From contig CP012388.1 in NCBI GenBank assembly GCA_001708385.1, positions 1,240,001 through 1,304,000 of the forward strand: 64,000 nucleotides of DNA. Direction: 5' to 3'. Origin of the DNA: Flavobacterium psychrophilum (GTDB lineage Bacteria; Bacteroidota; Bacteroidia; Flavobacteriales; Flavobacteriaceae). The notes under the pieces were generated by a model that worked only from the letters and a program-made list of their open reading frames with translations, made no database searches and was not told the DNA's origin. Shown one piece after another: positions 1 to 64,000 of the stretch. The first letter of the stretch is position 1; each line of letters opens with the position of its first letter. Position numbers and translations under genes: made by a program.

Positions 1-2732
1 ACACCGTGGAATTTACTGAAAGAGAATACCGGTTGTTTGATAGCAAACCCTTTAAGTTGCGGGTTAAAGGTAAAGTCGGTTACTTTATTGTGGCCCAGCA
101 TTACTTTAGTCGCGTAGTTTACATAAGGCTCTCCGTATGCTTTAGCAATAAACGGAACTGTACGTGACGCCCTTGGGTTAGCCTCGATAATATAAACCGT
201 ATCATCTTTAATTGCAAACTGTATGTTTATAAGACCAACTGTTTTAAGCGCTATAGCGATTTTCTTAGTATGGTCTTTAATCTGCTGCATTACAAACTCT
301 CCAAGGTTAAATGGAGGCAATGTAGCGTTACTATCGCCGGAGTGTACACCACAAGGCTCTATATGCTCCATGATACCGATGATGTAAACATTTTCACCGT
401 CGCATATTGCATCAGCTTCCGCTTCAATTGCTCCGTCAAGATAGTGGTCAAGAAGCAGTTTGTTGCCCGGGATACTCTTAAGAAGGTCGATAACGTGCTC
501 TTCAAGCTCCTGCTTGTTGATTACAATTTTCATACCCTGTCCTCCAAGTACGTAAGATGGCCTTACAAGTAGTGGAAAGTCTAACGTATCTGCTAATTTA
601 GAAGCTTCGTCTGCGCTTTCTGCGATACCAAATTGAGGGAACGGAATTCCAAGTTCGGTAAGCAGGTCAGAGAAACGACCCCTGTCTTCAGCAAGGTCAA
701 GCGCATCAAAGCTTGTACCTAATATTTTAATGCCATACCTGTCCAGTTTTTCGGCAAGCTTAAGAGCAGTCTGCCCACCAAGCTGCACGATTACACCTTC
801 CGGTTTCTCATGGCGGATAATGTCGTAAATATGTTCCCAGAATACCGGCTCAAAGTACAGCTTGTCTGCCGTATCAAAGTCAGTTGAAACTGTTTCCGGG
901 TTACAGTTAATCATTATGGTTTCGTAACCGCATTCTGCAGCAGCAAGGACACCGTGTACACAAGAGTAGTCAAACTCGATACCCTGGCCGATCCTGTTAG
1001 GACCCGATCCCAGTACCACTACTTTTTTCCTGTCAGATACTACACTTTCGTTGCTCACATACCTGGTACCGTCAGCTCTCTCGATCTCAGCCTCAAAAGT
1101 TGAGTAGTAGTAAGGCGTTTTCGCCTGGAACTCCGCCGCACAGGTATCAACCAGTTTGTAAACACGCTTAACGCCCATTTCCTCACGTTTGTTGTACACC
1201 TGGCTTTCAAGGCAACCCATCATGTGGGCAATCTGCCTGTCTGCGAAACCTTTTTGTTTTGCCTCAAGAAGTAATTCTTTAGGAAGATCATCTATTTTAA
1301 AAGTAGAGATCTCTCTTTCAAGAAGGTAAAGCTCCTCATACTGCTTAAGGAACCACATGTCGATTTTTGTAATTTCATGGATGCGGCTCAACGGAATACC
1401 CATTGCGATAGCATCGTAAATTACAAACACACGATCCCAGCTTGCATTTGTAAGCTTGTCTATGATCTGCTCATAGTTTGTATATCCTTTACCGTCGGCA
1501 CCAAGACCGTTACGTTTAATTTCAAGTGATTGTGTTGCTTTGTGAAGCGCTTCCTGGAACGAACGCCCGATACCCATAACCTCACCTACCGATTTCATCT
1601 GTAGTCCAAGTGTTCTGTCGGCGCCTTCAAATTTATCGAAGTTCCAACGAGGTATTTTCACGATAACGTAGTCTAGTGTTGGCTCAAATAAGGCCGAAGT
1701 AGATTTTGTTATCTGGTTTTGCAGTTCGTCAAGGTTATACCCCAGTGCAAGCTTAGAAGCAATTTTAGCAATTGGGTAACCGGTAGCTTTAGAAGCAAGA
1801 GCCGAAGAGCGCGATACCCTTGGGTTGATCTCGATGGCTACGATATCTTCTTTTTCATCCGGGCTCACCGCAAACTGAACGTTACATCCACCGGCAAAGT
1901 TACCGATGCTGCGCATCATTTTGATGGCCATATCCCTCATTTTCTGGAAGGTAGTATCAGAAAGCGTCATTGCAGGCGCTACCGTAATACTATCTCCTGT
2001 GTGGATACCCATCGGGTCCATGTTTTCGATAGAACAGATGATAACCACGTTATCATTCTGGTCACGAAGCAGCTCAAGCTCGTATTCTTTCCAGCCTAAA
2101 AGTGCTTTATCTATAAGCACTTCGTGTATTGGCGAAGCTTCAAGGCCGCGTGTAAGAAGTTCATCAAAATCTTCTTTATGGTGTACAAAAGCTGCCCCTG
2201 TACCACCCAGCGTAAACGAAGGGCGAATTACAAGCGGGAAACCAAATTCCTGAGCGATCTCTTTTCCTTTAAGGAAAGAGTTAGCTGTTTTAGCAGGTGC
2301 AGCAGGAATTCCTATTCTTTCTAGAAGCTGTTTAAATTGCTCCCTGTCTTCTGTAATATTAATTGCATTAACGTCAACGCCTATCAGCCTTACATTAAAG
2401 TCGGCCCAAATGCCTTTTTCCTCTGCTTCAAGGCAAAGGTTAAGTGCCGTTTGTCCTCCCATTGTAGGCAGTACCGCATCAATATTCGGGTGTGCCTTCA
2501 AAATCTCCACAATAGATTTTGTGGTAAGCGGTTTCAGATACACGTGATCGGCCATTGAAGGGTCGGTCATAATGGTAGCCGGGTTAGAGTTTATAAGTAT
2601 AACCTCTATTCCTTCTTCCCTGATTGAACGTGCGGACTGAGATCCGGCGTAGTCAAATTCGCAGGCCTGTCCGATAACGATTGGACCTGAACCGATAATT
2701 AGAACTGATTTAATTGAAGTGTCTTTAGGCAT
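1..2732 (-). CDS. carB: Carbamoyl-phosphate synthase large subunit, 3' end truncated by window
   Basis: This is the large subunit of carbamoyl-phosphate synthase. It makes carbamoyl phosphate from bicarbonate, ATP and glutamine-derived ammonia for arginine and pyrimidine synthesis. The minus-strand frame is open for 910 codons from an ATG at 2732 to the window edge. It begins MPKDTSIKSVLIIGSGPIVI and continues with GQACEFDYAGSQ, NSNPATIMTD and MGGQTALNL, the hallmark motifs of the N-terminal pre-ATP-grasp and ATP-grasp regions. The last visible residues (NPQLKGFAIKQPVFSFSKF) belong to the C-terminal half, so only a few tens of residues should be missing. No carA is present in the window. It has its own promoter, separated from rpmH upstream by two terminators. 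The identification is secure. Confidence 0.97.
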   Translation of the reverse strand, partial: MPKDTSIKSVLIIGSGPIVIGQACEFDYAGSQSARSIREEGIEVILINSNPATIMTDPSMADHVYLKPLTTKSIVEILKAHPNIDAVLPTMGGQTALNLCLEAEEKGIWADFNVRLIGVDVNAINITEDREQFKQLLERIGIPAAPAKTANSFLKGKEIAQEFGFPLVIRPSFTLGGTGAAFVHHKEDFDELLTRGLEASPIHEVLIDKALLGWKEYELELLRDQNDNVVIICSIENMDPMGIHTGDSITVAPAMTLSDTTFQKMRDMAIKMMRSIGNFAGGCNVQFAVSPDEKEDIVAIEINPRVSRSSALASKATGYPIAKIASKLALGYNLDELQNQITKSTSALFEPTLDYVIVKIPRWNFDKFEGADRTLGLQMKSVGEVMGIGRSFQEALHKATQSLEIKRNGLGADGKGYTNYEQIIDKLTNASWDRVFVIYDAIAMGIPLSRIHEITKIDMWFLKQYEELYLLEREISTFKIDDLPKELLLEAKQKGFADRQIAHMMGCLESQVYNKREEMGVKRVYKLVDTCAAEFQAKTPYYYSTFEAEIERADGTRYVSNESVVSDRKKVVVLGSGPNRIGQGIEFDYSCVHGVLAAAECGYETIMINCNPETVSTDFDTADKLYFEPVFWEHIYDIIRHEKPEGVIVQLGGQTALKLAEKLDRYGIKILGTSFDALDLAEDRGRFSDLLTELGIPFPQFGIAESADEASKLADTLDFPLLVRPSYVLGGQGMKIVINKQELEEHVIDLLKSIPGNKLLLDHYLDGAIEAEADAICDGENVYIIGIMEHIEPCGVHSGDSNATLPPFNLGEFVMQQIKDHTKKIAIALKTVGLINIQFAIKDDTVYIIEANPRASRTVPFIAKAYGEPYVNYATKVMLGHNKVTDFTFNPQLKGFAIKQPVFSFSKFHG

Positions 2733-2781
2733 CTTGTCTTTTGAAAAGTTGTATTAAAGTTTACCCCCTGCGGAGCGTTTG

Positions 2782-2789
2782 CAAATTTA
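2782..2789 (-). promoter_or_regulatory. Probable -7 box for carB
   Basis: The minus strand reads TAAATTTG, matching the Bacteroidota -7 consensus TAnnTTTG, about 50 bases upstream of the carB start. A TTTG upstream is only 12-13 bases away, closer than usual, so the -33 element is uncertain. Confidence 0.45.
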
Positions 2790-2802
2790 GTGTTTTATTT
2801 TC

Positions 2803-2830
2803 AAAAAAAGGCCCCTTTCTGTACGGGGCT
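2803..2830 (-). terminator. Intrinsic terminator (minus strand)
   Basis: On the minus strand GCCCC and GGGGC arms (2825-2829 and 2811-2815) are followed by seven T. It is the second of two terminators between rpmH and carB, so carB is probably insulated from rpmH. Confidence 0.7.
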
Positions 2831-2846
2831 ATTTCCTGATTAGGTA

Positions 2847-2881
2847 TAAAAAAAGGCGTTACCTATAATAGTAACACCTTT
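2847..2881 (-). terminator. Intrinsic terminator of rpmH
   Basis: On the minus strand an 11-bp stem, AAAGGTGTTAC paired with GTAACGCCTTT (one G.T pair), is followed by a T run. It lies about 20 bases beyond the rpmH stop codon. Confidence 0.8.
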
Positions 2882-2900
2882 ATGTATGTTTATTCAAACA

Positions 2901-3062
2901 TTATTTTTTATGTCTAGGTTCGCTAGATACAGTTAGCTTGTGCCTTCCTTTAGCTCTTCTACGAGCAAGTACTTTTCTTCCGTTTGGAGAAGACATTCTG
3001 TCCATAAACCCGTGTTTGTTTCTTCTTTTTCTTTTCGATGGTTGAAATGTTCTCTTGCTCAT
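2901..3062 (-). CDS. rpmH: 50S ribosomal protein L34
   Basis: This gene encodes the 53-residue basic ribosomal protein L34 of the large subunit. The sequence starts [20 protein letters not shown] and continues with [20 protein letters not shown], the invariant L34 core, then a short tail ending PRHKK. The length is normal for Bacteroidota, where the tail is slightly extended. It stands alone here, between carB and a divergent TPR membrane protein gene, and is not next to rnpA or dnaA. It has its own promoter and is followed by two terminators. The identification is secure. Confidence 0.97.
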
Positions 3063-3136
3063 TGCTTTGTATCTTTAAATCTTAGTGAATATCTTTTCGT
3101 TGGGCATCAGGAAGACCGTCTTTCCAAAACCGCGTG

Positions 3137-3166
3137 CAAATATACAAAGGTTTTTTTTGTCTGCAA
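3137..3166 (-). promoter_or_regulatory. Promoter of rpmH
   Basis: The minus strand has TTG at 3166-3164 and TATATTTG at 3144-3137, separated by 19 bases. This fits the Bacteroidota -33/-7 pattern TTTG-N19-TAnnTTTG. It lies about 75 bases upstream of the L34 start. Confidence 0.6.
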
Positions 3167-3185
3167 GTAGTTTTTGAAAAATATT

Positions 3186-3219
3186 TTGCAATTCGTTTTA
3201 TTACGTTTTCTTACCTTTG
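3186..3219 (+). promoter_or_regulatory. Promoter of the TPR membrane protein gene
   Basis: TTG at 3186-3188 and TACCTTTG at 3212-3219 match the Bacteroidota -33 and -7 elements with a 23-base spacer. The start codon at 3244 follows closely. It is divergent from the rpmH promoter. Confidence 0.55.
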
Positions 3220-3243
3220 CAAACGCAAAAATAAAACAAAAAT

Positions 3244-3783
3244 ATGTTCAATAAAAATATCAAGCTTGCAATTGCAGCTTTACTGGTTGTTACAGCCGTA
3301 TGGCAATTTACAGAAGGAAACATCGGAAACGGTATCTTTATACTCCTTATTACTCTTATAGTAATATTACTTTATTTTAAAAATGAGTACATCCTGCTTG
3401 CCTTCCTTAAATTAAGGAAACAGGATTTTGACGGTGCTAAAAAACTGCTTGATAAAATTAAAGACCCCGAAGGCGCACTTGTACGCAAACAACAGGGATA
3501 CTATAATTACCTTAACGGACTGATGCTTTCGCAAACCAACCTTAATGCTGCAGAGAAATACCTTAAGAAAGCAGTTGAGCTTGGACTTAGCATGGATCAG
3601 GATCTTGCAATGGCAAAACTAAACCTTGCCGGTATAGCAATGAGCAAGAACCGTAAGATTGAAGCAGAGAAATTACTTAGTGAAGCGAAAAAACTGGACA
3701 AACAGGGAATGCTGAAAGACCAGATCGTTATGATGAAGGCCCAGTTAAAGAAGGGCCCTCAGACACAAATGAGAAGATATTAA
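3244..3783 (+). CDS. Membrane-anchored tetratricopeptide-repeat protein
   Basis: This 179-residue protein starts with two hydrophobic segments (about residues 7-22 and 29-46) and no cleavage site, so it is probably membrane anchored. The rest is helical: two or three TPR-like helix pairs, for example FDGAKKLLDKI, AEKYLKKAVELG and AEKLLSEAKKL, spaced by about 34-38 residues. TPR domains mediate protein-protein contacts. No catalytic motif is visible. It is monocistronic, with its own promoter and a strong terminator, and divergent from rpmH. The family is seen widely in Flavobacteria without an assigned role. The gene is certain; the function is unknown. Confidence 0.85.
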   Translation: MFNKNIKLAIAALLVVTAVWQFTEGNIGNGIFILLITLIVILLYFKNEYILLAFLKLRKQDFDGAKKLLDKIKDPEGALVRKQQGYYNYLNGLMLSQTNLNAAEKYLKKAVELGLSMDQDLAMAKLNLAGIAMSKNRKIEAEKLLSEAKKLDKQGMLKDQIVMMKAQLKKGPQTQMRRY

Positions 3784-3787
3784 TATT

Positions 3788-3812
3788 AACCGCCCAACAG
3801 GGCGGTTTTTTT
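3788..3812 (+). terminator. Intrinsic terminator
   Basis: AACCGCCC (3788-3795) pairs perfectly with GGGCGGTT (3800-3807), followed by a T run. The same stem recurs at 4493-4511. Confidence 0.9.
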
Positions 3813-3841
3813 GTTTTATATAATTAGGTATATTTGGACTT

Positions 3842-3976
3842 ATACATAAAGACTCTTTTAAATTATTAATTATTGCTCTACTATTCTGTTTTAGCAATTA
3901 TGCTTACAGCCAGGATAAAAACCTAAGGGTAAATTTCTACTTAACGGCTCAGACTGAATTCACAAAACACCCTTAA
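3842..3976 (+). pseudogene. Possible relic of a secreted-protein gene lacking a start codon
   Basis: An open frame of 44 codons begins with ATA CAT AAA and reads a typical signal peptide (KDSFKLLIIALLFCFSNYAY then SQDKNL), ending at TAA 3974-3976. There is no ATG, GTG or TTG in frame after the upstream stop at about 3819. Either the start was lost (ATG to ATA) and the gene truncated, or this is chance. It sits between two matching terminators. No family is recognised in the roughly 20 residues after the signal peptide. Confidence 0.3.
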
Positions 3977-4025
3977 ACAATCCTGACAATTCTCTATTCA
4001 TTAAAAATCATTCAATCAACATACA

Positions 4026-4490
4026 ATGACAATAACAAAACCGGCTGTAAAGCTTATAGGGGTATCCCTAGGATTTAAAACAACAAACGAAAATGGAAAA
4101 GCCGCCGAAGACTGCGGCGGATTATGGCAGCACTTTAGCGGCAGCTTTATGGCTCCGCGAATTAAAGGCAAGCTGAACAAAGATATTTACGCCGTATACT
4201 ATGATTACGAAGGTGACCATACCAAGCCGTACGCTTACTTTGTAGGATGCCCGGTTGCCGACGATACCGAAGTTCCCGCCGGGATGGAAACTATAACTAT
4301 ACCCGAACAAACGTATGAAGTAGTTGTTGCAAAAGGACAAATGCCAAATTGCGTTGCTGATGCATGGCAGGAAATATGGAAATCTGATAATGCCAACCGC
4401 GCTTATGGTTATGACTTTGAAGTATACGACTCTAAAAGCAAAGACTGGATGAATGCTGAGATCGACATTTATCTTTCAGTTAAAAAGTAA
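4026..4490 (+). CDS. GyrI-like / effector-binding domain protein (stand-alone)
   Basis: This 154-residue soluble protein resembles the GyrI-like small-molecule-binding domain, also found at the C-terminus of AraC/MerR-type regulators such as Rob and BmrR. Supporting features are the strand/loop pattern around DIYAVYYDYEGDHTKPYAYF and VGCPV, then the VPAGMETITIPEQTYEVVVA strand and the late WQEIWKS helix followed by GYDFEVYD. There is no helix-turn-helix, so it is a stand-alone ligand-binding protein and probably not a transcription factor. The start ATG follows an AT-rich leader. It is monocistronic and flanked by two almost identical terminators. The family call is fairly good; the ligand is unknown. 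Confidence 0.75.
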   Translation: MTITKPAVKLIGVSLGFKTTNENGKAAEDCGGLWQHFSGSFMAPRIKGKLNKDIYAVYYDYEGDHTKPYAYFVGCPVADDTEVPAGMETITIPEQTYEVVVAKGQMPNCVADAWQEIWKSDNANRAYGYDFEVYDSKSKDWMNAEIDIYLSVKK

Positions 4491-4492
4491 TG

Positions 4493-4518
4493 AACCGCCC
4501 AATGGGCGGTTTTTTTTA
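4493..4518 (+). terminator. Intrinsic terminator
   Basis: AACCGCCC (4493-4500), loop AAT, GGGCGGTT (4504-4511), then a T run. The arms are identical to the terminator at 3788. Confidence 0.9.
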
Positions 4519-4561
4519 CGCAATAAAATTTTATAAGAATCGTTTTACATAAAATCACCTT

Positions 4562-4969
4562 ATGAAAAACGTAAAACTATTTCTTGCTGCAACCACTTTC
4601 GTAGCATTTGCTTCTTGTAAAGAACAGGAATGCGTAAATTCTAATCCTATTTTAAACACTAGCGAACCTACTTCTGAAGCATATAAGTCAGCACTGCTTA
4701 AAGAGGTTAGTGCTGTAAAAAATATTGAGTGTATACTAACCGATTATCAGGAGAAAGATGGTGTTCCGCAACTATATATTGATATTTCAGCAGATAAATT
4801 GTGCGCAAAAACAATTGTGGTAGTTACTAAGCCCGACGAGAATATCGCAAAAGTAATTGAACATAAAGGAAAAGGCTACCTAAACAGTTATATGGAAAAC
4901 CTTGAATTTACATTGGATACTACTTCTAACAATTTCATCTATCAAAGCGTTTCCGGCATCGTAGATTAG
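4562..4969 (+). CDS. Hypothetical lipoprotein
   Basis: This 135-residue protein has a lipoprotein signal peptide: a hydrophobic stretch and lipobox FASC with Cys19 as the lipidation site. The mature part is mixed alpha/beta and contains one more cysteine pair (Cys24 and Cys57 region) and Cys in ADKLCAKT. The final strand pair resembles small periplasmic proteins, but no family is recognised. It is followed by an AT-rich stretch with a TTTCGCGAAA palindrome at about 4982-4991 and then a secreted thioredoxin-like gene on the same strand. Co-transcription is possible but not shown. It is a real gene by its signal peptide and codon pattern; the function is unknown. Confidence 0.7.
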   Translation: MKNVKLFLAATTFVAFASCKEQECVNSNPILNTSEPTSEAYKSALLKEVSAVKNIECILTDYQEKDGVPQLYIDISADKLCAKTIVVVTKPDENIAKVIEHKGKGYLNSYMENLEFTLDTTSNNFIYQSVSGIVD

Positions 4970-5064
4970 CACATTATTTAATTTCGCGAAACGTATTATT
5001 AATTTAAATATTTCGTTAATTAATAAAATTTTAACTAAATTTACTTATCTATTTTGCCAATACG

Positions 5065-5763
5065 ATGAGAAGTTTATTACGTTTTATTATAATTATTCTT
5101 TTTTCAACATCTGCTTTTTCACAGGCAGACACCACGTATTTTTCTAATGCTATAAAAATAAACTTTGCGCATTATAAAAAGGAAAGTACGCTGGCATTTG
5201 TTATGGGAGATGTAGAACGGGGTCAGTTTTTGTTTGACTCTTTGGTAGAACACCGGCTGGTAGGCACAACCTTTGACAATCTGACCCTCAAAAAAAAATC
5301 AGGCTCAAGGCTTAAATTAAGTTCTATAGAAAAACCAATGTTCCTGCTTACGTACGCTTCATGGTGTGTGCCCAATCAGGGCGAGATACCCGCATTAAAC
5401 AAGCTGGCGCGCAAGTATGGTAAAGACGTAAAAATAGTAGTCCTGTTTTGGGACAGGAAAGACAAAATAAAAAAGATTGCCCGTAAATTCAGCAGCAGGA
5501 TTACTGTTTGCTATGCACATGAATACTACAGAGCCGACTCTAAAATTGTTGCAGCCCTTAAGCACACGCTGGGCTTCCCTACTTCCTACTTTCTGGATGC
5601 CAACCGAAAGATCGTAAACATTCGCCGCTGTGGCATATTTAAAGACCTCGAAAAACAAAACTATCAAAAATCCTTCGACCTTAACTACAACTCATACCTC
5701 GACGGAATTTCTACTATACTTACCAGTAAAGATATCCCTCAGCTTTTGGATGATACTAAGTAG
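5065..5763 (+). CDS. Secreted thioredoxin-like (TlpA/redoxin) protein lacking the second active-site Cys
   Basis: This 232-residue protein has a cleavable signal peptide ending near FSQ20. The middle matches TlpA-like thioredoxins: FDNLTLKKKSG, then PMFLLTYASWCVPNQGEIPA with the active-site region, VKIVVLFWD, and a cis-proline loop GFPTSYFLD. The usual WCxPC is WCVPN here (Cys101 to Asn104), so only the nucleophilic cysteine remains. A 1-Cys enzyme could form mixed disulfides or act with a partner, but it cannot use the ordinary dithiol cycle. It is periplasmic by inference. A bidirectional terminator follows. The family is well supported; the reaction is unknown. Confidence 0.8.
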   Translation: MRSLLRFIIIILFSTSAFSQADTTYFSNAIKINFAHYKKESTLAFVMGDVERGQFLFDSLVEHRLVGTTFDNLTLKKKSGSRLKLSSIEKPMFLLTYASWCVPNQGEIPALNKLARKYGKDVKIVVLFWDRKDKIKKIARKFSSRITVCYAHEYYRADSKIVAALKHTLGFPTSYFLDANRKIVNIRRCGIFKDLEKQNYQKSFDLNYNSYLDGISTILTSKDIPQLLDDTK

Positions 5764-5792
5764 ATATGAGGTAATTGATTATAGATTTACAT

Positions 5793-5824
5793 AAAAATCC
5801 CGCTACAATATTGTAACGGGATTT
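5793..5824. terminator. Bidirectional terminator between convergent genes
   Basis: AAAATCCCG and CGGGATTTT arms close an imperfect inner stem (CTACAAT/ATTGTAA). A and T runs on both sides let it serve the thioredoxin-like gene on the plus strand and the transglycosylase gene on the minus strand. Confidence 0.8.
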
Positions 5825-5859
5825 TATTTATTAAATAGTCTATCTTCTATCACTATTTT

Positions 5860-6747
5860 CTAATACCCCTGTAACGGAATATCAAGTGTATATTTTTTAC
5901 CGGCAGCTACATCCAGTTTCCTGTCTCTTAGCCACGGGTTGTGAATTTTAAGTATCTTATAGTTAATTCCCTGTTCTTTAGAGAACACAGCCAAATCGGG
6001 TATTGAAGATGTTACCTCAACCTTTTTCACAGGCAGTATTGGATACAATTCAGTTGGTGCCATTCCAAAATTGTAATCTAACGGATGCTGCATAATTTCT
6101 TTCAGCGCTAAGATCCTGAAAACATAACGGGCAGTTTCATCTGTAAGCAACAAATCGTAATAATTAGTCACTCCCTGAAAGGTGATCTGCTTGTTAACAC
6201 CACCAACACCACCATTATAAGATGCTGCAGCCAATGTCCATGATCCGAACTTTTTATAAGCATCATTCAGGTAACGGCAAGCCGCCTCTGTAGATTTCTC
6301 CAGGTGGTAGCGTTCATCTACCCCATCGTTTACTTCAAGTCCGCGTTCTTTGCCTGTTTCGGGCATAAACTGCCACACTCCCCTTGCACCTGCCGGAGAC
6401 ACAGCATTTACCAGTCCGCTTTCTATAACAGCAAGGTATTTAAAATCGTCCGGAATTCCGTTGCGTTTCAGTATCGGTTCAATAACCGGGAACGCACGGT
6501 TAGCACGTTTAATTATAATTTTAGTCGTAGCATCAAGGTTAGCATTAACCAGCAGCTCGCGGTCAAAACGCTCACGAACGTCAGATACATTCAATGGAGC
6601 CTTTTCGCCTGCAAAATCAATCTCTGAAGGAAACGTGTATTCTTTATTAACCGTTGTTTTATCCTCTTTCATGTGAGCCGTATGTACAACCATACCACCC
6701 ATAAGCATTGCCGATGTTATAATTCCGGCTTTTTTAATCAGTTCCAT
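5860..6747 (-). CDS. Membrane-bound lytic murein transglycosylase, GH23 (MltD/SLT type)
   Basis: This enzyme should cleave the MurNAc-GlcNAc bond of peptidoglycan with formation of 1,6-anhydro-MurNAc. The 295-residue protein has an N-terminal hydrophobic segment (residues 8-24). A GH23 SLT domain follows at about 95-215, with catalytic Glu109 in LAVIESGL, then SPAGARGVWQFMPETG and AAASYNGG, the classic SLT motifs. The C-terminal 60 residues (VTSSIPDLAVFSKEQGINYK, then an LDVAAGKKY segment) look like a degenerate LysM-type module. It lies 31 bases downstream of an alpha/beta hydrolase gene on the same strand, so the two are probably co-transcribed. The family is secure; the exact subfamily is not. 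Confidence 0.92.
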   Translation of the reverse strand: MELIKKAGIITSAMLMGGMVVHTAHMKEDKTTVNKEYTFPSEIDFAGEKAPLNVSDVRERFDRELLVNANLDATTKIIIKRANRAFPVIEPILKRNGIPDDFKYLAVIESGLVNAVSPAGARGVWQFMPETGKERGLEVNDGVDERYHLEKSTEAACRYLNDAYKKFGSWTLAAASYNGGVGGVNKQITFQGVTNYYDLLLTDETARYVFRILALKEIMQHPLDYNFGMAPTELYPILPVKKVEVTSSIPDLAVFSKEQGINYKILKIHNPWLRDRKLDVAAGKKYTLDIPLQGY

Positions 6748-6778
6748 TATTTCTCTATTTTTTGTTCTTATTTCTAAT

Positions 6779-7438
6779 TTATGCTAAAATGATGCCAGGT
6801 AAATTTTCGGTAAGCCATTTAGCCTTTGTAATAATCATAATATGTGTACCGCCTTTTACAGGAATATATCCTTTAATGTACTTTGGCGGAAAAACCTCAT
6901 CGGCATCGCCATGAATATGCACCACATTTTCTTCCGGCGCTGCCCTGTCCCACAATATAATAGTTTTTAACGCCCAGTCGAGGTATTTCTTATTCCGGAC
7001 TGACAGAAATTTTTCATATAAATTCAGCCTCCTGGTAATCATATTATTACCCACCGCTACTTTAGCCAGCCAGTCTATTTTAGTTATCATTCCTGTAGGG
7101 AAAAACCAATAGGCCCTTGTCATCTTTGCAAAGCGCATCCTTCTCGGGAATTCGGTGTTGCACTTAACGCTCGATATAATGATTACTTTTCGCGCATTGA
7201 TCATACGGGCAATTTCCTGCACCAGTACACCTCCAAAGGAGACACCTATTAACACCGGGTTTTCATGTTTTATTTCCTGGGCGATACGCGCTGCATAATC
7301 GGCAATGGGTTCATTATCAATTGGCAGGCACCATTCTAAATAAAACATTTCAAACTGTTCCTGCGGCAGGTGGATATTCTCAAATATCAGCGGACTTGCC
7401 GCCAGTCCTGGCATAAAATAAACCGGTATCCTGTCCAT
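6779..7438 (-). CDS. Alpha/beta hydrolase
   Basis: This 219-residue cytosolic hydrolase has the nucleophile elbow GVSFGG with Ser67, an acid in HGDADEVFP (Asp178 or Asp180) and a histidine in GGTHIMI (His199), forming a full catalytic triad. The N-terminus (YFMPGLAASPLIFENI) carries the oxyanion-hole loop usual in esterase-like members. The cap is short. The substrate cannot be read from the sequence. It is the first gene of a probable two-gene unit with the lytic transglycosylase. Its start codon is 118 bases from the divergent pirin gene. The fold is confident; the reaction is unknown. Confidence 0.88.
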   Translation of the reverse strand: MDRIPVYFMPGLAASPLIFENIHLPQEQFEMFYLEWCLPIDNEPIADYAARIAQEIKHENPVLIGVSFGGVLVQEIARMINARKVIIISSVKCNTEFPRRMRFAKMTRAYWFFPTGMITKIDWLAKVAVGNNMITRRLNLYEKFLSVRNKKYLDWALKTIILWDRAAPEENVVHIHGDADEVFPPKYIKGYIPVKGGTHIMIITKAKWLTENLPGIILA

Positions 7439-7556
7439 TTGCTGTGTTTTAACGCTCTAAGGGCTGTAACAATCAATTTTTATTCCGAAATTTGTATAAA
7501 ATTAAAATTTTTATCCCAACAGTTACGGGTTATACTTTTTAATTTATCAATAACTT

Positions 7557-8282
7557 ATGAGGACACGACTTTTCCCTAAAGACCAAAGAGGTACCGCAAA
7601 CCACGGATGGCTGCAAGCCAATTTTTCATTCTCTTTTGGGCAATATTATAATCCGGAAATGATACAGTTTGGTATGCTTCGCGTATTGAATGACGATACT
7701 ATTGGTGCAGGTATGGGTTTTGGCACCCATCCGCACGATAACATGGAAATTATTACCATTCCGTTAGAGGGCGGACTTACACATCGTGACAGCCTGGGTA
7801 ACGAAGCAACGGTTCGTTTTGGTGAAGTACAGGTTATGAGTGCCGGAACCGGAGTGCAGCACAGCGAAATGAATGCCAGCCAGACCGAGCAAGCCAAGAC
7901 GCTTCAACTATGGATATTTCCTGAAGAAAATAATGTTACACCCCGTTACGACCAAAAGGGCTTTAACCTTGAAGAAAGCCGTAACAGCCTTATAACTGTA
8001 GTATCACCAGGAGATAAGAATGATGGCAATGCACTATGGATTCACCAGCAGGCATTTCTGCACATGGGTGTATTTGACGCAGGGCAAACCATAAATTACA
8101 ACGTAAAGATTACCGGAAACGGAATCTATCTTTTCCTTATAGAAGGTCAGCTTGAAATTAACGGAGAAACTGTAAACGAACGTGATGCTTACGGCATTGT
8201 TGAGTTTGACACTGTTACAATTGAAACAAAATTACCTTCGAAAATACTGATAATAGAAGTACCAATGAAGTTTAATGATTAG
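7557..8282 (+). CDS. Pirin family protein (bicupin)
   Basis: This 241-residue bicupin matches the pirin/YhaK family. Members bind a metal and some oxidise quercetin. The expected N-terminal cupin ligands are present: His58 and His60 in GTHPHDNMEI, and His102 with Glu104 in GVQHSEMN. The start MRTRLFPKDQRGTANHGW is the standard pirin opening with a flavobacterial HGWL variant. The C-terminal cupin (about 160-235) is degenerate in metal ligands. It begins a tightly packed run with an acetyltransferase-like protein (2 bases apart) and a methyltransferase. The family is secure; the physiological substrate is unknown. Confidence 0.93.
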   Translation: MRTRLFPKDQRGTANHGWLQANFSFSFGQYYNPEMIQFGMLRVLNDDTIGAGMGFGTHPHDNMEIITIPLEGGLTHRDSLGNEATVRFGEVQVMSAGTGVQHSEMNASQTEQAKTLQLWIFPEENNVTPRYDQKGFNLEESRNSLITVVSPGDKNDGNALWIHQQAFLHMGVFDAGQTINYNVKITGNGIYLFLIEGQLEINGETVNERDAYGIVEFDTVTIETKLPSKILIIEVPMKFND

Positions 8283-8284
8283 CT

Positions 8285-8569
8285 ATGGAAATAAAAGACA
8301 ACGAATTTTCAAGACAGTTTGAAACTACCGCAGACGGCAAATTGCTGTCTATAGAATATTCTGTACAGGAGCGTAAATTATTCCTTACCAAAGTAAATCT
8401 TCCTGAAGGTTTTGATAACGAAGCGCTTTTACATGAGTTTATCAAAACCATTTTGGATGCAGCTGAAGAAAAACGCCAGAGAGTAGTACCTACCCACCCT
8501 AAAGTAGCTGCATTCTTCAGGAAAAACCCGAAGTACAAAGAAATGCTTCCTCCGGGAATACGGCTATAA
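8285..8569 (+). CDS. Short GNAT-like N-acetyltransferase (YjdJ/CG type)
   Basis: This 94-residue protein matches the short GNAT family of predicted acetyltransferases (Acetyltransf_CG type). Visible features are the N-terminal strand FETTADGKLLSIEYSVQERK, a strand/helix with LLHEFIKTILDAAEEKR, and the C-terminal signature VVPTHPKVAAFFRKNPKY, in which a Cys is often found at the His position. It is far smaller than a full GNAT domain, as is normal for this group. It is the middle gene of a run with 2 bases before it and none after it. The substrate is unknown. Confidence 0.85.
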   Translation: MEIKDNEFSRQFETTADGKLLSIEYSVQERKLFLTKVNLPEGFDNEALLHEFIKTILDAAEEKRQRVVPTHPKVAAFFRKNPKYKEMLPPGIRL

Positions 8570-9205
8570 ATGACAGGCAATTCTTGTCCGCTATGCAGTG
8601 GAAATTCAACACATTACCATACATTCAGGCAGAGGGTGTTTTTACAATGTGCTTTCTGCCTTTCTGTTTTTACACATCCCGATCATTACCTTTCCCCAGC
8701 AGAGGAACAGGCACATTACGAATGCCATGTAAATAATCCGGATGACCTTCGTTATCAGAAATTTGTAAGCCCTATTACCAATAGTATACTTAAGGATTTC
8801 AGCACAACAGATAAAGGACTTGATTTTGGTTCAGGTACAGGATCGCCCATCGTGAAAGTCTTAGAGTATAATGGTTATGATATCAGTCAATATGATCTTT
8901 ACTTTCATAATGACATTGAAAAACTAGATCAAAAATACAACTACATAGCTTGCAGTGAAGTAGCAGAACATTTTAAAGAGCCTCATAAAGAGTTTGGCCT
9001 TCTGAGAAACGTGCTTCTGCCGGATGGCAAACTCTACCTGATGACGGAAATGTTTGATGAAAACCGTGATTTTGAATCGTGGTATTATAAAACTGACCCA
9101 ACCCATGTTTTCCTATATCACGCAAAAGCTTTTGAATGGATAAAAGAAAATTTTGGTTTTAAAAATGTAATTATAGACAAGAGGCTTATAACCCTGGAAT
9201 TATAA
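8570..9205 (+). CDS. Class I SAM-dependent methyltransferase with N-terminal zinc-ribbon-like motif
   Basis: This 211-residue protein begins with a CxxC...CxxC motif (Cys6, Cys9, Cys27, Cys30) typical of zinc-binding methyltransferase N-domains. A class I SAM-binding motif follows in GLDFGSGTGSP. The acidic loop DLYFHNDIEKLDQKYNYIAC and the post-motif EVAEHFKEPHKEFGLL fit methyltransferases of the type 11/23 group. The start ATG directly follows the previous stop codon, so it is translationally coupled. The substrate is unknown; small molecules or sugars are typical of this type. Confidence 0.88.
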   Translation: MTGNSCPLCSGNSTHYHTFRQRVFLQCAFCLSVFTHPDHYLSPAEEQAHYECHVNNPDDLRYQKFVSPITNSILKDFSTTDKGLDFGSGTGSPIVKVLEYNGYDISQYDLYFHNDIEKLDQKYNYIACSEVAEHFKEPHKEFGLLRNVLLPDGKLYLMTEMFDENRDFESWYYKTDPTHVFLYHAKAFEWIKENFGFKNVIIDKRLITLEL

Positions 9206-9235
9206 ACTGTAAAGAACTCAAACAACACCTACACA

Positions 9236-9769
9236 ATGAAATTTGATAAAATAATAGTATCTGAAAATGCTTTTAACAGCACCGAAATACAAGATGTAAT
9301 TAATTCTAATATTTCTGTTGTAAACCTTATGCGCGAAGAAGGGGTAAATGATGAAGACATTCATGAAGACGCCCTGCTTAGCTATTACCTGGATTATTAT
9401 ACCACTCAGGTTAACACCGATGGCTTTGCGCAATTTGTTTACAATTCTAAGTGGACAGAGGATTTAAACATTATTTTGGAAAAAGCATTTGAGAAAGTTG
9501 GGTCGCAAAAACACCTGGATTTCTTTTTAGCACAAACCGAAAAGATCGATGCACTTACCCGCAAAGAATTTGACGGTTTTATGGATCAGGAATTTGGAAA
9601 AAGCCCTGTTAAAGCGCTAATTGATGACGACTATTATTTTGAAATTGAGGAAGGGCTTGTTGCACTTAATGCTTCGTTTCTTAGAAATCACCCCGACCTT
9701 AAAGTGCTATCTGTTGATGACATATATGCAGAACTTGAAAAGTTTATAGGCAAAGAGATTCAGAAATAA
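9236..9769 (+). CDS. DMP19-like (DUF4375) protein
   Basis: This 177-residue acidic protein resembles the DMP19/DUF4375 family in the segment LLSYYLDYYTTQVNTDGFAQ and FVYNSKW, the conserved hydrophobic-aromatic core. Neisseria DMP19 has been described as a DNA mimic that blocks a transcription factor; whether this homologue does so is unknown. The protein is rich in Asp/Glu, including a DDDYYFEIEEG patch. It lies 30 bases after the methyltransferase gene and is followed by a perfect palindromic terminator, so it may be the last gene of that run. The family call is moderately confident. Confidence 0.7.
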   Translation: MKFDKIIVSENAFNSTEIQDVINSNISVVNLMREEGVNDEDIHEDALLSYYLDYYTTQVNTDGFAQFVYNSKWTEDLNIILEKAFEKVGSQKHLDFFLAQTEKIDALTRKEFDGFMDQEFGKSPVKALIDDDYYFEIEEGLVALNASFLRNHPDLKVLSVDDIYAELEKFIGKEIQK

Positions 9770-9790
9770 ATATTAAAAAAATATCTAAAG

Positions 9791-9816
9791 ACACCGCTAA
9801 TTAGCGGTGTTTTTTA
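9791..9816 (+). terminator. Intrinsic terminator
   Basis: The perfect palindrome ACACCGCTAATTAGCGGTGT (9791-9810) is followed by a T run. A copy with one base changed terminates the surface-protein cluster at 13345-13371. Confidence 0.9.
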
Positions 9817-10071
9817 TGTATATATTGTTTCTTAGACAAAACATTGTTACGGGAAATCCGCACTTTTTCAATTATCACAAAAACAACACTTTTTGTGATA
9901 CTTGTTTTTTAAATAAATAGACCCTTACAATCATTAACCATATCGAGTTTTAATCTATTTTTCAAATAATCAGATATTTACTATATAAATAACACTAAAA
10001 AATCCTAAAATATTATCGATTTAAAAATGATTTAGCTTTATAACAATTAAATCAACCAAATCATTTTTATT
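9817..10071 (+). promoter_or_regulatory. AT-rich control region with two inverted repeats
   Basis: This gap holds no gene. An 11-bp perfect inverted repeat, TATCACAAAAA (9873-9883) and TTTTTGTGATA (9890-9900), is separated by CAACAC. A second, AAAAATGATTT (10023-10033) and AAATCATTTTT (10058-10068), lies directly before the ATG at 10072, so the mRNA leader could fold. No clear TAnnTTTG box with correct spacing was found; TAGCTTTA at about 10033 is a weak candidate. Confidence 0.4.
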
Positions 10072-10839
10072 ATGAAAAAACAAATTTACACATTAGCATT
10101 TGCACTTTGCGTATCGTTAGGTTATTCTCAAAATAGCGACCCGTGGCCAACTAACGGCTATGTAGGTATTGGCACCTGGACGCCAAACTATATATTGGAT
10201 GTCGTTGACACACACTCTCTTGCCCCTACAAGCATTCCGGTAAATGTTTCGTTTCATGGCAATAGAATTCAGAATGGAAGACTTGCTGTAAGTAGCGGCC
10301 TCTTAACCCAGGTGTATAGCCATGGCAGTATTGCTACAAGACTACAGTCTGTCGTTGCTAATTCTGATCGCGCTTATATGGATTTTAATGCTATTGCAAC
10401 ACGAAATACGGGAACCTCTGCTGTATTATTTGGTATTAAAAATACAGAACTCATGAGAATCAATGTGGACGGAAAAGTTAGAATAAGCTCAAATAGCGAT
10501 TTAGGAACCCCTGACGGCTATAAACTTTTTGTTGAAGACGGAATTCTTACAGAGAAGGTAAAAGTTGCTGTAAAAACCACCTCCAACTGGGCAGATTATG
10601 TTTTCGCAGAAGACTACAAACTTATGCCCCTTAACGAAGTAGAAAAATTCACAAAGGAAAACAAACATTTACCCAACGTGCCATCTGCAAAGGAAATGAC
10701 TATTAATGGTCTCGACGTGGCTCAAATGGACTCGAAACTTATGGAGAAAGTAGAAGAACTTACTCTTTACCTGATCGAGCAAAACAAACAGATAGAATTG
10801 CTTAAGGCTGAAGTTGAAAATTTAAAAAAGAAAAACTAG
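10072..10839 (+). CDS. Secreted GIGT-motif protein with C-terminal tail-fibre-like coiled coil (paralogue 1)
   Basis: This 255-residue protein has a signal peptide (MKKQIYTLAFALCVSLGYSQ) and a short VGIGTWTPNYILDV motif typical of Bacteroidota surface proteins that annotate as tail-fibre-like. The centre is beta-rich. The C-terminal 90 residues carry the conserved module WADYVFAEDYKLMPLNEVEK, HLPNVPSA, GLDVAQMD and KVEELTLYLIEQNKQ, ending in a coiled coil. The C-terminal region resembles the chaperone/trimerisation part of phage tail fibres, but there is no phage context here. It is 19 bases before a paralogue. The role is probably structural or adhesive at the cell surface; this is inference. 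Confidence 0.75.
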   Translation: MKKQIYTLAFALCVSLGYSQNSDPWPTNGYVGIGTWTPNYILDVVDTHSLAPTSIPVNVSFHGNRIQNGRLAVSSGLLTQVYSHGSIATRLQSVVANSDRAYMDFNAIATRNTGTSAVLFGIKNTELMRINVDGKVRISSNSDLGTPDGYKLFVEDGILTEKVKVAVKTTSNWADYVFAEDYKLMPLNEVEKFTKENKHLPNVPSAKEMTINGLDVAQMDSKLMEKVEELTLYLIEQNKQIELLKAEVENLKKKN

Positions 10840-10858
10840 GTCTCTAAACATTCTACTT

Positions 10859-11671
10859 ATGAAAAAATCAATTATAACCCTTTCATTTGCAATGTTTGCA
10901 ACGATAGGATATTCTCAACTGGGAGGTCCAACACCCAACGTATTTCCTGCAACCGGAAATGTAGGCTTAGGCACATCAACTCCCGCTTATAAATTACAGG
11001 TAGCAAGTTCTAATGGCCTGGAACTAATTGGCAATTATACTGAAACTGCCGCCGCAATAGGTAAGTTCATAGACACATCTTTACATTTTCAGGCTTTAGG
11101 TTATTCGACCGGTGGCAGATTTGAAACTGTCAACAGGGCTTTCAGGCTCCAGATGATGGAAAGAAGCAGCATCAAAACCGGTTTTATTGAATTTAGTAAA
11201 CCGGCGACTGCAAATACAGCCATTGCCGCGCTCTCTTTTGGAAGCAACGACGTAGAACTTATGCGTATAAACGAAAATGGTAAAGTTAGAATAGGTAACG
11301 GTGGAAGTGATCTCAGAACACCGGACGGTTATAAACTTTTTGTGGAAGATGGAATACTTACCGAAAAAGTAAAAGTAGCTGTAAAAACAACCGCTAACTG
11401 GGCTGATTATGTTTTTAACGATAACTACAAGCTAATGCCTCTCAAAGAAGTAGAACAATTTACGAAAGCTAACAGGCATTTGCCTAACGTGCCATCTGCT
11501 CTGGAAATGACTGAAAACGGACTTGATGTTGCCAAAATGGATGCAAAACTACTTGAAAAAGTAGAAGAACTCACATTGTACCTTATTGAACAAAACAAGG
11601 CAAACGAAAAACAGGCATTAGAAATTGAAGAATTAAAGGCAATGGTGAAATTATTAGCTGACAAAAAATAA
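10859..11671 (+). CDS. Secreted GIGT-motif protein with C-terminal tail-fibre-like coiled coil (paralogue 2)
   Basis: This 270-residue paralogue of the preceding protein shares the signal peptide style (MKKSIITLSFAMFATIGYSQ), the NVGLGTSTPAYKLQV motif and a nearly identical C-terminal module from ELMRINENGKVRI onward (TPDGYKLFVEDGILTEKVKV, NWADYVF, EELTLYLIEQNK). The centre differs. The C-terminus has a longer coiled coil (EKQALEIEELKAMVKLLAD). The pattern suggests a tandem duplication in which the C-terminal assembly module is conserved while the exposed beta part diverges. It is followed 7 bases later by a T9SS cargo gene, probably the same operon. Confidence 0.75.
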   Translation: MKKSIITLSFAMFATIGYSQLGGPTPNVFPATGNVGLGTSTPAYKLQVASSNGLELIGNYTETAAAIGKFIDTSLHFQALGYSTGGRFETVNRAFRLQMMERSSIKTGFIEFSKPATANTAIAALSFGSNDVELMRINENGKVRIGNGGSDLRTPDGYKLFVEDGILTEKVKVAVKTTANWADYVFNDNYKLMPLKEVEQFTKANRHLPNVPSALEMTENGLDVAKMDAKLLEKVEELTLYLIEQNKANEKQALEIEELKAMVKLLADKK

Positions 11672-11678
11672 TAGTATT

Positions 11679-13322
11679 ATGAAACAAATATATATTTACT
11701 TTTCCCTGCTACTTATTAGCGCGGGTGGCTTCGCACAGGGAGAAAATAACAATTGGTATTTTGGCGATAACGCTGCATTAAATTTTGCAACTAATCCTCC
11801 CACAAGCCTAACCAACAGCCAAATGACTCAATTTGAAGGGGTAGCTTCTATAAGCAATTCAAATGGACAGTTACTGTTTTATACCGATGGTATGACAATA
11901 TGGGGAGCCAATCATTTACCGATGCCCAACACCGGTGATCTTACAGGAGATTATTCTACAACACAATCTGCTTTGATAGTGCCTCACCCTGCTAATTCTA
12001 ACCTGTATTACGTATTCACACTTCCTGCTTCCGACGAAATTTCACCCGGAGTACTTTCATACTCAGTTGTCGACTTAACATTAAATGGAGGTTTCGGAGA
12101 TGTATTGCCAAACCAGAAAAATATACCATTACTGGATGAAAATGGTAATACGTTTGACAACACCTCTGAAGGCATCACATCTGCGGTTAACAGCAATCAG
12201 AATGGGTACTGGGTGCTATTCCCTATAGGCAATACGCTTTATAGTTATCCCGTTACCGCAGCCGGATTTTCAAATACTCCGGTTACAAGCGCAATGACCT
12301 TGCAGGCAGCTCCAATTGATGGAACATCTCATATACGTGTATCCCCTGATAACTCAAGAGTAGCTATCTCTAAAATTGGTACTCCAAGAAGATTTAGAAT
12401 CTACAATTTTAATAATGCTACAGGACAGGTAAATACTTCTTACGAATTTGCTGTTGATAACGCTCTTATATATACGTCGGAGTTTTCCGGCAATAGCAAT
12501 GTAGCGTATGCGAACAGCCCGTTTGGTACACTTTATGTATTTGACCTTGTAAATTTGCAGGTAAGGATTGTGAATCAAAATCTAAGATGGGGTACATTAC
12601 AGCGAACAAAGTTCAATGAAATTTTTGTGCCTCATGGTAACTTCAATTCACTAAATGATGGATCCGCATTTATATCACGTATAACGAATATTGATAGCTA
12701 TGCAAACAGTGTAATAAATTTAAATTATCTTACACTTAGTGCGGGCTTGGGTCAGTTAGGCTTACCACAAACGATAACGGCTTTACCAAAGCCAGACTGC
12801 CCTAACAATATAACCCTGAGTACTCCCGAAACAAACACTTCGTTCACTTATAAGTATCTGGTTAGTATTACTGCAAACAATAACTATCAGACTTCGGCAG
12901 GACAAAACATTAATTTTAAAGCTGGAGAATTTATTCTACTACAACCAAATACGGAAATTAAAACTGGCAGTGTATTTGTAGCTGAGATTGAGGCTTGTAA
13001 TTCATTTGCGCCGAAATCGTCAACAGGTCCAAAAATTAACGCTCCGGGTAAATTCAGTTTAATTGTTGATGAGGATGACGAAGCAAGCCTTCAGGTATAT
13101 CCAAACCCAGCTAAAGAACTGGTAAATATCACTATGGAAAACACTACGCTACAATCTGTCACTGTTATAGGAATTGACGGTAAAACAGTGCTAAATGTAA
13201 ACGTACCTGTTAATGATGGTAATTATCCTCTTAATATTAGCTCACTTCCGTCGGGTGTGTATATTCTAAATATAACAACACAGAGTGGAAAAGTTATTAG
13301 CAAAAAGCTAATGGTTCAATAA
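11679..13322 (+). CDS. T9SS type A sorting-domain surface protein with beta-propeller-like N-region
   Basis: This 547-residue protein has a signal peptide (MKQIYIYFSLLLISAGGFAQ). The first 400 residues read like a secreted repeat/beta-propeller protein that starts NNWYFGDNAALNF, a common flavobacterial opening. The last 75 residues are a type IX secretion sorting domain: LQVYPNPAKELVNI, then IDGKTV, SSLPSGVYILNI and KKLMVQ at the very end. The protein is thus expected to cross the outer membrane by T9SS and be attached to the surface or released. No enzymatic motif is seen. It is the third gene of the GIGT cluster and ends at a bidirectional terminator. Confidence 0.85.
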   Translation: MKQIYIYFSLLLISAGGFAQGENNNWYFGDNAALNFATNPPTSLTNSQMTQFEGVASISNSNGQLLFYTDGMTIWGANHLPMPNTGDLTGDYSTTQSALIVPHPANSNLYYVFTLPASDEISPGVLSYSVVDLTLNGGFGDVLPNQKNIPLLDENGNTFDNTSEGITSAVNSNQNGYWVLFPIGNTLYSYPVTAAGFSNTPVTSAMTLQAAPIDGTSHIRVSPDNSRVAISKIGTPRRFRIYNFNNATGQVNTSYEFAVDNALIYTSEFSGNSNVAYANSPFGTLYVFDLVNLQVRIVNQNLRWGTLQRTKFNEIFVPHGNFNSLNDGSAFISRITNIDSYANSVINLNYLTLSAGLGQLGLPQTITALPKPDCPNNITLSTPETNTSFTYKYLVSITANNNYQTSAGQNINFKAGEFILLQPNTEIKTGSVFVAEIEACNSFAPKSSTGPKINAPGKFSLIVDEDDEASLQVYPNPAKELVNITMENTTLQSVTVIGIDGKTVLNVNVPVNDGNYPLNISSLPSGVYILNITTQSGKVISKKLMVQ

Positions 13323-13344
13323 ACCAACATGTTTTAAATAAACA

Positions 13345-13371
13345 AAAACACCGCTGATTAGCGGTGTTTTT
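13345..13371. terminator. Bidirectional terminator
   Basis: AAAACACCGCT (13345-13355), loop GATT, AGCGGTGTTTT (13360-13370), with A and T runs on both sides. It separates the convergent T9SS cargo gene and mtaB. The core differs by one base from the terminator at 9791. Confidence 0.9.
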
Positions 13372-14748
13372 TTATGCTGAAATATCTTTAAAGACACTTG
13401 TAGTAATAGCTTCTTCCTGCGGGTTTACAAACTCCATCCGTACCATACCATCTTCGTCAATAGTGGTAAGCTTTATTTCGTGAAGCGTGTTTACCAGTTC
13501 CGGATTCCAGGGCGTTTTTACTTTTACGTAATTCTCTGTAAATCCGTGAATATAACCTTCTTTGTTTTCACTTTCAAATAAAACGGTACGGGTAGTACCG
13601 AGCTGGCTCTCATAGAAAGCACGACGCTTTTTAACCGATAGCCCTCTTAGCATCTTGCTGCGTTTAGCACGAACATTAGCAGGAACCTCACCTGGCATAG
13701 AAGCCGCAGGCGTATTATCCCTTTCAGAATACGTAAATACGTGCAAGTAAGAGATTTCCATTTCGTTAAGGAAATTATACGTCTCAAGGAAATGTTCATC
13801 CGTCTCACCGGGGAAACCAACAATAACATCTACCCCAATACAGGCATGCGGCATAACCTCGTGTATCTTGTTAACGCGCTCGGTATATATTTCACGCAGG
13901 TAACGGCGGCGCATAAGTTTAAGTATATCGTTACTACCCGATTGCAACGGAATATGAAAGTGCGGCACAAATGTGCGGCTTTGCGATACAAATTGTATCG
14001 TTTCATTTTTAAGAAGGTTTGGCTCAATAGACGAAATACGCAAACGTTCTATTCCTTCTATTTTATCAAGCTCCTGAACAAGCTCGTAAAAAGTATGCTC
14101 ATGTTTCTTGTTACCAAACTCGCCTTTACCATAATCACCAATATTTACACCGGTAAGTACAATTTCTTTTATATTTTGCTGAGAGATCTCTTTAGCATTT
14201 TTAAGCACATTTTCCAGCGTATCGCTACGTGAAATACCACGTGCCAGTGGAATAGTACAATAGGTACATTTATAATCGCAGCCATCCTGCACTTTGAGGA
14301 AAGCACGTGTACGGTCGCCTATAGAATAACTGCCAACATAAAAATCGGCTTCCGATATTTCGCAGGAATGCACCTCGCCCATATCGTTTTTAGAAAGGTC
14401 GTTTATATAGTCGGTAATCTTAAATTTCTCTGTAGCGCCAAGTACAAGGTCTACGCCATCTACAGCCGCAAGCTCTTCGGGCTTAAGCTGGGCATAACAG
14501 CCAACAGCGGCAACAAATGCTTTATCGTTCTTTTTAAGTGCTTTTTTTACAATCTGCTTAAACTGCTTATCGGCGTTTTCTGTAACCGAGCAGGTGTTTA
14601 TTACATAAATATCCGCTGCTTCGTCTTCAAAATCAACACGGTCAAAACCGTCATCCTGAAAACTGCGGGCGATAGTAGATGTCTCTGAAAAGTTCAGTTT
14701 GCATCCTAACGTATAAAAAGCGACTTTTTTCCTGTTTTCCATAATCAT
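13372..14748 (-). CDS. mtaB: tRNA (N6-threonylcarbamoyladenosine-37-C2) methylthiotransferase MtaB
   Basis: This radical SAM enzyme adds a methylthio group to t6A37 of ANN-decoding tRNAs. The 458-residue protein has the three N-terminal UPF0004 cysteines (Cys16 in GCKLN, Cys53 in NTCSVT, Cys84 in VGCYAQ). It has the radical SAM CxxxCxxC at Cys157, Cys161 and Cys164 (DGCDYKCTYC), then the SSIEP and LQSGSNDILKLMRRRY motifs, and a C-terminal TRAM-like region. CKLN rather than the MiaB-type CQMN points to MtaB. A second ATG two codons downstream (MEN) is equally possible as the start. It is monocistronic and divergent from the toxin-antitoxin pair. Confidence 0.93.
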   Translation of the reverse strand: MIMENRKKVAFYTLGCKLNFSETSTIARSFQDDGFDRVDFEDEAADIYVINTCSVTENADKQFKQIVKKALKKNDKAFVAAVGCYAQLKPEELAAVDGVDLVLGATEKFKITDYINDLSKNDMGEVHSCEISEADFYVGSYSIGDRTRAFLKVQDGCDYKCTYCTIPLARGISRSDTLENVLKNAKEISQQNIKEIVLTGVNIGDYGKGEFGNKKHEHTFYELVQELDKIEGIERLRISSIEPNLLKNETIQFVSQSRTFVPHFHIPLQSGSNDILKLMRRRYLREIYTERVNKIHEVMPHACIGVDVIVGFPGETDEHFLETYNFLNEMEISYLHVFTYSERDNTPAASMPGEVPANVRAKRSKMLRGLSVKKRRAFYESQLGTTRTVLFESENKEGYIHGFTENYVKVKTPWNPELVNTLHEIKLTTIDEDGMVRMEFVNPQEEAITTSVFKDISA

Positions 14749-14777
14749 AAGCTAGTAGAAGCTTCCAAATAAGCCTG

Positions 14778-14785
14778 CAAATTTA
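14778..14785 (-). promoter_or_regulatory. Probable -7 box for mtaB
   Basis: The minus strand reads TAAATTTG, a perfect TAnnTTTG match 30 bases upstream of the mtaB start. Confidence 0.5.
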
Positions 14786-14815
14786 CATACAATTTACCAG
14801 TAAATAAAATAAGCA

Positions 14816-14838
14816 ATTGATTATATTTGTAAATCAAT
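14816..14838 (+). promoter_or_regulatory. Toxin-antitoxin promoter with overlapping inverted repeat
   Basis: TATATTTG at 14822-14829 matches the -7 consensus. It lies inside an inverted repeat ATTGATT (14816-14822) and AATCAAT (14832-14838), so a bound antitoxin could block RNA polymerase, as in other type II systems. The start codon is at 14854. Confidence 0.5.
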
Positions 14839-14853
14839 ACAAAGGCAAACGTT

Positions 14854-15117
14854 ATGCAATCTGTTCAACTGCAAAAAGATAAACTAGACCTGATTGAGTG
14901 GATAACCCAATTAGAAGATCCTGCTATGATCCAAAAGATCAAACAAATTATGATTGAGGAGGATAATTATGGTTTTAGCTTATCTGATGAACAGAAATTA
15001 ATTCTTGAAGAAGGAACAGAAAAATATATATCAGGAGAAGAACGTGCCTATTCATGGGAAGAGATAAAAAACAGCAGTGCGCAATTAAAGAAACTCATTA
15101 ATGAGAAAAAAGCATAA
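14854..15117 (+). CDS. Type II antitoxin
   Basis: This 87-residue protein is the first gene of a two-gene toxin-antitoxin module. The C-terminal half (LSDEQKLILEEGTEKYISGE then YSWEEIKNSSAQLKKLINEK) resembles the small addiction-module antitoxins that precede ParE/RelE toxins, with the W-E-E-(I/V)-K motif as toxin-binding tail. The N-terminal half is helical and could form the dimer; it is not a recognisable HTH or ribbon-helix-helix. It overlaps the toxin gene by 17 bases. It has a promoter with an inverted repeat across the -7 box. The pairing makes the call fairly strong; the family assignment is less so. Confidence 0.75.
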   Translation: MQSVQLQKDKLDLIEWITQLEDPAMIQKIKQIMIEEDNYGFSLSDEQKLILEEGTEKYISGEERAYSWEEIKNSSAQLKKLINEKKA

Positions 15118-15397
15118 GCTTATTTACATTTCAAGATCGCACAAATGCATTTTAACCGCCTTTGAATATTATGAATCTGCCCAGAAAGATCTTGGCGACT
15201 ATTTTCTTTCTTCGTTAGAAGAATGTATAGTTTCAATAGATACATATCCCGAAATTTACAAGCTTATATACAAAACATACAGGCAGGCAAAAATTAAACG
15301 GTTTCCGTATGTTGTAATTTTCAGGCTTAATGAAGATGAAATTATAATTGAAAATGTTTTCAACACGTATCAAAACCCAACCAAAAAAACGAAATAG
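15101..15397 (+). CDS. Type II toxin of the ParE/RelE superfamily
   Basis: This 98-residue basic protein fits the ParE/RelE fold. There are helices at FEYYESAQKDLGDYFLSSLEE, the typical IDTYPEIYKLIYKTYRQAKI stretch, and the strand KRFPYVVIFRLNEDEIIIEN ending in VFNTYQNP. The start overlaps the antitoxin stop by 17 bases, which fits translational coupling. The superfamily includes gyrase poisons (ParE) and ribosome-dependent mRNases (RelE); the sequence does not tell which. Three bases after its stop, the next gene begins at a TTG, so the substrate-binding lipoprotein may be read from the same transcript. Confidence 0.85.
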   Translation: MRKKHKLIYISRSHKCILTAFEYYESAQKDLGDYFLSSLEECIVSIDTYPEIYKLIYKTYRQAKIKRFPYVVIFRLNEDEIIIENVFNTYQNPTKKTK

Positions 15398-15399
15398 CT

Positions 15400-17001
15400 T
15401 TGAAGCACACGTTATATTACAGCCTATATATAATCTCCCTTTTTTTAGTTCTTTCCTGCGGAAACAAAGAAACTATAAACCACGACAATCTGGTTTTTCG
15501 TTATAACGAAAATGCGGCTGTTAACTCACTGGATCCTGCTTTTGCTAAGATCCGTCCTTCCATATGGGTGTGCAACCAGCTGTTTAACGGACTTGTACAA
15601 CTCGACGACAGCCTGAATATAAAACCGGATATTGCCAAAAAATGGGAAATATCCCCCGATGGAAAGACCTATACATTTACACTTCGTAATGATGTGTACT
15701 TTCATAAAAACATTGTCTTTGGTAAAGATAGCACCCGTACTGTTACTGCTGCCGACTTTACCTATAGCCTTAACCGCCTTCGTGATGAAAACATTGCTGC
15801 TCCCGGCGGATGGATACTACAAAATGTTGACACCTTTAAAGCAGTAAACGATTCGGTTTTCGAGATAAAACTCACCAAAACATTTCCTGCTTTCTTAGGG
15901 TTGCTTACTATGAAATATGCTTCTGTAGTACCGCGTGAAGCTTTTGAGGACAAGAATCAGGATTTCAGGTCGAACCCTATAGGGACCGGGCCGTTTCAGT
16001 TTAAGATATGGGAGGAGAATGTCAAATTGGTTCTTCGTAAAAACCCTCTGTATTTTGAAAAGGATGAAAAGGGTGTGAAGCTTCCGTATTTAGAATCGGT
16101 TGCCGTTACCTTCCTTCCTGATAAGCAAAGTGGTTTCCTTCAGTTCGTACAAGGCAAGCTTGATTTTGTATCGGGACTTGACCCATCCTATAAAGACGAG
16201 ATACTTACGCCAAAAGGCGATTTACAGCCTAAATACAGCAAAGACGTAAAAATGATTACCGGCCCTTACCTAAATACCGAATACATGGGATTTAGGCTTG
16301 ACGGTGCAGATAAAGCAGTAAAAAACAAACGCATACGACAGGCCTTGAATTATGGTTTTGACCGTTCTAAGATGATACTCTTCCTTCGTAATGGTATGGG
16401 TACAGCAGCCACAAGTGGTATGATACCTAACGGACTGGGTGGTTTTGGCGCTAAAGGCTACACTTTTGACATTGAAAAAGCACGCAGCCTTGTGGCCGAT
16501 TATAAAAAACAAACAGGAGACAGCAAGCCAAAAATACAGATGAGCACAAGTGCGTCGTACCTTGATATTGCCGAATACCTGCAACGTGAATGGCAAAAAA
16601 TAGGTTTGGATGTTCAGGTTGATGTTAACCCGCCTTCTACCCTGACGCAATCTATTTCTACCGGGAAAGTATCTTTCTTTAAAGCCAGCTGGATTGCCGA
16701 TTACCCGGATGCAGAAAACTACCTGTCACTTTTTTACAGCAAGAACTTTTCTCCCGGTGGTCCTAACTATACGCACTTTAAAAACGAAAAGTTCGACAAA
16801 TTATACGAAGCGGCTTTCCTGGAAACAGACGACAAAAAACGCCATGAGCTTTACAAACAAATGGATGCACTTATGATAGACGAAGCCCCGGTTATACCGC
16901 TGTTCTATGATAAGGCATCACGTTTTACACGCAGTAATGTTTCGGGGTTAGGAATTAATCCTTTAAACCTGCTTGTGTTAAAGAGAGTAAAGAAATCCTG
17001 A
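15400..17001 (+). CDS. Oligopeptide-type ABC transporter substrate-binding lipoprotein (SBP_bac_5), TTG start
   Basis: This 533-residue protein belongs to the DppA/OppA family of solute-binding proteins. The start is TTG at 15400, two bases after the toxin stop. It gives a lipoprotein signal peptide with lipobox LVLSC and Cys20, and no in-frame ATG precedes the lipobox. Family motifs are NSLDPAFA, the WEISPDGKTYTFTLRNDVYF segment, IRQALNYGFDR and WIADYPDAENYLSLFYS. The binding domain spans about 40-520. It should bind peptides at the outer leaflet and deliver them to a permease, but no permease or ATPase gene lies in this window. It is followed four bases later by the RAYT gene. Confidence 0.88.
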   Translation: MKHTLYYSLYIISLFLVLSCGNKETINHDNLVFRYNENAAVNSLDPAFAKIRPSIWVCNQLFNGLVQLDDSLNIKPDIAKKWEISPDGKTYTFTLRNDVYFHKNIVFGKDSTRTVTAADFTYSLNRLRDENIAAPGGWILQNVDTFKAVNDSVFEIKLTKTFPAFLGLLTMKYASVVPREAFEDKNQDFRSNPIGTGPFQFKIWEENVKLVLRKNPLYFEKDEKGVKLPYLESVAVTFLPDKQSGFLQFVQGKLDFVSGLDPSYKDEILTPKGDLQPKYSKDVKMITGPYLNTEYMGFRLDGADKAVKNKRIRQALNYGFDRSKMILFLRNGMGTAATSGMIPNGLGGFGAKGYTFDIEKARSLVADYKKQTGDSKPKIQMSTSASYLDIAEYLQREWQKIGLDVQVDVNPPSTLTQSISTGKVSFFKASWIADYPDAENYLSLFYSKNFSPGGPNYTHFKNEKFDKLYEAAFLETDDKKRHELYKQMDALMIDEAPVIPLFYDKASRFTRSNVSGLGINPLNLLVLKRVKKS

Positions 17002-17005
17002 GGCA

Positions 17006-17614
17006 ATGGATCTTTTTAACGATAAATACCGGATTAATTCCAGCCGATTACCTAATTGGGATTACGCCTCAAATGCTGTTTACTTTATAACTATATGTAC
17101 ATACGCTAAACAACATTTCTTTGGAACGATTGTAGATTCAACCATGAAGTTTTCTGAAGAAGGTAAAATAGCTAAAAGCTATATTTTACAAATACCAAAG
17201 CTTTTTAGTTATACTGAAATTGATGCATTTGTAATAATGCCGAATCACATTCATATTCTCCTTGTTCTTAATAATTTGACCTCACCTTCAGAAAAATTAA
17301 ACCATCAAATCTCCCAAAAGGGAATTATTGACGAGGATATTTTTATTGATGTGCGGCAGACACCTCAGTATAACGTCGCTACTGAAGAAAAAAATGAATT
17401 TATGTCTAAGATATCTCCAAAGAAAGGTTCGGTATCAACAATAATCAGATCTTATAAATCTGCAGTTTCAAAAGAAGTACGCAAAATAAATCCGGATTTC
17501 TCATGGCAGGAAAGATTTCATGATCACATAGTACGAAATCACGTATCCTACCAAAAAATAAAATACTACATCATCAATAATCCAAAAAACTGGATCAACG
17601 ACAAATTTTATTAA
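17006..17614 (+). CDS. REP-associated tyrosine transposase (RAYT, IS200-like Y1 family)
   Basis: This 202-residue protein is a Y1 single-strand DNA transposase of the RAYT type. The HUH motif is at His81 and His83 in FVIMPNHIHILL. The probable nucleophile is Tyr150 in IIRSYKSAVSK. The C-terminal signature WQERFHDHIVRN with YIINNPKNW is typical. RAYTs are usually domesticated, one per genome, and act on the REP palindromes beside them. Here REP-like palindromes follow immediately downstream (17623-18077). The start lies four bases after the previous stop. A roughly 50-residue insertion (about 90-140) between the HUH motif and the Tyr helix is longer than in compact members. The family call is strong. 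Confidence 0.9.
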   Translation: MDLFNDKYRINSSRLPNWDYASNAVYFITICTYAKQHFFGTIVDSTMKFSEEGKIAKSYILQIPKLFSYTEIDAFVIMPNHIHILLVLNNLTSPSEKLNHQISQKGIIDEDIFIDVRQTPQYNVATEEKNEFMSKISPKKGSVSTIIRSYKSAVSKEVRKINPDFSWQERFHDHIVRNHVSYQKIKYYIINNPKNWINDKFY

Positions 17615-17622
17615 TTCTGCCT

Positions 17623-18077
17623 GTAGAGACGTTGCACTGAAACGTCTATTAACCGCTACCATATTATTATCAAATCATCGTTGTACTACACTAATAATGG
17701 ATGCAATATCATCTAAGACGTTGCATTGCAATATCTAATATACTGTTGCCATATTATCAAATCGTAGTTGCACAAAACTAGTAACGGCTGCAATATCATC
17801 TAAGACGTTGCATTGAAATATCTAATATACTGTTGCCATATTATTATCAAATCGTCGTTGTACAACACTAATAATGGATGCCATATCATCTAAGACGTTG
17901 CACTGCAATATCTAATATACTGTTGCCATATTATTATCAAATCGTAGTTGCACAAAACTGATAACGGCTGCAATATTATCACCTGAGACGTTGTACTGCA
18001 ACGTCTTATAACCGCTACCATATTATCATAACAGCTGCCATATTATCACCTAAGACGTTGCAGTGCAACGTCTCTAC
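17623..18077. repeat. Array of degenerate REP palindromes adjacent to the RAYT gene
   Basis: The core AGACGTTGCA-N-TGCAACGTCT, or a decayed form, occurs six times, with GACG starting at 17628, 17717, 17804, 17894, 17987 and 18054. Spacing is about 87-93 bases, then 67. The last copy is a perfect palindrome (18053-18073). The three inner copies carry AATATCT in the right arm where the outer ones have AACGTCT. Between cores two filler types alternate: one has TTGTAC with AATAATGGATGC, the other TTGCAC with GTAACGGCTGC. The array ends are inverted: GTAGAGACGTTGCA at 17623 and TGCAACGTCTCTAC ending at 18077. The AT-rich 18078-18254 that follows has no other recognisable structure. Confidence 0.85.
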
Positions 18078-18254
18078 TGGAAATCCTATAACCAATAATT
18101 AAATTTGAACACTATTACTCAATATGATTCTTACATACATTTACTACATTATTTACAAAATTTATTTTATTAATGTTAAACCTCAATTAAAAAATCACAA
18201 AACCAATATATCGGCAGATATTTTAGCTACCTTAGAAATCAAAATTACTGAAAT

Positions 18255-18674
18255 ATGAAACTACTACTTTTAACTGCCGGATTATTTATCGCATCATTAT
18301 CGTTACAGGCACAGGAAACCGTATACAGGTCGGAGATACCATCGGGAGCACGATCATTGCTTTCTAAATTCAGGAGTCCGTTTCACCACGCTGTAAAGCA
18401 GGATACCGAAGAAGCAACGATATATAATATTACGCTTAACGATAAAACAGAGATAAAATTTGCAGATAACGGCAGCCTTACAGTAGTAGATGGCAAAGGA
18501 AAACCAATTCCTTATAAATTTCTGGACAAGACTATTGTTGAATACATGAAAGAAAATTACGCCAACGATAGTATCACAAGGGTAGAAATGTGCGACTCGG
18601 AATGCAAGCTTGCGCTTAGCAATGGCAAAGCCCTTAAATTTGACAGCAGTGGCAAATTTATAGCCAATAACTAG
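18255..18674 (+). CDS. Secreted PepSY-like protein (1 of 3)
   Basis: This 139-residue periplasmic protein has a signal peptide (MKLLLLTAGLFIASLSLQAQ) and a PepSY-like domain of two tandem repeats. The strand pattern of charged turns in YNITLNDKTEIKFADNGSLT, IPYKFLDKTIVEYMKENY and LALSNGKALKFDSSGKF matches the Bacteroidota PepSY_like family, which is often encoded beside OmpR-type two-component genes. It carries two cysteines close together (MCDSECK), unlike its paralogues. It lies 85 bases before the response regulator and has its own upstream region. The function is unknown; a sensor or buffer for the kinase is inference. Confidence 0.8.
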   Translation: MKLLLLTAGLFIASLSLQAQETVYRSEIPSGARSLLSKFRSPFHHAVKQDTEEATIYNITLNDKTEIKFADNGSLTVVDGKGKPIPYKFLDKTIVEYMKENYANDSITRVEMCDSECKLALSNGKALKFDSSGKFIANN

Positions 18675-18679
18675 ATCTT

Positions 18680-18735
18680 TTTCCCAAATCTTTCCAGAAT
18701 TGAACAATACCTTGCAGGCATAATCTGTATATTTG
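18680..18735 (+). promoter_or_regulatory. Candidate response-regulator operator and promoter upstream of the two-component genes
   Basis: TTTCCCA (18680-18686) and TTTCCAG (18691-18697) form a direct repeat with an 11-base period, the pattern bound by OmpR/PhoB-type regulators. The surrounding block (TTTTTCCCAA, then TTTCCAGA) is repeated at 20720-20740. TATATTTG at 18728-18735 is a -7 match, and TACCTTGC at 18708 is a weaker one at the spacing seen in the second site. Confidence 0.55.
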
Positions 18736-18759
18736 GTATACAAAGCAATGCGCTGCAGT

Positions 18760-19431
18760 ATGAAAATTCTAATAATTGAAGACGAACAGGGACTTAGAGA
18801 GGTAATTCGCGAATCGCTGGAAAAAGAAAAATACATTGTGGAAACCGCTCACGATTTTATATCGGGGCTTGACAAAATAGGCTCGTACGATTACGACTGC
18901 GTGCTTATTGATATAATGCTTCCGCATGGCAGTGGGCTCGACCTTGTTAGTGAGCTTAAAAAGCTCCGAAAGAAAGAGGCCGTTATTATTATTTCTGCCA
19001 AAGATGCAGTAGATGATAAAGTAGCCGGGCTGGATCTCGGCGCCGATGATTATCTTGCCAAACCTTTTCACCTCGCCGAACTGCACGCACGAATAAAATC
19101 TGCCATACGCAGAAAAAGCCATGATGGCGATACTGCCATTACATGGAACAACCTCAAATTATCGCCCGAAGAAAGAACTGTTTTAGTAGATGGCACTCCT
19201 CTTGTGCTTAACCGCAAGGAATTCGACCTGCTTTACTATTTTATTATCAATCCTAACCGGCTGATAAATAAAACTGCATTGGCAGAATCGGTTTGGGGCG
19301 ACTATATGGATCAGGCAGACAATCTGGACTTTGTATATTCGCAGATAAAAAATCTCCGCAAAAAATTAAAAGACGCCAATGCCGAAGCCGATGTACAGGC
19401 TGTGTACGGCATGGGCTATAAAATGAGCTAA
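18760..19431 (+). CDS. OmpR/PhoB-family response regulator
   Basis: This 223-residue protein has an N-terminal receiver domain with acidic pair IEDEQ, phosphoacceptor Asp51 in LIDIMLP and the conserved Lys in DYLAKPF. A C-terminal winged-helix DNA-binding domain follows (LTFDL-type ELNRKEFDLLYYF then the recognition segment). The start at 18760 was chosen over upstream in-frame codons because MKILIIEDEQ is the usual opening and the operator/promoter lies just before it. Its stop codon overlaps the kinase start by one base. It probably regulates both its own operon and the PepSY-like pair downstream through the shared 11-base direct repeats. Confidence 0.93.
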   Translation: MKILIIEDEQGLREVIRESLEKEKYIVETAHDFISGLDKIGSYDYDCVLIDIMLPHGSGLDLVSELKKLRKKEAVIIISAKDAVDDKVAGLDLGADDYLAKPFHLAELHARIKSAIRRKSHDGDTAITWNNLKLSPEERTVLVDGTPLVLNRKEFDLLYYFIINPNRLINKTALAESVWGDYMDQADNLDFVYSQIKNLRKKLKDANAEADVQAVYGMGYKMS

Positions 19432-20708
19432 TGAAACTTCGCAACTACACACTACGCTATTTAATTATTGCCCTTCTGGGTGTTATAGCCGTGTGGGCTG
19501 CCCTTTTTTATGCCGTCATCCTCGACGAAGTATACGACAACATTGACGACGGACTTAAGAATTCTAAAATTCTTATTATCCGTGAATCGTATGCTAATGA
19601 AAAGGTTTTGGAAACACGCGAATTTGGTATCAACCAGTTTAAGATTACTGCGCTTCCTAAAGGTAAGCTATATGACTTTTCGGATAAGTTCATCAGCACG
19701 TTTGAATTCATGGAATATGATGATGATAACGAGCCTGTACGCCTTTTAGAAACCGTTTTTAACGACTCAAAAGGCAATCCGTACAAGCTTACTATCCGTG
19801 CTTCTATGGTAGAGGAAGACGAACTGATGGAAGACCTTCTTACCGCGCTAGTTGCCTTATATATAATGCTTGTAATCAGTATCGCATTAATCAACCAGGT
19901 TATTCTGCGTAAAGCATGGAAGTCATTCTACGAAATGCTTAACGGACTTAAAAACTTTAGATTAGGCACAGGAAATACCTTTACAGCACCACATTCGCCA
20001 ATTACAGAGTTTAAGACATTAGGGCTGGAACTGGAAGACCTTTTAAAGCGTAACGAAGAGATCTATGCCAGCCAGAAGCACTTTATAGAAAATGCATCGC
20101 ATGAGTTACAAACTCCTCTTGCAATAAGCCTTAATAAACTTGAACTTTTTGCAGACAATAACAACCTGCCCGAAGACCAGATGATGGAAATCGGTAAAAT
20201 AAGCGATACTCTAAACCGGTTGGTACGATTAAACAAATCGCTGCTAATGCTTTCTAAAATTGAGAACAGGCAATATGGCGATGAAGAAATCGTGAACTTT
20301 AACGAGCTCATCACTCAGCTAACTGATGATTACCAAGATCTTGCGGAATACAAAAATATTACCCTTAATATAGATTTCCAGGCGCAGCTAAGTTTTAGCA
20401 TGAACAAAGGGCTGGCACTTACGTTAGTGAGCAACCTGCTTAAAAACGCTATAGTACACAACCATACCGGCGGCATGGTAAACTTTATAATTGCAGAAAA
20501 CACCATTACCATAAGCAACTCAGGCAACAGCAAACCGCTCAACGCCGATGCGATTTTTAATCGCTTTTACAGGGACACCAATAACGAGCAATCTACCGGG
20601 CTTGGATTATCCATTGTAAATTCCATCATTGCAAACTACAAGATTACAGCCGCTTACAGCTTTAACGGATTACACACCTTTACTATAACATTCCCTGAAA
20701 AAAGATAG
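19431..20708 (+). CDS. Two-component sensor histidine kinase
   Basis: This 425-residue membrane kinase has two transmembrane segments (about residues 10-30 and 135-160) bounding a periplasmic sensor loop of about 100 residues. A HisKA domain follows with His224 in NASHELQTPL. The HATPase domain carries an N box with SNLLKNAIVHN and a G2-type TGLGLSIV; the G1 region is short, SNSGNSKP. The first residue overlaps the regulator stop by one base. PepSY-like proteins on both sides suggest the loop may sense a periplasmic ligand or partner; this is inference. It is complete. Confidence 0.92.
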   Translation: MKLRNYTLRYLIIALLGVIAVWAALFYAVILDEVYDNIDDGLKNSKILIIRESYANEKVLETREFGINQFKITALPKGKLYDFSDKFISTFEFMEYDDDNEPVRLLETVFNDSKGNPYKLTIRASMVEEDELMEDLLTALVALYIMLVISIALINQVILRKAWKSFYEMLNGLKNFRLGTGNTFTAPHSPITEFKTLGLELEDLLKRNEEIYASQKHFIENASHELQTPLAISLNKLELFADNNNLPEDQMMEIGKISDTLNRLVRLNKSLLMLSKIENRQYGDEEIVNFNELITQLTDDYQDLAEYKNITLNIDFQAQLSFSMNKGLALTLVSNLLKNAIVHNHTGGMVNFIIAENTITISNSGNSKPLNADAIFNRFYRDTNNEQSTGLGLSIVNSIIANYKITAAYSFNGLHTFTITFPEKR

Positions 20709-20721
20709 AAAAGTTTCTGTT

Positions 20722-20757
20722 TTTCCCAATTGTTTCCAGATTCAGGGTATAAGTTTG
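20722..20757 (+). promoter_or_regulatory. Second copy of the candidate operator, before the PepSY-like pair
   Basis: TTTCCCA (20722-20728) and TTTCCAG (20733-20739) form an 11-base direct repeat identical to that at 18680. A good -7 box, TAAGTTTG (20750-20757), lies 17 bases from the start of the second half-site. The gene it serves begins at 20783. The flanking bases also match the first site for about 20 positions with three differences. Confidence 0.6.
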
Positions 20758-20782
20758 TATAAGAAATTTAAATATACCTATC

Positions 20783-21226
20783 ATGAAAACGAAATTAAAC
20801 CTATTATCGGCACTTGCTTTTACCCTATTGTTTAGCCTTACGGTATCTGCACAAAAAAAGAACATTGCACTAAAAGAACTTCCTGCAAACGCACAAACGT
20901 TTCTTGCAAAACACTTCCCTAATCAGGCTGCATCTTATATCATAGAAGACAAAGGCTATATCAATACTGATTACAAAGTAATGCTTACCGGCGGAACAGA
21001 AATTGAATTTGACGGTAAAGGAAACCTTGACGAAGCCGATGGCAACAAAAAAGCAATTCCAACAAGCATACTTCCTAAACCTATCGCAACCTACATAGCT
21101 GCCAATTATAAAGGACTGGAAGTAGAGAAATTCGAAAAAGAAAAATCAGGTTATAAAGTAGAGTTCCTAAACGATCTTGAGCTGAAGTTTGATAACGCAG
21201 GTAAGTTTTTAAGAATTGACGACTAA
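20783..21226 (+). CDS. Secreted PepSY-like protein (2 of 3)
   Basis: This 147-residue protein has a signal peptide ending near VSAQ and two PepSY-like repeats: LPANAQTFLAKHFPNQAA with YIIEDKGYINTDYKVML, GGTEIEFDGKGNLDEADGNK, then a second half with IPTSILPKPIATYIAANYK and KVEFLNDLELKFDNAGKFL. The tandem structure and the (D/N)G(K/N)G turn match its two paralogues. It follows the kinase by 74 bases, downstream of the second operator copy, and is 16 bases before the third paralogue, so these two are probably one transcript. The protein is expected to be periplasmic. No enzymatic residues are evident. Confidence 0.85.
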   Translation: MKTKLNLLSALAFTLLFSLTVSAQKKNIALKELPANAQTFLAKHFPNQAASYIIEDKGYINTDYKVMLTGGTEIEFDGKGNLDEADGNKKAIPTSILPKPIATYIAANYKGLEVEKFEKEKSGYKVEFLNDLELKFDNAGKFLRIDD

Positions 21227-21242
21227 CATAAAATAACTGACT

Positions 21243-21707
21243 ATGAAAAGAGTAATTGCATTGGCTTTTACAGCCGTACTAAGCTTTACTGCACTATCAT
21301 GCAGTGACGACGACAACGATAAAACTAACGATACAATAATTGAATCGGCACAGCTTCCCCAGGCAGCAAGGGATTTTATCGCAACACACTTTCCTGATGT
21401 AACGTATACCCGTATTGAAAAAGAATCAAGACCTGATGACGATGGTTCTATTTATGATGTACATCTTTCTAATGGCTTTGAGATCGATTTTGATGTTAAC
21501 GGTAACTGGACTGATATAGATGGTAATAATCAGGCAATACCAACTGCAATAATACCTGTGCCTATTACAAATTATGTAACAGCCAATTACGCCAGTACAA
21601 CTGTAAACACTATCGAAATTGAGAGCTATGGTTATGATGTAGAATTATCAAACGGAATTGACCTGGTTTTTGACGTTAATGGTGGGTTTGTCAGAATAGA
21701 CAATTAA
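21243..21707 (+). CDS. PepSY-like lipoprotein (3 of 3)
   Basis: This 154-residue lipoprotein has a lipobox ending in ALSC with Cys20, followed by an acidic linker (SDDDNDKTNDT) and two PepSY-like repeats, LPQAARDFIATHFPDVTYTR with NGFEIDFDVNGNWTDIDGNN and the second half ending NGIDLVFDVNGGFVRID. Unlike paralogues 1 and 2 it is lipid anchored. Its acidity (many Asp) is unusual and could bind cations. It ends at a bidirectional terminator and is probably co-transcribed with the preceding gene. Confidence 0.85.
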   Translation: MKRVIALAFTAVLSFTALSCSDDDNDKTNDTIIESAQLPQAARDFIATHFPDVTYTRIEKESRPDDDGSIYDVHLSNGFEIDFDVNGNWTDIDGNNQAIPTAIIPVPITNYVTANYASTTVNTIEIESYGYDVELSNGIDLVFDVNGGFVRIDN

Positions 21708-21730
21708 GCAAATCCGATATATAAAAAAAC

Positions 21731-21756
21731 GAGGCACCCTTTGGTGCCTCATTTTT
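21731..21756. terminator. Bidirectional terminator
   Basis: GAGGCACC (21731-21738) pairs with GGTGCCTC (21743-21750), with A and T runs on both sides. It lies between the convergent PepSY-like and SNase genes. Confidence 0.9.
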
Positions 21757-22365
21757 TTATTGCTGAAATTCAGCTTTACGCTTATTTTTAAATTTCTTGT
21801 CTTTCCGCCATTGCCACGGATCTATAGGGTTATCATCAACCCAAAGCCCAACACGCTGTTCACGCGCCTGACTCTCAAAAGCGCCGTAAGCTTTCTTTTT
21901 AGAATATTTGTAACGCCAAGCATAGCCGCCGGCAATCATTTGAGCATTAACATCTATAGTATCGTCTACAAAAATAGTTCCCAGTATTCGGCCGTACCTA
22001 TCCCTCCTTTTTTTAGGCAATACGCGTACTGTTTTGCCAAAGCAAAGATCTGATGCATATTTTTTAGCCGCCTTTCCAAAAGGCTGTGCACTTTCAGGCG
22101 AATCTATATCTACCAGTCGTATCTTTTCGGGTTTCCCATCACGCAGTACTTCAAAAGTATCGCCATCCTTAATTCCGGTAACTTTGCCTGTAAATTCAAC
22201 AAGGGTATCGCTAACAGCATAAGGCCCAGACTGCTCCGATTCAGTATCCCGATTTTCTTTTTGCCCATCCTTTTTGTCGGGATTACAGGCTATATAAAAC
22301 ACGAAAGCCAGCAAAAATAGCAGGCTTCCTATTGTGTATTTCGGTTGTTTATTACGCTTCGCCAA
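21757..22365 (-). CDS. Thermonuclease-like (SNase) lipoprotein
   Basis: This 202-residue protein has a lipobox FYIAC with Cys27 and a staphylococcal-nuclease domain from about 55 to 175. SNase motifs are KDGDTFEVL (metal Asp), IRLVDIDSPE (catalytic Arg and Glu) and RDRYGRILGTIF (catalytic Arg), followed by AYGAFESQAREQRVGLW. These suggest an active secreted or membrane-linked DNA/RNA nuclease. The lipid anchor implies attachment to a membrane facing the periplasm or outside. It is 25 bases downstream of the GlmU-like gene on the same strand, so co-transcription is possible. Confidence 0.9.
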   Translation of the reverse strand: MAKRNKQPKYTIGSLLFLLAFVFYIACNPDKKDGQKENRDTESEQSGPYAVSDTLVEFTGKVTGIKDGDTFEVLRDGKPEKIRLVDIDSPESAQPFGKAAKKYASDLCFGKTVRVLPKKRRDRYGRILGTIFVDDTIDVNAQMIAGGYAWRYKYSKKKAYGAFESQAREQRVGLWVDDNPIDPWQWRKDKKFKNKRKAEFQQ

Positions 22366-22390
22366 TTCCTGAAATTGCTACAATATTATA

Positions 22391-23569
22391 TTAATCGTCT
22401 TTCCTCCATTTTTTGCTGTCTTCGAAAATATACTCCATGATAGCAGCATCCTCTTCGGTAAACTCAACATTTCTGCGCGACATAACAATCTTAGCGGTTT
22501 CAAAAGCTTTTTTGGTTACATAGGTTGTAAAGCCGGAAGCCCCACCCCATGAAAAACTAGGCACAAAATTACGCGGAAAGCCACTACCAAATATATTAGC
22601 ACTTACCCCTACTACTGTTCCCGTATTAAACATAGTGTTAATACCCGATTTACTGTGGTCGCCCATCATAAGTCCGCAAAACTGAAGTCCGGTTTTCACG
22701 AAACCTTCTTTTTCGTAGCTCCAAAGCTTAACCTCTTCGTAGTTGTTCTTAAGATTAGAGTTATTAGTATCTGCACCAAGGTTACACCATTCGCCAAGAA
22801 CCGAGTTCCCTAAAAATCCGTCATGCCCTTTGTTAGAATAACCAAAAAGTACCGAGTTACTGACTTCTCCGCCTATCCTGCTGTGAGGCCCAACGGTTGT
22901 AGCACCGTATACTTTGGTTGCCAGTTTAACCTGCCCCCCTTCGCATAAAGCAAATGGCCCACGAATAACAGAGTTCTCCATTATCTCGGAGTCCTTACCA
23001 ATGTATATAGGCCCGGTAGAAGCGTTAAGGGTAACAAACTCAAGTTTGGCACCTTCTTCAATAAATATATTTTCGGCCGATATAACATTTACGCTCGATG
23101 GTATCGGCTGCGATGTGCGTCCTTCAGTAAGTAATTCAAAATCTTCACGGATTGCCGCATCATTCTTTTGGAAAATATCCCACGGATTTTCTATTCTCAG
23201 GCATTCTTCAGTATAATCTATAATATCATATGTATCAAAATCTACTTCTTCCTGGTTTTCATGACTGTAGAAAGCAATAACATCATCACCCTGAAAAATA
23301 GCCTGGTTTTCTTCCAGTGCGATAACCATCTCGGCAAGCACTTCATTAGGAAGAAAAGAAGCATTTATCATTACATTCTCTTCCATCTCTACCATAGGGA
23401 ATTTCTCCATTAGGTATTCCTCTGTTAAAGTAGTGGTAGTATAGCCAAGGTATTTTTCCCATTTTTCACGAATGGTTAAAATTCCGACACGAATATCGGC
23501 AACCGGCCTTGTGTAAGTAAAAGGAAGCAGGGCGTTGCGCACTGTCCCGTCAAAAAGAATGTAGTTCAT
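22391..23569 (-). CDS. GlmU family protein (putative sugar nucleotidyltransferase with left-handed beta-helix)
   Basis: This 392-residue protein is the Bacteroidota GlmU-like family. The N-terminal part (MNYILFDGTVRNALLPFTYT) resembles the degenerate nucleotidyltransferase region. From about 190 it has hexapeptide-type left-handed beta-helix repeats (GPIYIGKDSEIMENSVIRGP, VGPHSRIGGEVSNSVLFGY and so on), typical of acyl/acetyltransferases. The canonical nucleotidyltransferase P-loop is not obvious. It may act in cell-envelope sugar activation, but the substrate is not known. It has its own promoter and precedes the SNase gene. Confidence 0.85.
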   Translation of the reverse strand: MNYILFDGTVRNALLPFTYTRPVADIRVGILTIREKWEKYLGYTTTTLTEEYLMEKFPMVEMEENVMINASFLPNEVLAEMVIALEENQAIFQGDDVIAFYSHENQEEVDFDTYDIIDYTEECLRIENPWDIFQKNDAAIREDFELLTEGRTSQPIPSSVNVISAENIFIEEGAKLEFVTLNASTGPIYIGKDSEIMENSVIRGPFALCEGGQVKLATKVYGATTVGPHSRIGGEVSNSVLFGYSNKGHDGFLGNSVLGEWCNLGADTNNSNLKNNYEEVKLWSYEKEGFVKTGLQFCGLMMGDHSKSGINTMFNTGTVVGVSANIFGSGFPRNFVPSFSWGGASGFTTYVTKKAFETAKIVMSRRNVEFTEEDAAIMEYIFEDSKKWRKDD

Positions 23570-23595
23570 TTTATAGTTTGTAAGTTATAAAGACT

Positions 23596-23603
23596 CAAAG
23601 TTA
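23596..23603 (-). promoter_or_regulatory. Probable -7 box for the GlmU-like gene
   Basis: The minus strand reads TAACTTTG, a TAnnTTTG match 27 bases upstream of the start at 23569. Confidence 0.45.
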
Positions 23604-23746
23604 CAAAGTTTCAAAATGTATTTCGCTAGGTTTTGCAACGAATTACACAATTACCCTAATTAATAAATGTGATAATAACTTAGTGTTTTAATTTTTGATC
23701 AGCTGATTCGTGAAAATTCGTATAGTTAGTGGCAAAAAACAAAGAC

Positions 23747-23774
23747 AAAAAAAGCCTTCCGTTTCGGGAAGGCT
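23747..23774 (-). terminator. Terminator of rpmE2
   Basis: AGCCTTCC and GGAAGGCT arms around CGTTTC are followed by a T run on the minus strand. It lies 24 bases beyond the L31 stop. Confidence 0.85.
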
Positions 23775-23798
23775 CTTGTATATAATGTAGAGAATAAA

Positions 23799-24071
23799 CT
23801 ACTCTTCAGTTGTAGTCTCTGGTTTGCTAAATTTAGCATATTTAGTTTTGAACTTGTCGATACGTCCTGCAGTATCGATAAGTTTAGATTTACCAGTGTA
23901 AAAAGGGTGAGAAGTTCTAGAGATCTCCATTTTCACTACAGGGTATTCAACACCTTCGTGAGTGATTGTTTCTTTTGTGTCAGCAGTAGATTTAGTGATA
24001 AAAACTTCGTCGTTAGACATGTCTTTAAATGCAACTAATCTGTAATTTTCCGGGTGAATACCTTTTTTCAT
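23799..24071 (-). CDS. rpmE2: 50S ribosomal protein L31, type B
   Basis: This 90-residue protein starts [20 protein letters not shown], the type B L31 signature, followed by [20 protein letters not shown] and [19 protein letters not shown]. It lacks the zinc-binding CxxC of the type A paralogue, as is normal for type B. No type A copy is in the window. It is monocistronic with a promoter and terminator. The identification is secure. Confidence 0.96.
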
Positions 24072-24178
24072 CTTGATAAATTTTTATTGTTTTGGCTATA
24101 CCTCACTTTGAAGCTTTCATTACGAAAGGTGTAAATGATATACAGCTTTTTGTTTTTTAAACTTTTTATTTGAGTGTG

Positions 24179-24207
24179 CAAAATTACATTTATTTTTTTA
24201 ATATCAA
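24179..24207 (-). promoter_or_regulatory. Promoter of rpmE2
   Basis: The minus strand reads TTG (24207-24205) and TAATTTTG (24186-24179) with an 18-base spacer. About 108 bases of leader separate it from the start codon. Confidence 0.5.
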
Positions 24208-24248
24208 ATATCTAACTTACTTTTTTTTCACTGTAACACAAATACATT

Positions 24249-24283
24249 TTTGTATACTCATTGTAGTGGAATTAGTATATTTG
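24249..24283 (+). promoter_or_regulatory. Promoter of the DUF4199-GT2-mutase-ABC run
   Basis: TTTG at 24249-24252 and TATATTTG at 24276-24283 with a 23-base spacer match the Bacteroidota elements. The ATG at 24311 follows 27 bases later and supports that start over the longer upstream frame. Confidence 0.55.
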
Positions 24284-24310
24284 TCAATTAAAATCAAACC
24301 TATCAAAACC

Positions 24311-24883
24311 ATGAATGAAATAGTAAAGAAAAACGGATTAAACTTTGGTGTAATTCTGGGTATTGTTTCAATACTTATAACTGTAATTATTTACGTTACC
24401 GACCCTACAAAATTTGTAAGTATTTGGGTAGGTTTAGGTATAATTTTAATGAACCTTATATTTGGAATATTTGTTATTGCAAAAACAAAACAGGCTTTAG
24501 GCGGATTTATTACATTTAAAGAGGCTTTTACTGTTTATTTTATAACAATGGCATTAGCATCACTGATTAGTATAATTTTCATGTACCTGTTATTCAACTT
24601 TATTGATCCTTCGATTAAAGAAACCATAATGGTAGCAACGACAGAAATGACTGTTAACATGATGAAGAATATGGGAGTTAAAACAGAAGAAATAAGAAAG
24701 ACTGTTGAAGCTATGAGAGAGGTAGACAATTTTAGTATTCTAAAACAACTTCAGTCCTACCTGGGTGGATTGTTAATTCATACTATTATAGGTCTTATTG
24801 TTGCAGCGGTGATGAAAAAAAACAATCCTTATCCTTTTACACCATCTGACGAGGAATTAAACAAAGTTGGGTCAGAACAATAA
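24311..24883 (+). CDS. DUF4199 membrane protein
   Basis: This 190-residue membrane protein has four transmembrane segments (about residues 12-30, 38-58, 75-98 and 150-172). It matches DUF4199, which often precedes glycosyltransferases in Bacteroidota. The start at 24311 is preferred over an upstream in-frame ATG because the -7 box lies in between and MNEIVKKNGLNFGVILG is the usual opening. Between segments 3 and 4 is a soluble loop with TVNMMKNMGVKTEEIRKTV. Its stop is three bases before the GT2 gene, so co-transcription is very likely. The function is unknown. Confidence 0.85.
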   Translation: MNEIVKKNGLNFGVILGIVSILITVIIYVTDPTKFVSIWVGLGIILMNLIFGIFVIAKTKQALGGFITFKEAFTVYFITMALASLISIIFMYLLFNFIDPSIKETIMVATTEMTVNMMKNMGVKTEEIRKTVEAMREVDNFSILKQLQSYLGGLLIHTIIGLIVAAVMKKNNPYPFTPSDEELNKVGSEQ

Positions 24884-24886
24884 TAA

Positions 24887-25837
24887 ATGAACATATCTAT
24901 AGTAATACCCCTTCTAAACGAGGAGGAATCTTTAAAAGAATTACACCAGTGGATCGTAAAGGTCATGGCCGAAAACAATTTCAGCTATGAAGTTATCTTT
25001 ATTGATGACGGAAGTACCGACAATTCATGGAACACCATTGAGCAGCTTGCTGCACAAAACCCCAATATTAAAGGTATTCGTTTCCAGAGAAACTACGGTA
25101 AATCGCAGGCATTACACGCCGGTTTTGCAAAAGCTCAGGGCGATGTTATCATTACTATGGATGCCGACCTTCAGGACAGCCCCGATGAAATTCCGGGTCT
25201 GTATGCCATGATTACCGGCGAAAACTACGACCTTGTTTCGGGCTGGAAGAAAAAACGTTACGATTCTGTCGTGGCAAAAAACCTTCCGTCGAAACTGTTT
25301 AACTGGGCTGCCAGAAAAACATCGGGCGTAAAGCTTAACGATTTTAACTGCGGCCTTAAAGCCTACAAGAATGTAGTAGTTAAGAACATAGAGGTATCGG
25401 GCGAAATGCACCGTTATATCCCTGTTCTTGCTAAAAACTCGGGCTTTGCTAAAATTGGCGAAAAAGTAGTGATACACCAGGCACGTAAGTACGGTTCTAC
25501 CAAATTTGGTATGGAGCGCTTTGTAAACGGTTTCCTTGACCTTATAACCATTTGGTTCCTGTCGCGTTTCGGCAAAAGGCCTATGCACCTTTTTGGCGCA
25601 CTAGGCGCCCTTATGTTCTTTATAGGTTTTGGTGCATCTATATATATAGGTGCCGTAAAACTATACAGGCTGGCACAGCACCAGAGCACCATACTTATTA
25701 CAGATAACCCGTGGTTTTACATTGCGCTTACCACTATGATTATTGGTACGCAGCTGTTTTTGGCAGGATTTCTTGGCGAGATAATCCTCCGCACAAAAAA
25801 TAACGAGGAGCGCTATAAAATTAGCGAAATTTTATAA
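24887..25837 (+). CDS. Family 2 glycosyltransferase (DPM1/ArnC-like, two C-terminal membrane segments)
   Basis: This 316-residue enzyme has a GT-A domain (MNISIVIPLLNEEESLKELH, DDGSTD near residue 42, DADLQDSPDE near 91) and two C-terminal transmembrane segments (about 235-260 and 275-300). This architecture is typical of dolichol-phosphate mannose synthase-like enzymes that load a sugar on a polyprenyl phosphate. The QXXRW-like end of GT2 synthases is absent. The donor and acceptor are unknown. It sits between the DUF4199 protein and the phosphohexomutase that could supply the activated sugar. Confidence 0.88.
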   Translation: MNISIVIPLLNEEESLKELHQWIVKVMAENNFSYEVIFIDDGSTDNSWNTIEQLAAQNPNIKGIRFQRNYGKSQALHAGFAKAQGDVIITMDADLQDSPDEIPGLYAMITGENYDLVSGWKKKRYDSVVAKNLPSKLFNWAARKTSGVKLNDFNCGLKAYKNVVVKNIEVSGEMHRYIPVLAKNSGFAKIGEKVVIHQARKYGSTKFGMERFVNGFLDLITIWFLSRFGKRPMHLFGALGALMFFIGFGASIYIGAVKLYRLAQHQSTILITDNPWFYIALTTMIIGTQLFLAGFLGEIILRTKNNEERYKISEIL

Positions 25838-25889
25838 GTTGTATTTTGTAACTTGAATCAAAATCAATCCTCTAAAATTTAAACTTAAA

Positions 25890-27617
25890 ATGGAAATTGA
25901 AAAATCTATACTTGATAAAGTAAATATTTGGTTAACGCCTGTTTTTGACGCTGATACACACACCGCAATTAAAAATATGATGACTTCTTCGCCTAAAGAA
26001 CTTGAAGAATGTTTTTATAAAAATCTTGAGTTTGGTACGGGTGGTATGCGTGGCATTATGGGTCCGGGGACTAACAGAATTAACAGATATACCCTTGGAA
26101 AAGCCACTCAGGGCCTTTCTGATTACCTTAAAACATCATTCCCCGGCGAAGAGCTTAAGGTAGCTATTGCCTATGATTGCCGCCACAACAGCGACACGCT
26201 TGCAAAAGTGGTTGCAGATGTATTTTCGGCAAACGGAATTAAAGTTTTCCTTTTCTCCGACTTACGCCCTACCCCTGAGCTTTCTTTCGCAGTAAGAAAA
26301 CTTAACTGCCACGCAGGTATTGTTCTTACAGCATCGCATAACCCGCCCGAATATAACGGATATAAAGTATACTGGCAGGATGGCGGTCAGTTGGTTCCAC
26401 CGCAGGACGGTGAACTTATTGACGTAATTGAAGCCCTAAACTACGACCAGATTAAATTTGAGGCCAATGAAGGCCTTATTGAATATATTGACGATGCTAT
26501 TGATAAAGCGTTTATACAAACGTCTTTACAGGCAGCAACATTCAACACCCCGCAGGAAGCAAAAGACGAACTTAAAGTTGTGTTTACTCCCCTGCACGGT
26601 ACATCGGTTACGCTTATCCCCGACCTGCTTGAAAATGCAGGATATAACAACGTACATATTGTTGCAGACCAGGCAAAACCAGATGGTGACTTCCCTACAG
26701 TAAAATCGCCAAACCCGGAAGAGCCTGAGGCACTTTCTATGGCTATCGCCTTAGCGGATGAGATCAATGCTGATATTGTTGTGGGTACCGACCCCGACAG
26801 TGACCGCCTTGGTGTAGCTGTACGTAATGGAAACGGCATTATGACACTGCTTAACGGCAACCAGACAATGGTTCTTATGACGCATTTCCTTTTGGAGCAA
26901 TGGAAAAAGAAAGGACTTCTTAAAGGCAATGAGTTTGTTGCTTCTACGATAGTTTCTACCCCAATGCTTATGGAACTGGCTTCTGCTTACAACGTCGACT
27001 TTAAAGTAGGATTAACCGGCTTTAAATGGATCGCTAAAATGATTGTTGACTTCCCGGAACAGACGTTTATCGGCGGTGGCGAGGAAAGTTTTGGCTATAT
27101 GGTAGGCGACGAAGTACGCGATAAAGATGCTGTTACTTCTACCCTGTTACTTTGCGAAATTGCAGCACAGGCAAAAGCAAATGCAAGTTCATTATACCAG
27201 GAATTGCTTAAATTATATGAGCAGTACGGTTTCTACAAAGAATATCTTATATCAATAACCAAAAAAGGTATTGATGGCGCTGCCGAGATAAAACAGATGA
27301 TGCTTGACCTTCGCGACAATCCGCTTAAAGAAATTAACGGGCAGCGCGTGGTTATGGTTGAAGATTATAATGCATCTACAGCACGTAACCTGTTTACAGA
27401 TGAAACAGAAGAACTGAAGCTTCCAAAATCTGATGTATTGATTTATTACCTTGAAGACGGTACTAAAATATGTGCCCGCCCTAGTGGCACAGAACCTAAA
27501 ATTAAATTCTACTTTAGCGTAAACGATACGCTTGACGACGTTAAGAACTTTAAAGCCGTTGAAGCGTCTCTGGACGATAAGATTAAAAACATCATCGAAG
27601 AGATGAACCTTATTTAA
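25890..27617 (+). CDS. Phosphohexomutase (phosphoglucomutase/phosphomannomutase family)
   Basis: This 575-residue alpha-D-phosphohexomutase interconverts sugar 1- and 6-phosphates through a phosphoserine. The active-site serine (about residue 148) is in TASHNPPEYNGYK, the Mg2+ loop is DPDSDRLG (about 302), the sugar-binding loop is GGEESFGY, and the phosphate-binding C-terminal loop is CARPSGTEPKIKFY. The long N-terminus (FEGTGGMRG-type in FGTGGMRGIMG) fits the PGM2/PMM-like subgroup. It follows the glycosyltransferase by 52 bases and overlaps the ABC gene by one base, so the run is probably one transcript. Confidence 0.93.
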   Translation: MEIEKSILDKVNIWLTPVFDADTHTAIKNMMTSSPKELEECFYKNLEFGTGGMRGIMGPGTNRINRYTLGKATQGLSDYLKTSFPGEELKVAIAYDCRHNSDTLAKVVADVFSANGIKVFLFSDLRPTPELSFAVRKLNCHAGIVLTASHNPPEYNGYKVYWQDGGQLVPPQDGELIDVIEALNYDQIKFEANEGLIEYIDDAIDKAFIQTSLQAATFNTPQEAKDELKVVFTPLHGTSVTLIPDLLENAGYNNVHIVADQAKPDGDFPTVKSPNPEEPEALSMAIALADEINADIVVGTDPDSDRLGVAVRNGNGIMTLLNGNQTMVLMTHFLLEQWKKKGLLKGNEFVASTIVSTPMLMELASAYNVDFKVGLTGFKWIAKMIVDFPEQTFIGGGEESFGYMVGDEVRDKDAVTSTLLLCEIAAQAKANASSLYQELLKLYEQYGFYKEYLISITKKGIDGAAEIKQMMLDLRDNPLKEINGQRVVMVEDYNASTARNLFTDETEELKLPKSDVLIYYLEDGTKICARPSGTEPKIKFYFSVNDTLDDVKNFKAVEASLDDKIKNIIEEMNLI

Positions 27618-29443
27618 TGAGTAACTTTAAAAAAATAATGCGCTATGCGCTGCCGTACAAAAAGTATGCGTTCTTAAATATATTTTTCAACGTATTATAT
27701 GCTTTTTTCAGCACGCTTTCATTCATAGCGCTAATACCAATGATCTCTGTCATTTTTGGTGACACTGAAAAAGTAACGGTTGAGCCGGTGTACAAGGGGT
27801 ACGAACATATTCAAAGCTATCTCGAAGAATATCTAAACTACTATGTAACCACAACTACCGCAACCAAAGGCGTAGAATATACATTGGGGGCAATGGTGGT
27901 GGTTATCATCTCCATTTTCCTTATAAAAAACCTGTGTAACTATGTAGCATTATTTTTTGCTACATTTTTACGCAACGGTGTACTTAGGGATCTTCGTGAT
28001 GCCATGTACAAAAAAGTGATCGAGTTGCCTTTATCTTTCTATTCGGAAAAACGTAAAGGAGACGTTATTGCCAGGATGTCATCAGACGTAAACGAGGTAC
28101 AATCTTCTTATTTATCAATTCTTGAACTTATCGTTAAAGAACCGCTTACCATTGTTTTTTCAATTTTCCTGATGCTGAAAATCAATGTTAAGCTTACCAT
28201 TTTTGTGTTTATATTCATTCCGGTTTCAGGGTTTATCATTTCTAAAATTGGTAAATCATTAAAGAAAAAATCAGGACGTGCACAATTAGAGCAGGGAACA
28301 TTTCTATCTATAATAGAAGAAACCCTTGGTGGACTTAAAGTGATTAAAAGCTTTACTGCCGAAGGTTACTTTTCATCAAAATTCCGTGGCTCTACCGAAA
28401 GACACTATACATTGTCCAACAAAATACTTAACCGTCAGAACCTGGCTTCTCCATTAAGTGAATTTATGGGTATCCTTGTTATCGCAATACTGTTATGGTA
28501 TGGTGGTCACATGGTGCTTGTTGAAGGCACGCTTAAAGGCGCTGCATTTATCGGGTATATGGGTCTTGCTTACAATATTCTTACTCCTGCTAAAGCTATC
28601 TCTAAGGCATCATATGATATCAAGAAAGGAAATGCGGCAGCAGACAGGCTTATGGATATCCTGGAGCAGCACAACCCTATTACAGATAGCCCTAAGGCTA
28701 CAGATAAAAACACGTTTGATAGCCATATTTCTATTGAGAACATAAACTTCCGTTACGATCAGGAAGATGTTCTTAAAAACTTCTCTCTTACCGTACCGAA
28801 AGGTCAGACTGTTGCCCTTGTAGGACAATCAGGAAGTGGAAAGAGTACTATTGCCAACCTGCTAACACGCTTTTATGATGTACAGGAAGGCGCAATTAAA
28901 GTGGATGGCACTGATATCCGCGATTATAAACTTGATTCCTTAAGAGGCATGATGGGTCTTGTAACCCAGGACAGCATATTATTTAACGATACTGTTCGCA
29001 ATAATATATCGCTTGGTAAACAGGACGCTACCGATGCAGAAATCATCGCTGCACTTAAAATTGCCAATGCTTATGAGTTTGTAGAAGGACTTCCTAACGG
29101 CATAGATACAAACATTGGCGATAGCGGCAACAAACTTTCTGGTGGACAGAAGCAACGCCTTAGTATCGCCCGTGCCGTGCTTAAAAACCCACCGATAATG
29201 ATTCTTGACGAGGCAACCTCTGCCCTTGACACCGAAAGCGAAAAACTGGTACAGCAGGCGTTAGAGAACATGATGCAAAACAGGACATCGGTTGTTATTG
29301 CACACAGGCTTTCTACCATTCAGAAAGCAGACCTTATAGTAGTCTTGCAAAAAGGGCGTATTGTAGAGCAGGGTACTCACAGCGAACTTATATCCCGCGA
29401 CGGTACCTACAAAAAGCTGGTTACTATGCAGTCGTTTGAATAG
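27617..29443 (+). CDS. ABC exporter, fused permease and ATPase (MsbA-like)
   Basis: This 608-residue half transporter has a type IV ABC transmembrane domain (about 1-350, six segments) and a nucleotide-binding domain. Walker A is GQSGSGKST (about 404-412), the signature is LSGGQKQR, Walker B is IMILDEATS, and the H-loop is AHRLS. MsbA-type half transporters move lipid-linked or hydrophobic substrates and work as homodimers. A one-base overlap with the mutase gene indicates translational coupling. With the glycosyltransferase and mutase, a role in exporting a glycolipid or lipid A-like molecule is a reasonable inference. Confidence 0.93.
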   Translation: MSNFKKIMRYALPYKKYAFLNIFFNVLYAFFSTLSFIALIPMISVIFGDTEKVTVEPVYKGYEHIQSYLEEYLNYYVTTTTATKGVEYTLGAMVVVIISIFLIKNLCNYVALFFATFLRNGVLRDLRDAMYKKVIELPLSFYSEKRKGDVIARMSSDVNEVQSSYLSILELIVKEPLTIVFSIFLMLKINVKLTIFVFIFIPVSGFIISKIGKSLKKKSGRAQLEQGTFLSIIEETLGGLKVIKSFTAEGYFSSKFRGSTERHYTLSNKILNRQNLASPLSEFMGILVIAILLWYGGHMVLVEGTLKGAAFIGYMGLAYNILTPAKAISKASYDIKKGNAAADRLMDILEQHNPITDSPKATDKNTFDSHISIENINFRYDQEDVLKNFSLTVPKGQTVALVGQSGSGKSTIANLLTRFYDVQEGAIKVDGTDIRDYKLDSLRGMMGLVTQDSILFNDTVRNNISLGKQDATDAEIIAALKIANAYEFVEGLPNGIDTNIGDSGNKLSGGQKQRLSIARAVLKNPPIMILDEATSALDTESEKLVQQALENMMQNRTSVVIAHRLSTIQKADLIVVLQKGRIVEQGTHSELISRDGTYKKLVTMQSFE

Positions 29444-29450
29444 ACATACT

Positions 29451-29479
29451 CAACTTCCCCTCCTTTGGAGGGGAAGTTG
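29451..29479. repeat. Interspersed palindrome
   Basis: A perfect inverted repeat with 13-base arms, CAACTTCCCCTCC and GGAGGGGAAGTTG, and a TTT loop. It has no T run and lies before the real terminator, so it looks like one of the interspersed palindromes common in Bacteroidota genomes. Confidence 0.7.
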
Positions 29480-29501
29480 AAATAATAATATTTGGTTAAG
29501 G

Positions 29502-29530
29502 ATAGCTGCATTTTTTGCAGCTATTTTTTT
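29502..29530 (+). terminator. Intrinsic terminator of the GT2-ABC run
   Basis: ATAGCTGCA (29502-29510) pairs with TGCAGCTAT (29516-29524), loop TTTTT, followed by a T run. Confidence 0.85.
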
Positions 29531-29568
29531 ATGCCGTAACTTTAAACTTTTAATTCTACACCCGATAC

Positions 29569-30192
29569 ATGCCTAAGAAAGCCATTATTTACGACCTTGA
29601 TAATACTATATTCCCCGTTAGCTCTATTGGAGAGAAACTGTTCGGACCTTTGTTTGATGCAATTGCCGAAAGCGGTCAGCATAACGATAGCATGGATGCT
29701 ATTAAATATGCCATCATGCGAACGCCTTTCCGCATTGTAGCACAACGCCATAATTTAAGCGATGAACTTACACAAAAGGGAATTGATATTCAGGAAACTA
29801 TAGATTATAAGGATGAAATGAATACATTTGAAGACTATCCTGAAATTAAAAATATTCCCGGAGAACGCTTCCTGGTTACTACTGGCTTTAAAACCATGCA
29901 GCTCAGCAAGATCAGGCAATTAGGCATCAGCGACGACTTTAAAGAAATACATGTAGTTAACCCTGTGGAGACTACCAAAAAAGACGTTTTTGCCGATATA
30001 CTGAAACGCTACAACTACCAGCCGGATGAAGTGCTTGTAGTAGGCGATGATTCTGAATCTGAAATTGCTGCTGCCAAGGCACTCGGCATACCAACGGTGC
30101 TGTATGATAAGAATGATATGCAGGATGCCTCTGCCGCAGATTTTAAGATAGAACACTTTGCACAACTTAGAGATATTTACCTAAACTCATAA
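29569..30192 (+). CDS. HAD-superfamily hydrolase
   Basis: This 207-residue protein is a HAD phosphatase. Motif I is IIYDLDNTIFP (Asp9 nucleophile and Asp11), motif II follows in LVTTGF, motif III Lys is in VETTKKDVF, and motif IV is VVGDDSESEI. The substrate is not clear; many members act on sugar or nucleotide phosphates. It follows the terminator of the previous run and lies three bases before a DUF2971 gene, with which it is probably co-transcribed. Confidence 0.9.
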   Translation: MPKKAIIYDLDNTIFPVSSIGEKLFGPLFDAIAESGQHNDSMDAIKYAIMRTPFRIVAQRHNLSDELTQKGIDIQETIDYKDEMNTFEDYPEIKNIPGERFLVTTGFKTMQLSKIRQLGISDDFKEIHVVNPVETTKKDVFADILKRYNYQPDEVLVVGDDSESEIAAAKALGIPTVLYDKNDMQDASAADFKIEHFAQLRDIYLNS

Positions 30193-30195
30193 CCG

Positions 30196-30894
30196 ATGTA
30201 CGTTCCTGATGAACAGATAAACCAGCTACCTAACGACACCGTCGTCTGGAAATATATGGATCTTTCCAAATTTCTGGATATGCTGCTGTGCAGGCAATTG
30301 TTTATGTCAAGGTCGGACAAATTTGAAGATCAGTATGAGGGGACATTCAGCGAACCTACTTACGAGGAGCTAAAGAAATTATCGGCAAACAATCCTGAAT
30401 TCCTCGACCACCATAAGCACCATCGTAAAAACGTTGTTATAAGCAGCTGGCATATTAACGAATATGAATCGTTCGCCATGTGGCAGATCTTTACAAAGAA
30501 TAACGAGGGGCTGGCTATACAATCTACCATCGGAAGAATGAAAGAGGCACTGGGGCCTGAAAATCGTTATGATCAGCACATTGGCGCAGTAAAATATATC
30601 GATTATAAAAAGGAGTATGTTCCTTTGGATAATAAGTTCTTCCCTTTCCTCTTTAAAAGAAAGAGTTTTCAGTATGAGCTTGAAGTGAGGATAATATCCG
30701 ACCTCTCTGAACATAACCTCAATATCAACGAAGGCTTAAAGACCAATGTTGATATCCACAAACTTATTGATAAGATCTACATTCATCCAAAATCAGAGAA
30801 TTGGTACAAGAACCTGGTAATACAGCTTATGCAGCAATTGGGCTTTGATTTTGAAATAGAAAAATCTGACCTGGAAAGCGATATTTTTGTATAG
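30196..30894 (+). CDS. DUF2971 family protein
   Basis: This 232-residue protein matches DUF2971: an early WKYMDLSKFLDMLLCRQLFM, then SRSDKFEDQYEG, the conserved SSWHINEYESFAMWQIF, GLAIQSTIGRM and a C-terminal helix. No signal peptide is present. The family has no established biochemical role; some members occur near mobile or defence genes, but the only neighbour here is the HAD gene. It is complete and ends at an unusually long perfect hairpin. The family call is good. Confidence 0.8.
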   Translation: MYVPDEQINQLPNDTVVWKYMDLSKFLDMLLCRQLFMSRSDKFEDQYEGTFSEPTYEELKKLSANNPEFLDHHKHHRKNVVISSWHINEYESFAMWQIFTKNNEGLAIQSTIGRMKEALGPENRYDQHIGAVKYIDYKKEYVPLDNKFFPFLFKRKSFQYELEVRIISDLSEHNLNINEGLKTNVDIHKLIDKIYIHPKSENWYKNLVIQLMQQLGFDFEIEKSDLESDIFV

Positions 30895-30905
30895 TAGGTA
30901 AACTG

Positions 30906-30956
30906 TATAAAACAAGAATCCCGATATAGTAGCTATATCGGGATTCTTGTTTTATA
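30906..30956. terminator. Long bidirectional terminator
   Basis: A 23-bp perfect stem (30906-30928 with 30934-30956), core AAGAATCCCGATATA and TATATCGGGATTCTT, with a GTAGC loop. It lies between the DUF2971 gene and the convergent EF-hand lipoprotein gene. Confidence 0.9.
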
Positions 30957-30999
30957 AATAGACTGTCGTTCGTCTTATCTAGCATCGAAGTACTGTAAA

Positions 31000-31728
31000 C
31001 TAGTTCACCGGTTCGTAACTAACCACTTCCAGGTCAGATGAATTTAAGTTCACAAAATAATAGTGTACTTTATCATTCTTATCAAAAGCACCATTTTTAT
31101 TGATATCCTCAATTGTACGGAAATACACCCTCGCCTGCGCCTCAATAAGGTTCCAGTCGATAAGCTCCTGAACATCCTGAGATAGCTTTTTAAAACCATG
31201 CCCACTGATATCACTGATGTATAACGACCTGATATCGTTAGAATCTACCTTGCCATCCTGATTGGTATCGGCATCAACAAGGGTATACAGTAATAATTGC
31301 TTTTTATATTTATCTGAAATAGTATTCAGGTAAGTGGCAGTTTGTATCTGGATCTTCTTATCAGTTAACGGTCGTAATGCAGTAGAATCGGCATGTTGAA
31401 ATTTAAGATTTTCAAAATAGCCTGTAATCTCAAAACGGTTATAATTAGATATCGCATAGCTAACAGAATTATTGGTACGGCTCGTACCGTAGCTCCTGTT
31501 ACTGTCATCATAGATTCTGATATCTCCTACCGGATGTATAAGGTATTTAGTCCCTTCCATGTGTACGGGAAGGTCGGCCACTTTAATCTCGGTCGAATCT
31601 ATTTTCTTTGGCTGCGCCTTAGTAGGCTGACTACCATCATAAATAACCTTTGGCTTTGCCGCTTCTTCTTTACAACTTACTAAAAATACAGAAGACAAAG
31701 TAAGTAGTGCTATTAGGGCTTTTTTCAT
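31000..31728 (-). CDS. Lipoprotein with EF-hand-like calcium loops
   Basis: This 242-residue lipoprotein has lipobox LVSC with Cys19. The mature protein contains two calcium-binding-like loops, DADTNQDGKVDSND and DINKNGAFDKND, each matching the DxDxDG EF-hand or dockerin style. The rest is beta-rich. It follows the TonB-dependent receptor gene by 46 bases on the same strand, so it may be co-transcribed and be a partner at the outer membrane. No enzyme motif is visible. Calcium binding is inference from the loops. Confidence 0.75.
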   Translation of the reverse strand: MKKALIALLTLSSVFLVSCKEEAAKPKVIYDGSQPTKAQPKKIDSTEIKVADLPVHMEGTKYLIHPVGDIRIYDDSNRSYGTSRTNNSVSYAISNYNRFEITGYFENLKFQHADSTALRPLTDKKIQIQTATYLNTISDKYKKQLLLYTLVDADTNQDGKVDSNDIRSLYISDISGHGFKKLSQDVQELIDWNLIEAQARVYFRTIEDINKNGAFDKNDKVHYYFVNLNSSDLEVVSYEPVN

Positions 31729-31774
31729 TTTCTAAGAGATATAATACCAAAAATACGCAAAATGTTTCAAATAA

Positions 31775-34255
31775 CTATATGCTTACGTTCAGCTTAAGGC
31801 TAAATACACGGCTGGTTAAGTAATTTGGTATACCATACTGGTTTTTGGTATATACATCGCGCACCCATGTATTGGTGATTGAGTTTTGGTTATTAAACAT
31901 ATTAAATATCTCAAGGCCAAGTGTCAGTTCTTTAAACACACCCAACCAGTGCCCTTTAGGATGCTGTGTTTTAGCATCGGCAAATACATAAGAGAAACCG
32001 GCATCTACACGGCGGTAATCATTAAGCCTCGACTGATATTGGTATGAATCGGCATATGAAGGCGAACCACCCGGCAATCCTGTATTGTAAACAAGGTTAA
32101 GATACGCTCTTAAACTAGGTATATTAGGTACATAATCCTGAAACAGCACGCTAAACTGAAGCCTTTGGTCTGTTGGCCTTGCAATATATCCCCTGTCGTT
32201 TATATTTTCTTCGGTTTTCATGTAGCCGATACCAACCCATGATTCGGTACCGGGAACGAACTCACCATTCATACGAAGGTCTAGACCGTAGGCATACGCA
32301 ACAGCATCATTATTGGCGCGGTAACGCATACGTACGTTTTCAAGCGTATAGGTATTAACGTTATCCATCTTTTTATAGTAAGCTTCAGACACCAGTCTAA
32401 ACGGCCTCTGCCATAGCTTAAAGCTATAATCGTTACCAAAAACAATATGGATAGACTGCTGTGCTTTTACATTAGGCCTAACCTGTCCTAACGAGTCACG
32501 CATTTCGCGATAAAACGGCGGCTGGTGATAAAAACCTCCCGACAGGCGGAAAAGCATATCCATTTCCCATGCCGGCTTAAGCGTTAACTGTGCACGCGGA
32601 CTGATAGTAGTTTGCGCTTTGCCTTCTACTTCACCGTTAACTTGCCAGTTATGCGCTCGTACACCCGCATTCATAAACAGATCGGCTTCTCCAAGTTTTG
32701 CCCTTTGGCTCCACTGAAGGAATCCTGAAAAACGGTTGATCGTTACAAAATTGGTTGATCGAATGTTTTGATAAGGAACAAGCGCTCCTGTAAAAGGGTT
32801 GTAAGGCTGGTCGTTGCGTGGCAAGTCAATAACCGGCGGCCTGATAGAAAATCCTGCTGAGTCGATAACTTCCCACTCTGACAAACGGTCACGAATATCT
32901 TCGCGGGTATATTTTGCACCCCACTCTAACCTGCTTCTGTCAATATTATGGTAACCCTTAACTTCTACGTTTGCAATAAGCGCATCAAGGTTATTACGGG
33001 CATGATTTAATTGCGAACCGACAGCGCGGGCATACTGTATATCTCCAAAAGTATCAGAACCTATGTTGGTATCTACTTCGCCAAGATTGTATTGTGCCAG
33101 AATATCAAAATGTTCCTGCTCCTGAGTGTGGTATAACGAGCCGATCACTTTAAACATGAAATTCTCTGATACTACATAGGTAGATTTTAATGCTCCGAAA
33201 TACGTAGTGTATTCGTCTTTTTCCTGTCCGTTGTAAAATATCTGTAACGCCACAGGATCATCAATAGTACCAAAATTGGTTTGCCTTGTTAATGGTTGGT
33301 ACTGGTATTTATTTTGAGAAATGTTACCCAGAAAGCTTAGCTCCCACTTATCAGATGGCAAAAAGTTGATCATCGTCTGCACATCCGTAAACCTCGGCTT
33401 AAAGTTGCTTTCCGTTTCCTGGCTGTTTACTAACAGACTGTTGTCCCTGTAACGCCCACCTACTATAGCACTCCATTTCTGGTCTTTACTTACGCCTTCG
33501 GCAGTAAGGCTTCCGCCAAGAAAACTGGCCTCAGCCTGAACACCATAGCGCACTGGCCTCCTATACGTGATATCAAGGACAGATGACATTTTATCACCAT
33601 ACTTCGCCTGGAAACCACCGGCAGAAAACTCAACATTCTGCACCATAGCAGTGTTGGTAAAGCTTAGTCCTTCCTGCTGTCCCGAACGTATAAGAAACGG
33701 ACGGTAAATTTCTATATCTTCTACATACACAAGGTTTTCGTCGTAGTTACCACCACGTACCGAATACTGCGTACTCATTTCGTTGTTTGACCTTCCCCCT
33801 AAAAGTTTGATAACTGCCTCTACCCCACCATTAGCACTTGGTATATTCCTGATAACTTCACGCGGAATCCTTGTCAAACCCTGCACTTTCTGTCGGCTTG
33901 TTTCGCCATCAATAGTAAGTCCTTCAAGCACTTTACTATGCGAAGTTAACACAGCGTTTATCTCTGCTTTTTCTTTAGCATTAAGCCTGATAGGAATAGC
34001 CGCCGGGCTATAGCTTAAGTGTGAAAAATAAATAATAATCTCTTTACCTGCAGGAATTTCCAGTTTATAAAAACCTGTTTTTTCAGACAAGGTTTGTTCT
34101 TTTAGGCCTCCATCTTCATAAAAAACAGTAACGCCTTCGGCTGGCTGGCGGTTTTCATCTAAAAGTACACCGTATATAAGGGCTTTGTCCTGGGCAAATG
34201 CAGAAACGCTGATTATAAAGAGCAGCAGCGTAAAAAGTTTATTTATTGTTTTCAA
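31775..34255 (-). CDS. TonB-dependent receptor with N-terminal carboxypeptidase-like domain, TTG start
   Basis: This 826-residue outer-membrane receptor has a signal peptide (KTINKLFTLLLFIISVSAFA) if it starts at the TTG at 34255. The longer frame from an ATG at 34315 would add 20 residues that lie entirely within the preceding M23 gene, so TTG is preferred. A CarboxypepD_reg-like domain (GVLLDENRQPAEGVTVFYED), a plug domain (STQYSVRGGNYDENLVYVE) and a 22-strand-type barrel follow, ending in an aromatic strand. The ligand is unknown. It overlaps the end of the M23 peptidase gene by 17 bases and precedes the EF-hand lipoprotein. Confidence 0.9.
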   Translation of the reverse strand: MKTINKLFTLLLFIISVSAFAQDKALIYGVLLDENRQPAEGVTVFYEDGGLKEQTLSEKTGFYKLEIPAGKEIIIYFSHLSYSPAAIPIRLNAKEKAEINAVLTSHSKVLEGLTIDGETSRQKVQGLTRIPREVIRNIPSANGGVEAVIKLLGGRSNNEMSTQYSVRGGNYDENLVYVEDIEIYRPFLIRSGQQEGLSFTNTAMVQNVEFSAGGFQAKYGDKMSSVLDITYRRPVRYGVQAEASFLGGSLTAEGVSKDQKWSAIVGGRYRDNSLLVNSQETESNFKPRFTDVQTMINFLPSDKWELSFLGNISQNKYQYQPLTRQTNFGTIDDPVALQIFYNGQEKDEYTTYFGALKSTYVVSENFMFKVIGSLYHTQEQEHFDILAQYNLGEVDTNIGSDTFGDIQYARAVGSQLNHARNNLDALIANVEVKGYHNIDRSRLEWGAKYTREDIRDRLSEWEVIDSAGFSIRPPVIDLPRNDQPYNPFTGALVPYQNIRSTNFVTINRFSGFLQWSQRAKLGEADLFMNAGVRAHNWQVNGEVEGKAQTTISPRAQLTLKPAWEMDMLFRLSGGFYHQPPFYREMRDSLGQVRPNVKAQQSIHIVFGNDYSFKLWQRPFRLVSEAYYKKMDNVNTYTLENVRMRYRANNDAVAYAYGLDLRMNGEFVPGTESWVGIGYMKTEENINDRGYIARPTDQRLQFSVLFQDYVPNIPSLRAYLNLVYNTGLPGGSPSYADSYQYQSRLNDYRRVDAGFSYVFADAKTQHPKGHWLGVFKELTLGLEIFNMFNNQNSITNTWVRDVYTKNQYGIPNYLTSRVFSLKLNVSI

Positions 34256-35960
34256 CAGAGGTTTGATTTTGTGTTCTGAAAAAATGCGTTTCAAAGGTAG
34301 CAGAATTTCCCACACTATCAGTAATCGTGACTTTTAAATCGTTACGTCCTTCGGCAACAACGCCATCGCTGAAATTGTGGTATATAATTCTTGTTTTATA
34401 ATCGTAATGCATAAGTGTCCATTTTCCGTTAAGCCACGCATCAATTGTTGCAATACCTGATTTATCATCGCTTATTTTAAAGCTGAACTGCTTATTTTTG
34501 GTCAGCCACTTTCCTTCGGCAAAACTAGGGCTGAATATTTTTGGCGGATTATAATCCTGCGCCAGCTTAAAATCGCCAAGTGTTTTTACTTTGGCAGTAA
34601 GCCTTCCGTCCTGCAAATAGCTTGAGTTGTAAGACACTCTTTTATCTGTAAAGCCTGCAATAAACGTTTTTTTAAGCACGTCTTTAGAAAGGTGGCTCAC
34701 ATCAAACGAAACGGTAACCGGGTTATGCACCGGCACCGTCGCATTATGAAGGTGAAGTACAGAATCCTGCACATCAAAATCCATATAAAAATCTTCATAG
34801 AAGGCATTCGCCGGAATAAAGACTGATACGTTATTTTTAGTATAATTATGATCATTACCCACTTTTACAAGATATGGCGTAACCCTTTTTGTTTCGGTAA
34901 CCGTTGCAGGAGCATCAGAATAATCAATGCTTCCGTTAATAACGGCTTTGTTTCCGTGGAAATCACTAACCTCTATCCTGTAATTTTTTGTTTCGCCCGA
35001 TACAACATCAAACTGCCCGTTTGATGTATTGTTTTTTACCAATGACAGTGAATACGGCGTCTTGATGAATAGCTTTTGGTAACGCTGCCCCGTGCTGTAA
35101 TACCTTTGATAGTCGATGTAATTATTTACGTAACGCGATTCATCAAACGCAAAGGTGTTAAAGGTAACATGAAAAGAAGGACTTCCGTTATAATACGTCT
35201 GAATGTTATACAACCCGTTGTTACCAACACTTCCTGTAGATTTATCGCTGGCGTTAACCGCAAAGCCTACTTTACCCCTCGCTGAAATTTTATCGGCAAG
35301 ATAAGTACCGTCCTTTTGTAGCTTTAAGGCAACAAGCGTTGGTTTAACAGAAGCATTCACGACAGCATCGTCACTTAGCGGATATGCCATTAACCCCAAA
35401 ACATTTGGCGCTTTGGTATCGCCCATTTTTTTATCAAGCCCAAACAGCAACGGGTTAATTACCCATTCTGTTTTGGTATCGCGGTATTCAAAGTGAAGGT
35501 GCGGCCCACCGGAACCACCACTGTTTCCCGAATAACCTATAAGTTCGCCTTTTGTTATCTTGATTTCCTCTTTAGAAGGAAAAAGCTCAATATCGAAGGA
35601 TCTTTTTTCATATTGTTTTGCCCTTACATAGGCATCTATCCTTTCAGAATACGCCTGTAAATGCCCATAAAGGGTTGTAAACCCATTCGGGTGATCAATA
35701 TACAATGCAGTTCCGTAACCATACGAAGATACCCTTACGCGCGATACGTAGCCATCGGCAGCGGCATACACGGGTAAGCCCTCACGCTGCTCTGTCCTGA
35801 AATCAAGGCCTGCATGAAAGTGGTTGTTACGCAATTCGCCAAATGTACCGGAAGGATAAACCGGAATTTCCATTGGCGACCTAAAATAGTCCTGCGGATA
35901 AGGCTGCTGAGCCCACAGCATCGTAGTAAGAAACAGTAAGGGGAAAAAAAGTAATCTCAT
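34239..35960 (-). CDS. M23 family metallopeptidase
   Basis: This 573-residue protein has a signal peptide (MRLLFFPLLFLTTMLWAQ) and an N-terminal LytM/M23 domain (about 25-165). Zinc ligands are His49 and Asp53 in HFHAGLD and His156 in GPHLHFE, with His154 and His100 catalytic. The long C-terminal region (about 190-570) is beta-rich with a Bacteroidota-type Ig-like ending. Active enzymes cut peptidoglycan peptide bridges. The last 17 bases overlap the TonB receptor gene, so the two are translationally coupled. A role linking cell-wall remodelling to the receptor is inference. Confidence 0.9.
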   Translation of the reverse strand: MRLLFFPLLFLTTMLWAQQPYPQDYFRSPMEIPVYPSGTFGELRNNHFHAGLDFRTEQREGLPVYAAADGYVSRVRVSSYGYGTALYIDHPNGFTTLYGHLQAYSERIDAYVRAKQYEKRSFDIELFPSKEEIKITKGELIGYSGNSGGSGGPHLHFEYRDTKTEWVINPLLFGLDKKMGDTKAPNVLGLMAYPLSDDAVVNASVKPTLVALKLQKDGTYLADKISARGKVGFAVNASDKSTGSVGNNGLYNIQTYYNGSPSFHVTFNTFAFDESRYVNNYIDYQRYYSTGQRYQKLFIKTPYSLSLVKNNTSNGQFDVVSGETKNYRIEVSDFHGNKAVINGSIDYSDAPATVTETKRVTPYLVKVGNDHNYTKNNVSVFIPANAFYEDFYMDFDVQDSVLHLHNATVPVHNPVTVSFDVSHLSKDVLKKTFIAGFTDKRVSYNSSYLQDGRLTAKVKTLGDFKLAQDYNPPKIFSPSFAEGKWLTKNKQFSFKISDDKSGIATIDAWLNGKWTLMHYDYKTRIIYHNFSDGVVAEGRNDLKVTITDSVGNSATFETHFFRTQNQTSVENNK

Positions 35961-36081
35961 AGAGGGCTAAAATATAAAAAACCAGTAAAAAAACCGCAGT
36001 GTTTGGCTTATTCTTATAACTGTTTACCTTACAATTTATTACGCCTCTACGAAAAATTTCGCATAAATTTTATACAAAGTA

Positions 36082-36111
36082 TTGTTTCTAATTAAAGTAA
36101 TATTAACTTTG
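36082..36111 (+). promoter_or_regulatory. Promoter of the zapA-linked run
   Basis: TTG at 36082-36084 and TAACTTTG at 36104-36111 with a 19-base spacer match the Bacteroidota elements well. The first gene starts at 36140. Confidence 0.65.
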
Positions 36112-36139
36112 TAAAATCATGTAATGAAAGTTGACTGTT

Positions 36140-36430
36140 ATGAACGGATTATCCGATATAGTTGATGCTCTTGAGATTAAGCTCGAAAAGCTTGCCCAGA
36201 AACTGGACACGCTACAGAAGCAAAATCACGAGCTGGAAAACGAGGTTTCCCGGTCGGCTTTGGCCTTAAGCAGGCAGAGTGAGGAGGTTGCGTTGCTTAA
36301 ACAGCAAAACGAATCTCTAAGGATGGCCAACTCATTACTGGGCAGTGACGAAAATAAAAGAGAAACAAAACTCAAGATAAATTCATTGATTCGCGAAATT
36401 GATTACTGTATAGCACAACTATCTGATTAA
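36140..36430 (+). CDS. Coiled-coil protein upstream of zapA
   Basis: This 96-residue protein is almost entirely coiled coil (about residues 5-70), with heptads in LEIKLEKLAQKLDTLQKQNH and LKQQNESLRMANSLL. The ATG at 36140 is preferred over an upstream TTG at 36131. It lies 8 bases before zapA, so the two are co-transcribed. Small coiled-coil proteins in this position are common in Flavobacteria and are presumed to act with ZapA in cell division; that role is inference. Confidence 0.8.
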   Translation: MNGLSDIVDALEIKLEKLAQKLDTLQKQNHELENEVSRSALALSRQSEEVALLKQQNESLRMANSLLGSDENKRETKLKINSLIREIDYCIAQLSD

Positions 36431-36438
36431 TATAAAAG

Positions 36439-36732
36439 ATGGACGAAAAGCTTAAAATAAAGATATCAGTTGCCGACAGGGTTTACCCATTAACAGTAGA
36501 TCCGTCTCAGGAAGAAGGACTAAGAAGTGCTTCGAAAAAGATTGATACCATGATTAGGCAGTTCGAAGAAAATTATGCGGTTCGCGACAAACAGGATGTA
36601 CTTGCCATGTGTGCATTACAATTTGCAGCACAGGTAGAACAAAAGCAGCTGGATAAGTCTGCTAACCTTGAAGAAGCTCTGGAAAGGCTTCGTAAAATGG
36701 ATGAAAGAGCAAATGAGCTTCTCTCAAAATAA
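36439..36732 (+). CDS. zapA: Cell division protein ZapA
   Basis: This 97-residue protein has the ZapA fold: N-terminal strands (KLKIKISVADRVYPLTV), the DPSQEEGLRSASKKIDTMIR helix, and a long C-terminal coiled coil. ZapA cross-links FtsZ filaments at the division ring. It follows the coiled-coil gene and precedes a 6S-like RNA and rny. The family call is confident. Confidence 0.9.
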   Translation: MDEKLKIKISVADRVYPLTVDPSQEEGLRSASKKIDTMIRQFEENYAVRDKQDVLAMCALQFAAQVEQKQLDKSANLEEALERLRKMDERANELLSK

Positions 36733-36766
36733 TTAAAAATACGTTCTTTACATACGTCAAAATACT

Positions 36767-36926
36767 GCCTACATTAGTCCATATTTGATAAACTCAACGC
36801 CAATACTTTAAAATGGGTGAATCGTCGCTACTATAGCAAGCTGCCTTGAGCAGATCCTTGAACAGCGGGTTAGCCCAAAACTTGTCAATACGAGTTTATA
36901 CAATTACTTCTGATGTAGGCTTTTTT
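36767..36926 (+). ncRNA. ssrS: 6S RNA (6S-Flavo type)
   Basis: This 160-base noncoding segment has the shape of 6S RNA. The ends pair (GCCTACAT at 36767-36774 with ATGTAGGC at 36913-36920), a second stem is ATAAACTC (36788-36795) with GAGTTTAT (36892-36899), and a large internal region follows before an apical hairpin (GCTGC...GCAG). A T run follows the end, as in an intrinsic terminator. 6S RNA binds sigma-70-type RNA polymerase and releases it by product RNA synthesis. The position directly after zapA is a known 6S locus, and a flavobacterial 6S family is described. The call rests on synteny and pairing. Confidence 0.8.
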
Positions 36927-36959
36927 ATTTACATACATATACACAACCAAACATAATCT

Positions 36960-38522
36960 ATGGACATTACATTAATAATAATCATCGGGATCGTTGGGGC
37001 CGCTGCCGGATTTGGAATTGCGAAGTTCCTTGAAAAGAAAAACGTATCAACCCTGATAAAAAACGCCAAAAAAGAGGCGGGATCAATACTTAAAACGGCT
37101 CAAACTGAGGCTGAATCTATAAAGAAAGACAAATTACTGCAGGCTAAAGAAAAATTTCTTGAGCTTAAAGCAGAGCACGAACAGGTAATTTTAGGCAAAG
37201 ACAAAAAGATTGCCGAAGCAGAGAAAAGAACACGTGATAAAGAATCGCAGGTATCTAATGAACTGGCTAAAACTAAAAAGGTAAACGACGAGGCAGAGGC
37301 AAAAATTGCCGATTATAATGCCCGTGTTGAATACCTTGATAAAAAACAACAGGAAATTGACAGGCTTCACAAAAGCCAGGTAGACCAGCTTGAAGTTATC
37401 TCAGGCCTTTCAGCAGATGAAGCGAAAAACCAACTTGTAGAAAGCCTTAAAGCTGAGGCTAAAACAAGTGCTATGTCTCACATTCAGGATACTATTGAAG
37501 AGGCTAAGCTTACCGCTGCACAGGAGGCTAAAAAGATCATCATCAGCACGATTCAGCGTGTTGGTACAGAGGAAGCAGTAGAAAACTGTGTATCTGTATT
37601 CAACATTGAATCTGATGACGTTAAAGGACGTATCATTGGACGTGAAGGTCGTAACATCCGTGCGCTTGAAGCTGCAACAGGTGTTGAGATCATTGTAGAT
37701 GATACCCCAGAAGCTATTATCCTTTCTTGTTTTGACCCTGTAAGAAGGGAAATTGCACGCCTTGCACTACACAAACTTGTTACAGACGGTAGGATTCACC
37801 CTGCACGTATCGAAGAGGTTGTTGGTAAGACAGCAAAACAAATTGAAGACGAAATTATTGAAGTTGGTAAACGTACCGTGATCGATCTTGGTATCCACGG
37901 ACTTCACCCTGAACTTATAAAAATCGTGGGAAGAATGAAGTACCGTTCTTCTTACGGACAGAACTTACTTCAACACTCGCGTGAAGTTGCTAAGCTTTGT
38001 GGTATTATGGCTGCAGAACTTGGGCTTAATGTTAAGCTTGCTAAAAGAGCCGGTTTACTTCACGATATCGGTAAAGTGCCGGATGCTGAAAGCGACCTTC
38101 CTCACGCATTATTGGGTATGCAGTGGGCTGAGAAATATGGTGAAAAAGAAGAAGTGTGCAACGCTATTGGTGCTCACCATGACGAGATAGAAATGAAGTC
38201 TTTACTATCACCTATCGTTCAGGTGTGTGATGCTATATCGGGTGCAAGACCGGGTGCAAGGAGACAGGTTCTTGACTCTTACATTCAGCGTCTTAAAGAC
38301 CTTGAAGATATTGCTTACGGATTCCAGGGCGTTAAGAGTGCCTATGCTATCCAGGCAGGACGTGAGCTTCGTGTTATCGTAGAAAGCGAAAAAGTAAGCG
38401 ATGATATGGCCGCTAACCTTTCTTTCGAAATCTCTCACAAGATACAGACTGAAATGACCTATCCCGGACAGGTAAAAATTACCGTAATCAGGGAAACAAG
38501 GGCAGTTAATATTGCGAAATAA
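36960..38522 (+). CDS. rny: Ribonuclease Y
   Basis: This 520-residue endoribonuclease initiates mRNA decay at the membrane. It has an N-terminal transmembrane segment (residues 2-20), a long coiled coil (about 25-170), a KH domain (about 210-280, with [20 protein letters not shown]), and an HD domain with [10 protein letters not shown] (metal His and Asp near residue 365-370) and GAHHDEIE. The start ATG follows the 6S RNA by 33 bases. It ends before a hairpin terminator nested in a longer inverted repeat. The identification is secure. Confidence 0.96.
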
Positions 38523-38630
38523 GTTGCTGAGGCACTAAATTTATTAGTAGCTTAGGCTTTAAAAACATAAAAACTCCGGAGGAAACTTCGGAGTTTTTTT
38601 GTGTAGATTTATATAAAGCTCCTCAGCAAC
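38523..38630 (+). terminator. rny terminator nested in a longer inverted repeat
   Basis: The terminator is AAAACTCCG (38570-38578) with CGGAGTTTT (38589-38597) and a T run. It is bracketed by a second inverted repeat, GTTGCTGAGG (38523-38532) and CCTCAGCAAC (38621-38630), starting within two bases of the rny stop codon. Confidence 0.75.
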
Positions 38631-38680
38631 TATTGAGTATCAGGCTCACCACTTAATTGTAATGTATATTATTTATAATT

Positions 38681-38709
38681 GGACACGAGCGGGACGCTCG
38701 CGCCAGCAG
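38681..38709. repeat. Interspersed palindromic fragment
   Basis: GGACACGAGCGGGACGCTCG then CGCCAGC contains the inverted repeat CGAGCG/CGCTCG. It is GC rich in AT-rich surroundings, like short elements dispersed in Bacteroidota genomes. Confidence 0.55.
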
Positions 38710-38724
38710 CAAAAAGTAATTAGT

Positions 38725-38961
38725 ATGGAAAAATTCTTTAAATATCTCCTTTACTACCTGATAGCCTTTCTATTGGTACTTTATATAACTACAATAAAAG
38801 AAGGCATGGAAGTTTTTGGTATTAAAGACTATTACATACTTAAGAGCTTTGAGTATTTTATATTTTGGGTATTACCATATTGGTTGTTTATATTAATACT
38901 TGTTGCAGCTGTATATGCAATGATTACATTTGTAATAGTAAAGCTTATAAAGAAAATTTAA
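38725..38961 (+). CDS. Small two-helix membrane protein
   Basis: This 78-residue protein has two strongly hydrophobic segments (about residues 5-22 and 45-72) and a basic end (VKLIKKI). The ATG at 38725 is preferred over upstream in-frame codons, which would run through the GC-rich interspersed palindrome. No family is recognised. It is followed 47 bases later by a lipoprotein gene and may be co-transcribed. The gene is probable but could be a chance frame. Confidence 0.55.
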   Translation: MEKFFKYLLYYLIAFLLVLYITTIKEGMEVFGIKDYYILKSFEYFIFWVLPYWLFILILVAAVYAMITFVIVKLIKKI

Positions 38962-39008
38962 TACGCAGTAGAGAGGAATATATTTAAATAACAATTTAGA
39001 TTTCAAAA

Positions 39009-39500
39009 ATGAAAAAACATCAATTCTTAATTATAGCAGTATTATTCTCTTTCGCCGCGATATCTTGTGATGGCTTTTTCATAAATAAAAAGACCTCTGA
39101 AATTATTCACTTAAGTTCATGCTGCAATTCTGATTCAACATGGACAAAAATTTATAATACCCACCGGATCGAGAACTCAGAAAATGCAGAGATAAGAGAA
39201 ATAATTGCCGAATTTAAAAGGCAGCCATTTTCAAATACTGTTTTATATTTTAAAGATTACCCAGAAGAATATATTGGTATTGGCGATGGAGGATCCTCTA
39301 TTAGGTATGTGTATAACAAAAAAATAAGTAGTCAGGTTTTAAATGGGTTGTCTCCTGAATTAAGCGAATCTGAAAAATTGAGAATCGCCTTAAGGGTAAA
39401 TTCTATTCTTTTTAATTATGTAGGTGAAGAAAGCCGAAAAGAGTCAGCTATAATTCTTAAATATCAATGTGAAGATTTAATAGAAAATTATAAAGAATAA
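39009..39500 (+). CDS. Hypothetical lipoprotein
   Basis: This 163-residue protein has lipobox AAISC with Cys20. The mature part has a Cys-Cys pair (SSCCNSD), a strand-loop pattern around YFKDYPEEYIGIGDGGSSIR and a helical C-terminus with RIALRVNSILFNYVG. No family is recognised. The AT content and codon use resemble the neighbouring small membrane gene more than the flanking housekeeping genes. It ends before a terminator facing the efflux operon. Confidence 0.65.
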   Translation: MKKHQFLIIAVLFSFAAISCDGFFINKKTSEIIHLSSCCNSDSTWTKIYNTHRIENSENAEIREIIAEFKRQPFSNTVLYFKDYPEEYIGIGDGGSSIRYVYNKKISSQVLNGLSPELSESEKLRIALRVNSILFNYVGEESRKESAIILKYQCEDLIENYKE

Positions 39501-39544
39501 TCATCACCTCTATAGATTGGATTTGCAATCCACATCCTAGACAC

Positions 39545-39579
39545 AAAACCCTCCCCTGAACTAACAGAGAAGGGTTTTT
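39545..39579. terminator. Terminator between convergent genes
   Basis: AAAACCCT (39545-39552) and AGGGTTTT (39571-39578) form the stem base, with T and A runs on both sides. It ends the lipoprotein gene and the efflux operon. Confidence 0.65.
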
Positions 39580-39600
39580 CCACTTAAAACAATAACACCA

Positions 39601-41013
39601 TTACCTCCAGCCTCCGCCGAGTGACCTGTATAACTGGGCCACCGCGTTAAGCTGGTCTCTTTTTAATGCCGCCAGATCCAGTTCGCTTTGCAGCACATTG
39701 CTTTGTGCTGTTATCACTTCCAGATAATTGGCCATGCCGCTTTTAAACAGCATGTCGGCATTGGTTGTAGCTTTTTGCAGGTTGGCCACTCTTTCCGCCG
39801 CAAACTCCTGCTCCTGTTTAAGTTTTTCTACCCTCACCAGCGCGTCTGATACTTCGCCTACGGCTATTAGTACCGACTGCCTGAAGGCAATAACTGCTTT
39901 TTCGCGCTCAACTTTGGCTACCTCGTACTGTGTACGAAGCTGCCTTCTTTGCAACAATGGCTGTGTAAGGCTACCGGCCACCATACCAAATAATGAAGCT
40001 GGCATATTAAACCAGTTATCCGATTTAAACGAATTGACACCGCCTTGCGCTGTAATATTTAGCGCCGGGTACATTGAGGCTTTGGTAACCCCTACCCTTG
40101 CATTGGCTGCTGCCAGTTCATATTCTGTACCCTTTACATCGGGTCTCTGACTTACGATTGATGATGGAACTCCTGCCGACAACTGCGTATGTAGCGGTGT
40201 CAGGTCTAAAGTTGTATTGCGCACTATTTCTGCCGGAAGTGCACCGGTAAGTATACTAAGGGCATTCTCCTGAATGGTAACTTCTTTTTCAAGCTGCGGT
40301 ACTATCTGAGCAGCCCTTAAGCGTTGTGCTTCGGTTTGTTGTACCGCCAATGTAGTTACCTGTCCCGAACCGAACTGCATTTTTACAATACGAACTGTAT
40401 TTTCATTCAGCTCCAGGTTCTTTTTAGCGATAGCCAATTGGGCATCAAGCATTAAAAGATTGTAGTATCCCTGCGCTACAGAAGCTACAATATTGGTCTG
40501 AACCAGTTTCCTGGCTTCTTCTGTTTTTAAATAAAGGGCTAAAGCCTCTTTTTTACGTCCTCTCAATTTCCCCCAGATATCGGCTTCCCACGAAAGTGAA
40601 CCTCCCGCGTTGTAATCCTCTATATGGCTTGTGTTTAGAAAGTTGGCGAGGCTTATACCGTTTAAGCTATTTTGTGACGGAATACTGGTATTTGCCGTGA
40701 CGCCCATACTAAGCTGCGGAACGTTATTCCATTTTGTTTGCCTTAGCTGAAGCTGTGCCGATTCAATGTTTTTAATCGCCGTCTGCATGTCGTAATTATT
40801 AGTTACGGCCTTACCGATAAGCTCCTGAAGGTTAGCATCGGGAAAGAACTGTTTCCATTCTATCGATGCAACACTTGTAGTATCGGTACTTGCAGTGGCA
40901 TTTCTGTATGCCTGCGGAAGTTCCGGCTGCGGTGTTTCTATATCTTTAGACACTTTACAACCTGTAAGTATCAGGACTGCTGTAAAGAGAAGATAAATAT
41001 TATACGTTTTCAT
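39601..41013 (-). CDS. RND efflux outer-membrane lipoprotein (TolC/OprM type)
   Basis: This 470-residue outer-membrane channel has lipobox LTGC with Cys19 from an ATG at 41013. A longer upstream frame without a signal was rejected. OMF-family features include the repeated coiled-coil alpha-barrel halves, with DANLQELIGKAVTNNYDMQT near the start of half one, LSWEADIWGKLRG, and LKRDQLNAVAQLYRSLGGGW at the end. It forms the exit duct of the tripartite pump. It is the last gene of the three-gene efflux operon, 121 bases after the pump gene. Confidence 0.92.
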   Translation of the reverse strand: MKTYNIYLLFTAVLILTGCKVSKDIETPQPELPQAYRNATASTDTTSVASIEWKQFFPDANLQELIGKAVTNNYDMQTAIKNIESAQLQLRQTKWNNVPQLSMGVTANTSIPSQNSLNGISLANFLNTSHIEDYNAGGSLSWEADIWGKLRGRKKEALALYLKTEEARKLVQTNIVASVAQGYYNLLMLDAQLAIAKKNLELNENTVRIVKMQFGSGQVTTLAVQQTEAQRLRAAQIVPQLEKEVTIQENALSILTGALPAEIVRNTTLDLTPLHTQLSAGVPSSIVSQRPDVKGTEYELAAANARVGVTKASMYPALNITAQGGVNSFKSDNWFNMPASLFGMVAGSLTQPLLQRRQLRTQYEVAKVEREKAVIAFRQSVLIAVGEVSDALVRVEKLKQEQEFAAERVANLQKATTNADMLFKSGMANYLEVITAQSNVLQSELDLAALKRDQLNAVAQLYRSLGGGWR

Positions 41014-41134
41014 TTTTAAATGGTGGTATATTTTAAGTTGCTTGAAGTAATGTTGTTGTATGCCAGCCCCACCTCCGGTAATAGGTATGAGAGGAAGGAG
41101 CCGACAAAAAACAAACAATAACCTTTAAGTTTAT

Positions 41135-44100
41135 TTATTTAACTAGTTCTAATTCTTCTTTCAGATGCTCTACAGCTTCTGCCCCGGTGGCTTTGAATGG
41201 CACACCCGTAACTTTTTCCTGTAAGTACTGGAACACAATGAACAATACCGGAATGATGAACAATCCAAGTATTACCCCTGACACCATTCCTCCTGCTGCA
41301 CCAATACTAATTGAGTGGTTACCCTGTGCAGATGGCCCTACTGCCCCCATCATCGGGATTAGACCCACGATGAATGCAAGCGATGTCATGATGATTGGTC
41401 GAAGCCTTAGCTTAGCTGCTTCAAGCGCTGCCGATAGCAAAGTCTTGCCTGCCCTTCGGCGCTGTACGGCAAACTCCACAATAAGAATGGCATTCTTGGC
41501 GAGCAACCCAATAAGCATTACAAGCGCCACCTGTACGTAAATGTTATTCGATATTCCCGTTAGCCCTATGGCTGCAAATACCCCGAAGATACCGGTTGGT
41601 ATAGAAAGGATTACCGCCATTGGAAGGATATAACTTTCGTACTGTGCTGCAAGCAGGAAGTACACAAACAATAAACTCATTAAGAACACTACTGCCGACT
41701 GTCCGCCTGAGATGATCTCTTCCCTTGTCATACCTGAGAATTCATATGAATATCCTGGTGGAAGGTGTTTGGCTGCAACTTCTTCCACAGCCTTGATAGC
41801 TGCTCCGGAACTGAATCCCGGTTTCGGAATCGCGTTTACTCCCATAGAGTTAAACAGGTTGTAACGTGATGCATTCTCCGGTCCGTAAACCCTTTGCAGT
41901 TTTACCAGTGTGTTTACCGGAACCATCTCTCCTGTTTTATTTCTAACGAATACACCTCCTAATGATTCGGCAGTAGAACGGTCGTCTTTATCTGCCTGAA
42001 CCATAACACGGTAGTATTTACCAAATCGGTTAAAGTCAGATACCTGTGCACTACCATAATAGGACTGGACGGTAGACATCAATTCGCGGATGCTAACGCC
42101 AAGCTGCTCTGCTTTAACATCATCAACTTCCATTTCATACTGCGGGTAATCTGCCCTGAATGGCGTAAATGCTACAGCAATTTCAGGACGTTTCATCAAC
42201 TCCATAATAAAGTTGTTACCAATAGCACTAAATTTATCCAGTTTGCCTCCGGTACGATCCTGAAGTACAAAATCAAGTCCGTCGATATTACTGAAACCCG
42301 GTACGGTTGGGAAGGTAAACACAAAGAAGTTTGCCCCTTTCACAGCCGAAAGCTTTTGGCGCACATCATTCATGATCTGGTCGATGTTCCTTACATCGCC
42401 ACGTTCTTTATCTTCCTTAAGCAGTACGAATGCCACCCCAAATGAAGGGCTTGACGACTGCGTAAGCATATTGAAACCTGCCAGTATGTTTAGCGTACGT
42501 GTGTATTCTGCCGGTCTTAAAATATTTTCAACTTCGGCTAAAGCCTGTGTTGTTCTTTCAAGCGATGTACCTGCCGGCATGGAAGCCGATATTGCAATAA
42601 ATCCCTGATCTTCTGAAGGGATAAATCCTGACGGCGTGGTTTTTATCAACCAGGCTGTTGCCAATACAACTACTGCAAGTCCGCCTAAACTAAACCACCT
42701 GTATTTTATAAGGAATCGTAAGCTGCCCATATAACGGTTGGTTATCTTGTCGAAACCTACGTTGAAACCTTTAAAGAACCTGTCTTTAAAATTAGGTGCT
42801 TTATATTCGGCATGTTTATCATCATGATTGTGGCTGTGCGTATCATGCCCTTTTAAGAACAATGCGGCCAGTGCAGGGCTCAGCGTTAATGCATTTACTG
42901 CCGAAATTACAATTGCAATTGCCAGTGTTAATGCAAACTGCCTGTAGAATACACCTGTTGAGCCTTCCATGAAACCTACCGGAAGGAATACTGCCGACAT
43001 TACCAGGGTAATTGAAATAATTGCTCCTGTAATTTCGCTCATGGCAGATGTTGTTGCCTGTTTAGGCTGATAGCCGCGCTCTAATTTAGAGTGTACCGCC
43101 TCGACGACGACAATGGCATCATCTACTACGATACCGATAGCAAGAACTAATGCAAATAGGGTTAGCATGTTAATCGAGAATCCGAACAGTGACATGAAAA
43201 AGAACGTTCCCAGGATTGCCACCGGAACCGCAATGGCCGGAATTAATGTTGACCTAAAATCCTGAAGGAATATATATACCACCACGAATACAAGTAAAAA
43301 GGCCTCTATAAGTGTGTGCTCTACCTGCTCGATAGAAGCATCAAGCATTCTTTTTGTGTTGTAAAGCGTTAGGTATTTTACATCTTTAGGGAAGTTTTTA
43401 GACGCTTTTTCCATCAGCTCTGCAATAGATACCTGAATATCATTTGCGTTTGAGCCCGGAAGCTGCATTACCGCGATATTTACACCCGGTTTACCATCTA
43501 CCCTTGTAAAGTTACCATAGGTATATGCTCCGAATTCTACTCTTGCAACGTCTTTAAGACGAAGTATAGAACCATCGGTGTTTGTACGTACAATTATGTT
43601 TTCGTAATCGGTAGGCTTGTTCAGCTTACCTTTATATTTAATAACGTATTCGAAAGATTCGCTGCTGCTTTCACCAAATTTACCCGGTGCAGCCTCTAAG
43701 TTTTTATCCTGAATAGCAGCTGTAACTTCTCTTGGCGTAATATTGTAGGTTGCCATTTGAGAAGGCTTAAGCCATACCCTCATAGAGTAATCTTTGCTAC
43801 CTCCAAATATCATTGACTGCCCAACACCCGGTATCCTTTTAATGTCGGGAATAATGTTTATCTGCGCATAATTCGCAAGGAATGTCTGGTCGTATGCCTT
43901 ATTGTTTTCGGTATACATAGACAATACCATGATAAGGCTGTTCTGCTGTTTTGCAGTGGTTACACCCGCCTGTATAACTTCTGACGGAAGCTGGCTGGTA
44001 GCCTGAGACACCCTGTTCTGTACGTTTACCGCAGCCTGGTCAGGATCTGTACCCAGTTTAAAGTAAACGGTAATAACTAATGATCCGTCATTACTCGCTG

Positions 44101-44341
44101 TAGAGCTCATATAACTCATGTTCTCTACACCGTTGATTGACTCTTCCAGCGATGGCGCAACCGACCTAAGTACGGTTTCGGCATTGGCACCCGGGTATAG
44201 CGCAGTTACCTGTACCGCCGGAGGGGCGATGTCCGGGAACTGCTGCAATGGTAATTTTACGAGGCCTAATATACCTACAATTACCAATAGGATGGATATG
44301 ACCGTTGCCAGAACCGGCCGGTCTATAAATTTCTTAAACAT
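41135..44341 (-). CDS. RND multidrug efflux pump (AcrB/MexB, HAE1 type)
   Basis: This 1068-residue inner-membrane proton antiporter has 12 transmembrane segments and two large periplasmic loops. HAE1 hallmarks are the opening MFKKFIDRPVLATVISILLV, the TM4 aspartates in LAIGIVVDDAIVVVEAV, and SGFIPSEDQGF. The protein follows the membrane fusion protein gene by 31 bases and precedes the outer-membrane factor gene. A histidine-rich stretch (HDTHSHNHDDKH) lies in the central cytoplasmic loop, which is unusual and could bind metal. The substrates are not known; drugs and detergents are typical. Confidence 0.95.
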   Translation of the reverse strand: MFKKFIDRPVLATVISILLVIVGILGLVKLPLQQFPDIAPPAVQVTALYPGANAETVLRSVAPSLEESINGVENMSYMSSTASNDGSLVITVYFKLGTDPDQAAVNVQNRVSQATSQLPSEVIQAGVTTAKQQNSLIMVLSMYTENNKAYDQTFLANYAQINIIPDIKRIPGVGQSMIFGGSKDYSMRVWLKPSQMATYNITPREVTAAIQDKNLEAAPGKFGESSSESFEYVIKYKGKLNKPTDYENIIVRTNTDGSILRLKDVARVEFGAYTYGNFTRVDGKPGVNIAVMQLPGSNANDIQVSIAELMEKASKNFPKDVKYLTLYNTKRMLDASIEQVEHTLIEAFLLVFVVVYIFLQDFRSTLIPAIAVPVAILGTFFFMSLFGFSINMLTLFALVLAIGIVVDDAIVVVEAVHSKLERGYQPKQATTSAMSEITGAIISITLVMSAVFLPVGFMEGSTGVFYRQFALTLAIAIVISAVNALTLSPALAALFLKGHDTHSHNHDDKHAEYKAPNFKDRFFKGFNVGFDKITNRYMGSLRFLIKYRWFSLGGLAVVVLATAWLIKTTPSGFIPSEDQGFIAISASMPAGTSLERTTQALAEVENILRPAEYTRTLNILAGFNMLTQSSSPSFGVAFVLLKEDKERGDVRNIDQIMNDVRQKLSAVKGANFFVFTFPTVPGFSNIDGLDFVLQDRTGGKLDKFSAIGNNFIMELMKRPEIAVAFTPFRADYPQYEMEVDDVKAEQLGVSIRELMSTVQSYYGSAQVSDFNRFGKYYRVMVQADKDDRSTAESLGGVFVRNKTGEMVPVNTLVKLQRVYGPENASRYNLFNSMGVNAIPKPGFSSGAAIKAVEEVAAKHLPPGYSYEFSGMTREEIISGGQSAVVFLMSLLFVYFLLAAQYESYILPMAVILSIPTGIFGVFAAIGLTGISNNIYVQVALVMLIGLLAKNAILIVEFAVQRRRAGKTLLSAALEAAKLRLRPIIMTSLAFIVGLIPMMGAVGPSAQGNHSISIGAAGGMVSGVILGLFIIPVLFIVFQYLQEKVTGVPFKATGAEAVEHLKEELELVK

Positions 44342-44372
44342 GTTTGGTTTTGCTTAAAGTGTTAGTTTGTAA

Positions 44373-45518
44373 TTATTTAGCAGCAACTTCTTCCTGAACT
44401 TTCTCAGGGATAATAACTGTGCCGTCCTGTAGTGTTTCAAAGCCTTTATACACAAGCCTGTCACCTGCTTTAATACCGTCTTTTACAAGATAATCGGTTC
44501 CGCTTTTACCCATTATGGTAATTGGGCTTTTGGTCACTTTATTGTCTTTGTCTACTACATAAACAAATATTTTATCCTGAACTTCTGCCGTAACAGCCTG
44601 TGGAATAAGCAATACATTGTTGTGGCTTATACCAAGGCGAACCTTTCCTGTATTGCCCGAACGTAATAAGCCCTTAGCATTAGGAAAACTTGCCCTTAGC
44701 GTGATAGCACCTGTAGTTTTATCAAACTGGCCGTCTACCATATCAATTTTTCCTTTTTGTTCATATTCGCTGTTATCAGCCAATACCAATGTAACGGGAG
44801 GCAGTTTTTTCAATTTATCATCCAGTGTGTTACCTTCAAATTTATTTTTGAAAGCAATGAAATCAGCCTCCCCAATTGAGAAATAAGCATGTATCTCCTG
44901 AATATCAGACATTAGCGTAAGTGGTATCGGGTCGGCAGCAGAAACAAGGCTTCCCTGTTTTTTAGGGAGTCTTGTAATGTAGCCATCTACCGGAGCTGTA
45001 ATAAGCGTGTACCCTAAGTTAATCCTGGCAGATGCCACGGCAGCCTGAGCCTGATTTCTGTTCGCCTCGGCAATTTTAACCGATGCTTTGGCATTTTTAA
45101 GCTGAAACTCAGAGATTACTTTACCTTCTACAAGCGGTGTCATTTTTTCAACCTCAAGTTTGGCGTTTATAAGAGCACCTTCTGCACTATTAAGAGCGCC
45201 CTGTGCATTGTTTAGCAATTCGCGGTAACGGCTTTCGTTTATCTTGAAGATAGGCTGGCCTGCTTTTACAAAGGCACCTTCATCTACAAAAACTTTGTCA
45301 AGGTAACCGTCTACCTGCGGACGTATCTCTACGTTTGTTCTTCCCTCAACAGTAACAGGATACTCCTGGTACGTAACTGCATCGCGTGCTCCTATCTCAA
45401 AAACAGGAACCGAAACAGCCTGAGGTGCAGCTGCCTGTTCTGCACCACTTCCGGAAAATCCATAAAATGCAATACCGGCAACAAGTACTATAGCTATGAT
45501 TAAAATTATGCGTTTCAT
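44373..45518 (-). CDS. RND efflux membrane fusion protein (AcrA/MexA type)
   Basis: This 381-residue periplasmic adaptor has an N-terminal hydrophobic segment (residues 3-21; no lipobox) and the MFP fold: lipoyl halves around VEIRPQVDGYLDKVFVDEGA and LITAPVDGYITRLPKKQGS, with a helical hairpin between, a beta-barrel domain and a membrane-proximal domain. It is the first gene of the efflux operon. Upstream are three tandem operator-like palindromes and then the TetR gene on the same strand. Confidence 0.93.
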   Translation of the reverse strand: MKRIILIIAIVLVAGIAFYGFSGSGAEQAAAPQAVSVPVFEIGARDAVTYQEYPVTVEGRTNVEIRPQVDGYLDKVFVDEGAFVKAGQPIFKINESRYRELLNNAQGALNSAEGALINAKLEVEKMTPLVEGKVISEFQLKNAKASVKIAEANRNQAQAAVASARINLGYTLITAPVDGYITRLPKKQGSLVSAADPIPLTLMSDIQEIHAYFSIGEADFIAFKNKFEGNTLDDKLKKLPPVTLVLADNSEYEQKGKIDMVDGQFDKTTGAITLRASFPNAKGLLRSGNTGKVRLGISHNNVLLIPQAVTAEVQDKIFVYVVDKDNKVTKSPITIMGKSGTDYLVKDGIKAGDRLVYKGFETLQDGTVIIPEKVQEEVAAK

Positions 45519-45530
45519 AATGACGTTAGA

Positions 45531-45704
45531 TTATTTAATGATGTTAAGTAATGGTTCAAAAAAATTTAAAAGAAATGATTAATGTTTGGTATTTACTTCT
45601 TATAAATCATTTAACAGCGTTAAGTGATTTCTCAAAAAAAAGCTAATGCTTAGTGTTCATGTTCAAAATATATAGTGATTAAATTATTTAATGGTGTTAA
45701 ATGG
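45531..45704 (-). promoter_or_regulatory. Three tandem operator-like palindromes upstream of the efflux operon
   Basis: Three copies of TTAA-N5-TTAA centred at 45541, 45617 and 45694, spaced 76 and 77 bases. Their cores read TTAATGATGTTAA, TTAACAGCGTTAA and TTAATGGTGTTAA. The middle site extends to a 27-base near palindrome, AAATCATTTAAC with GTTAAGTGATTT. Bases after each site (TTC or CTC then an A run; TAATG then GTTC) are also similar, so the region is a decayed 77-base tandem repeat. A matching site is found before the TetR gene. Confidence 0.65.
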
Positions 45705-45718
45705 ATATTCAAATTTTT

Positions 45719-46312
45719 TTATTCTTTTATATACCGGACAATGCCCGTTATCGCGTCTGTTAATATTTGCTTATTTATTTCATCAGATAAACCGTTTCCA
45801 ACAATATTTATGGAGATCAACCCATGTATTACAGAAAAGAACAGGAAATACTTTTGCTTTATAACTTCCGGCTTAGGTTCTTTAACGCCCATTATCTCTG
45901 CGATAACATTTGATATTAGAACGTAAGGAGCATCAGTTTCGGTGTTACGCTGCGCACAGCACGTCATTTCTACACCATACATTAACTGATACATTTCCTT
46001 GTTCTTAAGGGCAAAGTTCCAGTATGCCAGCCACATTGCTTCTAACTGCTCTGCCGCATCTGTAGATTCTGCCTTTGCAGCCTCCAGGTCTTTGGTCAGG
46101 ATTACGAAACCTTTACAGGTTAGTTCCTGTAAAATAGCCTCTTTATTAGAAAAATATTCGTAAATTATAGGAGCTGTATATTCAATCTTGTCTGCAATCT
46201 TACGCATACTCAGGCCCTGCCATCCTTCTTCTTTTACAATCTCACGGGCAGCCTTAAGTATATTCGAACGGGTTTCTTCCTTCTGTCTTAAAATTCTCTC
46301 TTTACTTCCCAT
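45719..46312 (-). CDS. TetR/AcrR-family transcriptional regulator
   Basis: This 197-residue regulator has an N-terminal helix-turn-helix (SNILKAAREIVKEEGWQGLS then MRKIADKIEYTAPIIYEYFS, NKEAIL), the standard TetR DNA-binding domain, and a helical ligand-binding core with a Cys-Cys pair (EMTCCAQ). It most likely represses the adjacent efflux operon and itself: one palindrome of the same type lies just before its start and three lie between it and the pump operon. The inducer is unknown. The reading frame ends 14 bases beyond the last operator. Confidence 0.93.
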   Translation of the reverse strand: MGSKERILRQKEETRSNILKAAREIVKEEGWQGLSMRKIADKIEYTAPIIYEYFSNKEAILQELTCKGFVILTKDLEAAKAESTDAAEQLEAMWLAYWNFALKNKEMYQLMYGVEMTCCAQRNTETDAPYVLISNVIAEIMGVKEPKPEVIKQKYFLFFSVIHGLISINIVGNGLSDEINKQILTDAITGIVRYIKE

Positions 46313-46324
46313 TTTATAGCTTTT

Positions 46325-46353
46325 AAATTACTTAACAGCGTTAAGCAAAGGTA
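46325..46353 (-). promoter_or_regulatory. TetR-gene promoter and operator
   Basis: The minus strand reads the -7 box TACCTTTG (46353-46346). Immediately downstream is the palindrome TTAACAGCGTTAA-type site centred at 46338, identical in core to the middle efflux operator, so a bound repressor would cover the start of transcription. The start codon is at 46312. Confidence 0.65.
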
Positions 46354-46427
46354 ATACGTAATGTTTTATGTTATTAGATTTTTTCTATTATTTTTATTTA
46401 TAGTCACTATAAGTATATCTTATACCA

Positions 46428-46823
46428 CTAGGAAATAAAGATTTTATCAAGGTCTTCCTTGCAAATAGGCTTTAAAAAATAACCTCTCACAGCGCCGTTA
46501 AACTCCTTAGATCTGTTAATATCTACCTCATTATTCGATGAACTTATCATATAAATAGTCGGTCGCTTTGGTAAATCTGCGAGTTTACCAAATTCGTCCA
46601 GAAACTGCCAGCCGTTCATAATAGGCATATTAACATCCAACAATATAAGATCCGGCAGATTATCCTCTGTAGCGTTGTTTTTGATATGCTCTATAGCATC
46701 ATGCCCATTCAGAAAGAATGTAGATGCCACATCGATTCCATTTTGCTTAAAAAGGTTCTTAAGCAAAAAATGGTATATTTTATCGTCGTCTATAACGTAC
46801 AGACTGCTAATTTTCTTCATCAA
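46428..46823 (-). CDS. Single-domain response regulator
   Basis: This 131-residue protein is a lone receiver domain: acidic pocket in VIDDDKIYHFLL, phosphoacceptor Asp63 in ILLDVNMPIMNGW, a switch serine in YMISSSNNEVD and Lys in YFLKPICKEDL. It has no output domain and resembles the CheY/Rcp-type receivers that partner a PAS kinase. The start overlaps the end of the kinase gene by 17 bases, so they are translationally coupled and probably a cognate pair. A second Met directly after the first is equally possible as the start. Confidence 0.92.
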   Translation of the reverse strand: MMKKISSLYVIDDDKIYHFLLKNLFKQNGIDVASTFFLNGHDAIEHIKNNATEDNLPDLILLDVNMPIMNGWQFLDEFGKLADLPKRPTIYMISSSNNEVDINRSKEFNGAVRGYFLKPICKEDLDKIFIS

Positions 46824-48330
46824 AATAAATTTTAAAAGTGGTCCCTTTGTTTAACTCGCTGCTCACTTCTATCTTGCCTCCCATTGCTTCTACCTGGTTT
46901 TTGGTTATAAATAAACCTATACCCCTTGCATTTTGGTTTTTATGAAAGGTTTTGTACATACCAAAAAGCGAATTCTTGTGCTTTTTTAAATCAATCCCCA
47001 CTCCGTTATCTGAAATAGAAAGGACTTTTTTCCCGTCTACAATCTCATAATCATATGATATCATAGGCTTCCTGTCGGGGCTGGAATACTTTATGGCATT
47101 TGTGGTAAAATTAAGCAATATACTCTCAAGATAAGCAGAGTTATAATTTACTGTTACATCAAGAGGTATATTAATTTCTATATTAACACTGTGCTTTTTA
47201 ATTTCGTTATGTAATATATTAAGTATGTTTTTAAGGTAATGCCTTAAATTAAGCTTCTCCTTAACGTTCTTTATTTCTGTTTGTATCTCTACAAGTTCTT
47301 TTAGATGGCTTATGGTAATGCTAAGCCCGTCTGAAATGGCTTCAAGATGCTGAAGCATTTCCTCTTTTTCCTCTTCATCTGCTGTCTTAAACAGATCCAA
47401 CAGCATTTTAAGGTTACTGGCGTGCGACCTTAAGTTATGCGATACTATGTGTGCAAAGTTGTTAAGCCTGTTGTTCTGGCTTACTATAATATTAATAGTG
47501 TTGCCTAACTCTACCTCTTTTTCTTTCAACTGCGTAATATCTTTTAATGTGCCAATTGCTCTTGTAGGCTTTCCTTCCGGATTATAAGCAGATATACGCC
47601 CCCTGCTTAATACCCAGCGATATTTACCTTGTGCTGTAAGTATCCTGTAAATACTTTCGTAGGTAGCATTCTTCTTTTTAAGGTAAATTTCTTTATTTCT
47701 TATATATGTTTCTTTGTCATCAGGATGTATATGGTCTGTCCAGTACGAAATAGGACAATTGCCCTCCACCTCTCTGTTACCTAAGATTTTCATAAGTTGA
47801 GCAGAAAGATAAACGGTTTCATTAGCCATATCATAATCCCAAATGCCTTCAGATGCAGCCTTAAGCGCATAATTATAACGCTGTTCAGACACATGCAGCC
47901 TTGCTTCCTGTTCTTTATGGTCAGTAATATCGGTAGCTCTGCCGTAAAAGCTTACAGAGCCGTCTTTTTCTTTTTCCGGTTTTGCAGTAACGCGCATCCA
48001 TCGCAGTCCTTTTAATGGTAGATTCAATCTATAAGTATGATCCCACTTTACATTTTTCTTTCGTGAACTTTCAAGGCTTTTTATAAAAGGAGGGATATCT
48101 TCCGGGATAATTCTCTCAAAGAAAATCTTTTCCGGGCCTGATGCTATAGTTTCCAGAGATACTTCATAAAGATCGCACATACTGCGACTTAAGTAATTAA
48201 TAGCATAAGAACTTGTAGCCTTTACCCAGCGTATTTTAAAAATAAGGTCCGGCACCTGGTCCAGGAGCTTTTTATAAAATTCAATTGGGTTTTCGCCATC
48301 AGGTAAATGCGGCTCATTAAAAATCTCCAT
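46807..48330 (-). CDS. PAS-domain sensor histidine kinase
   Basis: This 507-residue soluble kinase has no transmembrane segment. Two or three PAS domains span about 15-135, 145-265 (second with PAC motif), followed by a HisKA-like dimerisation region with His298 in HIVSHNLRSHAS, and an HATPase domain with an N box (LNFTTNAIKYSS), G1 SDNGVGID and G2 ARGIGLFIT. The SHNLRSHAS form with His-Asn is the HisKA variant common in Bacteroidota. The signal is presumably cytoplasmic. It is paired with the lone receiver downstream. Confidence 0.93.
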   Translation of the reverse strand: MEIFNEPHLPDGENPIEFYKKLLDQVPDLIFKIRWVKATSSYAINYLSRSMCDLYEVSLETIASGPEKIFFERIIPEDIPPFIKSLESSRKKNVKWDHTYRLNLPLKGLRWMRVTAKPEKEKDGSVSFYGRATDITDHKEQEARLHVSEQRYNYALKAASEGIWDYDMANETVYLSAQLMKILGNREVEGNCPISYWTDHIHPDDKETYIRNKEIYLKKKNATYESIYRILTAQGKYRWVLSRGRISAYNPEGKPTRAIGTLKDITQLKEKEVELGNTINIIVSQNNRLNNFAHIVSHNLRSHASNLKMLLDLFKTADEEEKEEMLQHLEAISDGLSITISHLKELVEIQTEIKNVKEKLNLRHYLKNILNILHNEIKKHSVNIEINIPLDVTVNYNSAYLESILLNFTTNAIKYSSPDRKPMISYDYEIVDGKKVLSISDNGVGIDLKKHKNSLFGMYKTFHKNQNARGIGLFITKNQVEAMGGKIEVSSELNKGTTFKIYFDEEN

Positions 48331-48405
48331 GCGTATTTGGCAACGTTAGTATACGTTTTAAAATTAAGAACTTTTTATTAAAATATTTTATGTTTTAGTA
48401 CAAAA

Positions 48406-49323
48406 TTATCGCCTTGGATGATAAGTATTCAAAACATTATTAAGGAATTTACGATCTATGTGCATATAAATCTCTGTAGTCGTGATAGATTCATGGCCCA
48501 GCATTAACTGAATTGACCGCAAATCGGCACCATTTTCCAGCAGGTGCGTTGCAAATGAATGGCGAAATGTATGCGGGCTTATAGTTTTGTTTAGTTTTAT
48601 TTTAGCTGCCAGGTCCTTAATTATAGTAAAAACCATAGCACGGGTAAGGCTTTTGCCCCGGCGGTTTAAAAAAAGTGTATCCTCATGCCCCTTTTGAATG
48701 GTGAGTTTATTCCGTTCTGCGTCCATATATATAGTAATATACTTTTGCGTAAAGCTGCCAATAGGTACAAACCGCTGTTTGTTGCCCTTACCGGTAATCT
48801 TGATAAACCCTTCTTCAAAAAAAAGGTCAGATACTTTGAGGGTAACAAGTTCAGAAACACGCAACCCGCAACTATACAATGTTTCCAGCATGGCGCGGTT
48901 ACGTTCGCCCTGAGATTTGCCTTCCCTGTCGGTTTTATTTAGCTCAATAGCGTTGATAAGACTGTCAATTTCGGTTGTAGAGAGTGTATCGGGTAGTTTT
49001 CTGCCAATTTTTGGCACCTCAATAAGCTCCATTGGGGTCTCTTTTCGGTAATCTTCAAAAATTAAATAGTTAAAAAAACTCTTAAGACCGGAAATTATCC
49101 GAGCCCTTGTCCGCGGATTAAGCTCTGATGCAATATGGTAAATAAACTGTTGTATAATTTCTTCATCAATTTTTACAGGAGAAACATCAATCCCATTATT
49201 ATCAAGGTATTCCACGAGTCTCTGAACATCAAAACAGTAATTTTCGACAGAATTTAAGGAGAGCCCACGCTCTATTTTCAGGTATGATTTATAGTCGTTT
49301 ATAAATTTAATCCAACTTTTCAT
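48406..49323 (-). CDS. xerD: Site-specific tyrosine recombinase XerD/XerC
   Basis: This 305-residue recombinase should resolve chromosome dimers at dif. The catalytic set is complete: Arg155 (GLRVSEL), Lys179 (KITGKGNKQR), His251 and Arg254 (HTFRHSFATH), His277 (LGHESI) and Tyr286 (TTEIYMHID). The N-terminal core-binding domain (FINDYKSYLKIERGLSLNSV) is of normal length. In many Flavobacteria xerD lies next to aroQ; here five barrel genes intervene. No phage or integron genes adjoin it, so a housekeeping Xer role is most likely. Confidence 0.93.
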   Translation of the reverse strand: MKSWIKFINDYKSYLKIERGLSLNSVENYCFDVQRLVEYLDNNGIDVSPVKIDEEIIQQFIYHIASELNPRTRARIISGLKSFFNYLIFEDYRKETPMELIEVPKIGRKLPDTLSTTEIDSLINAIELNKTDREGKSQGERNRAMLETLYSCGLRVSELVTLKVSDLFFEEGFIKITGKGNKQRFVPIGSFTQKYITIYMDAERNKLTIQKGHEDTLFLNRRGKSLTRAMVFTIIKDLAAKIKLNKTISPHTFRHSFATHLLENGADLRSIQLMLGHESITTTEIYMHIDRKFLNNVLNTYHPRR

Positions 49324-49354
49324 ACGTGGTTAAAGTTATGTGAATTAAGAATGC

Positions 49355-49390
49355 TTTGAGAATTACGCCAATTTTAATGCTATAATTTTG
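49355..49390 (+). promoter_or_regulatory. Promoter of the first barrel gene
   Basis: TTTG at 49355-49358 and TAATTTTG at 49383-49390 with a 24-base spacer. The start codon at 49418 follows. Confidence 0.45.
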
Positions 49391-49417
49391 AAATACAAAA
49401 CTAAAACTTATAAAAAG

Positions 49418-50032
49418 ATGAAACTATTTAAATTATTATCAGTTTGTGCATTCGGATTAGGTGTTGCAGCAACATCTTACGCACAGGATCCTAGTGGTTC
49501 AATGTCACCAAGCTTTGGTGTAAAAGGTGGTGTTAACTTTGCAACCATAAGTGGAGATGATTTTGACAGCCCCGATTCAAGAACTAGCTTTCACGTAGGT
49601 TTGTTAGCTGAATTTCCTTTAGCAGAAATATTCTCTTTACAGGTAGAGGCATTATATTCAGGACAAGGATTTAAAAGTGATATTGACGGAGGCTTTTTAG
49701 GTGGTGAAGGTAAAGCAGAATATCAGCTTGACTATGTTAATGTACCGGTACTTGCTAAAGTATACCTTATTGAAGGTTTAAGCCTTGAAGTTGGTCCGCA
49801 ATTCAGCTTTAAAGTAAACGAGGAAATTGATATTGATGCAAATGCAGATGATGGTGACTTTGATCTTAACGAAGCTAAAGATTTCGAATTTGGTGTTGCA
49901 GCAGGTTTAACGTTCCAGACTAAAGTAGGATTATTTGCATCGGGAAGGTATAACCTTGGATTAACTGATATCTTTGAAAACAGTGATGCTAAAAACTCTG
50001 TTTTCCAATTAGGTATAGGATATAAATTTTAA
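49418..50032 (+). CDS. Outer-membrane beta-barrel protein (porin family, PF13568-like)
   Basis: This 204-residue protein has a signal peptide (MKLFKLLSVCAFGLGVAATS then YAQ) and an eight-strand type barrel: FGVKGGVNFATISG opens the barrel and VFQLGIGYKF closes it with a C-terminal aromatic. Internal acidic loops include DIDANADDGDFDLNEAKD. An upstream in-frame TTG was rejected in favour of the ATG at 49418. Homologous to the genes at 51764 and 52314. No enzymatic role is predicted; adhesion or envelope stability are common guesses. Confidence 0.85.
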   Translation: MKLFKLLSVCAFGLGVAATSYAQDPSGSMSPSFGVKGGVNFATISGDDFDSPDSRTSFHVGLLAEFPLAEIFSLQVEALYSGQGFKSDIDGGFLGGEGKAEYQLDYVNVPVLAKVYLIEGLSLEVGPQFSFKVNEEIDIDANADDGDFDLNEAKDFEFGVAAGLTFQTKVGLFASGRYNLGLTDIFENSDAKNSVFQLGIGYKF

Positions 50033-50056
50033 GAAGTAGTTTCTTTTGAAAATCAA

Positions 50057-50088
50057 AAAATCCCATTCGCAGCTGCGAATGGGATTTT
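50057..50088. terminator. Perfect-palindrome bidirectional terminator
   Basis: AAAATCCCATTCGCAG (50057-50072) is followed directly by its reverse complement (50073-50088), with A and T runs. It separates the convergent barrel genes. Confidence 0.9.
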
Positions 50089-50110
50089 ATATTTTTATAA
50101 TCTCTTCTAA

Positions 50111-50728
50111 TTAGAATTTGCAAACAATACCAAAGTTGATATTTGTTAAATCAAAACCAATATTGAATGAATCTGTAGATTCTGCACCGTCAACATCCGG
50201 TTTAGATGTATTGTAACCTAAGAATCCGAAAGTAGCTTCAAAAGCAATATGTTCAGACACAAAATAGCTTACACCCGGAGCAAGACCAACATTAAATCCA
50301 TTATTTTTGGATTCTCCCGGTAAACCTTCAACTTCTGTTTTGTCTGTAACGTAATCAACACCTAATTGTCCGAAGAAAGAAAAGTTTCTTGCAGGAGTAA
50401 AGTAATATCTTCCGAAAGCACCTACCGAAAAACTGTTTGTATCCTGATCTACTGATCCGGGACCCAAAGGATTTTCTACAGATGTAGTTCTGCTTGTGTA
50501 CCCTATCTGAGCTCCGATTGCAATGTTACTTGTTACAAAGTAACCTGCTTTAGGAGAGATGTTAAACTGATCTGATTTGTTATCACCGTTTTTAGTAGTT
50601 CCAAAACCAACAGAACCTGTCATAAATACATCTCCTTCAGAGAATCCTGTTACACCTGTTGTTTCCTGTGCCTGTGCATTAAAAGCAAATGCAATTACAG
50701 CCGCAGCTGATAGTAGAATTTTTTTCAT
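50111..50728 (-). CDS. Outer-membrane beta-barrel protein (second barrel type)
   Basis: This 205-residue protein has a signal peptide (MKKILLSAAAVIAFAFNAQA) and alternating amphipathic strands, ending INFGIVCKF. The barrel opens VTGFSEGDVFMTGSVGFGTT and has APGVSYFVSEHIAFEATFGF. The start at 50728 was chosen because it begins the signal peptide; an upstream in-frame Met adds a non-signal stretch. It is related to the gene at 50890 with a nearly identical signal peptide. It is not in the PF13568-like group of its neighbours. The function is unknown. Confidence 0.8.
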   Translation of the reverse strand: MKKILLSAAAVIAFAFNAQAQETTGVTGFSEGDVFMTGSVGFGTTKNGDNKSDQFNISPKAGYFVTSNIAIGAQIGYTSRTTSVENPLGPGSVDQDTNSFSVGAFGRYYFTPARNFSFFGQLGVDYVTDKTEVEGLPGESKNNGFNVGLAPGVSYFVSEHIAFEATFGFLGYNTSKPDVDGAESTDSFNIGFDLTNINFGIVCKF

Positions 50729-50833
50729 TTTTAAATTGATTAAGGTTATTTTGAATTGACCGGTCAAAAGTAGATATTTTTTTACAGGAAAAAACCTCTT
50801 AAAATAATTTAGCTTTTATTTAGGATTTGTTTA

Positions 50834-50863
50834 ACAAAAAGCCTTCCGTTACCGAAAGGCTTT
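50834..50863 (-). terminator. Terminator of the 50890 gene
   Basis: AAAGCCTT (50838-50845) and AAGGCTTT (50856-50863) with an A run on the plus strand, giving a T run on the minus strand. Confidence 0.7.
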
Positions 50864-50889
50864 CAATATAATTGCAATTGGCTGGTTTA

Positions 50890-51414
50890 TTAGAACTTAT
50901 AAGCAGCGCCAACACCAACAGTTGATATTGTAACACCATCCTGGGAGATACCTTTGTAAGAAGCGAACACATCTATCGTTTCCATTTGGTAACCTACCTT
51001 TGGCTGGTAGTAAAAACCGCCGTCTCCGTCACCGCTTCCTGCATAAATTGCATAACCTAAGTCTGCTCCCACAAAGAAAGATTCAGTTAGAGAATATTTA
51101 GCAGTAGCTGCAACAGGAATAAATCCAAAGTCTTTTACAGTTGCAGAGAAAGTCATTGGTCCTGCCGGAGTTATGATAGTCTCGTCAATGTCTTTACCTA
51201 AAAAATGTGTGTAACCTGTAGTTGCACCAACTTTAAAATCATCAGCAACATTCCAAAGGTAAGCTACATCTACACCAAAGTTAAAAGAAGAAACATCTCC
51301 TGCATCTCCAATTGGTGCTCCTACATGTATACCTGCTGTAAAACTTCCGTCCTGAGCCTGAGCAGCAAATCCAAATGCCATAACTGCAGCAACTGATAAT
51401 AAGATTTTTTTCAT
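50890..51414 (-). CDS. Outer-membrane beta-barrel protein (second barrel type)
   Basis: This 174-residue protein has a signal peptide (MKKILLSVAAVMAFGFAAQA) almost the same as that of the 50111 gene and a small barrel with FNFGVDVAYLWNVADDFKVG, VAATAKYSLTESFFVGADLG and a closing VGVGAAYKF. A glycine-aspartate loop (GSGDGDGG) is present. It probably arose by duplication with the 50111 gene. A -7 match TAAGTTTG (minus strand, 51455-51448) lies 34 bases upstream. Confidence 0.8.
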   Translation of the reverse strand: MKKILLSVAAVMAFGFAAQAQDGSFTAGIHVGAPIGDAGDVSSFNFGVDVAYLWNVADDFKVGATTGYTHFLGKDIDETIITPAGPMTFSATVKDFGFIPVAATAKYSLTESFFVGADLGYAIYAGSGDGDGGFYYQPKVGYQMETIDVFASYKGISQDGVTISTVGVGAAYKF

Positions 51415-51763
51415 TTGTGTTTAAATTTAATTGGTTTTGTGTTGAGGCAAACTTATTATTTTTTTTAACAAGTACTATACCTAATATTGGGTATTTTTTG
51501 TAACTTTTTTAACACACATATAGTCTAATATTCGAATTACTATAATTCCATAATCATAAAACCACATAAAATACATTAATTATCAATAAGTTAAACCGAA
51601 ATACTTTTTACCAAAAAGACTCACGATATACTTGTTAAATTCAAGAGTCTCATTTATATATTTAATAAAATTTTAACATACTAAAAAAGCTAAAATACGG
51701 TTAAAAAAGTTTTATTAGTACTACTTTTCTCTACTTTTGCTTAAGTAATTTTAGTAGTTCAGT
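51415..51763. promoter_or_regulatory. Divergent AT-rich control region
   Basis: This 349-base gap contains no coding frame of interest. On the minus strand TAAGTTTG (51455-51448) serves the 50890 gene. A near-palindrome ATACCTAATATTGGGTAT lies at 51477-51494. On the plus strand TACTTTTG (51732-51739) is the -7 box of the 51764 gene. The rest is AT-rich without clear repeats. Confidence 0.5.
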
Positions 51764-52294
51764 ATGAAAAAAGCAGCATTTGCAGCACTTGTGTTCTTAT
51801 TAGCTTATACATCTAATGCCCAATCATTTGGAATTAAAGGCGGCGTTAATTTTAGCAGCCTCAATGGAAGTGATGATGGTAGTTTTAAAAGTCTTACAAG
51901 TTTTCATATTGGTATGCTTAAAGAGTTTATATTGTTAGACAATCTTACGCTTCAGCCAGAATTACTGTATTCTACGCAGGGAGCACAGATTAAAAACAGC
52001 GACGATGACTATAAACTAAATTATTTACTGATGCCTGTTCTTGCGAAGATCTATTTAAACGAATCGTTCAACATTCACGCAGGGCCACAGTTTGGATTAC
52101 TATTAGGAGAAACAAAGAATGTTACTCCTGTAGAGAGCAAAAGTTTTGACCTTGGCATTGCGGCAGGGCTTGAGTACGAATTAACCAACGGCATTTCTAT
52201 AACAGGCCGTTACATATGGGGCCAGAACAGCTTGGCCGATAACGCCGATCTTAAAAACTCGGTAATACAGTTGTCTTTAGGATTTTTATTTTAA
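51764..52294 (+). CDS. Outer-membrane beta-barrel protein (porin family, PF13568-like)
   Basis: This 176-residue protein has a signal peptide (MKKAAFAALVFLLAYTSNAQ) and a barrel opening FGIKGGVNFSSLNG with a closing VIQLSLGFLF. The barrel resembles the 49418 and 52314 genes (GPQFGLLLGE, LDLGIAAGLEYEL type strands). It is 19 bases before the next homologue, so the two are probably co-transcribed. The function is unknown. Confidence 0.83.
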   Translation: MKKAAFAALVFLLAYTSNAQSFGIKGGVNFSSLNGSDDGSFKSLTSFHIGMLKEFILLDNLTLQPELLYSTQGAQIKNSDDDYKLNYLLMPVLAKIYLNESFNIHAGPQFGLLLGETKNVTPVESKSFDLGIAAGLEYELTNGISITGRYIWGQNSLADNADLKNSVIQLSLGFLF

Positions 52295-52313
52295 CCAATT
52301 AAATTTGATAAAC

Positions 52314-52859
52314 ATGAAAAAGATCATTTTTTTATTTGCAGCGCTAGCAGGAAGCTTTGCTATGCAGGCACAGGCAATTAACTTTGGTATTAAAGCCGGA
52401 GCTAACTTTTCAAACTTCTCAGGAGATATTGATACCGATGGTATTACTAATTTTCACGCAGGTGCTGTGTTAGAACTAAACATTGTTCCTACATTCTCTG
52501 TACAGGCAGAAGGTTTATTCTCTTCTCAGGGTGCAACTTATAAAGATACCGCACTAGACATTGCAAGAGATATCAACCTTGATTACATCTCTGTACCGGT
52601 AATGGCTAAATTTTACATTCTTCCTGAAAGATTAAGCCTTATGGCAGGACCACAATTCTCTTTCCTTGTGAGTGATGCAAAAGATGCTTTTGAAACCAAA
52701 AGCTTTGATCTTGCAGCAGCAGGTGGTGTAGAACTTAAAATTATTGCAGGTTTATTTGCCCAGGCACGTTATACTGTAGGTCTTAACAACGTATCAGACG
52801 TTAGCGAAGTAGATGTTAAGAACAACGTATTCCAACTTTCTGTTGGTTATATGTTCTAA
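52314..52859 (+). CDS. Outer-membrane beta-barrel protein (porin family, PF13568-like)
   Basis: This 181-residue protein has a signal peptide (MKKIIFLFAALAGSFAMQAQ) and a barrel opening FGIKAGANFSNFSG with a closing VFQLSVGYMF. It is the third homologue of the PF13568-like set, closest in layout to the 49418 gene. The ATG at 52314 is preferred over an in-frame TTG at 52305. A terminator follows. Confidence 0.83.
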   Translation: MKKIIFLFAALAGSFAMQAQAINFGIKAGANFSNFSGDIDTDGITNFHAGAVLELNIVPTFSVQAEGLFSSQGATYKDTALDIARDINLDYISVPVMAKFYILPERLSLMAGPQFSFLVSDAKDAFETKSFDLAAAGGVELKIIAGLFAQARYTVGLNNVSDVSEVDVKNNVFQLSVGYMF

Positions 52860-52878
52860 AAATTTTATATAATATTCA

Positions 52879-52916
52879 AAAAACCGGTCGTCTTTAAGGC
52901 GAACCGGTTTTTTTTA
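52879..52916 (+). terminator. Intrinsic terminator
   Basis: AAACCGGT and ACCGGTTT arms with an inner CG-TC/GG-CG stem, followed by eight T. Confidence 0.85.
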
Positions 52917-52997
52917 TTTCTAATTATGTTAAAATAATCATTAACCCGCATACACACTTACCGCCTTATAGCTACATTTACACTACAAATTACACGC

Positions 52998-53414
52998 ATG
53001 AACATTACTATTATCAACGGCCCAAACCTTAATCTTCTGGGTACACGCGAACCCGAAATTTACGGAGGCCGTACTTTTGAAGATTACCTAGCAGAACTAC
53101 AGCAAAAATATCTCGGTATTAAGCTGCACTATTACCAAAGCAACATTGAAGGCGAACTGATAACAAAAATTCAGGAAGCCGGTTTTAGCCATGATGGCAT
53201 AATATTAAATGCAGGGGCTTATACCCATACTTCTATAGGTATTGCCGATGCCGTTAAGGCGGTTACCGCACCTGTTGTAGAAGTACATATATCGAATACT
53301 TTTTCGCGTGAAAGCTTCAGGCATCAATCGTACCTGTCACCTGTTTCGGCGGGCGTTATTATAGGTTTCGGACTTAGAAGCTATGAGCTGGCAATACAAT
53401 CGTTTATACTTTAA
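52998..53414 (+). CDS. aroQ: Type II 3-dehydroquinate dehydratase
   Basis: This 138-residue enzyme of the shikimate pathway converts 3-dehydroquinate to 3-dehydroshikimate. Motifs are GPNLNLLGTREPEIYG (with the catalytic Arg and Tyr22), NAGAYTHTSIGIADA and VEVHISNTFSRESFRHQSY. The length is normal. It is seven bases before a DUF5686 gene and probably co-transcribed with it. The identification is secure. Confidence 0.97.
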   Translation: MNITIINGPNLNLLGTREPEIYGGRTFEDYLAELQQKYLGIKLHYYQSNIEGELITKIQEAGFSHDGIILNAGAYTHTSIGIADAVKAVTAPVVEVHISNTFSRESFRHQSYLSPVSAGVIIGFGLRSYELAIQSFIL

Positions 53415-53421
53415 CATCTAT

Positions 53422-55923
53422 ATGAAAAAAGCCATCTTACTATTCGTCCTGCTTGCAGGGCTTCCTGTCCTGGCACAGGTTAAAGGCTGGGTAAACTCTA
53501 AAAACGGAGAACCTATCCCCTTTGCAAGTATAGTTGTGGCTAATACCTACAACGGAACCTCATCTAACGAAGATGGAAGCTACTCCCTTATCCTTAAAGA
53601 AAAAGGGCGGTTTACTATTGTATTTCAATCTTTGGGATATAAAACCCGTGAGGTGACTATAGATGTGGTTTCACTTCCTCATACGCTTAATGTTACGCTG
53701 GAAGAAGAAAACTTTATCCTTAACGAAGTGGTTATTTCTAACAAGGATAATCCGGCAGATGCGATTATCCGCAATGCAATTGCCAACAGGAAAATCAATT
53801 CACAAAAGATAAATGGCTTTGAAGCCGATTTTTATTCGCGCGGTATCTTCAGGCTTAAAAATGTACCTAAAAAAATATTAGGACAGGAAATTGGCGACTT
53901 AGGCTCTTCGCTTAACGAAAAAGGAAGCGGTATACTTTACCTTTCCGAAACTGTATCGCACGTAAAATACCAAAAACCGGGCAAGATAAATGAGCGTGTT
54001 ATTGCCTCTAAAGTCAGCGGTGACGATAGCGGCTTTAGTTACAACAATGCCGATGCTGCCGAATTTGATTTTTATGAGAACTATCTTCCGTTTGAAGTAA
54101 ATGTGGTATCACCCATTGCCGATAATGCTTTTAACTATTACAGGTATCAACTGGAAAGTACTTTTTACACCAATGAAAAGCAGCTTATCAATAAAATAAA
54201 GGTTACTCCTAAAAGAGAGAAGGAACCTGCCATGACCGGATACATTTATATTGTAGACGATAACTGGCAGATCTATGCCACCGACCTTAATATTAAAGGA
54301 AGCCAGATAGAACAGGAATTACTTAACACCCTGAATATAAAACAAAACTTTGGCTACAACGCCAAAGAAAAGCTATGGACTAAAAACGTACAAACGCTTG
54401 ATTTTGATGCGGGCCTTTTTGGCATTGGTTTTTCAGGGAGGTTTACCTATGTATATAGCAATTTCAGTATCAACCCTAAATTTGAGAAAGGCGACTTTAG
54501 TGCGGAGATTCTTTCGTTTGAAGAAAACGCCAACAAAAAACCGGACTCGTATTGGAATAGCAATCGCCCTATTCCGCTAACACAGGAAGAAAGCGATGAT
54601 TACAAACGTAAAGACAGCCTTCAGGATATTCGAAAAACAAAAGAGTACATGGATGAAGCCGACAAAGTGCTTAATAAATTTACATGGACTTCTATACCTG
54701 TAGGATACACCTATCATAACACTTACGAAAACTGGGAAATAAATTACACCGGTATTGCCCGAAGGCTGGCATTTAACAGTGTACAGGCATACCACCTTTC
54801 GCCAGGATTCTATTTCACGCAGTATAATGCCGACAGGACATCGTATACTACTTTTGGTACCGACCTTAGTTATGGCTTCGCCGAAAAACGCTTTAGGGCT
54901 ACCGGAACCATCGCACATAAATTCAATAATTTTTCTAAGAGGATAATTACCCTTCACGGAGGTAGCAGCATCGAGCAGTTTAACCCGGAGAAGCCTGTGA
55001 ACAAAATTGTAAACAGTATTAGTACGCTGTTTTTCAGGGACAACTACATGAAATTGTTCGATAACAATTTTGTACGCCTAAGCTATGAGGAAGAGGTTAC
55101 CAATGGGCTATACCTGTATGGTACGTTTGAATATACCCGTAAACGTTCACTATTCAACAATACTAACTTCTCAACGCTTAAAGACAAATACAAACCGTAT
55201 ACGTCCAACAATCCGTTATTGTTATATACCAACGACCCGGCATTAGAGGCAAATAACGATTTGCCTGCTTTCGAAAAACACAATATGTTTAAGGCATCAA
55301 TTGCTACACGTATAAGCTTCGGGCAAAAGTACCGTACAAGGCCTAACGCCAAGGAGAATATTGCCGATGAAAGATATCCGCGCCTTTTCCTGAAATACGA
55401 AAAAGGTTTTGCATCCAGCATAAGCGACTACAATTTCGATCATTTTTCCGCACGCCTTACATATGATATTACACTAGGTAACAAAGGAGAACTAGGCACG
55501 AGCTTTAGAGCAGGAAAATTCTTTGGCTCTGATAATATTGCCTTTACCGATTACAAACACTTTAACGGAAACCAAACCCATGTAGGCCGTTCTGAACGTT
55601 ACCTGAATGTGTTTAACCTGCTTCCGTATTATTCGCACAGCACAAACGACTCGTATGTTGAAGTTCACGCTGAGCATAATTTCCAGGGATTCATAACCAA
55701 TTCTATTCCGCTGTTAAACAAGCTGAATTACTATCTGGTTGCGGGATATCATATGCTAGCCACACCAGACCGTAGTCCGTATATGGAATTTAGCGTAGGG
55801 CTTGATAATGTTGGTTGGGGAAAAGCTCGTTTTTTGAGAATAGACTATGTACGATCGTACGAAAGCGGCTTCTTAACTGATGGGGTAATCTTCGGACTGA
55901 CGTTTTTGGATATACTTGAGTAG
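53422..55923 (+). CDS. DUF5686 protein with N-terminal carboxypeptidase-like domain (paralogue 1)
   Basis: This 833-residue outer-membrane protein has a signal peptide (MKKAILLFVLLAGLPVLAQ), a CarboxypepD_reg-like domain (VKGWVNSKNGEPIPFASIVV, NTYNGTSSNEDGSYSL), and a long DUF5686 barrel-like region ending GVIFGLTFLDIL. Motifs shared with the paralogue at 58374 are IRNAIANRKINS, FEADFYSRGIF, LYLSETVSH and HFNGNQTHVG. It has no TonB box or plug. The start at 53422 was chosen for the signal peptide. It lies just after aroQ and ends at a minisatellite. The function is unknown. Confidence 0.9.
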   Translation: MKKAILLFVLLAGLPVLAQVKGWVNSKNGEPIPFASIVVANTYNGTSSNEDGSYSLILKEKGRFTIVFQSLGYKTREVTIDVVSLPHTLNVTLEEENFILNEVVISNKDNPADAIIRNAIANRKINSQKINGFEADFYSRGIFRLKNVPKKILGQEIGDLGSSLNEKGSGILYLSETVSHVKYQKPGKINERVIASKVSGDDSGFSYNNADAAEFDFYENYLPFEVNVVSPIADNAFNYYRYQLESTFYTNEKQLINKIKVTPKREKEPAMTGYIYIVDDNWQIYATDLNIKGSQIEQELLNTLNIKQNFGYNAKEKLWTKNVQTLDFDAGLFGIGFSGRFTYVYSNFSINPKFEKGDFSAEILSFEENANKKPDSYWNSNRPIPLTQEESDDYKRKDSLQDIRKTKEYMDEADKVLNKFTWTSIPVGYTYHNTYENWEINYTGIARRLAFNSVQAYHLSPGFYFTQYNADRTSYTTFGTDLSYGFAEKRFRATGTIAHKFNNFSKRIITLHGGSSIEQFNPEKPVNKIVNSISTLFFRDNYMKLFDNNFVRLSYEEEVTNGLYLYGTFEYTRKRSLFNNTNFSTLKDKYKPYTSNNPLLLYTNDPALEANNDLPAFEKHNMFKASIATRISFGQKYRTRPNAKENIADERYPRLFLKYEKGFASSISDYNFDHFSARLTYDITLGNKGELGTSFRAGKFFGSDNIAFTDYKHFNGNQTHVGRSERYLNVFNLLPYYSHSTNDSYVEVHAEHNFQGFITNSIPLLNKLNYYLVAGYHMLATPDRSPYMEFSVGLDNVGWGKARFLRIDYVRSYESGFLTDGVIFGLTFLDILE

Positions 55924-55929
55924 AGTATT

Positions 55930-56083
55930 CAGTATTCAGTGATCAGTATTCAGTGATCAGTATTCAGTGATCAGTATTCAGTGATCAGTATTCAGTGATC
56001 AGTATTCAGTGATCAGTATTCAGTGATCAGTATTCAGTGATCAGTGTTCGATGATCAGTGTTCGATGATCAGTGTTCGATGAT
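55930..56083. repeat. 14-bp minisatellite
   Basis: Eleven perfect-period 14-base units. The first eight are CAGTATTCAGTGAT (55930-56041) and the last three are CAGTGTTCGATGAT (56042-56083). Each unit consists of two related heptamers. The array begins 7 bases after the DUF5686 stop codon. Flanking sequence up to 56110 and after 56213 contains further partial copies and the reverse complement (ACTGATCACTG). Confidence 0.95.
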
Positions 56084-56116
56084 CAGTATAAGTTGGCAAT
56101 GATCAGTATTTAGCTC

Positions 56117-56193
56117 TGTCATTGCGAACGAAACGCAGTGGAGTGCGGCAATCTAATACAGATTGCTTTATCGTGCCTCCTCGCAGTCACCTA
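56117..56193. repeat. Interspersed palindromic repeat
   Basis: GTCATTGCGAACG at 56118 and a CTCGCAGTCAC-type end near 56192 are roughly inverted, with a central hairpin GCAATCT-AATAC-AGATTGC (about 56147-56165). The sequence resembles repeats dispersed in Bacteroidota genomes. It lies between the minisatellite and the convergent 88-residue gene. Confidence 0.65.
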
Positions 56194-56260
56194 GACCATG
56201 AGCCAGGGCTAACTGTAAACTGATACTGATCACTGCAAACTGTGACTGCATACTGCATAC

Positions 56261-56527
56261 TTACTTTTTCTTCTTCCTCAACACACTATCCCTGAAACCT
56301 GCTACCGGGTCTTTTTCAAGGTAGCGCACCATGTCTTCCCATGTAGTGCATCGTGTTGGGTATTTTACGCCATCAAACTCAATTGGCAGCGTAACAGATT
56401 CTACCCCCGAAAGATCTTCGTTAATATAATCTTCCAGGTCTTCTACAGAATAAAACCATTCTTTATCAAACTGTATTTTGTTTACCGTACTATCTTTTTG
56501 CAATACAGCTTCGGTCAGCTTCTTCAT
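56261..56527 (-). CDS. Hypothetical protein
   Basis: This 88-residue protein is probably soluble and charged. It contains KEWFYSVEDLEDYINEDLSG and TTWEDMVRYLEKDP, the latter two looking like short helices with a W-x-D-(L/M) pattern reminiscent of, but not identical to, phage Bro-N-type domains. The C-terminus is highly basic (RKKKK). It starts 14 bases after the stop of the NYN gene on the same strand, so co-transcription is likely. No family is recognised. Confidence 0.6.
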   Translation of the reverse strand: MKKLTEAVLQKDSTVNKIQFDKEWFYSVEDLEDYINEDLSGVESVTLPIEFDGVKYPTRCTTWEDMVRYLEKDPVAGFRDSVLRKKKK

Positions 56528-56541
56528 AGGTAACTGTGCAA

Positions 56542-57300
56542 TTATTTATTTTTTACAAATACGTGTTTAATCTTTCCTTTTCCGGTGTCCCTTTCATCTA
56601 CAACAAAACGGTCTATGCTTTTTATCAGCGCAAGCATTTTAGGGAATCCGTAGTTACGGGAGTCGAAATCAGGTTGTTTTTTAAGCATAAAGTTACCAAG
56701 CTCGCCCAAAAAAGCCCAGCCGTTTTCGTCGGCAATGTCGTTAATGCTGCTGGTAAGTAACTTAATAAGCCTTTTATCTACTTTACTAATGCTTTCTTTA
56801 GCTGCCCTTACCGATTTTCCTTCCTTAGCATCGTCTTCATGTTCATGGTCTGTGTCGGTTTTACCTAAAATTTCTATGTAGATAAACTTATCACAGGCAG
56901 ATATAAAAGGTACGAGCGTTTTCTGCTCACCAATACCAATAACCTTCATTCCTGCTTCGCGTAGACGGGTAGCCAGTCGGGTAAAATCGCTATCGGAAGA
57001 AACAATACAAAAACCATCTACCTTACCTGTATACAGTATATCCATAGCATCGATGATCATGGCGCTGTCTGTAGCATTTTTTCCGGTAGAATAGCTGTAC
57101 TGCTGAATAGGCGTTATGGCATTTTCAAGCAATACCTTCTTCCATCCTGCTACAGTTGGCTTTGTCCAGTCGGCATAGATACGCTTAAAGGTAGGCGTGC
57201 CATATTTGGCAATTTCCTCAAACATTTCCTTTACGTTAGCGTAAGGCACGTTATCGGCATCAATTAGAACAGCAAGCCTAAGATCCTGTATAGTGGTCAT
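56542..57300 (-). CDS. NYN-domain protein with C-terminal LOTUS/OST-HTH-like domain
   Basis: This 252-residue protein has an N-terminal NYN (PIN-like) RNase domain: LAVLIDADNVPY (Asp14, Asp16), KNATDSAMIIDAMD (Asp78) and SSDSDFTRLATRLRE (Asp103, Asp105) form an acidic site like LabA/DUF88 proteins. A linker rich in Asp/Glu/His (TDTDHEHEDDAKEG) follows, then a C-terminal OST-HTH/LOTUS-like RNA-binding domain ending in GKIKHVFVKNK. RNA cleavage is likely by family but not shown. It is upstream of the 88-residue gene and downstream of two membrane-protein genes. Confidence 0.85.
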   Translation of the reverse strand: MTTIQDLRLAVLIDADNVPYANVKEMFEEIAKYGTPTFKRIYADWTKPTVAGWKKVLLENAITPIQQYSYSTGKNATDSAMIIDAMDILYTGKVDGFCIVSSDSDFTRLATRLREAGMKVIGIGEQKTLVPFISACDKFIYIEILGKTDTDHEHEDDAKEGKSVRAAKESISKVDKRLIKLLTSSINDIADENGWAFLGELGNFMLKKQPDFDSRNYGFPKMLALIKSIDRFVVDERDTGKGKIKHVFVKNK

Positions 57301-57364
57301 GGTAATTTATGTTTAACCCAAAGGTAGGCAAAACAATTAGAGGAGCAGAATTTTTAATAGTAGT

Positions 57365-57562
57365 TTATATGATGAAAAGGCCTGCACCACATGCTAAAAC
57401 AAATACACCTATGAAAGCATTAAGTTCTTTTTGAAGCATAAGATAGTTTAGATTTCTGTCGCCAACAAAACATAGCCAGCGCACAGCAGCACCCATAACC
57501 TGGAGCAGTTTATGCAATCCATTAAATATAGGATTAGTTACAATGTTAGGTATATCGTCCAT
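57365..57562 (-). CDS. Small membrane protein
   Basis: This 65-residue protein has one hydrophobic C-terminal segment (NAFIGVFVLACGAGLFII) and a helical N-terminus. Its stop lies 64 bases upstream of the NYN start and its start is 26 bases after the cytochrome b561-like gene. No family is recognised. The same-strand context and hydrophobic end support a real gene, but a chance frame cannot be excluded. Confidence 0.5.
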   Translation of the reverse strand: MDDIPNIVTNPIFNGLHKLLQVMGAAVRWLCFVGDRNLNYLMLQKELNAFIGVFVLACGAGLFII

Positions 57563-57588
57563 ATTATTTAAACTCCAATAGTATAAAA

Positions 57589-58167
57589 TTATTGTAAGGG
57601 TTTATCTCCACTAATTATTTTAGAGATGACGCCCCTCTCCTTCCCTGCATCGGCTATAAGAACACCGAAGGTATGCAATACAATAAACGGAACGGCAAAA
57701 TAAAGCGACAGCACGTGTATCTCTTCCATGATATGTTCTGTACTCTCAGGACCTAACACTTTCATAAGTCCGGTAAATAGCGATGTACCTAAAAACAGGT
57801 AAAACAAGATATATACCCACGACTTAAATTTCTCATATCGTGACAACCCACTCTTTAACGGATTGGCAAATCCCATTCCCTGTATCCAGGTAAGTATAAT
57901 TCGTACCACAAAAAGGCCTGTCATTACATATCCTGCTATAATATGGGTATGCCACATAGGCTTGCGTACTTTTTTACCAATAGTAGCAGCCGTATCATTG
58001 CTGATAGTTATATTCTGTTCGGCGAGGTTATCCTGAATTATGTTTCCCATACTGCCCTTGTTCATCCACCCCATTCTAAGCAATACGGTTAGTAAGATAT
58101 ATAAAAATGTAAAAGCGATAGCCCAGTGTAAAACCCTGCTGGCAAGGTTGAATCTTTTTTCTCTCAT
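57589..58167 (-). CDS. Cytochrome b561-like membrane protein
   Basis: This 192-residue protein has four transmembrane segments. Heme-ligand-like histidines occur at LASRVLHWAIAF, MWHTHIIAGYVM, and EEIHVLSLYFAVPFIVLHTF, the pattern of di-heme cytochrome b561 or b/b6-type (PF01292-like). It could shuttle electrons across the membrane between quinols and a periplasmic partner. The ATG at 58167 was chosen because the longer frame adds a non-helical tail that overlaps the promoter region. It begins a possible four-gene unit. Confidence 0.82.
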   Translation of the reverse strand: MREKRFNLASRVLHWAIAFTFLYILLTVLLRMGWMNKGSMGNIIQDNLAEQNITISNDTAATIGKKVRKPMWHTHIIAGYVMTGLFVVRIILTWIQGMGFANPLKSGLSRYEKFKSWVYILFYLFLGTSLFTGLMKVLGPESTEHIMEEIHVLSLYFAVPFIVLHTFGVLIADAGKERGVISKIISGDKPLQ

Positions 58168-58373
58168 GGGTGCAAATTTAAATTGTATTCGCGGCTTATT
58201 ACCATTGAAATTTAAAGGAATTGTTATTATTTTTTTGGAATATTGTAAGAAAACACAACCCAATGCGTTATCTCAACATAACCAATTAATTATTTTGCCC
58301 ATGATGCAACCCTTTTAAGACAAATTACGTCTTCTATTTAAATACCAATTAACCTACTATAACCAAAAAAACC

Positions 58374-60839
58374 ATGCACAAATTACTTACCGCAATTTTT
58401 CTTTTGCTGGGCGCAGCTTCTTATGCACAGATAAAAGGAAAAATTACAAGTGCTAACGGCGAGGGCATTCCTTTTGTTAGCATTACTATTGAAAACACCT
58501 ACAACGGCACCACTGCCAACGAAGAAGGACAGTATGAACTGGCCGTGAAAACTCCGGGAAAGTATACTGTTATTTTCCAGTCCATCGGATTCAAAACCAA
58601 AAAAATCACTGTAAACGCTCAGACGCTTCCTTACACCCAAGATGTTGTACTTGACGATGAAAACTACGAGCTGAAAGAAGTTACCATCTCTAACACCGAA
58701 GATCCGGCGTATGCCGTGATACGAAAAGCAATAGAGAACCGTAAAATTAACTCCGCCAGAACAGGACGCTTTGAAGCCGACTTTTATTCTAAAGGTATCT
58801 TTCGTGTAAAAGATCTCCCTAAAAGAATTATGGGTCAGAAGATCGACATGCCAGAAGGTATGGTAGATTCAACGGGAAGCGGTATTCTGTATCTTTCGGA
58901 AACAGTGTCCCACATCACTTTTGAGCAGCCCGATAAACTTAAGGAGCGCATAATTGCGTCTAAAATTAGTGGTAACGACAACGGTTTTAGCTATAATACT
59001 GCTATGGATACCTACTACAACTTCTACGAAACTTATGTGGATATGGACGAAGTTCAGATAATATCTCCCATAGGATCGGGTGCTTTAGGCTACTACCGAT
59101 ACAAAATGGAGGGAACGTTTTTTGACGAGAACAACAACCAGATCAACAAAATAAAAGTAACGCCACGCCGCGATAAAGAGCCGGTAGTAGAAGGTTATAT
59201 TTATATTGTAGACGACAGCTATGCTATTTATGCTGTGGATTTTAACCTGAAAGGTTACAGGATGCAGGTTCCATTTCTGAACAGTATGAACATTAAGCAG
59301 AACTTTACGTTTAATACCGAAAACAGGATATGGTCTAAAAACTCGCAGATATTTGATATTGATGCCGGAGCTTTCGGGATTAAATTTTCCGGGACATTTA
59401 CCCACATCTACACCAATTACATTTTTAAAGATAAGTTTGAAAAGAAAACTTTTGGCAGGGAAGTAATTGTTATTGAGGAAGAAGCCAACAAAAAAGATTC
59501 TACTTACTGGAATACCACACGACCTATTCCACTTACGCAGGAAGAAGTAGCCGATTACACCAAAAAAGACAGCATACAGGAAAAATATAAATCGGTTACC
59601 TATAAAGATTCAGTTAACAAAGCTCATAGTAAATTTAAATGGCATAGTCCGGTAACGGGTTATACCTACAGAAACTCAAATGGGACATGGTTTAATTATG
59701 ATGGTGTTTTACAGCTTCCGTCTTACAACACCGTTCAGGGCTGGAGCCTTGATACCAAACTTGCTATATCTATCCCTTTGGTAAAAACCGAAGACGAAAC
59801 GAAGAAAAAGAATATCTATGCCAGTGCTGCCTTTAATTATGGTATTGCCGAAGACCGACTTCGTGTAAATGGTATGCTCTATTTATATGGCGTAAGCATT
59901 ACCGGTGGTAACACAATAGAGCAGTTTAACCCGCAAAATATCACACCGCTTGTCAATTCGGTAAGTACCCTTTTCTTTAAGGATAACTACATGAAGCTGT
60001 ACGACAAAACCTTTGCAAGAATTGCCTACGGAAAGACTTTATGGCCAGGCAGCAGTATTGGCGCCAATGTAGAATACCTTCGCAGAAGGCCGTTGTATAA
60101 TAATGCCGACTGGACATTTATTAAGAACGACCATGAGTATACATCAAACAATCCGCTTGATCCGTTTAATTACACATCAGCGCCATTCCAGACACATACT
60201 TTGTATAAAGCCGCAATTGGTGCAACGTTTAACTTCGGCGTTAACTACAGGTCGTTCCCTGACGGAAGAAAAGACATTCTTAATTACGGCGAATACCCTA
60301 CCCTTAACGTGCGTTACGAAAAAGCATTTGCAGGAAGCATAAAAGAGTATGAGTACGATCATGTACAGGCAAGTGCCTCGTATAAAACTACGTTTGGCAA
60401 TAAGGGCGACTTTGGCATAAGTGTAAAAGGTGGTAAATTCTTTAATGCCGATGGTATCGCCTTTACCGATTTTAAACACTTTAACGGTAACGAAACCCAT
60501 GTTAACTCCGGTAATCAAAACCTGAGCAGGTTTAACATACTGCCGTATTACAGCCTAAGCACTAACAATTCGTACTTTGAGCTTCATGCAGAACATAACT
60601 TTAAAGGCTATGTAATGAACAAGATTCCGCTACTTAACTACCTGCAATGGAACCTTGTTGTAGGCTACCACAATATCGCAACGCCTGACTTTAAACCATA
60701 CCATGAGTTTACTGCCGGATTTGACAACATTGGAATCGGCAGCTTCAGAATGCTCCGTGTAGACTATGTACGTTCGTACCAGGGCGGTTTCCAGAGCGAC
60801 GGTATAATGTTTGGGCTTAAATTTTTAGACGTGTTGTAA
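58374..60839 (+). CDS. DUF5686 protein with N-terminal carboxypeptidase-like domain (paralogue 2)
   Basis: This 821-residue protein parallels the 53422 protein along its whole length: signal peptide (MHKLLTAIFLLLGAASYAQ), CarboxypepD_reg-like domain (IKGKITSANGEGIPFVSITI), IRKAIENRKINS, FEADFYSKGIF, LYLSETVSH and HFNGNETHVNS, ending MFGLKFLDVL. Visual identity is high in both halves, so these are recent paralogues separated by five genes and repeats. It is followed three bases later by an S41 peptidase gene, likely co-transcribed. The function is unknown. Confidence 0.9.
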   Translation: MHKLLTAIFLLLGAASYAQIKGKITSANGEGIPFVSITIENTYNGTTANEEGQYELAVKTPGKYTVIFQSIGFKTKKITVNAQTLPYTQDVVLDDENYELKEVTISNTEDPAYAVIRKAIENRKINSARTGRFEADFYSKGIFRVKDLPKRIMGQKIDMPEGMVDSTGSGILYLSETVSHITFEQPDKLKERIIASKISGNDNGFSYNTAMDTYYNFYETYVDMDEVQIISPIGSGALGYYRYKMEGTFFDENNNQINKIKVTPRRDKEPVVEGYIYIVDDSYAIYAVDFNLKGYRMQVPFLNSMNIKQNFTFNTENRIWSKNSQIFDIDAGAFGIKFSGTFTHIYTNYIFKDKFEKKTFGREVIVIEEEANKKDSTYWNTTRPIPLTQEEVADYTKKDSIQEKYKSVTYKDSVNKAHSKFKWHSPVTGYTYRNSNGTWFNYDGVLQLPSYNTVQGWSLDTKLAISIPLVKTEDETKKKNIYASAAFNYGIAEDRLRVNGMLYLYGVSITGGNTIEQFNPQNITPLVNSVSTLFFKDNYMKLYDKTFARIAYGKTLWPGSSIGANVEYLRRRPLYNNADWTFIKNDHEYTSNNPLDPFNYTSAPFQTHTLYKAAIGATFNFGVNYRSFPDGRKDILNYGEYPTLNVRYEKAFAGSIKEYEYDHVQASASYKTTFGNKGDFGISVKGGKFFNADGIAFTDFKHFNGNETHVNSGNQNLSRFNILPYYSLSTNNSYFELHAEHNFKGYVMNKIPLLNYLQWNLVVGYHNIATPDFKPYHEFTAGFDNIGIGSFRMLRVDYVRSYQGGFQSDGIMFGLKFLDVL

Positions 60840-60842
60840 TCT

Positions 60843-62474
60843 ATGAAACATGTATTTTATTTGATAACCCTGCTGATTGCATTTTCAGCAGCGGCTCAAA
60901 ACCTTGACGAAACCCAAAAGCTTGCCGCTACTGCAAAAATTTGGGGATTTTTAAAATATTACCATCCGCAGGTTGCCGCAGGAAAATACAATTGGGATTA
61001 CAAACTGGTTCAGCTTTTACCCAAGGTAAAACAGGCTAAAACCAAAGAAGAACTAAGCACGTTATACCTTAGCTGGATAGAAGAGCAGGGTGATGTGCCC
61101 GTGTGTAAAAAATGCGATAAGGTTGGTAAAGAGTCTTTTGATAAAAATTTTGATATGTCCTGGATGCAGGACAACAAAATATTCACTCCTGAACTTTCGA
61201 CTAAACTAAAATTTATAGAAAACAACAGGCTGCTGGGCGATAAATATTATGTTTCCCAAAAAGGAAAAGGCGGATCGCTGGGCATTACCAACGAAGTTAC
61301 CTATAACAATTTCGGTTTTCCACCTGAAGAAGGAAGACTGCTTACGCTTTTCCGTTTTTGGAATGCGGTAGAGTACTTTGCTCCCTACAAATACATGACC
61401 GATGTAAAATGGGATGTTGTTCTTACGCAGTTCATACCAAAATTTGCAAATGCAAAAGATGCTTTAGAATATCAATTTGCGATAAATGAATTGGTAGCAA
61501 CAACAGACGATAGCCATGGCACAATATACACCGACGCCAATCTTAAATTGTATGGTGCTAACCGCCCTCCATTTGCCAGTACGCTGGTAGAAGACCAAAT
61601 TATTGTAACCAAACTGAATAACGATTCATTGTGCCGTATAGATGATATAAAAGTTGGTGATGTAATTACACATTCAGACGGAAAATCGCTTACGGAAAAA
61701 TTTAAGTCTCAGTATAAGTATTACTGCGCATCAAATAATGCGATAAAAAACAGGCATATCGAATACATACTAACCAGCGATAATAAAACTCATAAAATAA
61801 CCTTTGAAAGAAACGGTGTTATTTCAGAAAAAGAAATTCATCAATATGCACTCAGATCATATAAATATGACACCGATAAAAATGATAAAGGATACAAGAT
61901 CCTGGAGAATAATATAGGCTACGCTAACCTGAGCATTCTATCGCCAAAAGATGTTGAGGAAATGATGGCAGCCTTATCTAAATGCCCTACAATTATTTTT
62001 GATATCCGTAATTATCCGCAATGGTCTATACATGAAATTTGTACTAAACTAACTTCTGAAAGCAAAGAATTTGCAAAATATATGACGGCAGATCTTAACT
62101 ATCCCGGAAAGTTTAATTGGCAACCGCCCTTAAAAACCAAATCAGGGAGAAACGCATATACAGGAAAGGTAATAGTGCTTGTTAACGAAAATACACAAAG
62201 CCGTGCCGAATTTACCACTATGGCAATTAAAGCTGCTGCCAACGCAATAATTTTAGGAAGCCAGACAGCAGGAGCCGATGGAGAACTAATTTACGTTGAC
62301 CTGCCCGGTGACTTTACAGCTACCTTTACAGGAAACGGAATATTCTATCCTGATGAAAAGGAGACCCAACGCATAGGTATAATGCCCGATGTTGAAATTC
62401 GCCCCACCATTGCCGGTATAAAAGCCGGTAAAGATGAAGTATTGAACAAAGCTATTGAAATAGCGAAGAAATAA
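60843..62474 (+). CDS. S41 family (C-terminal-processing-like) peptidase
   Basis: This 543-residue secreted protein has a signal peptide (MKHVFYLITLLIAFSAAAQ) and an S41 peptidase domain from about 280 to 530. The catalytic Ser453 lies in NENTQSRAEFT, with Glu456, as in tricorn or IRBP-like members, and a PDZ-like segment sits before it (about 245-300, with IKVGDVITHSDGKSL). The classic CtpA lysine is not obvious. A CxxC motif (VCKKC) is in the N-terminal region. It is co-transcribed with the DUF5686 gene. A role in processing envelope proteins is inferred. Confidence 0.85.
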   Translation: MKHVFYLITLLIAFSAAAQNLDETQKLAATAKIWGFLKYYHPQVAAGKYNWDYKLVQLLPKVKQAKTKEELSTLYLSWIEEQGDVPVCKKCDKVGKESFDKNFDMSWMQDNKIFTPELSTKLKFIENNRLLGDKYYVSQKGKGGSLGITNEVTYNNFGFPPEEGRLLTLFRFWNAVEYFAPYKYMTDVKWDVVLTQFIPKFANAKDALEYQFAINELVATTDDSHGTIYTDANLKLYGANRPPFASTLVEDQIIVTKLNNDSLCRIDDIKVGDVITHSDGKSLTEKFKSQYKYYCASNNAIKNRHIEYILTSDNKTHKITFERNGVISEKEIHQYALRSYKYDTDKNDKGYKILENNIGYANLSILSPKDVEEMMAALSKCPTIIFDIRNYPQWSIHEICTKLTSESKEFAKYMTADLNYPGKFNWQPPLKTKSGRNAYTGKVIVLVNENTQSRAEFTTMAIKAAANAIILGSQTAGADGELIYVDLPGDFTATFTGNGIFYPDEKETQRIGIMPDVEIRPTIAGIKAGKDEVLNKAIEIAKK

Positions 62475-62480
62475 AAAGTA

Positions 62481-62613
62481 AAAGCGGTTGTCTTAAGAGT
62501 TTCGTCCAACGGCTACAATCGAAGGAATCTCACTTTGAGATTCTTCACTTCGCTATCGCTGCATTCAGAATGACACAGCGTTATGGATAATCGCTTTCAA
62601 AGACATCCGCTTT
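62481..62613. repeat. Terminator-like inverted repeat split by a palindromic repeat insertion
   Basis: AAAGCGGTTGTCTT (62481-62494) and AAGACATCCGCTTT (62600-62613) are inverted with one difference, a good terminator stem if contiguous. Between them is a 105-base element with a GAATCTCA (62525-62532)/TGAGATTC (62536-62543) hairpin and TTCAGAATGACA, a type dispersed in Bacteroidota genomes. It lies between the convergent S41 and SIMPL genes. Confidence 0.6.
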
Positions 62614-62616
62614 ATA

Positions 62617-63309
62617 TTACTTTATACTGTATTTTATATTGTACGAAAATTTGATTTTCAATTTCTTAAAATCAGGTTCATTTTCTTCTATGGATTCGCC
62701 TCCATCGTAACGATTTACAACATTAGTTTGATAAAGAAGCGTACTGGTTACATAACTATTCTCTTCAACAATCATTAGAGGTTTACCCAATTGTTCGCCT
62801 ATCGCTTCCAAAAGATATACAGCCTTATCTTTTGCCGCTTTAATAGCACTGATACGCACTTCTTTTCGTAGGCTCTCCATCTGAGTGTGATCGGTTTGTG
62901 TAACCTCTGCTTCATCGATATTAATGGTATGCAGCATTTCAAAAACTTTACTAACCTCTGTTGCAGAAGACACTTTCAGTACATAATTTTTACGCTCATC
63001 AAGAACAGATTTGTCTTTTCGCCTACGCTTAACAATATCTGAACTCGCACCCGATAAAGCAAGATTTTTTACATCAATTCCTATAGATCGTAATCCTTCT
63101 TTAAGCTTGTTATCCTGAGCAGTAATAGTGTAATTATCTTTATTTACTACTTTGTCGGCAAGAGAAATAGTAATATAAATAATATCGGGCACTACTTCTT
63201 TTTCGGCAGTACCTGTTACGTTAATAAAGGGAACCTCATTTTTTTCATCAATCTGGGCATTCGCAGAAATAGCAGCAAAAAGCATCGCTGCAAGTAAAAG
63301 TCTTTTCAT
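62617..63309 (-). CDS. SIMPL domain-containing protein (DUF541)
   Basis: This 230-residue protein has a signal peptide (MKRLLLAAMLFAAISANA) and a SIMPL/DUF541 domain: PFINVTGTAEKEVVPDIIYI at the start, KEVRISAIKAAKDKAVYLLE and LGKPLMIVEENSY at the end. These proteins are periplasmic or outer-membrane associated in several phyla; mammalian and bacterial relatives are linked to oxidative stress, but the activity is unknown. It is complete. Confidence 0.88.
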   Translation of the reverse strand: MKRLLLAAMLFAAISANAQIDEKNEVPFINVTGTAEKEVVPDIIYITISLADKVVNKDNYTITAQDNKLKEGLRSIGIDVKNLALSGASSDIVKRRRKDKSVLDERKNYVLKVSSATEVSKVFEMLHTINIDEAEVTQTDHTQMESLRKEVRISAIKAAKDKAVYLLEAIGEQLGKPLMIVEENSYVTSTLLYQTNVVNRYDGGESIEENEPDFKKLKIKFSYNIKYSIK

Positions 63310-63382
63310 TTTATTGGTGATATTGGTTAAGTGAGGATAACGTAATAGTATAGCAATTTCGTTTACTGTAAGGTTACTTTTA

Positions 63383-63880
63383 TTAAATATCTTTAAGTTT
63401 CCCTGCTTGCTCTAATGTTGCTTTTAGTTCTTCAACTTTTTGCGTTCCTATCATAAAGCTGCTGCGCTCATGAAAACGTATCAGCATACCTTTGTTGCCC
63501 GATGTATTCACACACCCCAGACGCAATCCCCAGCCCCCATATTCAGAAAGAGGACTGTATTCTTTCACTTCTACACTGCTAATGCTATCCCAGGTAAAAG
63601 TACGCCACTTACCATGATAAGGTATAAAACGGTAGTGTATCCCTTCCGTATCAACCTTTGTTAATAAATGCTGCCAAAGAAAAAAAGCCACAAACAGTGA
63701 ATATGCTCCTGTAAAAACAATTAACCCGGCATCGCTCATCGGCTTATCTCCAAAGGTAATACCCATGCCAATCTGCACAATGCATCCGTAAACAAACAAG
63801 GCCAACAGCCCCAATAATAGTACATATATCCACCATTGCCTGAAATTTTGCTTTTCGAAGAATAAAGGTTTGCTTTCCAT
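63383..63880 (-). CDS. Two-helix membrane protein with PH-like soluble domain
   Basis: This 165-residue protein has two transmembrane segments (about residues 15-36 and 52-72) and a C-terminal domain of about 85 residues. That domain (KVDTEGIHYRFIPYHGKWRT then WDSISSVEVKEYSPLSEYGG) looks like the bacterial PH-type family of membrane proteins with a W-x-x-I-x-x-V signature. It is followed by an upstream terminator on the minus strand. The role is unknown. Confidence 0.75.
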   Translation of the reverse strand: MESKPLFFEKQNFRQWWIYVLLLGLLALFVYGCIVQIGMGITFGDKPMSDAGLIVFTGAYSLFVAFFLWQHLLTKVDTEGIHYRFIPYHGKWRTFTWDSISSVEVKEYSPLSEYGGWGLRLGCVNTSGNKGMLIRFHERSSFMIGTQKVEELKATLEQAGKLKDI

Positions 63881-63911
63881 AACAGTAACGTTTTGCCTTA
63901 CAAATTTACAT

Positions 63912-63937
63912 AAAAAAAGGACTGCATAAAGCAGTCC
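63912..63937 (-). terminator. Terminator of the last gene
   Basis: GGACTGC (63919-63925) and GCAGTCC (63931-63937) with an A run on the plus strand, giving a T run on the minus strand. Confidence 0.85.
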
Positions 63938-63964
63938 CTTCTGGTATAATGTGTTGACTAATAA

Positions 63965-64000
63965 TTAGTCGAAACGTTCAATTTTAGCACCAATAGCACG
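63965..64000 (-). CDS. 3' end of a minus-strand gene, possibly murA
   Basis: Only the last 11 codons and a TAA are in the window; they read RAIGAKIERFD. This resembles the C-terminus of UDP-N-acetylglucosamine 1-carboxyvinyltransferase (MurA), which ends in a similar IGA-(K/D)-I-x-R segment. The strand and terminator position support a real gene. The name is tentative because of the short stretch. Confidence 0.4.
   Translation of the reverse strand, partial: RAIGAKIERFD

Follow-up and report, generated by a model that had tools for sequence, protein, structure and literature searches.

The window analysed here, a 64,000-nt stretch of the Flavobacterium psychrophilum chromosome, contains a single-copy RAYT gene with a cluster of palindromes directly downstream of it (Table 1). 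The gene product scores 25.4 bits against the PF01797 profile (cut-off 23) and 50.7 bits against the NCBIfam model NF047646 (REP_Tyr_transpos), which is below the curated cut-off of 80; the complete RAYT reported in a preliminary description of this DNA is thus borne out by an open frame of 202 aa and a PF01797 score above the cut-off. Among PDB sequences, only that of the TnpA-REP structure 4er8 matches at E ≤ 0.01 (E 2.3e-6), and 4er8 is also the top fold match of an AlphaFold model (E 3.0e-6, TM 0.47/0.57; mean pLDDT 71.6, alignment of 11 rows). The IS200/IS605 transposases of ISDra2 and IS608 give fold matches close to that of 4er8 (E from 1.1e-5), so the fold alone cannot separate a RAYT from IS200. 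The multiple near-identical transposase copies expected of an IS200/IS605 insertion sequence are not seen, the gene having only one match in its own genome.

The preliminary description had correctly named His81 and His83 as the HUH histidines, but its choice of Tyr150 as the catalytic residue has to be replaced: residue 150 lies in a conserved helix and yet is Phe in the relative L055, whereas Tyr188, the catalytic tyrosine by motif (YIINNP), is invariant across the 11-row alignment. Tyr188 lies 21 residues past Trp167, which presumably equals the spacing between Trp94 and the residue that we take to be Tyr115 in the E. coli protein. Trp94 is the W-motif residue of E. coli TnpA-REP in the part of Quentin et al. 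(2018, PMC6006769) covered here. The same part of that paper defines TnpA-REP subclass 2.4 by the motifs NH[IFV]H, WQ and YIxNNP, which the window protein carries as NHIH, Trp167-Gln168 and YIINNP from residue 188. The variable HUH-to-W insert of this subclass is reflected in alignment gaps and in the low-confidence residues 93-139, and GT[AG]G-footed long REPs lie within 1000 nt of the gene (copies 1 and 6, copies 2-5 being footless); by its motifs, the window RAYT is therefore assigned to subclass 2.4 (RAYT group 4). Residues 93-139 have a pLDDT below 50 in the model, which suggests a disordered loop, as far as an alignment of only 11 rows can indicate. A PF01797 scan of the genome missed the window's own RAYT, so that such family scans are weak negatives, and since PF01797 fails as a subclass detector, the protein and then an alignment (A2) were used as queries instead.

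Table 1 Features of the RAYT locus (positions in the window; hairpin energies for DNA)
Feature	Position	Strand	Description
RAYT / TnpA-REP gene, subclass 2.4 by motifs	17006..17614	+	202 aa, intact ORF
HUH motif NHIH, residues 80-83 (His81, His83)	17243..17254	+	by alignment
Probable fossil in-gene REP	17354..17382	+	17 of 28 defined positions match GTAGAGACGTTGCANTGCAACGTCTCTAC
WQ motif (Trp167, Gln168)	17504..17509	+	by alignment
Tyr188 (YIINNP)	17567..17569	+	catalytic role by motif only
Whole REP cluster	17620..18080		bounded by 28-nt inverted repeats (93% complementary); REPIN-like, both feet pointing outward
REP copy 1	17623..17647	+	GTAG foot and palindrome, 1 mismatch; -5.5 kcal/mol
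90-nt tandem array (TRF)	17627..17980		4.0 copies, 84% matches; contains copies 1-4
REP copy 2	17716..17736	+	decayed, 2 mismatches, no foot; -1.9 kcal/mol
REP copy 3	17803..17823	+	decayed, 3 mismatches, no foot, no predicted hairpin; 0 kcal/mol
REP copy 4	17893..17913	+	decayed, 2 mismatches, no foot; -1.9 kcal/mol
REP copy 5	17986..18006	+	strong hairpin, 1 mismatch, no foot; -8.1 kcal/mol
REP copy 6	18053..18077	-	exact palindrome, CTAC (GTAG foot on minus strand); -9.4 kcal/mol

The REP of the window consists of GTAG followed by the palindrome AGACGTTGCA-N-TGCAACGTCT. Six copies of AGACGTTGCANTGCAACGTCT with 0-3 mismatches start at 17627, 17716, 17803, 17893, 17986 and 18053, no other copy within this limit was found in the 64 kb, and 100 shuffles gave 0. 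The earlier count and positions of the palindromes are therefore right, but the idea of six equal REPs had to be rejected, as copies 2-4 are decayed, the copies fold unequally, copies 1-4 belong to a tandem array and only two copies are footed. These feet are limited to the outermost copies, with GTAG to the left of copy 1 (17623), starting 9 nt beyond the RAYT stop codon, and CTAC to the right of copy 6 (to 18077). Because copies 2-4 have the decayed right arm AATATCT in common, the unit had most likely decayed before duplication enlarged the array. The suggestion that the element is in decay thus applies to the inner copies and to the in-gene copy treated below, but not to the protein motifs and the outermost REPs, which have been kept. 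The 329-nt stretch 17652-17980 has no second copy anywhere in the genome, which led us to reject the array as a wider dispersed unit; a longer inner hairpin of the 90-nt unit was also discarded, as two folded units did no better than shuffles. Rfam models searched against 17500-18300 gave three matches only, all far below the gathering scores.

The cluster could be a regulatory tail of the RAYT transcript, with 3'-terminal hairpins that end transcription or protect the mRNA and on which the enzyme does not act. The position of copy 1 just past the stop codon, the good folding of copies 1, 5 and 6 and the seemingly intergenic location of the 10 dispersed copies examined would all suit such a role. 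However, a consensus scan found no terminator-like site within the array, and a terminator needs neither GTAG feet nor the association of REP and RAYT types described below, and we consider this explanation unlikely. A regulatory role and a role as enzyme substrate can coexist.

Outside the cluster, the REP is dispersed through the 4.14-Mb genome, which has 19 sites at ≤3 mismatches, 6 of them in the array and 13 elsewhere, against 0 for a reversed-pattern control; four copies are exact, one of which is in the array. Ten of the 13 outside sites were examined in fetched loci (992251, 1345268 and 2484014 being left out), and all ten read as intergenic in our own reading of an ORF list with frames of at least 100 aa. 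Sites 1880503 and 2141446 lie inside stop-to-stop frames, which we judged to be spurious or upstream of the start. The genome thus contains a cognate REP dispersed between genes, as expected of a REPtron. A looser pattern likewise gave 19 genome sites in a partly different set. Site 2264649 is of the AGACGTAGCANTGCTACGTCT type, with one base pair changed on both arms, and the same paired change with one extra mismatch each is seen at 992251, 1345268 and 2484014, indicating that the palindrome can persist while its letters change. The same genome also encodes a second RAYT (C1:1336430-1365572; L018, L250, L251), which reaches 92.6 bits against NF047646 and is flanked on both sides by the palindrome GGCRCGAGCGTNACGCTCGYGCC without a GTAG foot. 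That palindrome has 10 genome sites (≤3 mismatches, control 0), partly as inverted pairs and including one in the window at 38682-38704; 8 of the 10 lie within 29 kb around the second RAYT, so that these REPs cluster around their RAYT.

Among 249 genomes, a sample drawn from the larger genus, the best search score was obtained with G209, whose RAYT (L019) is 53% identical to that of the window and occupies the same locus, as shown by the neighbouring genes for an SBP (88%) and a response regulator (85%). Four palindromes, two exact AGACGTTGCACTGCAACGTCT and two GAGCCGTTGCA variants, directly follow this RAYT, and both lines of evidence on which the preliminary description had staked its reading, dispersed copies in the genome and RAYT-linked palindromes in a relative, are therefore at hand. 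The gene order is the same in G033 (methylthiotransferase-like 96%, SBP 85%, PepSY-like 54%, response regulator 84%, kinase 83%), and its corresponding locus has no RAYT match and no palindrome, which reflects either a gain in the line of the window and G209 or a loss in G033. The names SBP and PepSY-like are Pfam results, and methylthiotransferase, response regulator and kinase are what we take the other proteins to be from their sequences. Compared with the SBP and regulator genes, the RAYT has diverged far more rapidly. The point of insertion could not be placed exactly because the intergenic DNA is too diverged. Two further features of this neighbourhood were observed. A two-gene pair at 14854-15397, the second gene ParE-like (PF05016), lies between the methylthiotransferase-like and SBP genes, and tblastn against the 9-kb stretch of G033 gave no match to either gene. 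At 18255-21707, the probable response regulator and kinase are surrounded by three PepSY-like proteins related to one another, the first recognized by Pfam and the others by similarity to it; the one adjoining the RAYT is 41-54% identical in two relatives, compared with about 85% for the regulator.

In the genus sample, the exact GTTGCA REP occurs in 26 of 249 genomes and the GCACTGCAGTGC REP in 45, and the RAYT type of a genome was taken from the fetched RAYT locus bearing that REP (≤2 mismatches). With kinship uncontrolled, the exact GTTGCA REP is present in 7 of 8 genomes with a GTTGCA-type RAYT and in 19 of 241 others (p 4.5e-7), copies at the RAYT locus included; by our own count it lies away from the RAYT locus in 5 of the 8 (p 2.5e-4, kinship likewise uncontrolled), the other three having no exact REP away from that locus. 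For the second type, the figures are 22 of 26 and 23 of 223, RAYT-locus copies included and again irrespective of kinship. Cross-occurrence is rare, with the GTTGCA REP in 1 of 26 second-type genomes and the second REP in 0 of 8 GTTGCA-type genomes. Nine of the 19 genomes that have the GTTGCA REP without a GTTGCA-type RAYT gave no RAYT relative at E ≤ 0.001 (two of the nine are only 76% complete); one of them, G150, has 17 exact GTTGCA REPs and no relative of the window RAYT at this threshold, and is a possible orphan REP population. In G025 (C6:71489-71902), a broken RAYT relic lies beside the only exact GTTGCA REP of the genome, which suggests that the enzyme was lost and REPs were left behind. 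No GTTGCA REP was found at ≤3 mismatches in 20 PF01797 loci of G150, G118, G191, G056, G139, G240, G115 and G033.

The window gene probably also carries an in-frame fossil REP of its own, which the preliminary description did not mention. The segment 17354..17382 encodes RQTPQYNVAT where relatives encode VETLQCNVST, and it aligns with the in-gene REPs of these relatives at the same site and in the same frame. It is the best-scoring site in the gene, and codon shuffles reach its score of 17 in 16 of 1000 cases. Of 63,471 plus-strand positions in the window, two more outside the array score equally high; the score by itself is therefore modest, and the fossil case, which is well supported if not proved, rests on place and frame. 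The in-gene copy of G209 is better preserved but also worn, and the window ORF stays open though its own copy has decayed.

These results bear on an explanation in which the palindromes beside the gene belong to a tandem satellite that has nothing to do with the RAYT, whose substrate would be something else. The 90-nt array detected by TRF and the single-copy 329-nt stretch are what such a satellite would look like, but the REP of the unit is dispersed in the genome, recurs beside the G209 RAYT at the same locus, has a probable fossil within the gene and goes together with the RAYT type across the genus sample. We therefore regard the satellite as very improbable.

In-gene REPs were surveyed in related RAYTs. 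At least one locus, though not always every match, was fetched from 74 of the 82 same-genus genomes with a RAYT match (own genome included); in one list of 80 loci, 44 were examined (L048-L090, L093) and 36 left out. The 134 RAYT loci gave 126 with an open HUH-to-Tyr frame and 106 after removal of 20 near-duplicates. The motif requires an open frame from HUH to Tyr only, so that a few rows (L148, L169) have an N-terminal stop, and the eight loci that it did not match include broken ones as well as L040 and L069, whose frames look open. Palindromes below 35% G+C were excluded from the in-gene counts. In the 106 loci, palindromes lie in the gene in 70, outside it within 600 nt in 66, and in either place in 88; since 20 codon shuffles put an in-gene palindrome in 2 to 12 of the 106 genes, a few of the 70 are due to chance. 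The 111 in-gene palindromes are distributed unevenly: 98 of them lie between HUH and W, another 13 precede HUH, and W is followed by none. Anchored by AGAC, 73 use the VET frame (nine of them from one gene, L137), 17 the RDA frame (of which the L168 copy looks like a chance match) and none the third frame, in which the GTAG foot would read TAG; 21 are unanchored. The L137 gene (G028) is itself unusual, as its 361-aa RAYT ORF contains nine in-frame REPs about 16 or 32 residues apart between HUH and W.

Where a locus has palindromes both inside and flanking the gene, the two match in 44 of 48 cases (at least 8 of 9 inner-arm letters), whereas 200 permuted pairings averaged 7.3 matches and never exceeded 13, shared descent being left uncontrolled in this comparison. 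REP type follows RAYT clades on a quick tree built from conserved parts and limited to relatives of the window RAYT (of its 103 inner branches, 24 are starred and 38 open, and several branches are long). On this tree, in-gene palindromes must have appeared or disappeared at least 24 times. One clade of 25 rows has GTTGC, AAGGC and GCGAT (and one GCAAT) in separate parts, two of the forks being weak; its 20 anchored in-gene copies all use the VET frame, one copy is unanchored and four rows have none. The GTTGCA, AAGGCA and CGCGAT types thus occur within one clade in the same frame and at about the same place.

There is about an even chance, in our judgement, that in-gene REPs were inserted passively and neutrally into a loop that tolerates them and tell nothing about function, which is near the view of Quentin et al. 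(2018) in the part covered. The low pLDDT of residues 93-139 (11-row alignment), the use of two reading frames (73 VET and 17 RDA, with 21 unanchored), by which no single peptide is kept, and the decay of the window copy in an open ORF all agree with it. Against it stand the 44 matches, compared with a permuted mean of 7.3, and the way in which REP type follows RAYT clades, both of which shared descent, left uncontrolled, explains in part. We tentatively speculate, while considering it less likely than not, that in this RAYT group the REP cycle has a permanent site within the RAYT reading frame itself, where the in-gene REP is rewritten alongside the flanking REPs as specificity changes, either because the enzyme repeatedly inserts or converts it or because the hairpin, in the gene or the mRNA, limits its own expression; the window would then be an abandoned site with a peptide fossil. 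The frame rule and the inside/flank match are not described in the parts of PMC6006769, PMC3733652, PMC8266576 and PMC12306157 covered here, supplements being outside this scope.

Taken together, we are confident that the window locus is a REPtron composed of a subclass 2.4 RAYT, an HUH/Y1 ssDNA endonuclease, and its cognate REP palindrome. In the mechanism that we propose, when the region becomes single-stranded, for example as lagging-strand template, the REP hairpin would be bound and recognized through its stem and the 5' GTAG, His81 and His83 would position the metal, and Tyr188 would cut near the hairpin and join the strand elsewhere. Such cutting and joining, which may still be going on, would slowly seed REPs into gaps between genes. 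The cluster may have originated as two opposite REPs with outward feet; its middle would later have decayed and been enlarged by tandem copies of the 90-nt unit, with no transposition involved. An in-frame copy of this REP may once have occupied the variable HUH-to-WQ loop of the gene, where it would now survive as a fossil at the protein level. Several observations weigh against the REPtron: the copy number is low, with one of only four exact REPs in the array; a foot is present on only 2 of 6 array copies; REPs occur without the enzyme in 9 of 19 genomes, including G150; 3 of 8 GTTGCA-type genomes lack an exact REP beyond the RAYT locus; the protein falls below the NCBIfam RAYT cut-off; and IS200/IS605 transposases fit the fold nearly as well.

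The locus bears on how RAYTs and REPs persist without clear transposition. In this RAYT group, the enzyme seems to change type along with its substrates, both the flanking one and the one in frame, which makes the group a natural test of self-regulation against passive insertion. The window represents a lineage in which the in-gene copy has probably been lost from a reading frame that is still open, and syntenic loci that have and lack the element are available for comparison.

The comparison with known systems relies on the parts of the cited papers covered here. Bacteroidetes and Cyanobacteria are rich in subclass 2.4, whose REPs lie both beside and inside the gene (Quentin et al. 2018, PMC6006769), so the earlier remark that such arrays are less well documented in Bacteroidota needs correction; a 2025 REP survey also includes two Flavobacterium genomes (PMC12306157). 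In-frame REPs between HUH and Y were already reported in 2018 as a unique feature of this subclass (PMC6006769), to which the window adds a corrected anatomy and a probable fossil in-gene REP. The window agrees with the subclass in its three motifs, its variable HUH-to-W insert and its flanking GTAG REPs. In the published description (PMC6006769) these REPs are long or double-foot and also lie inside the gene, whereas the window has no more than a probable fossil there, and its downstream array has a 90-nt tandem repeat and decayed REPs. GTAG REPs, REPtrons and intragenic REPs were described by Di Nocera et al. (2013, PMC3733652); as in the window, the intragenic GTAG/CGTC REPs are inserted in reading frames that remain unbroken, but they lie in other host genes, whereas the host here is the RAYT gene itself. 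Corneloup et al. (2021, PMC8266576) report that RAYTs of groups 2 and 3 recognize REPs in vitro. The E. coli TnpA-REP/REPtron (subclass 2.2; 4er8) shares with the window an HUH/Y1 fold, a GTAG foot and inverted REPs beside the gene, and differs in the bulged stem of its REPs, the stem of the window palindrome having no bulge, and in the C-terminal tail of the RAYT (PMC8266576). Like REPINs and BIMEs, the window cluster has two opposite REPs with outward feet and further REPs between them; unlike them, its searched 329-nt middle is single-copy, and the dispersed copies are single REPs or short pairs.
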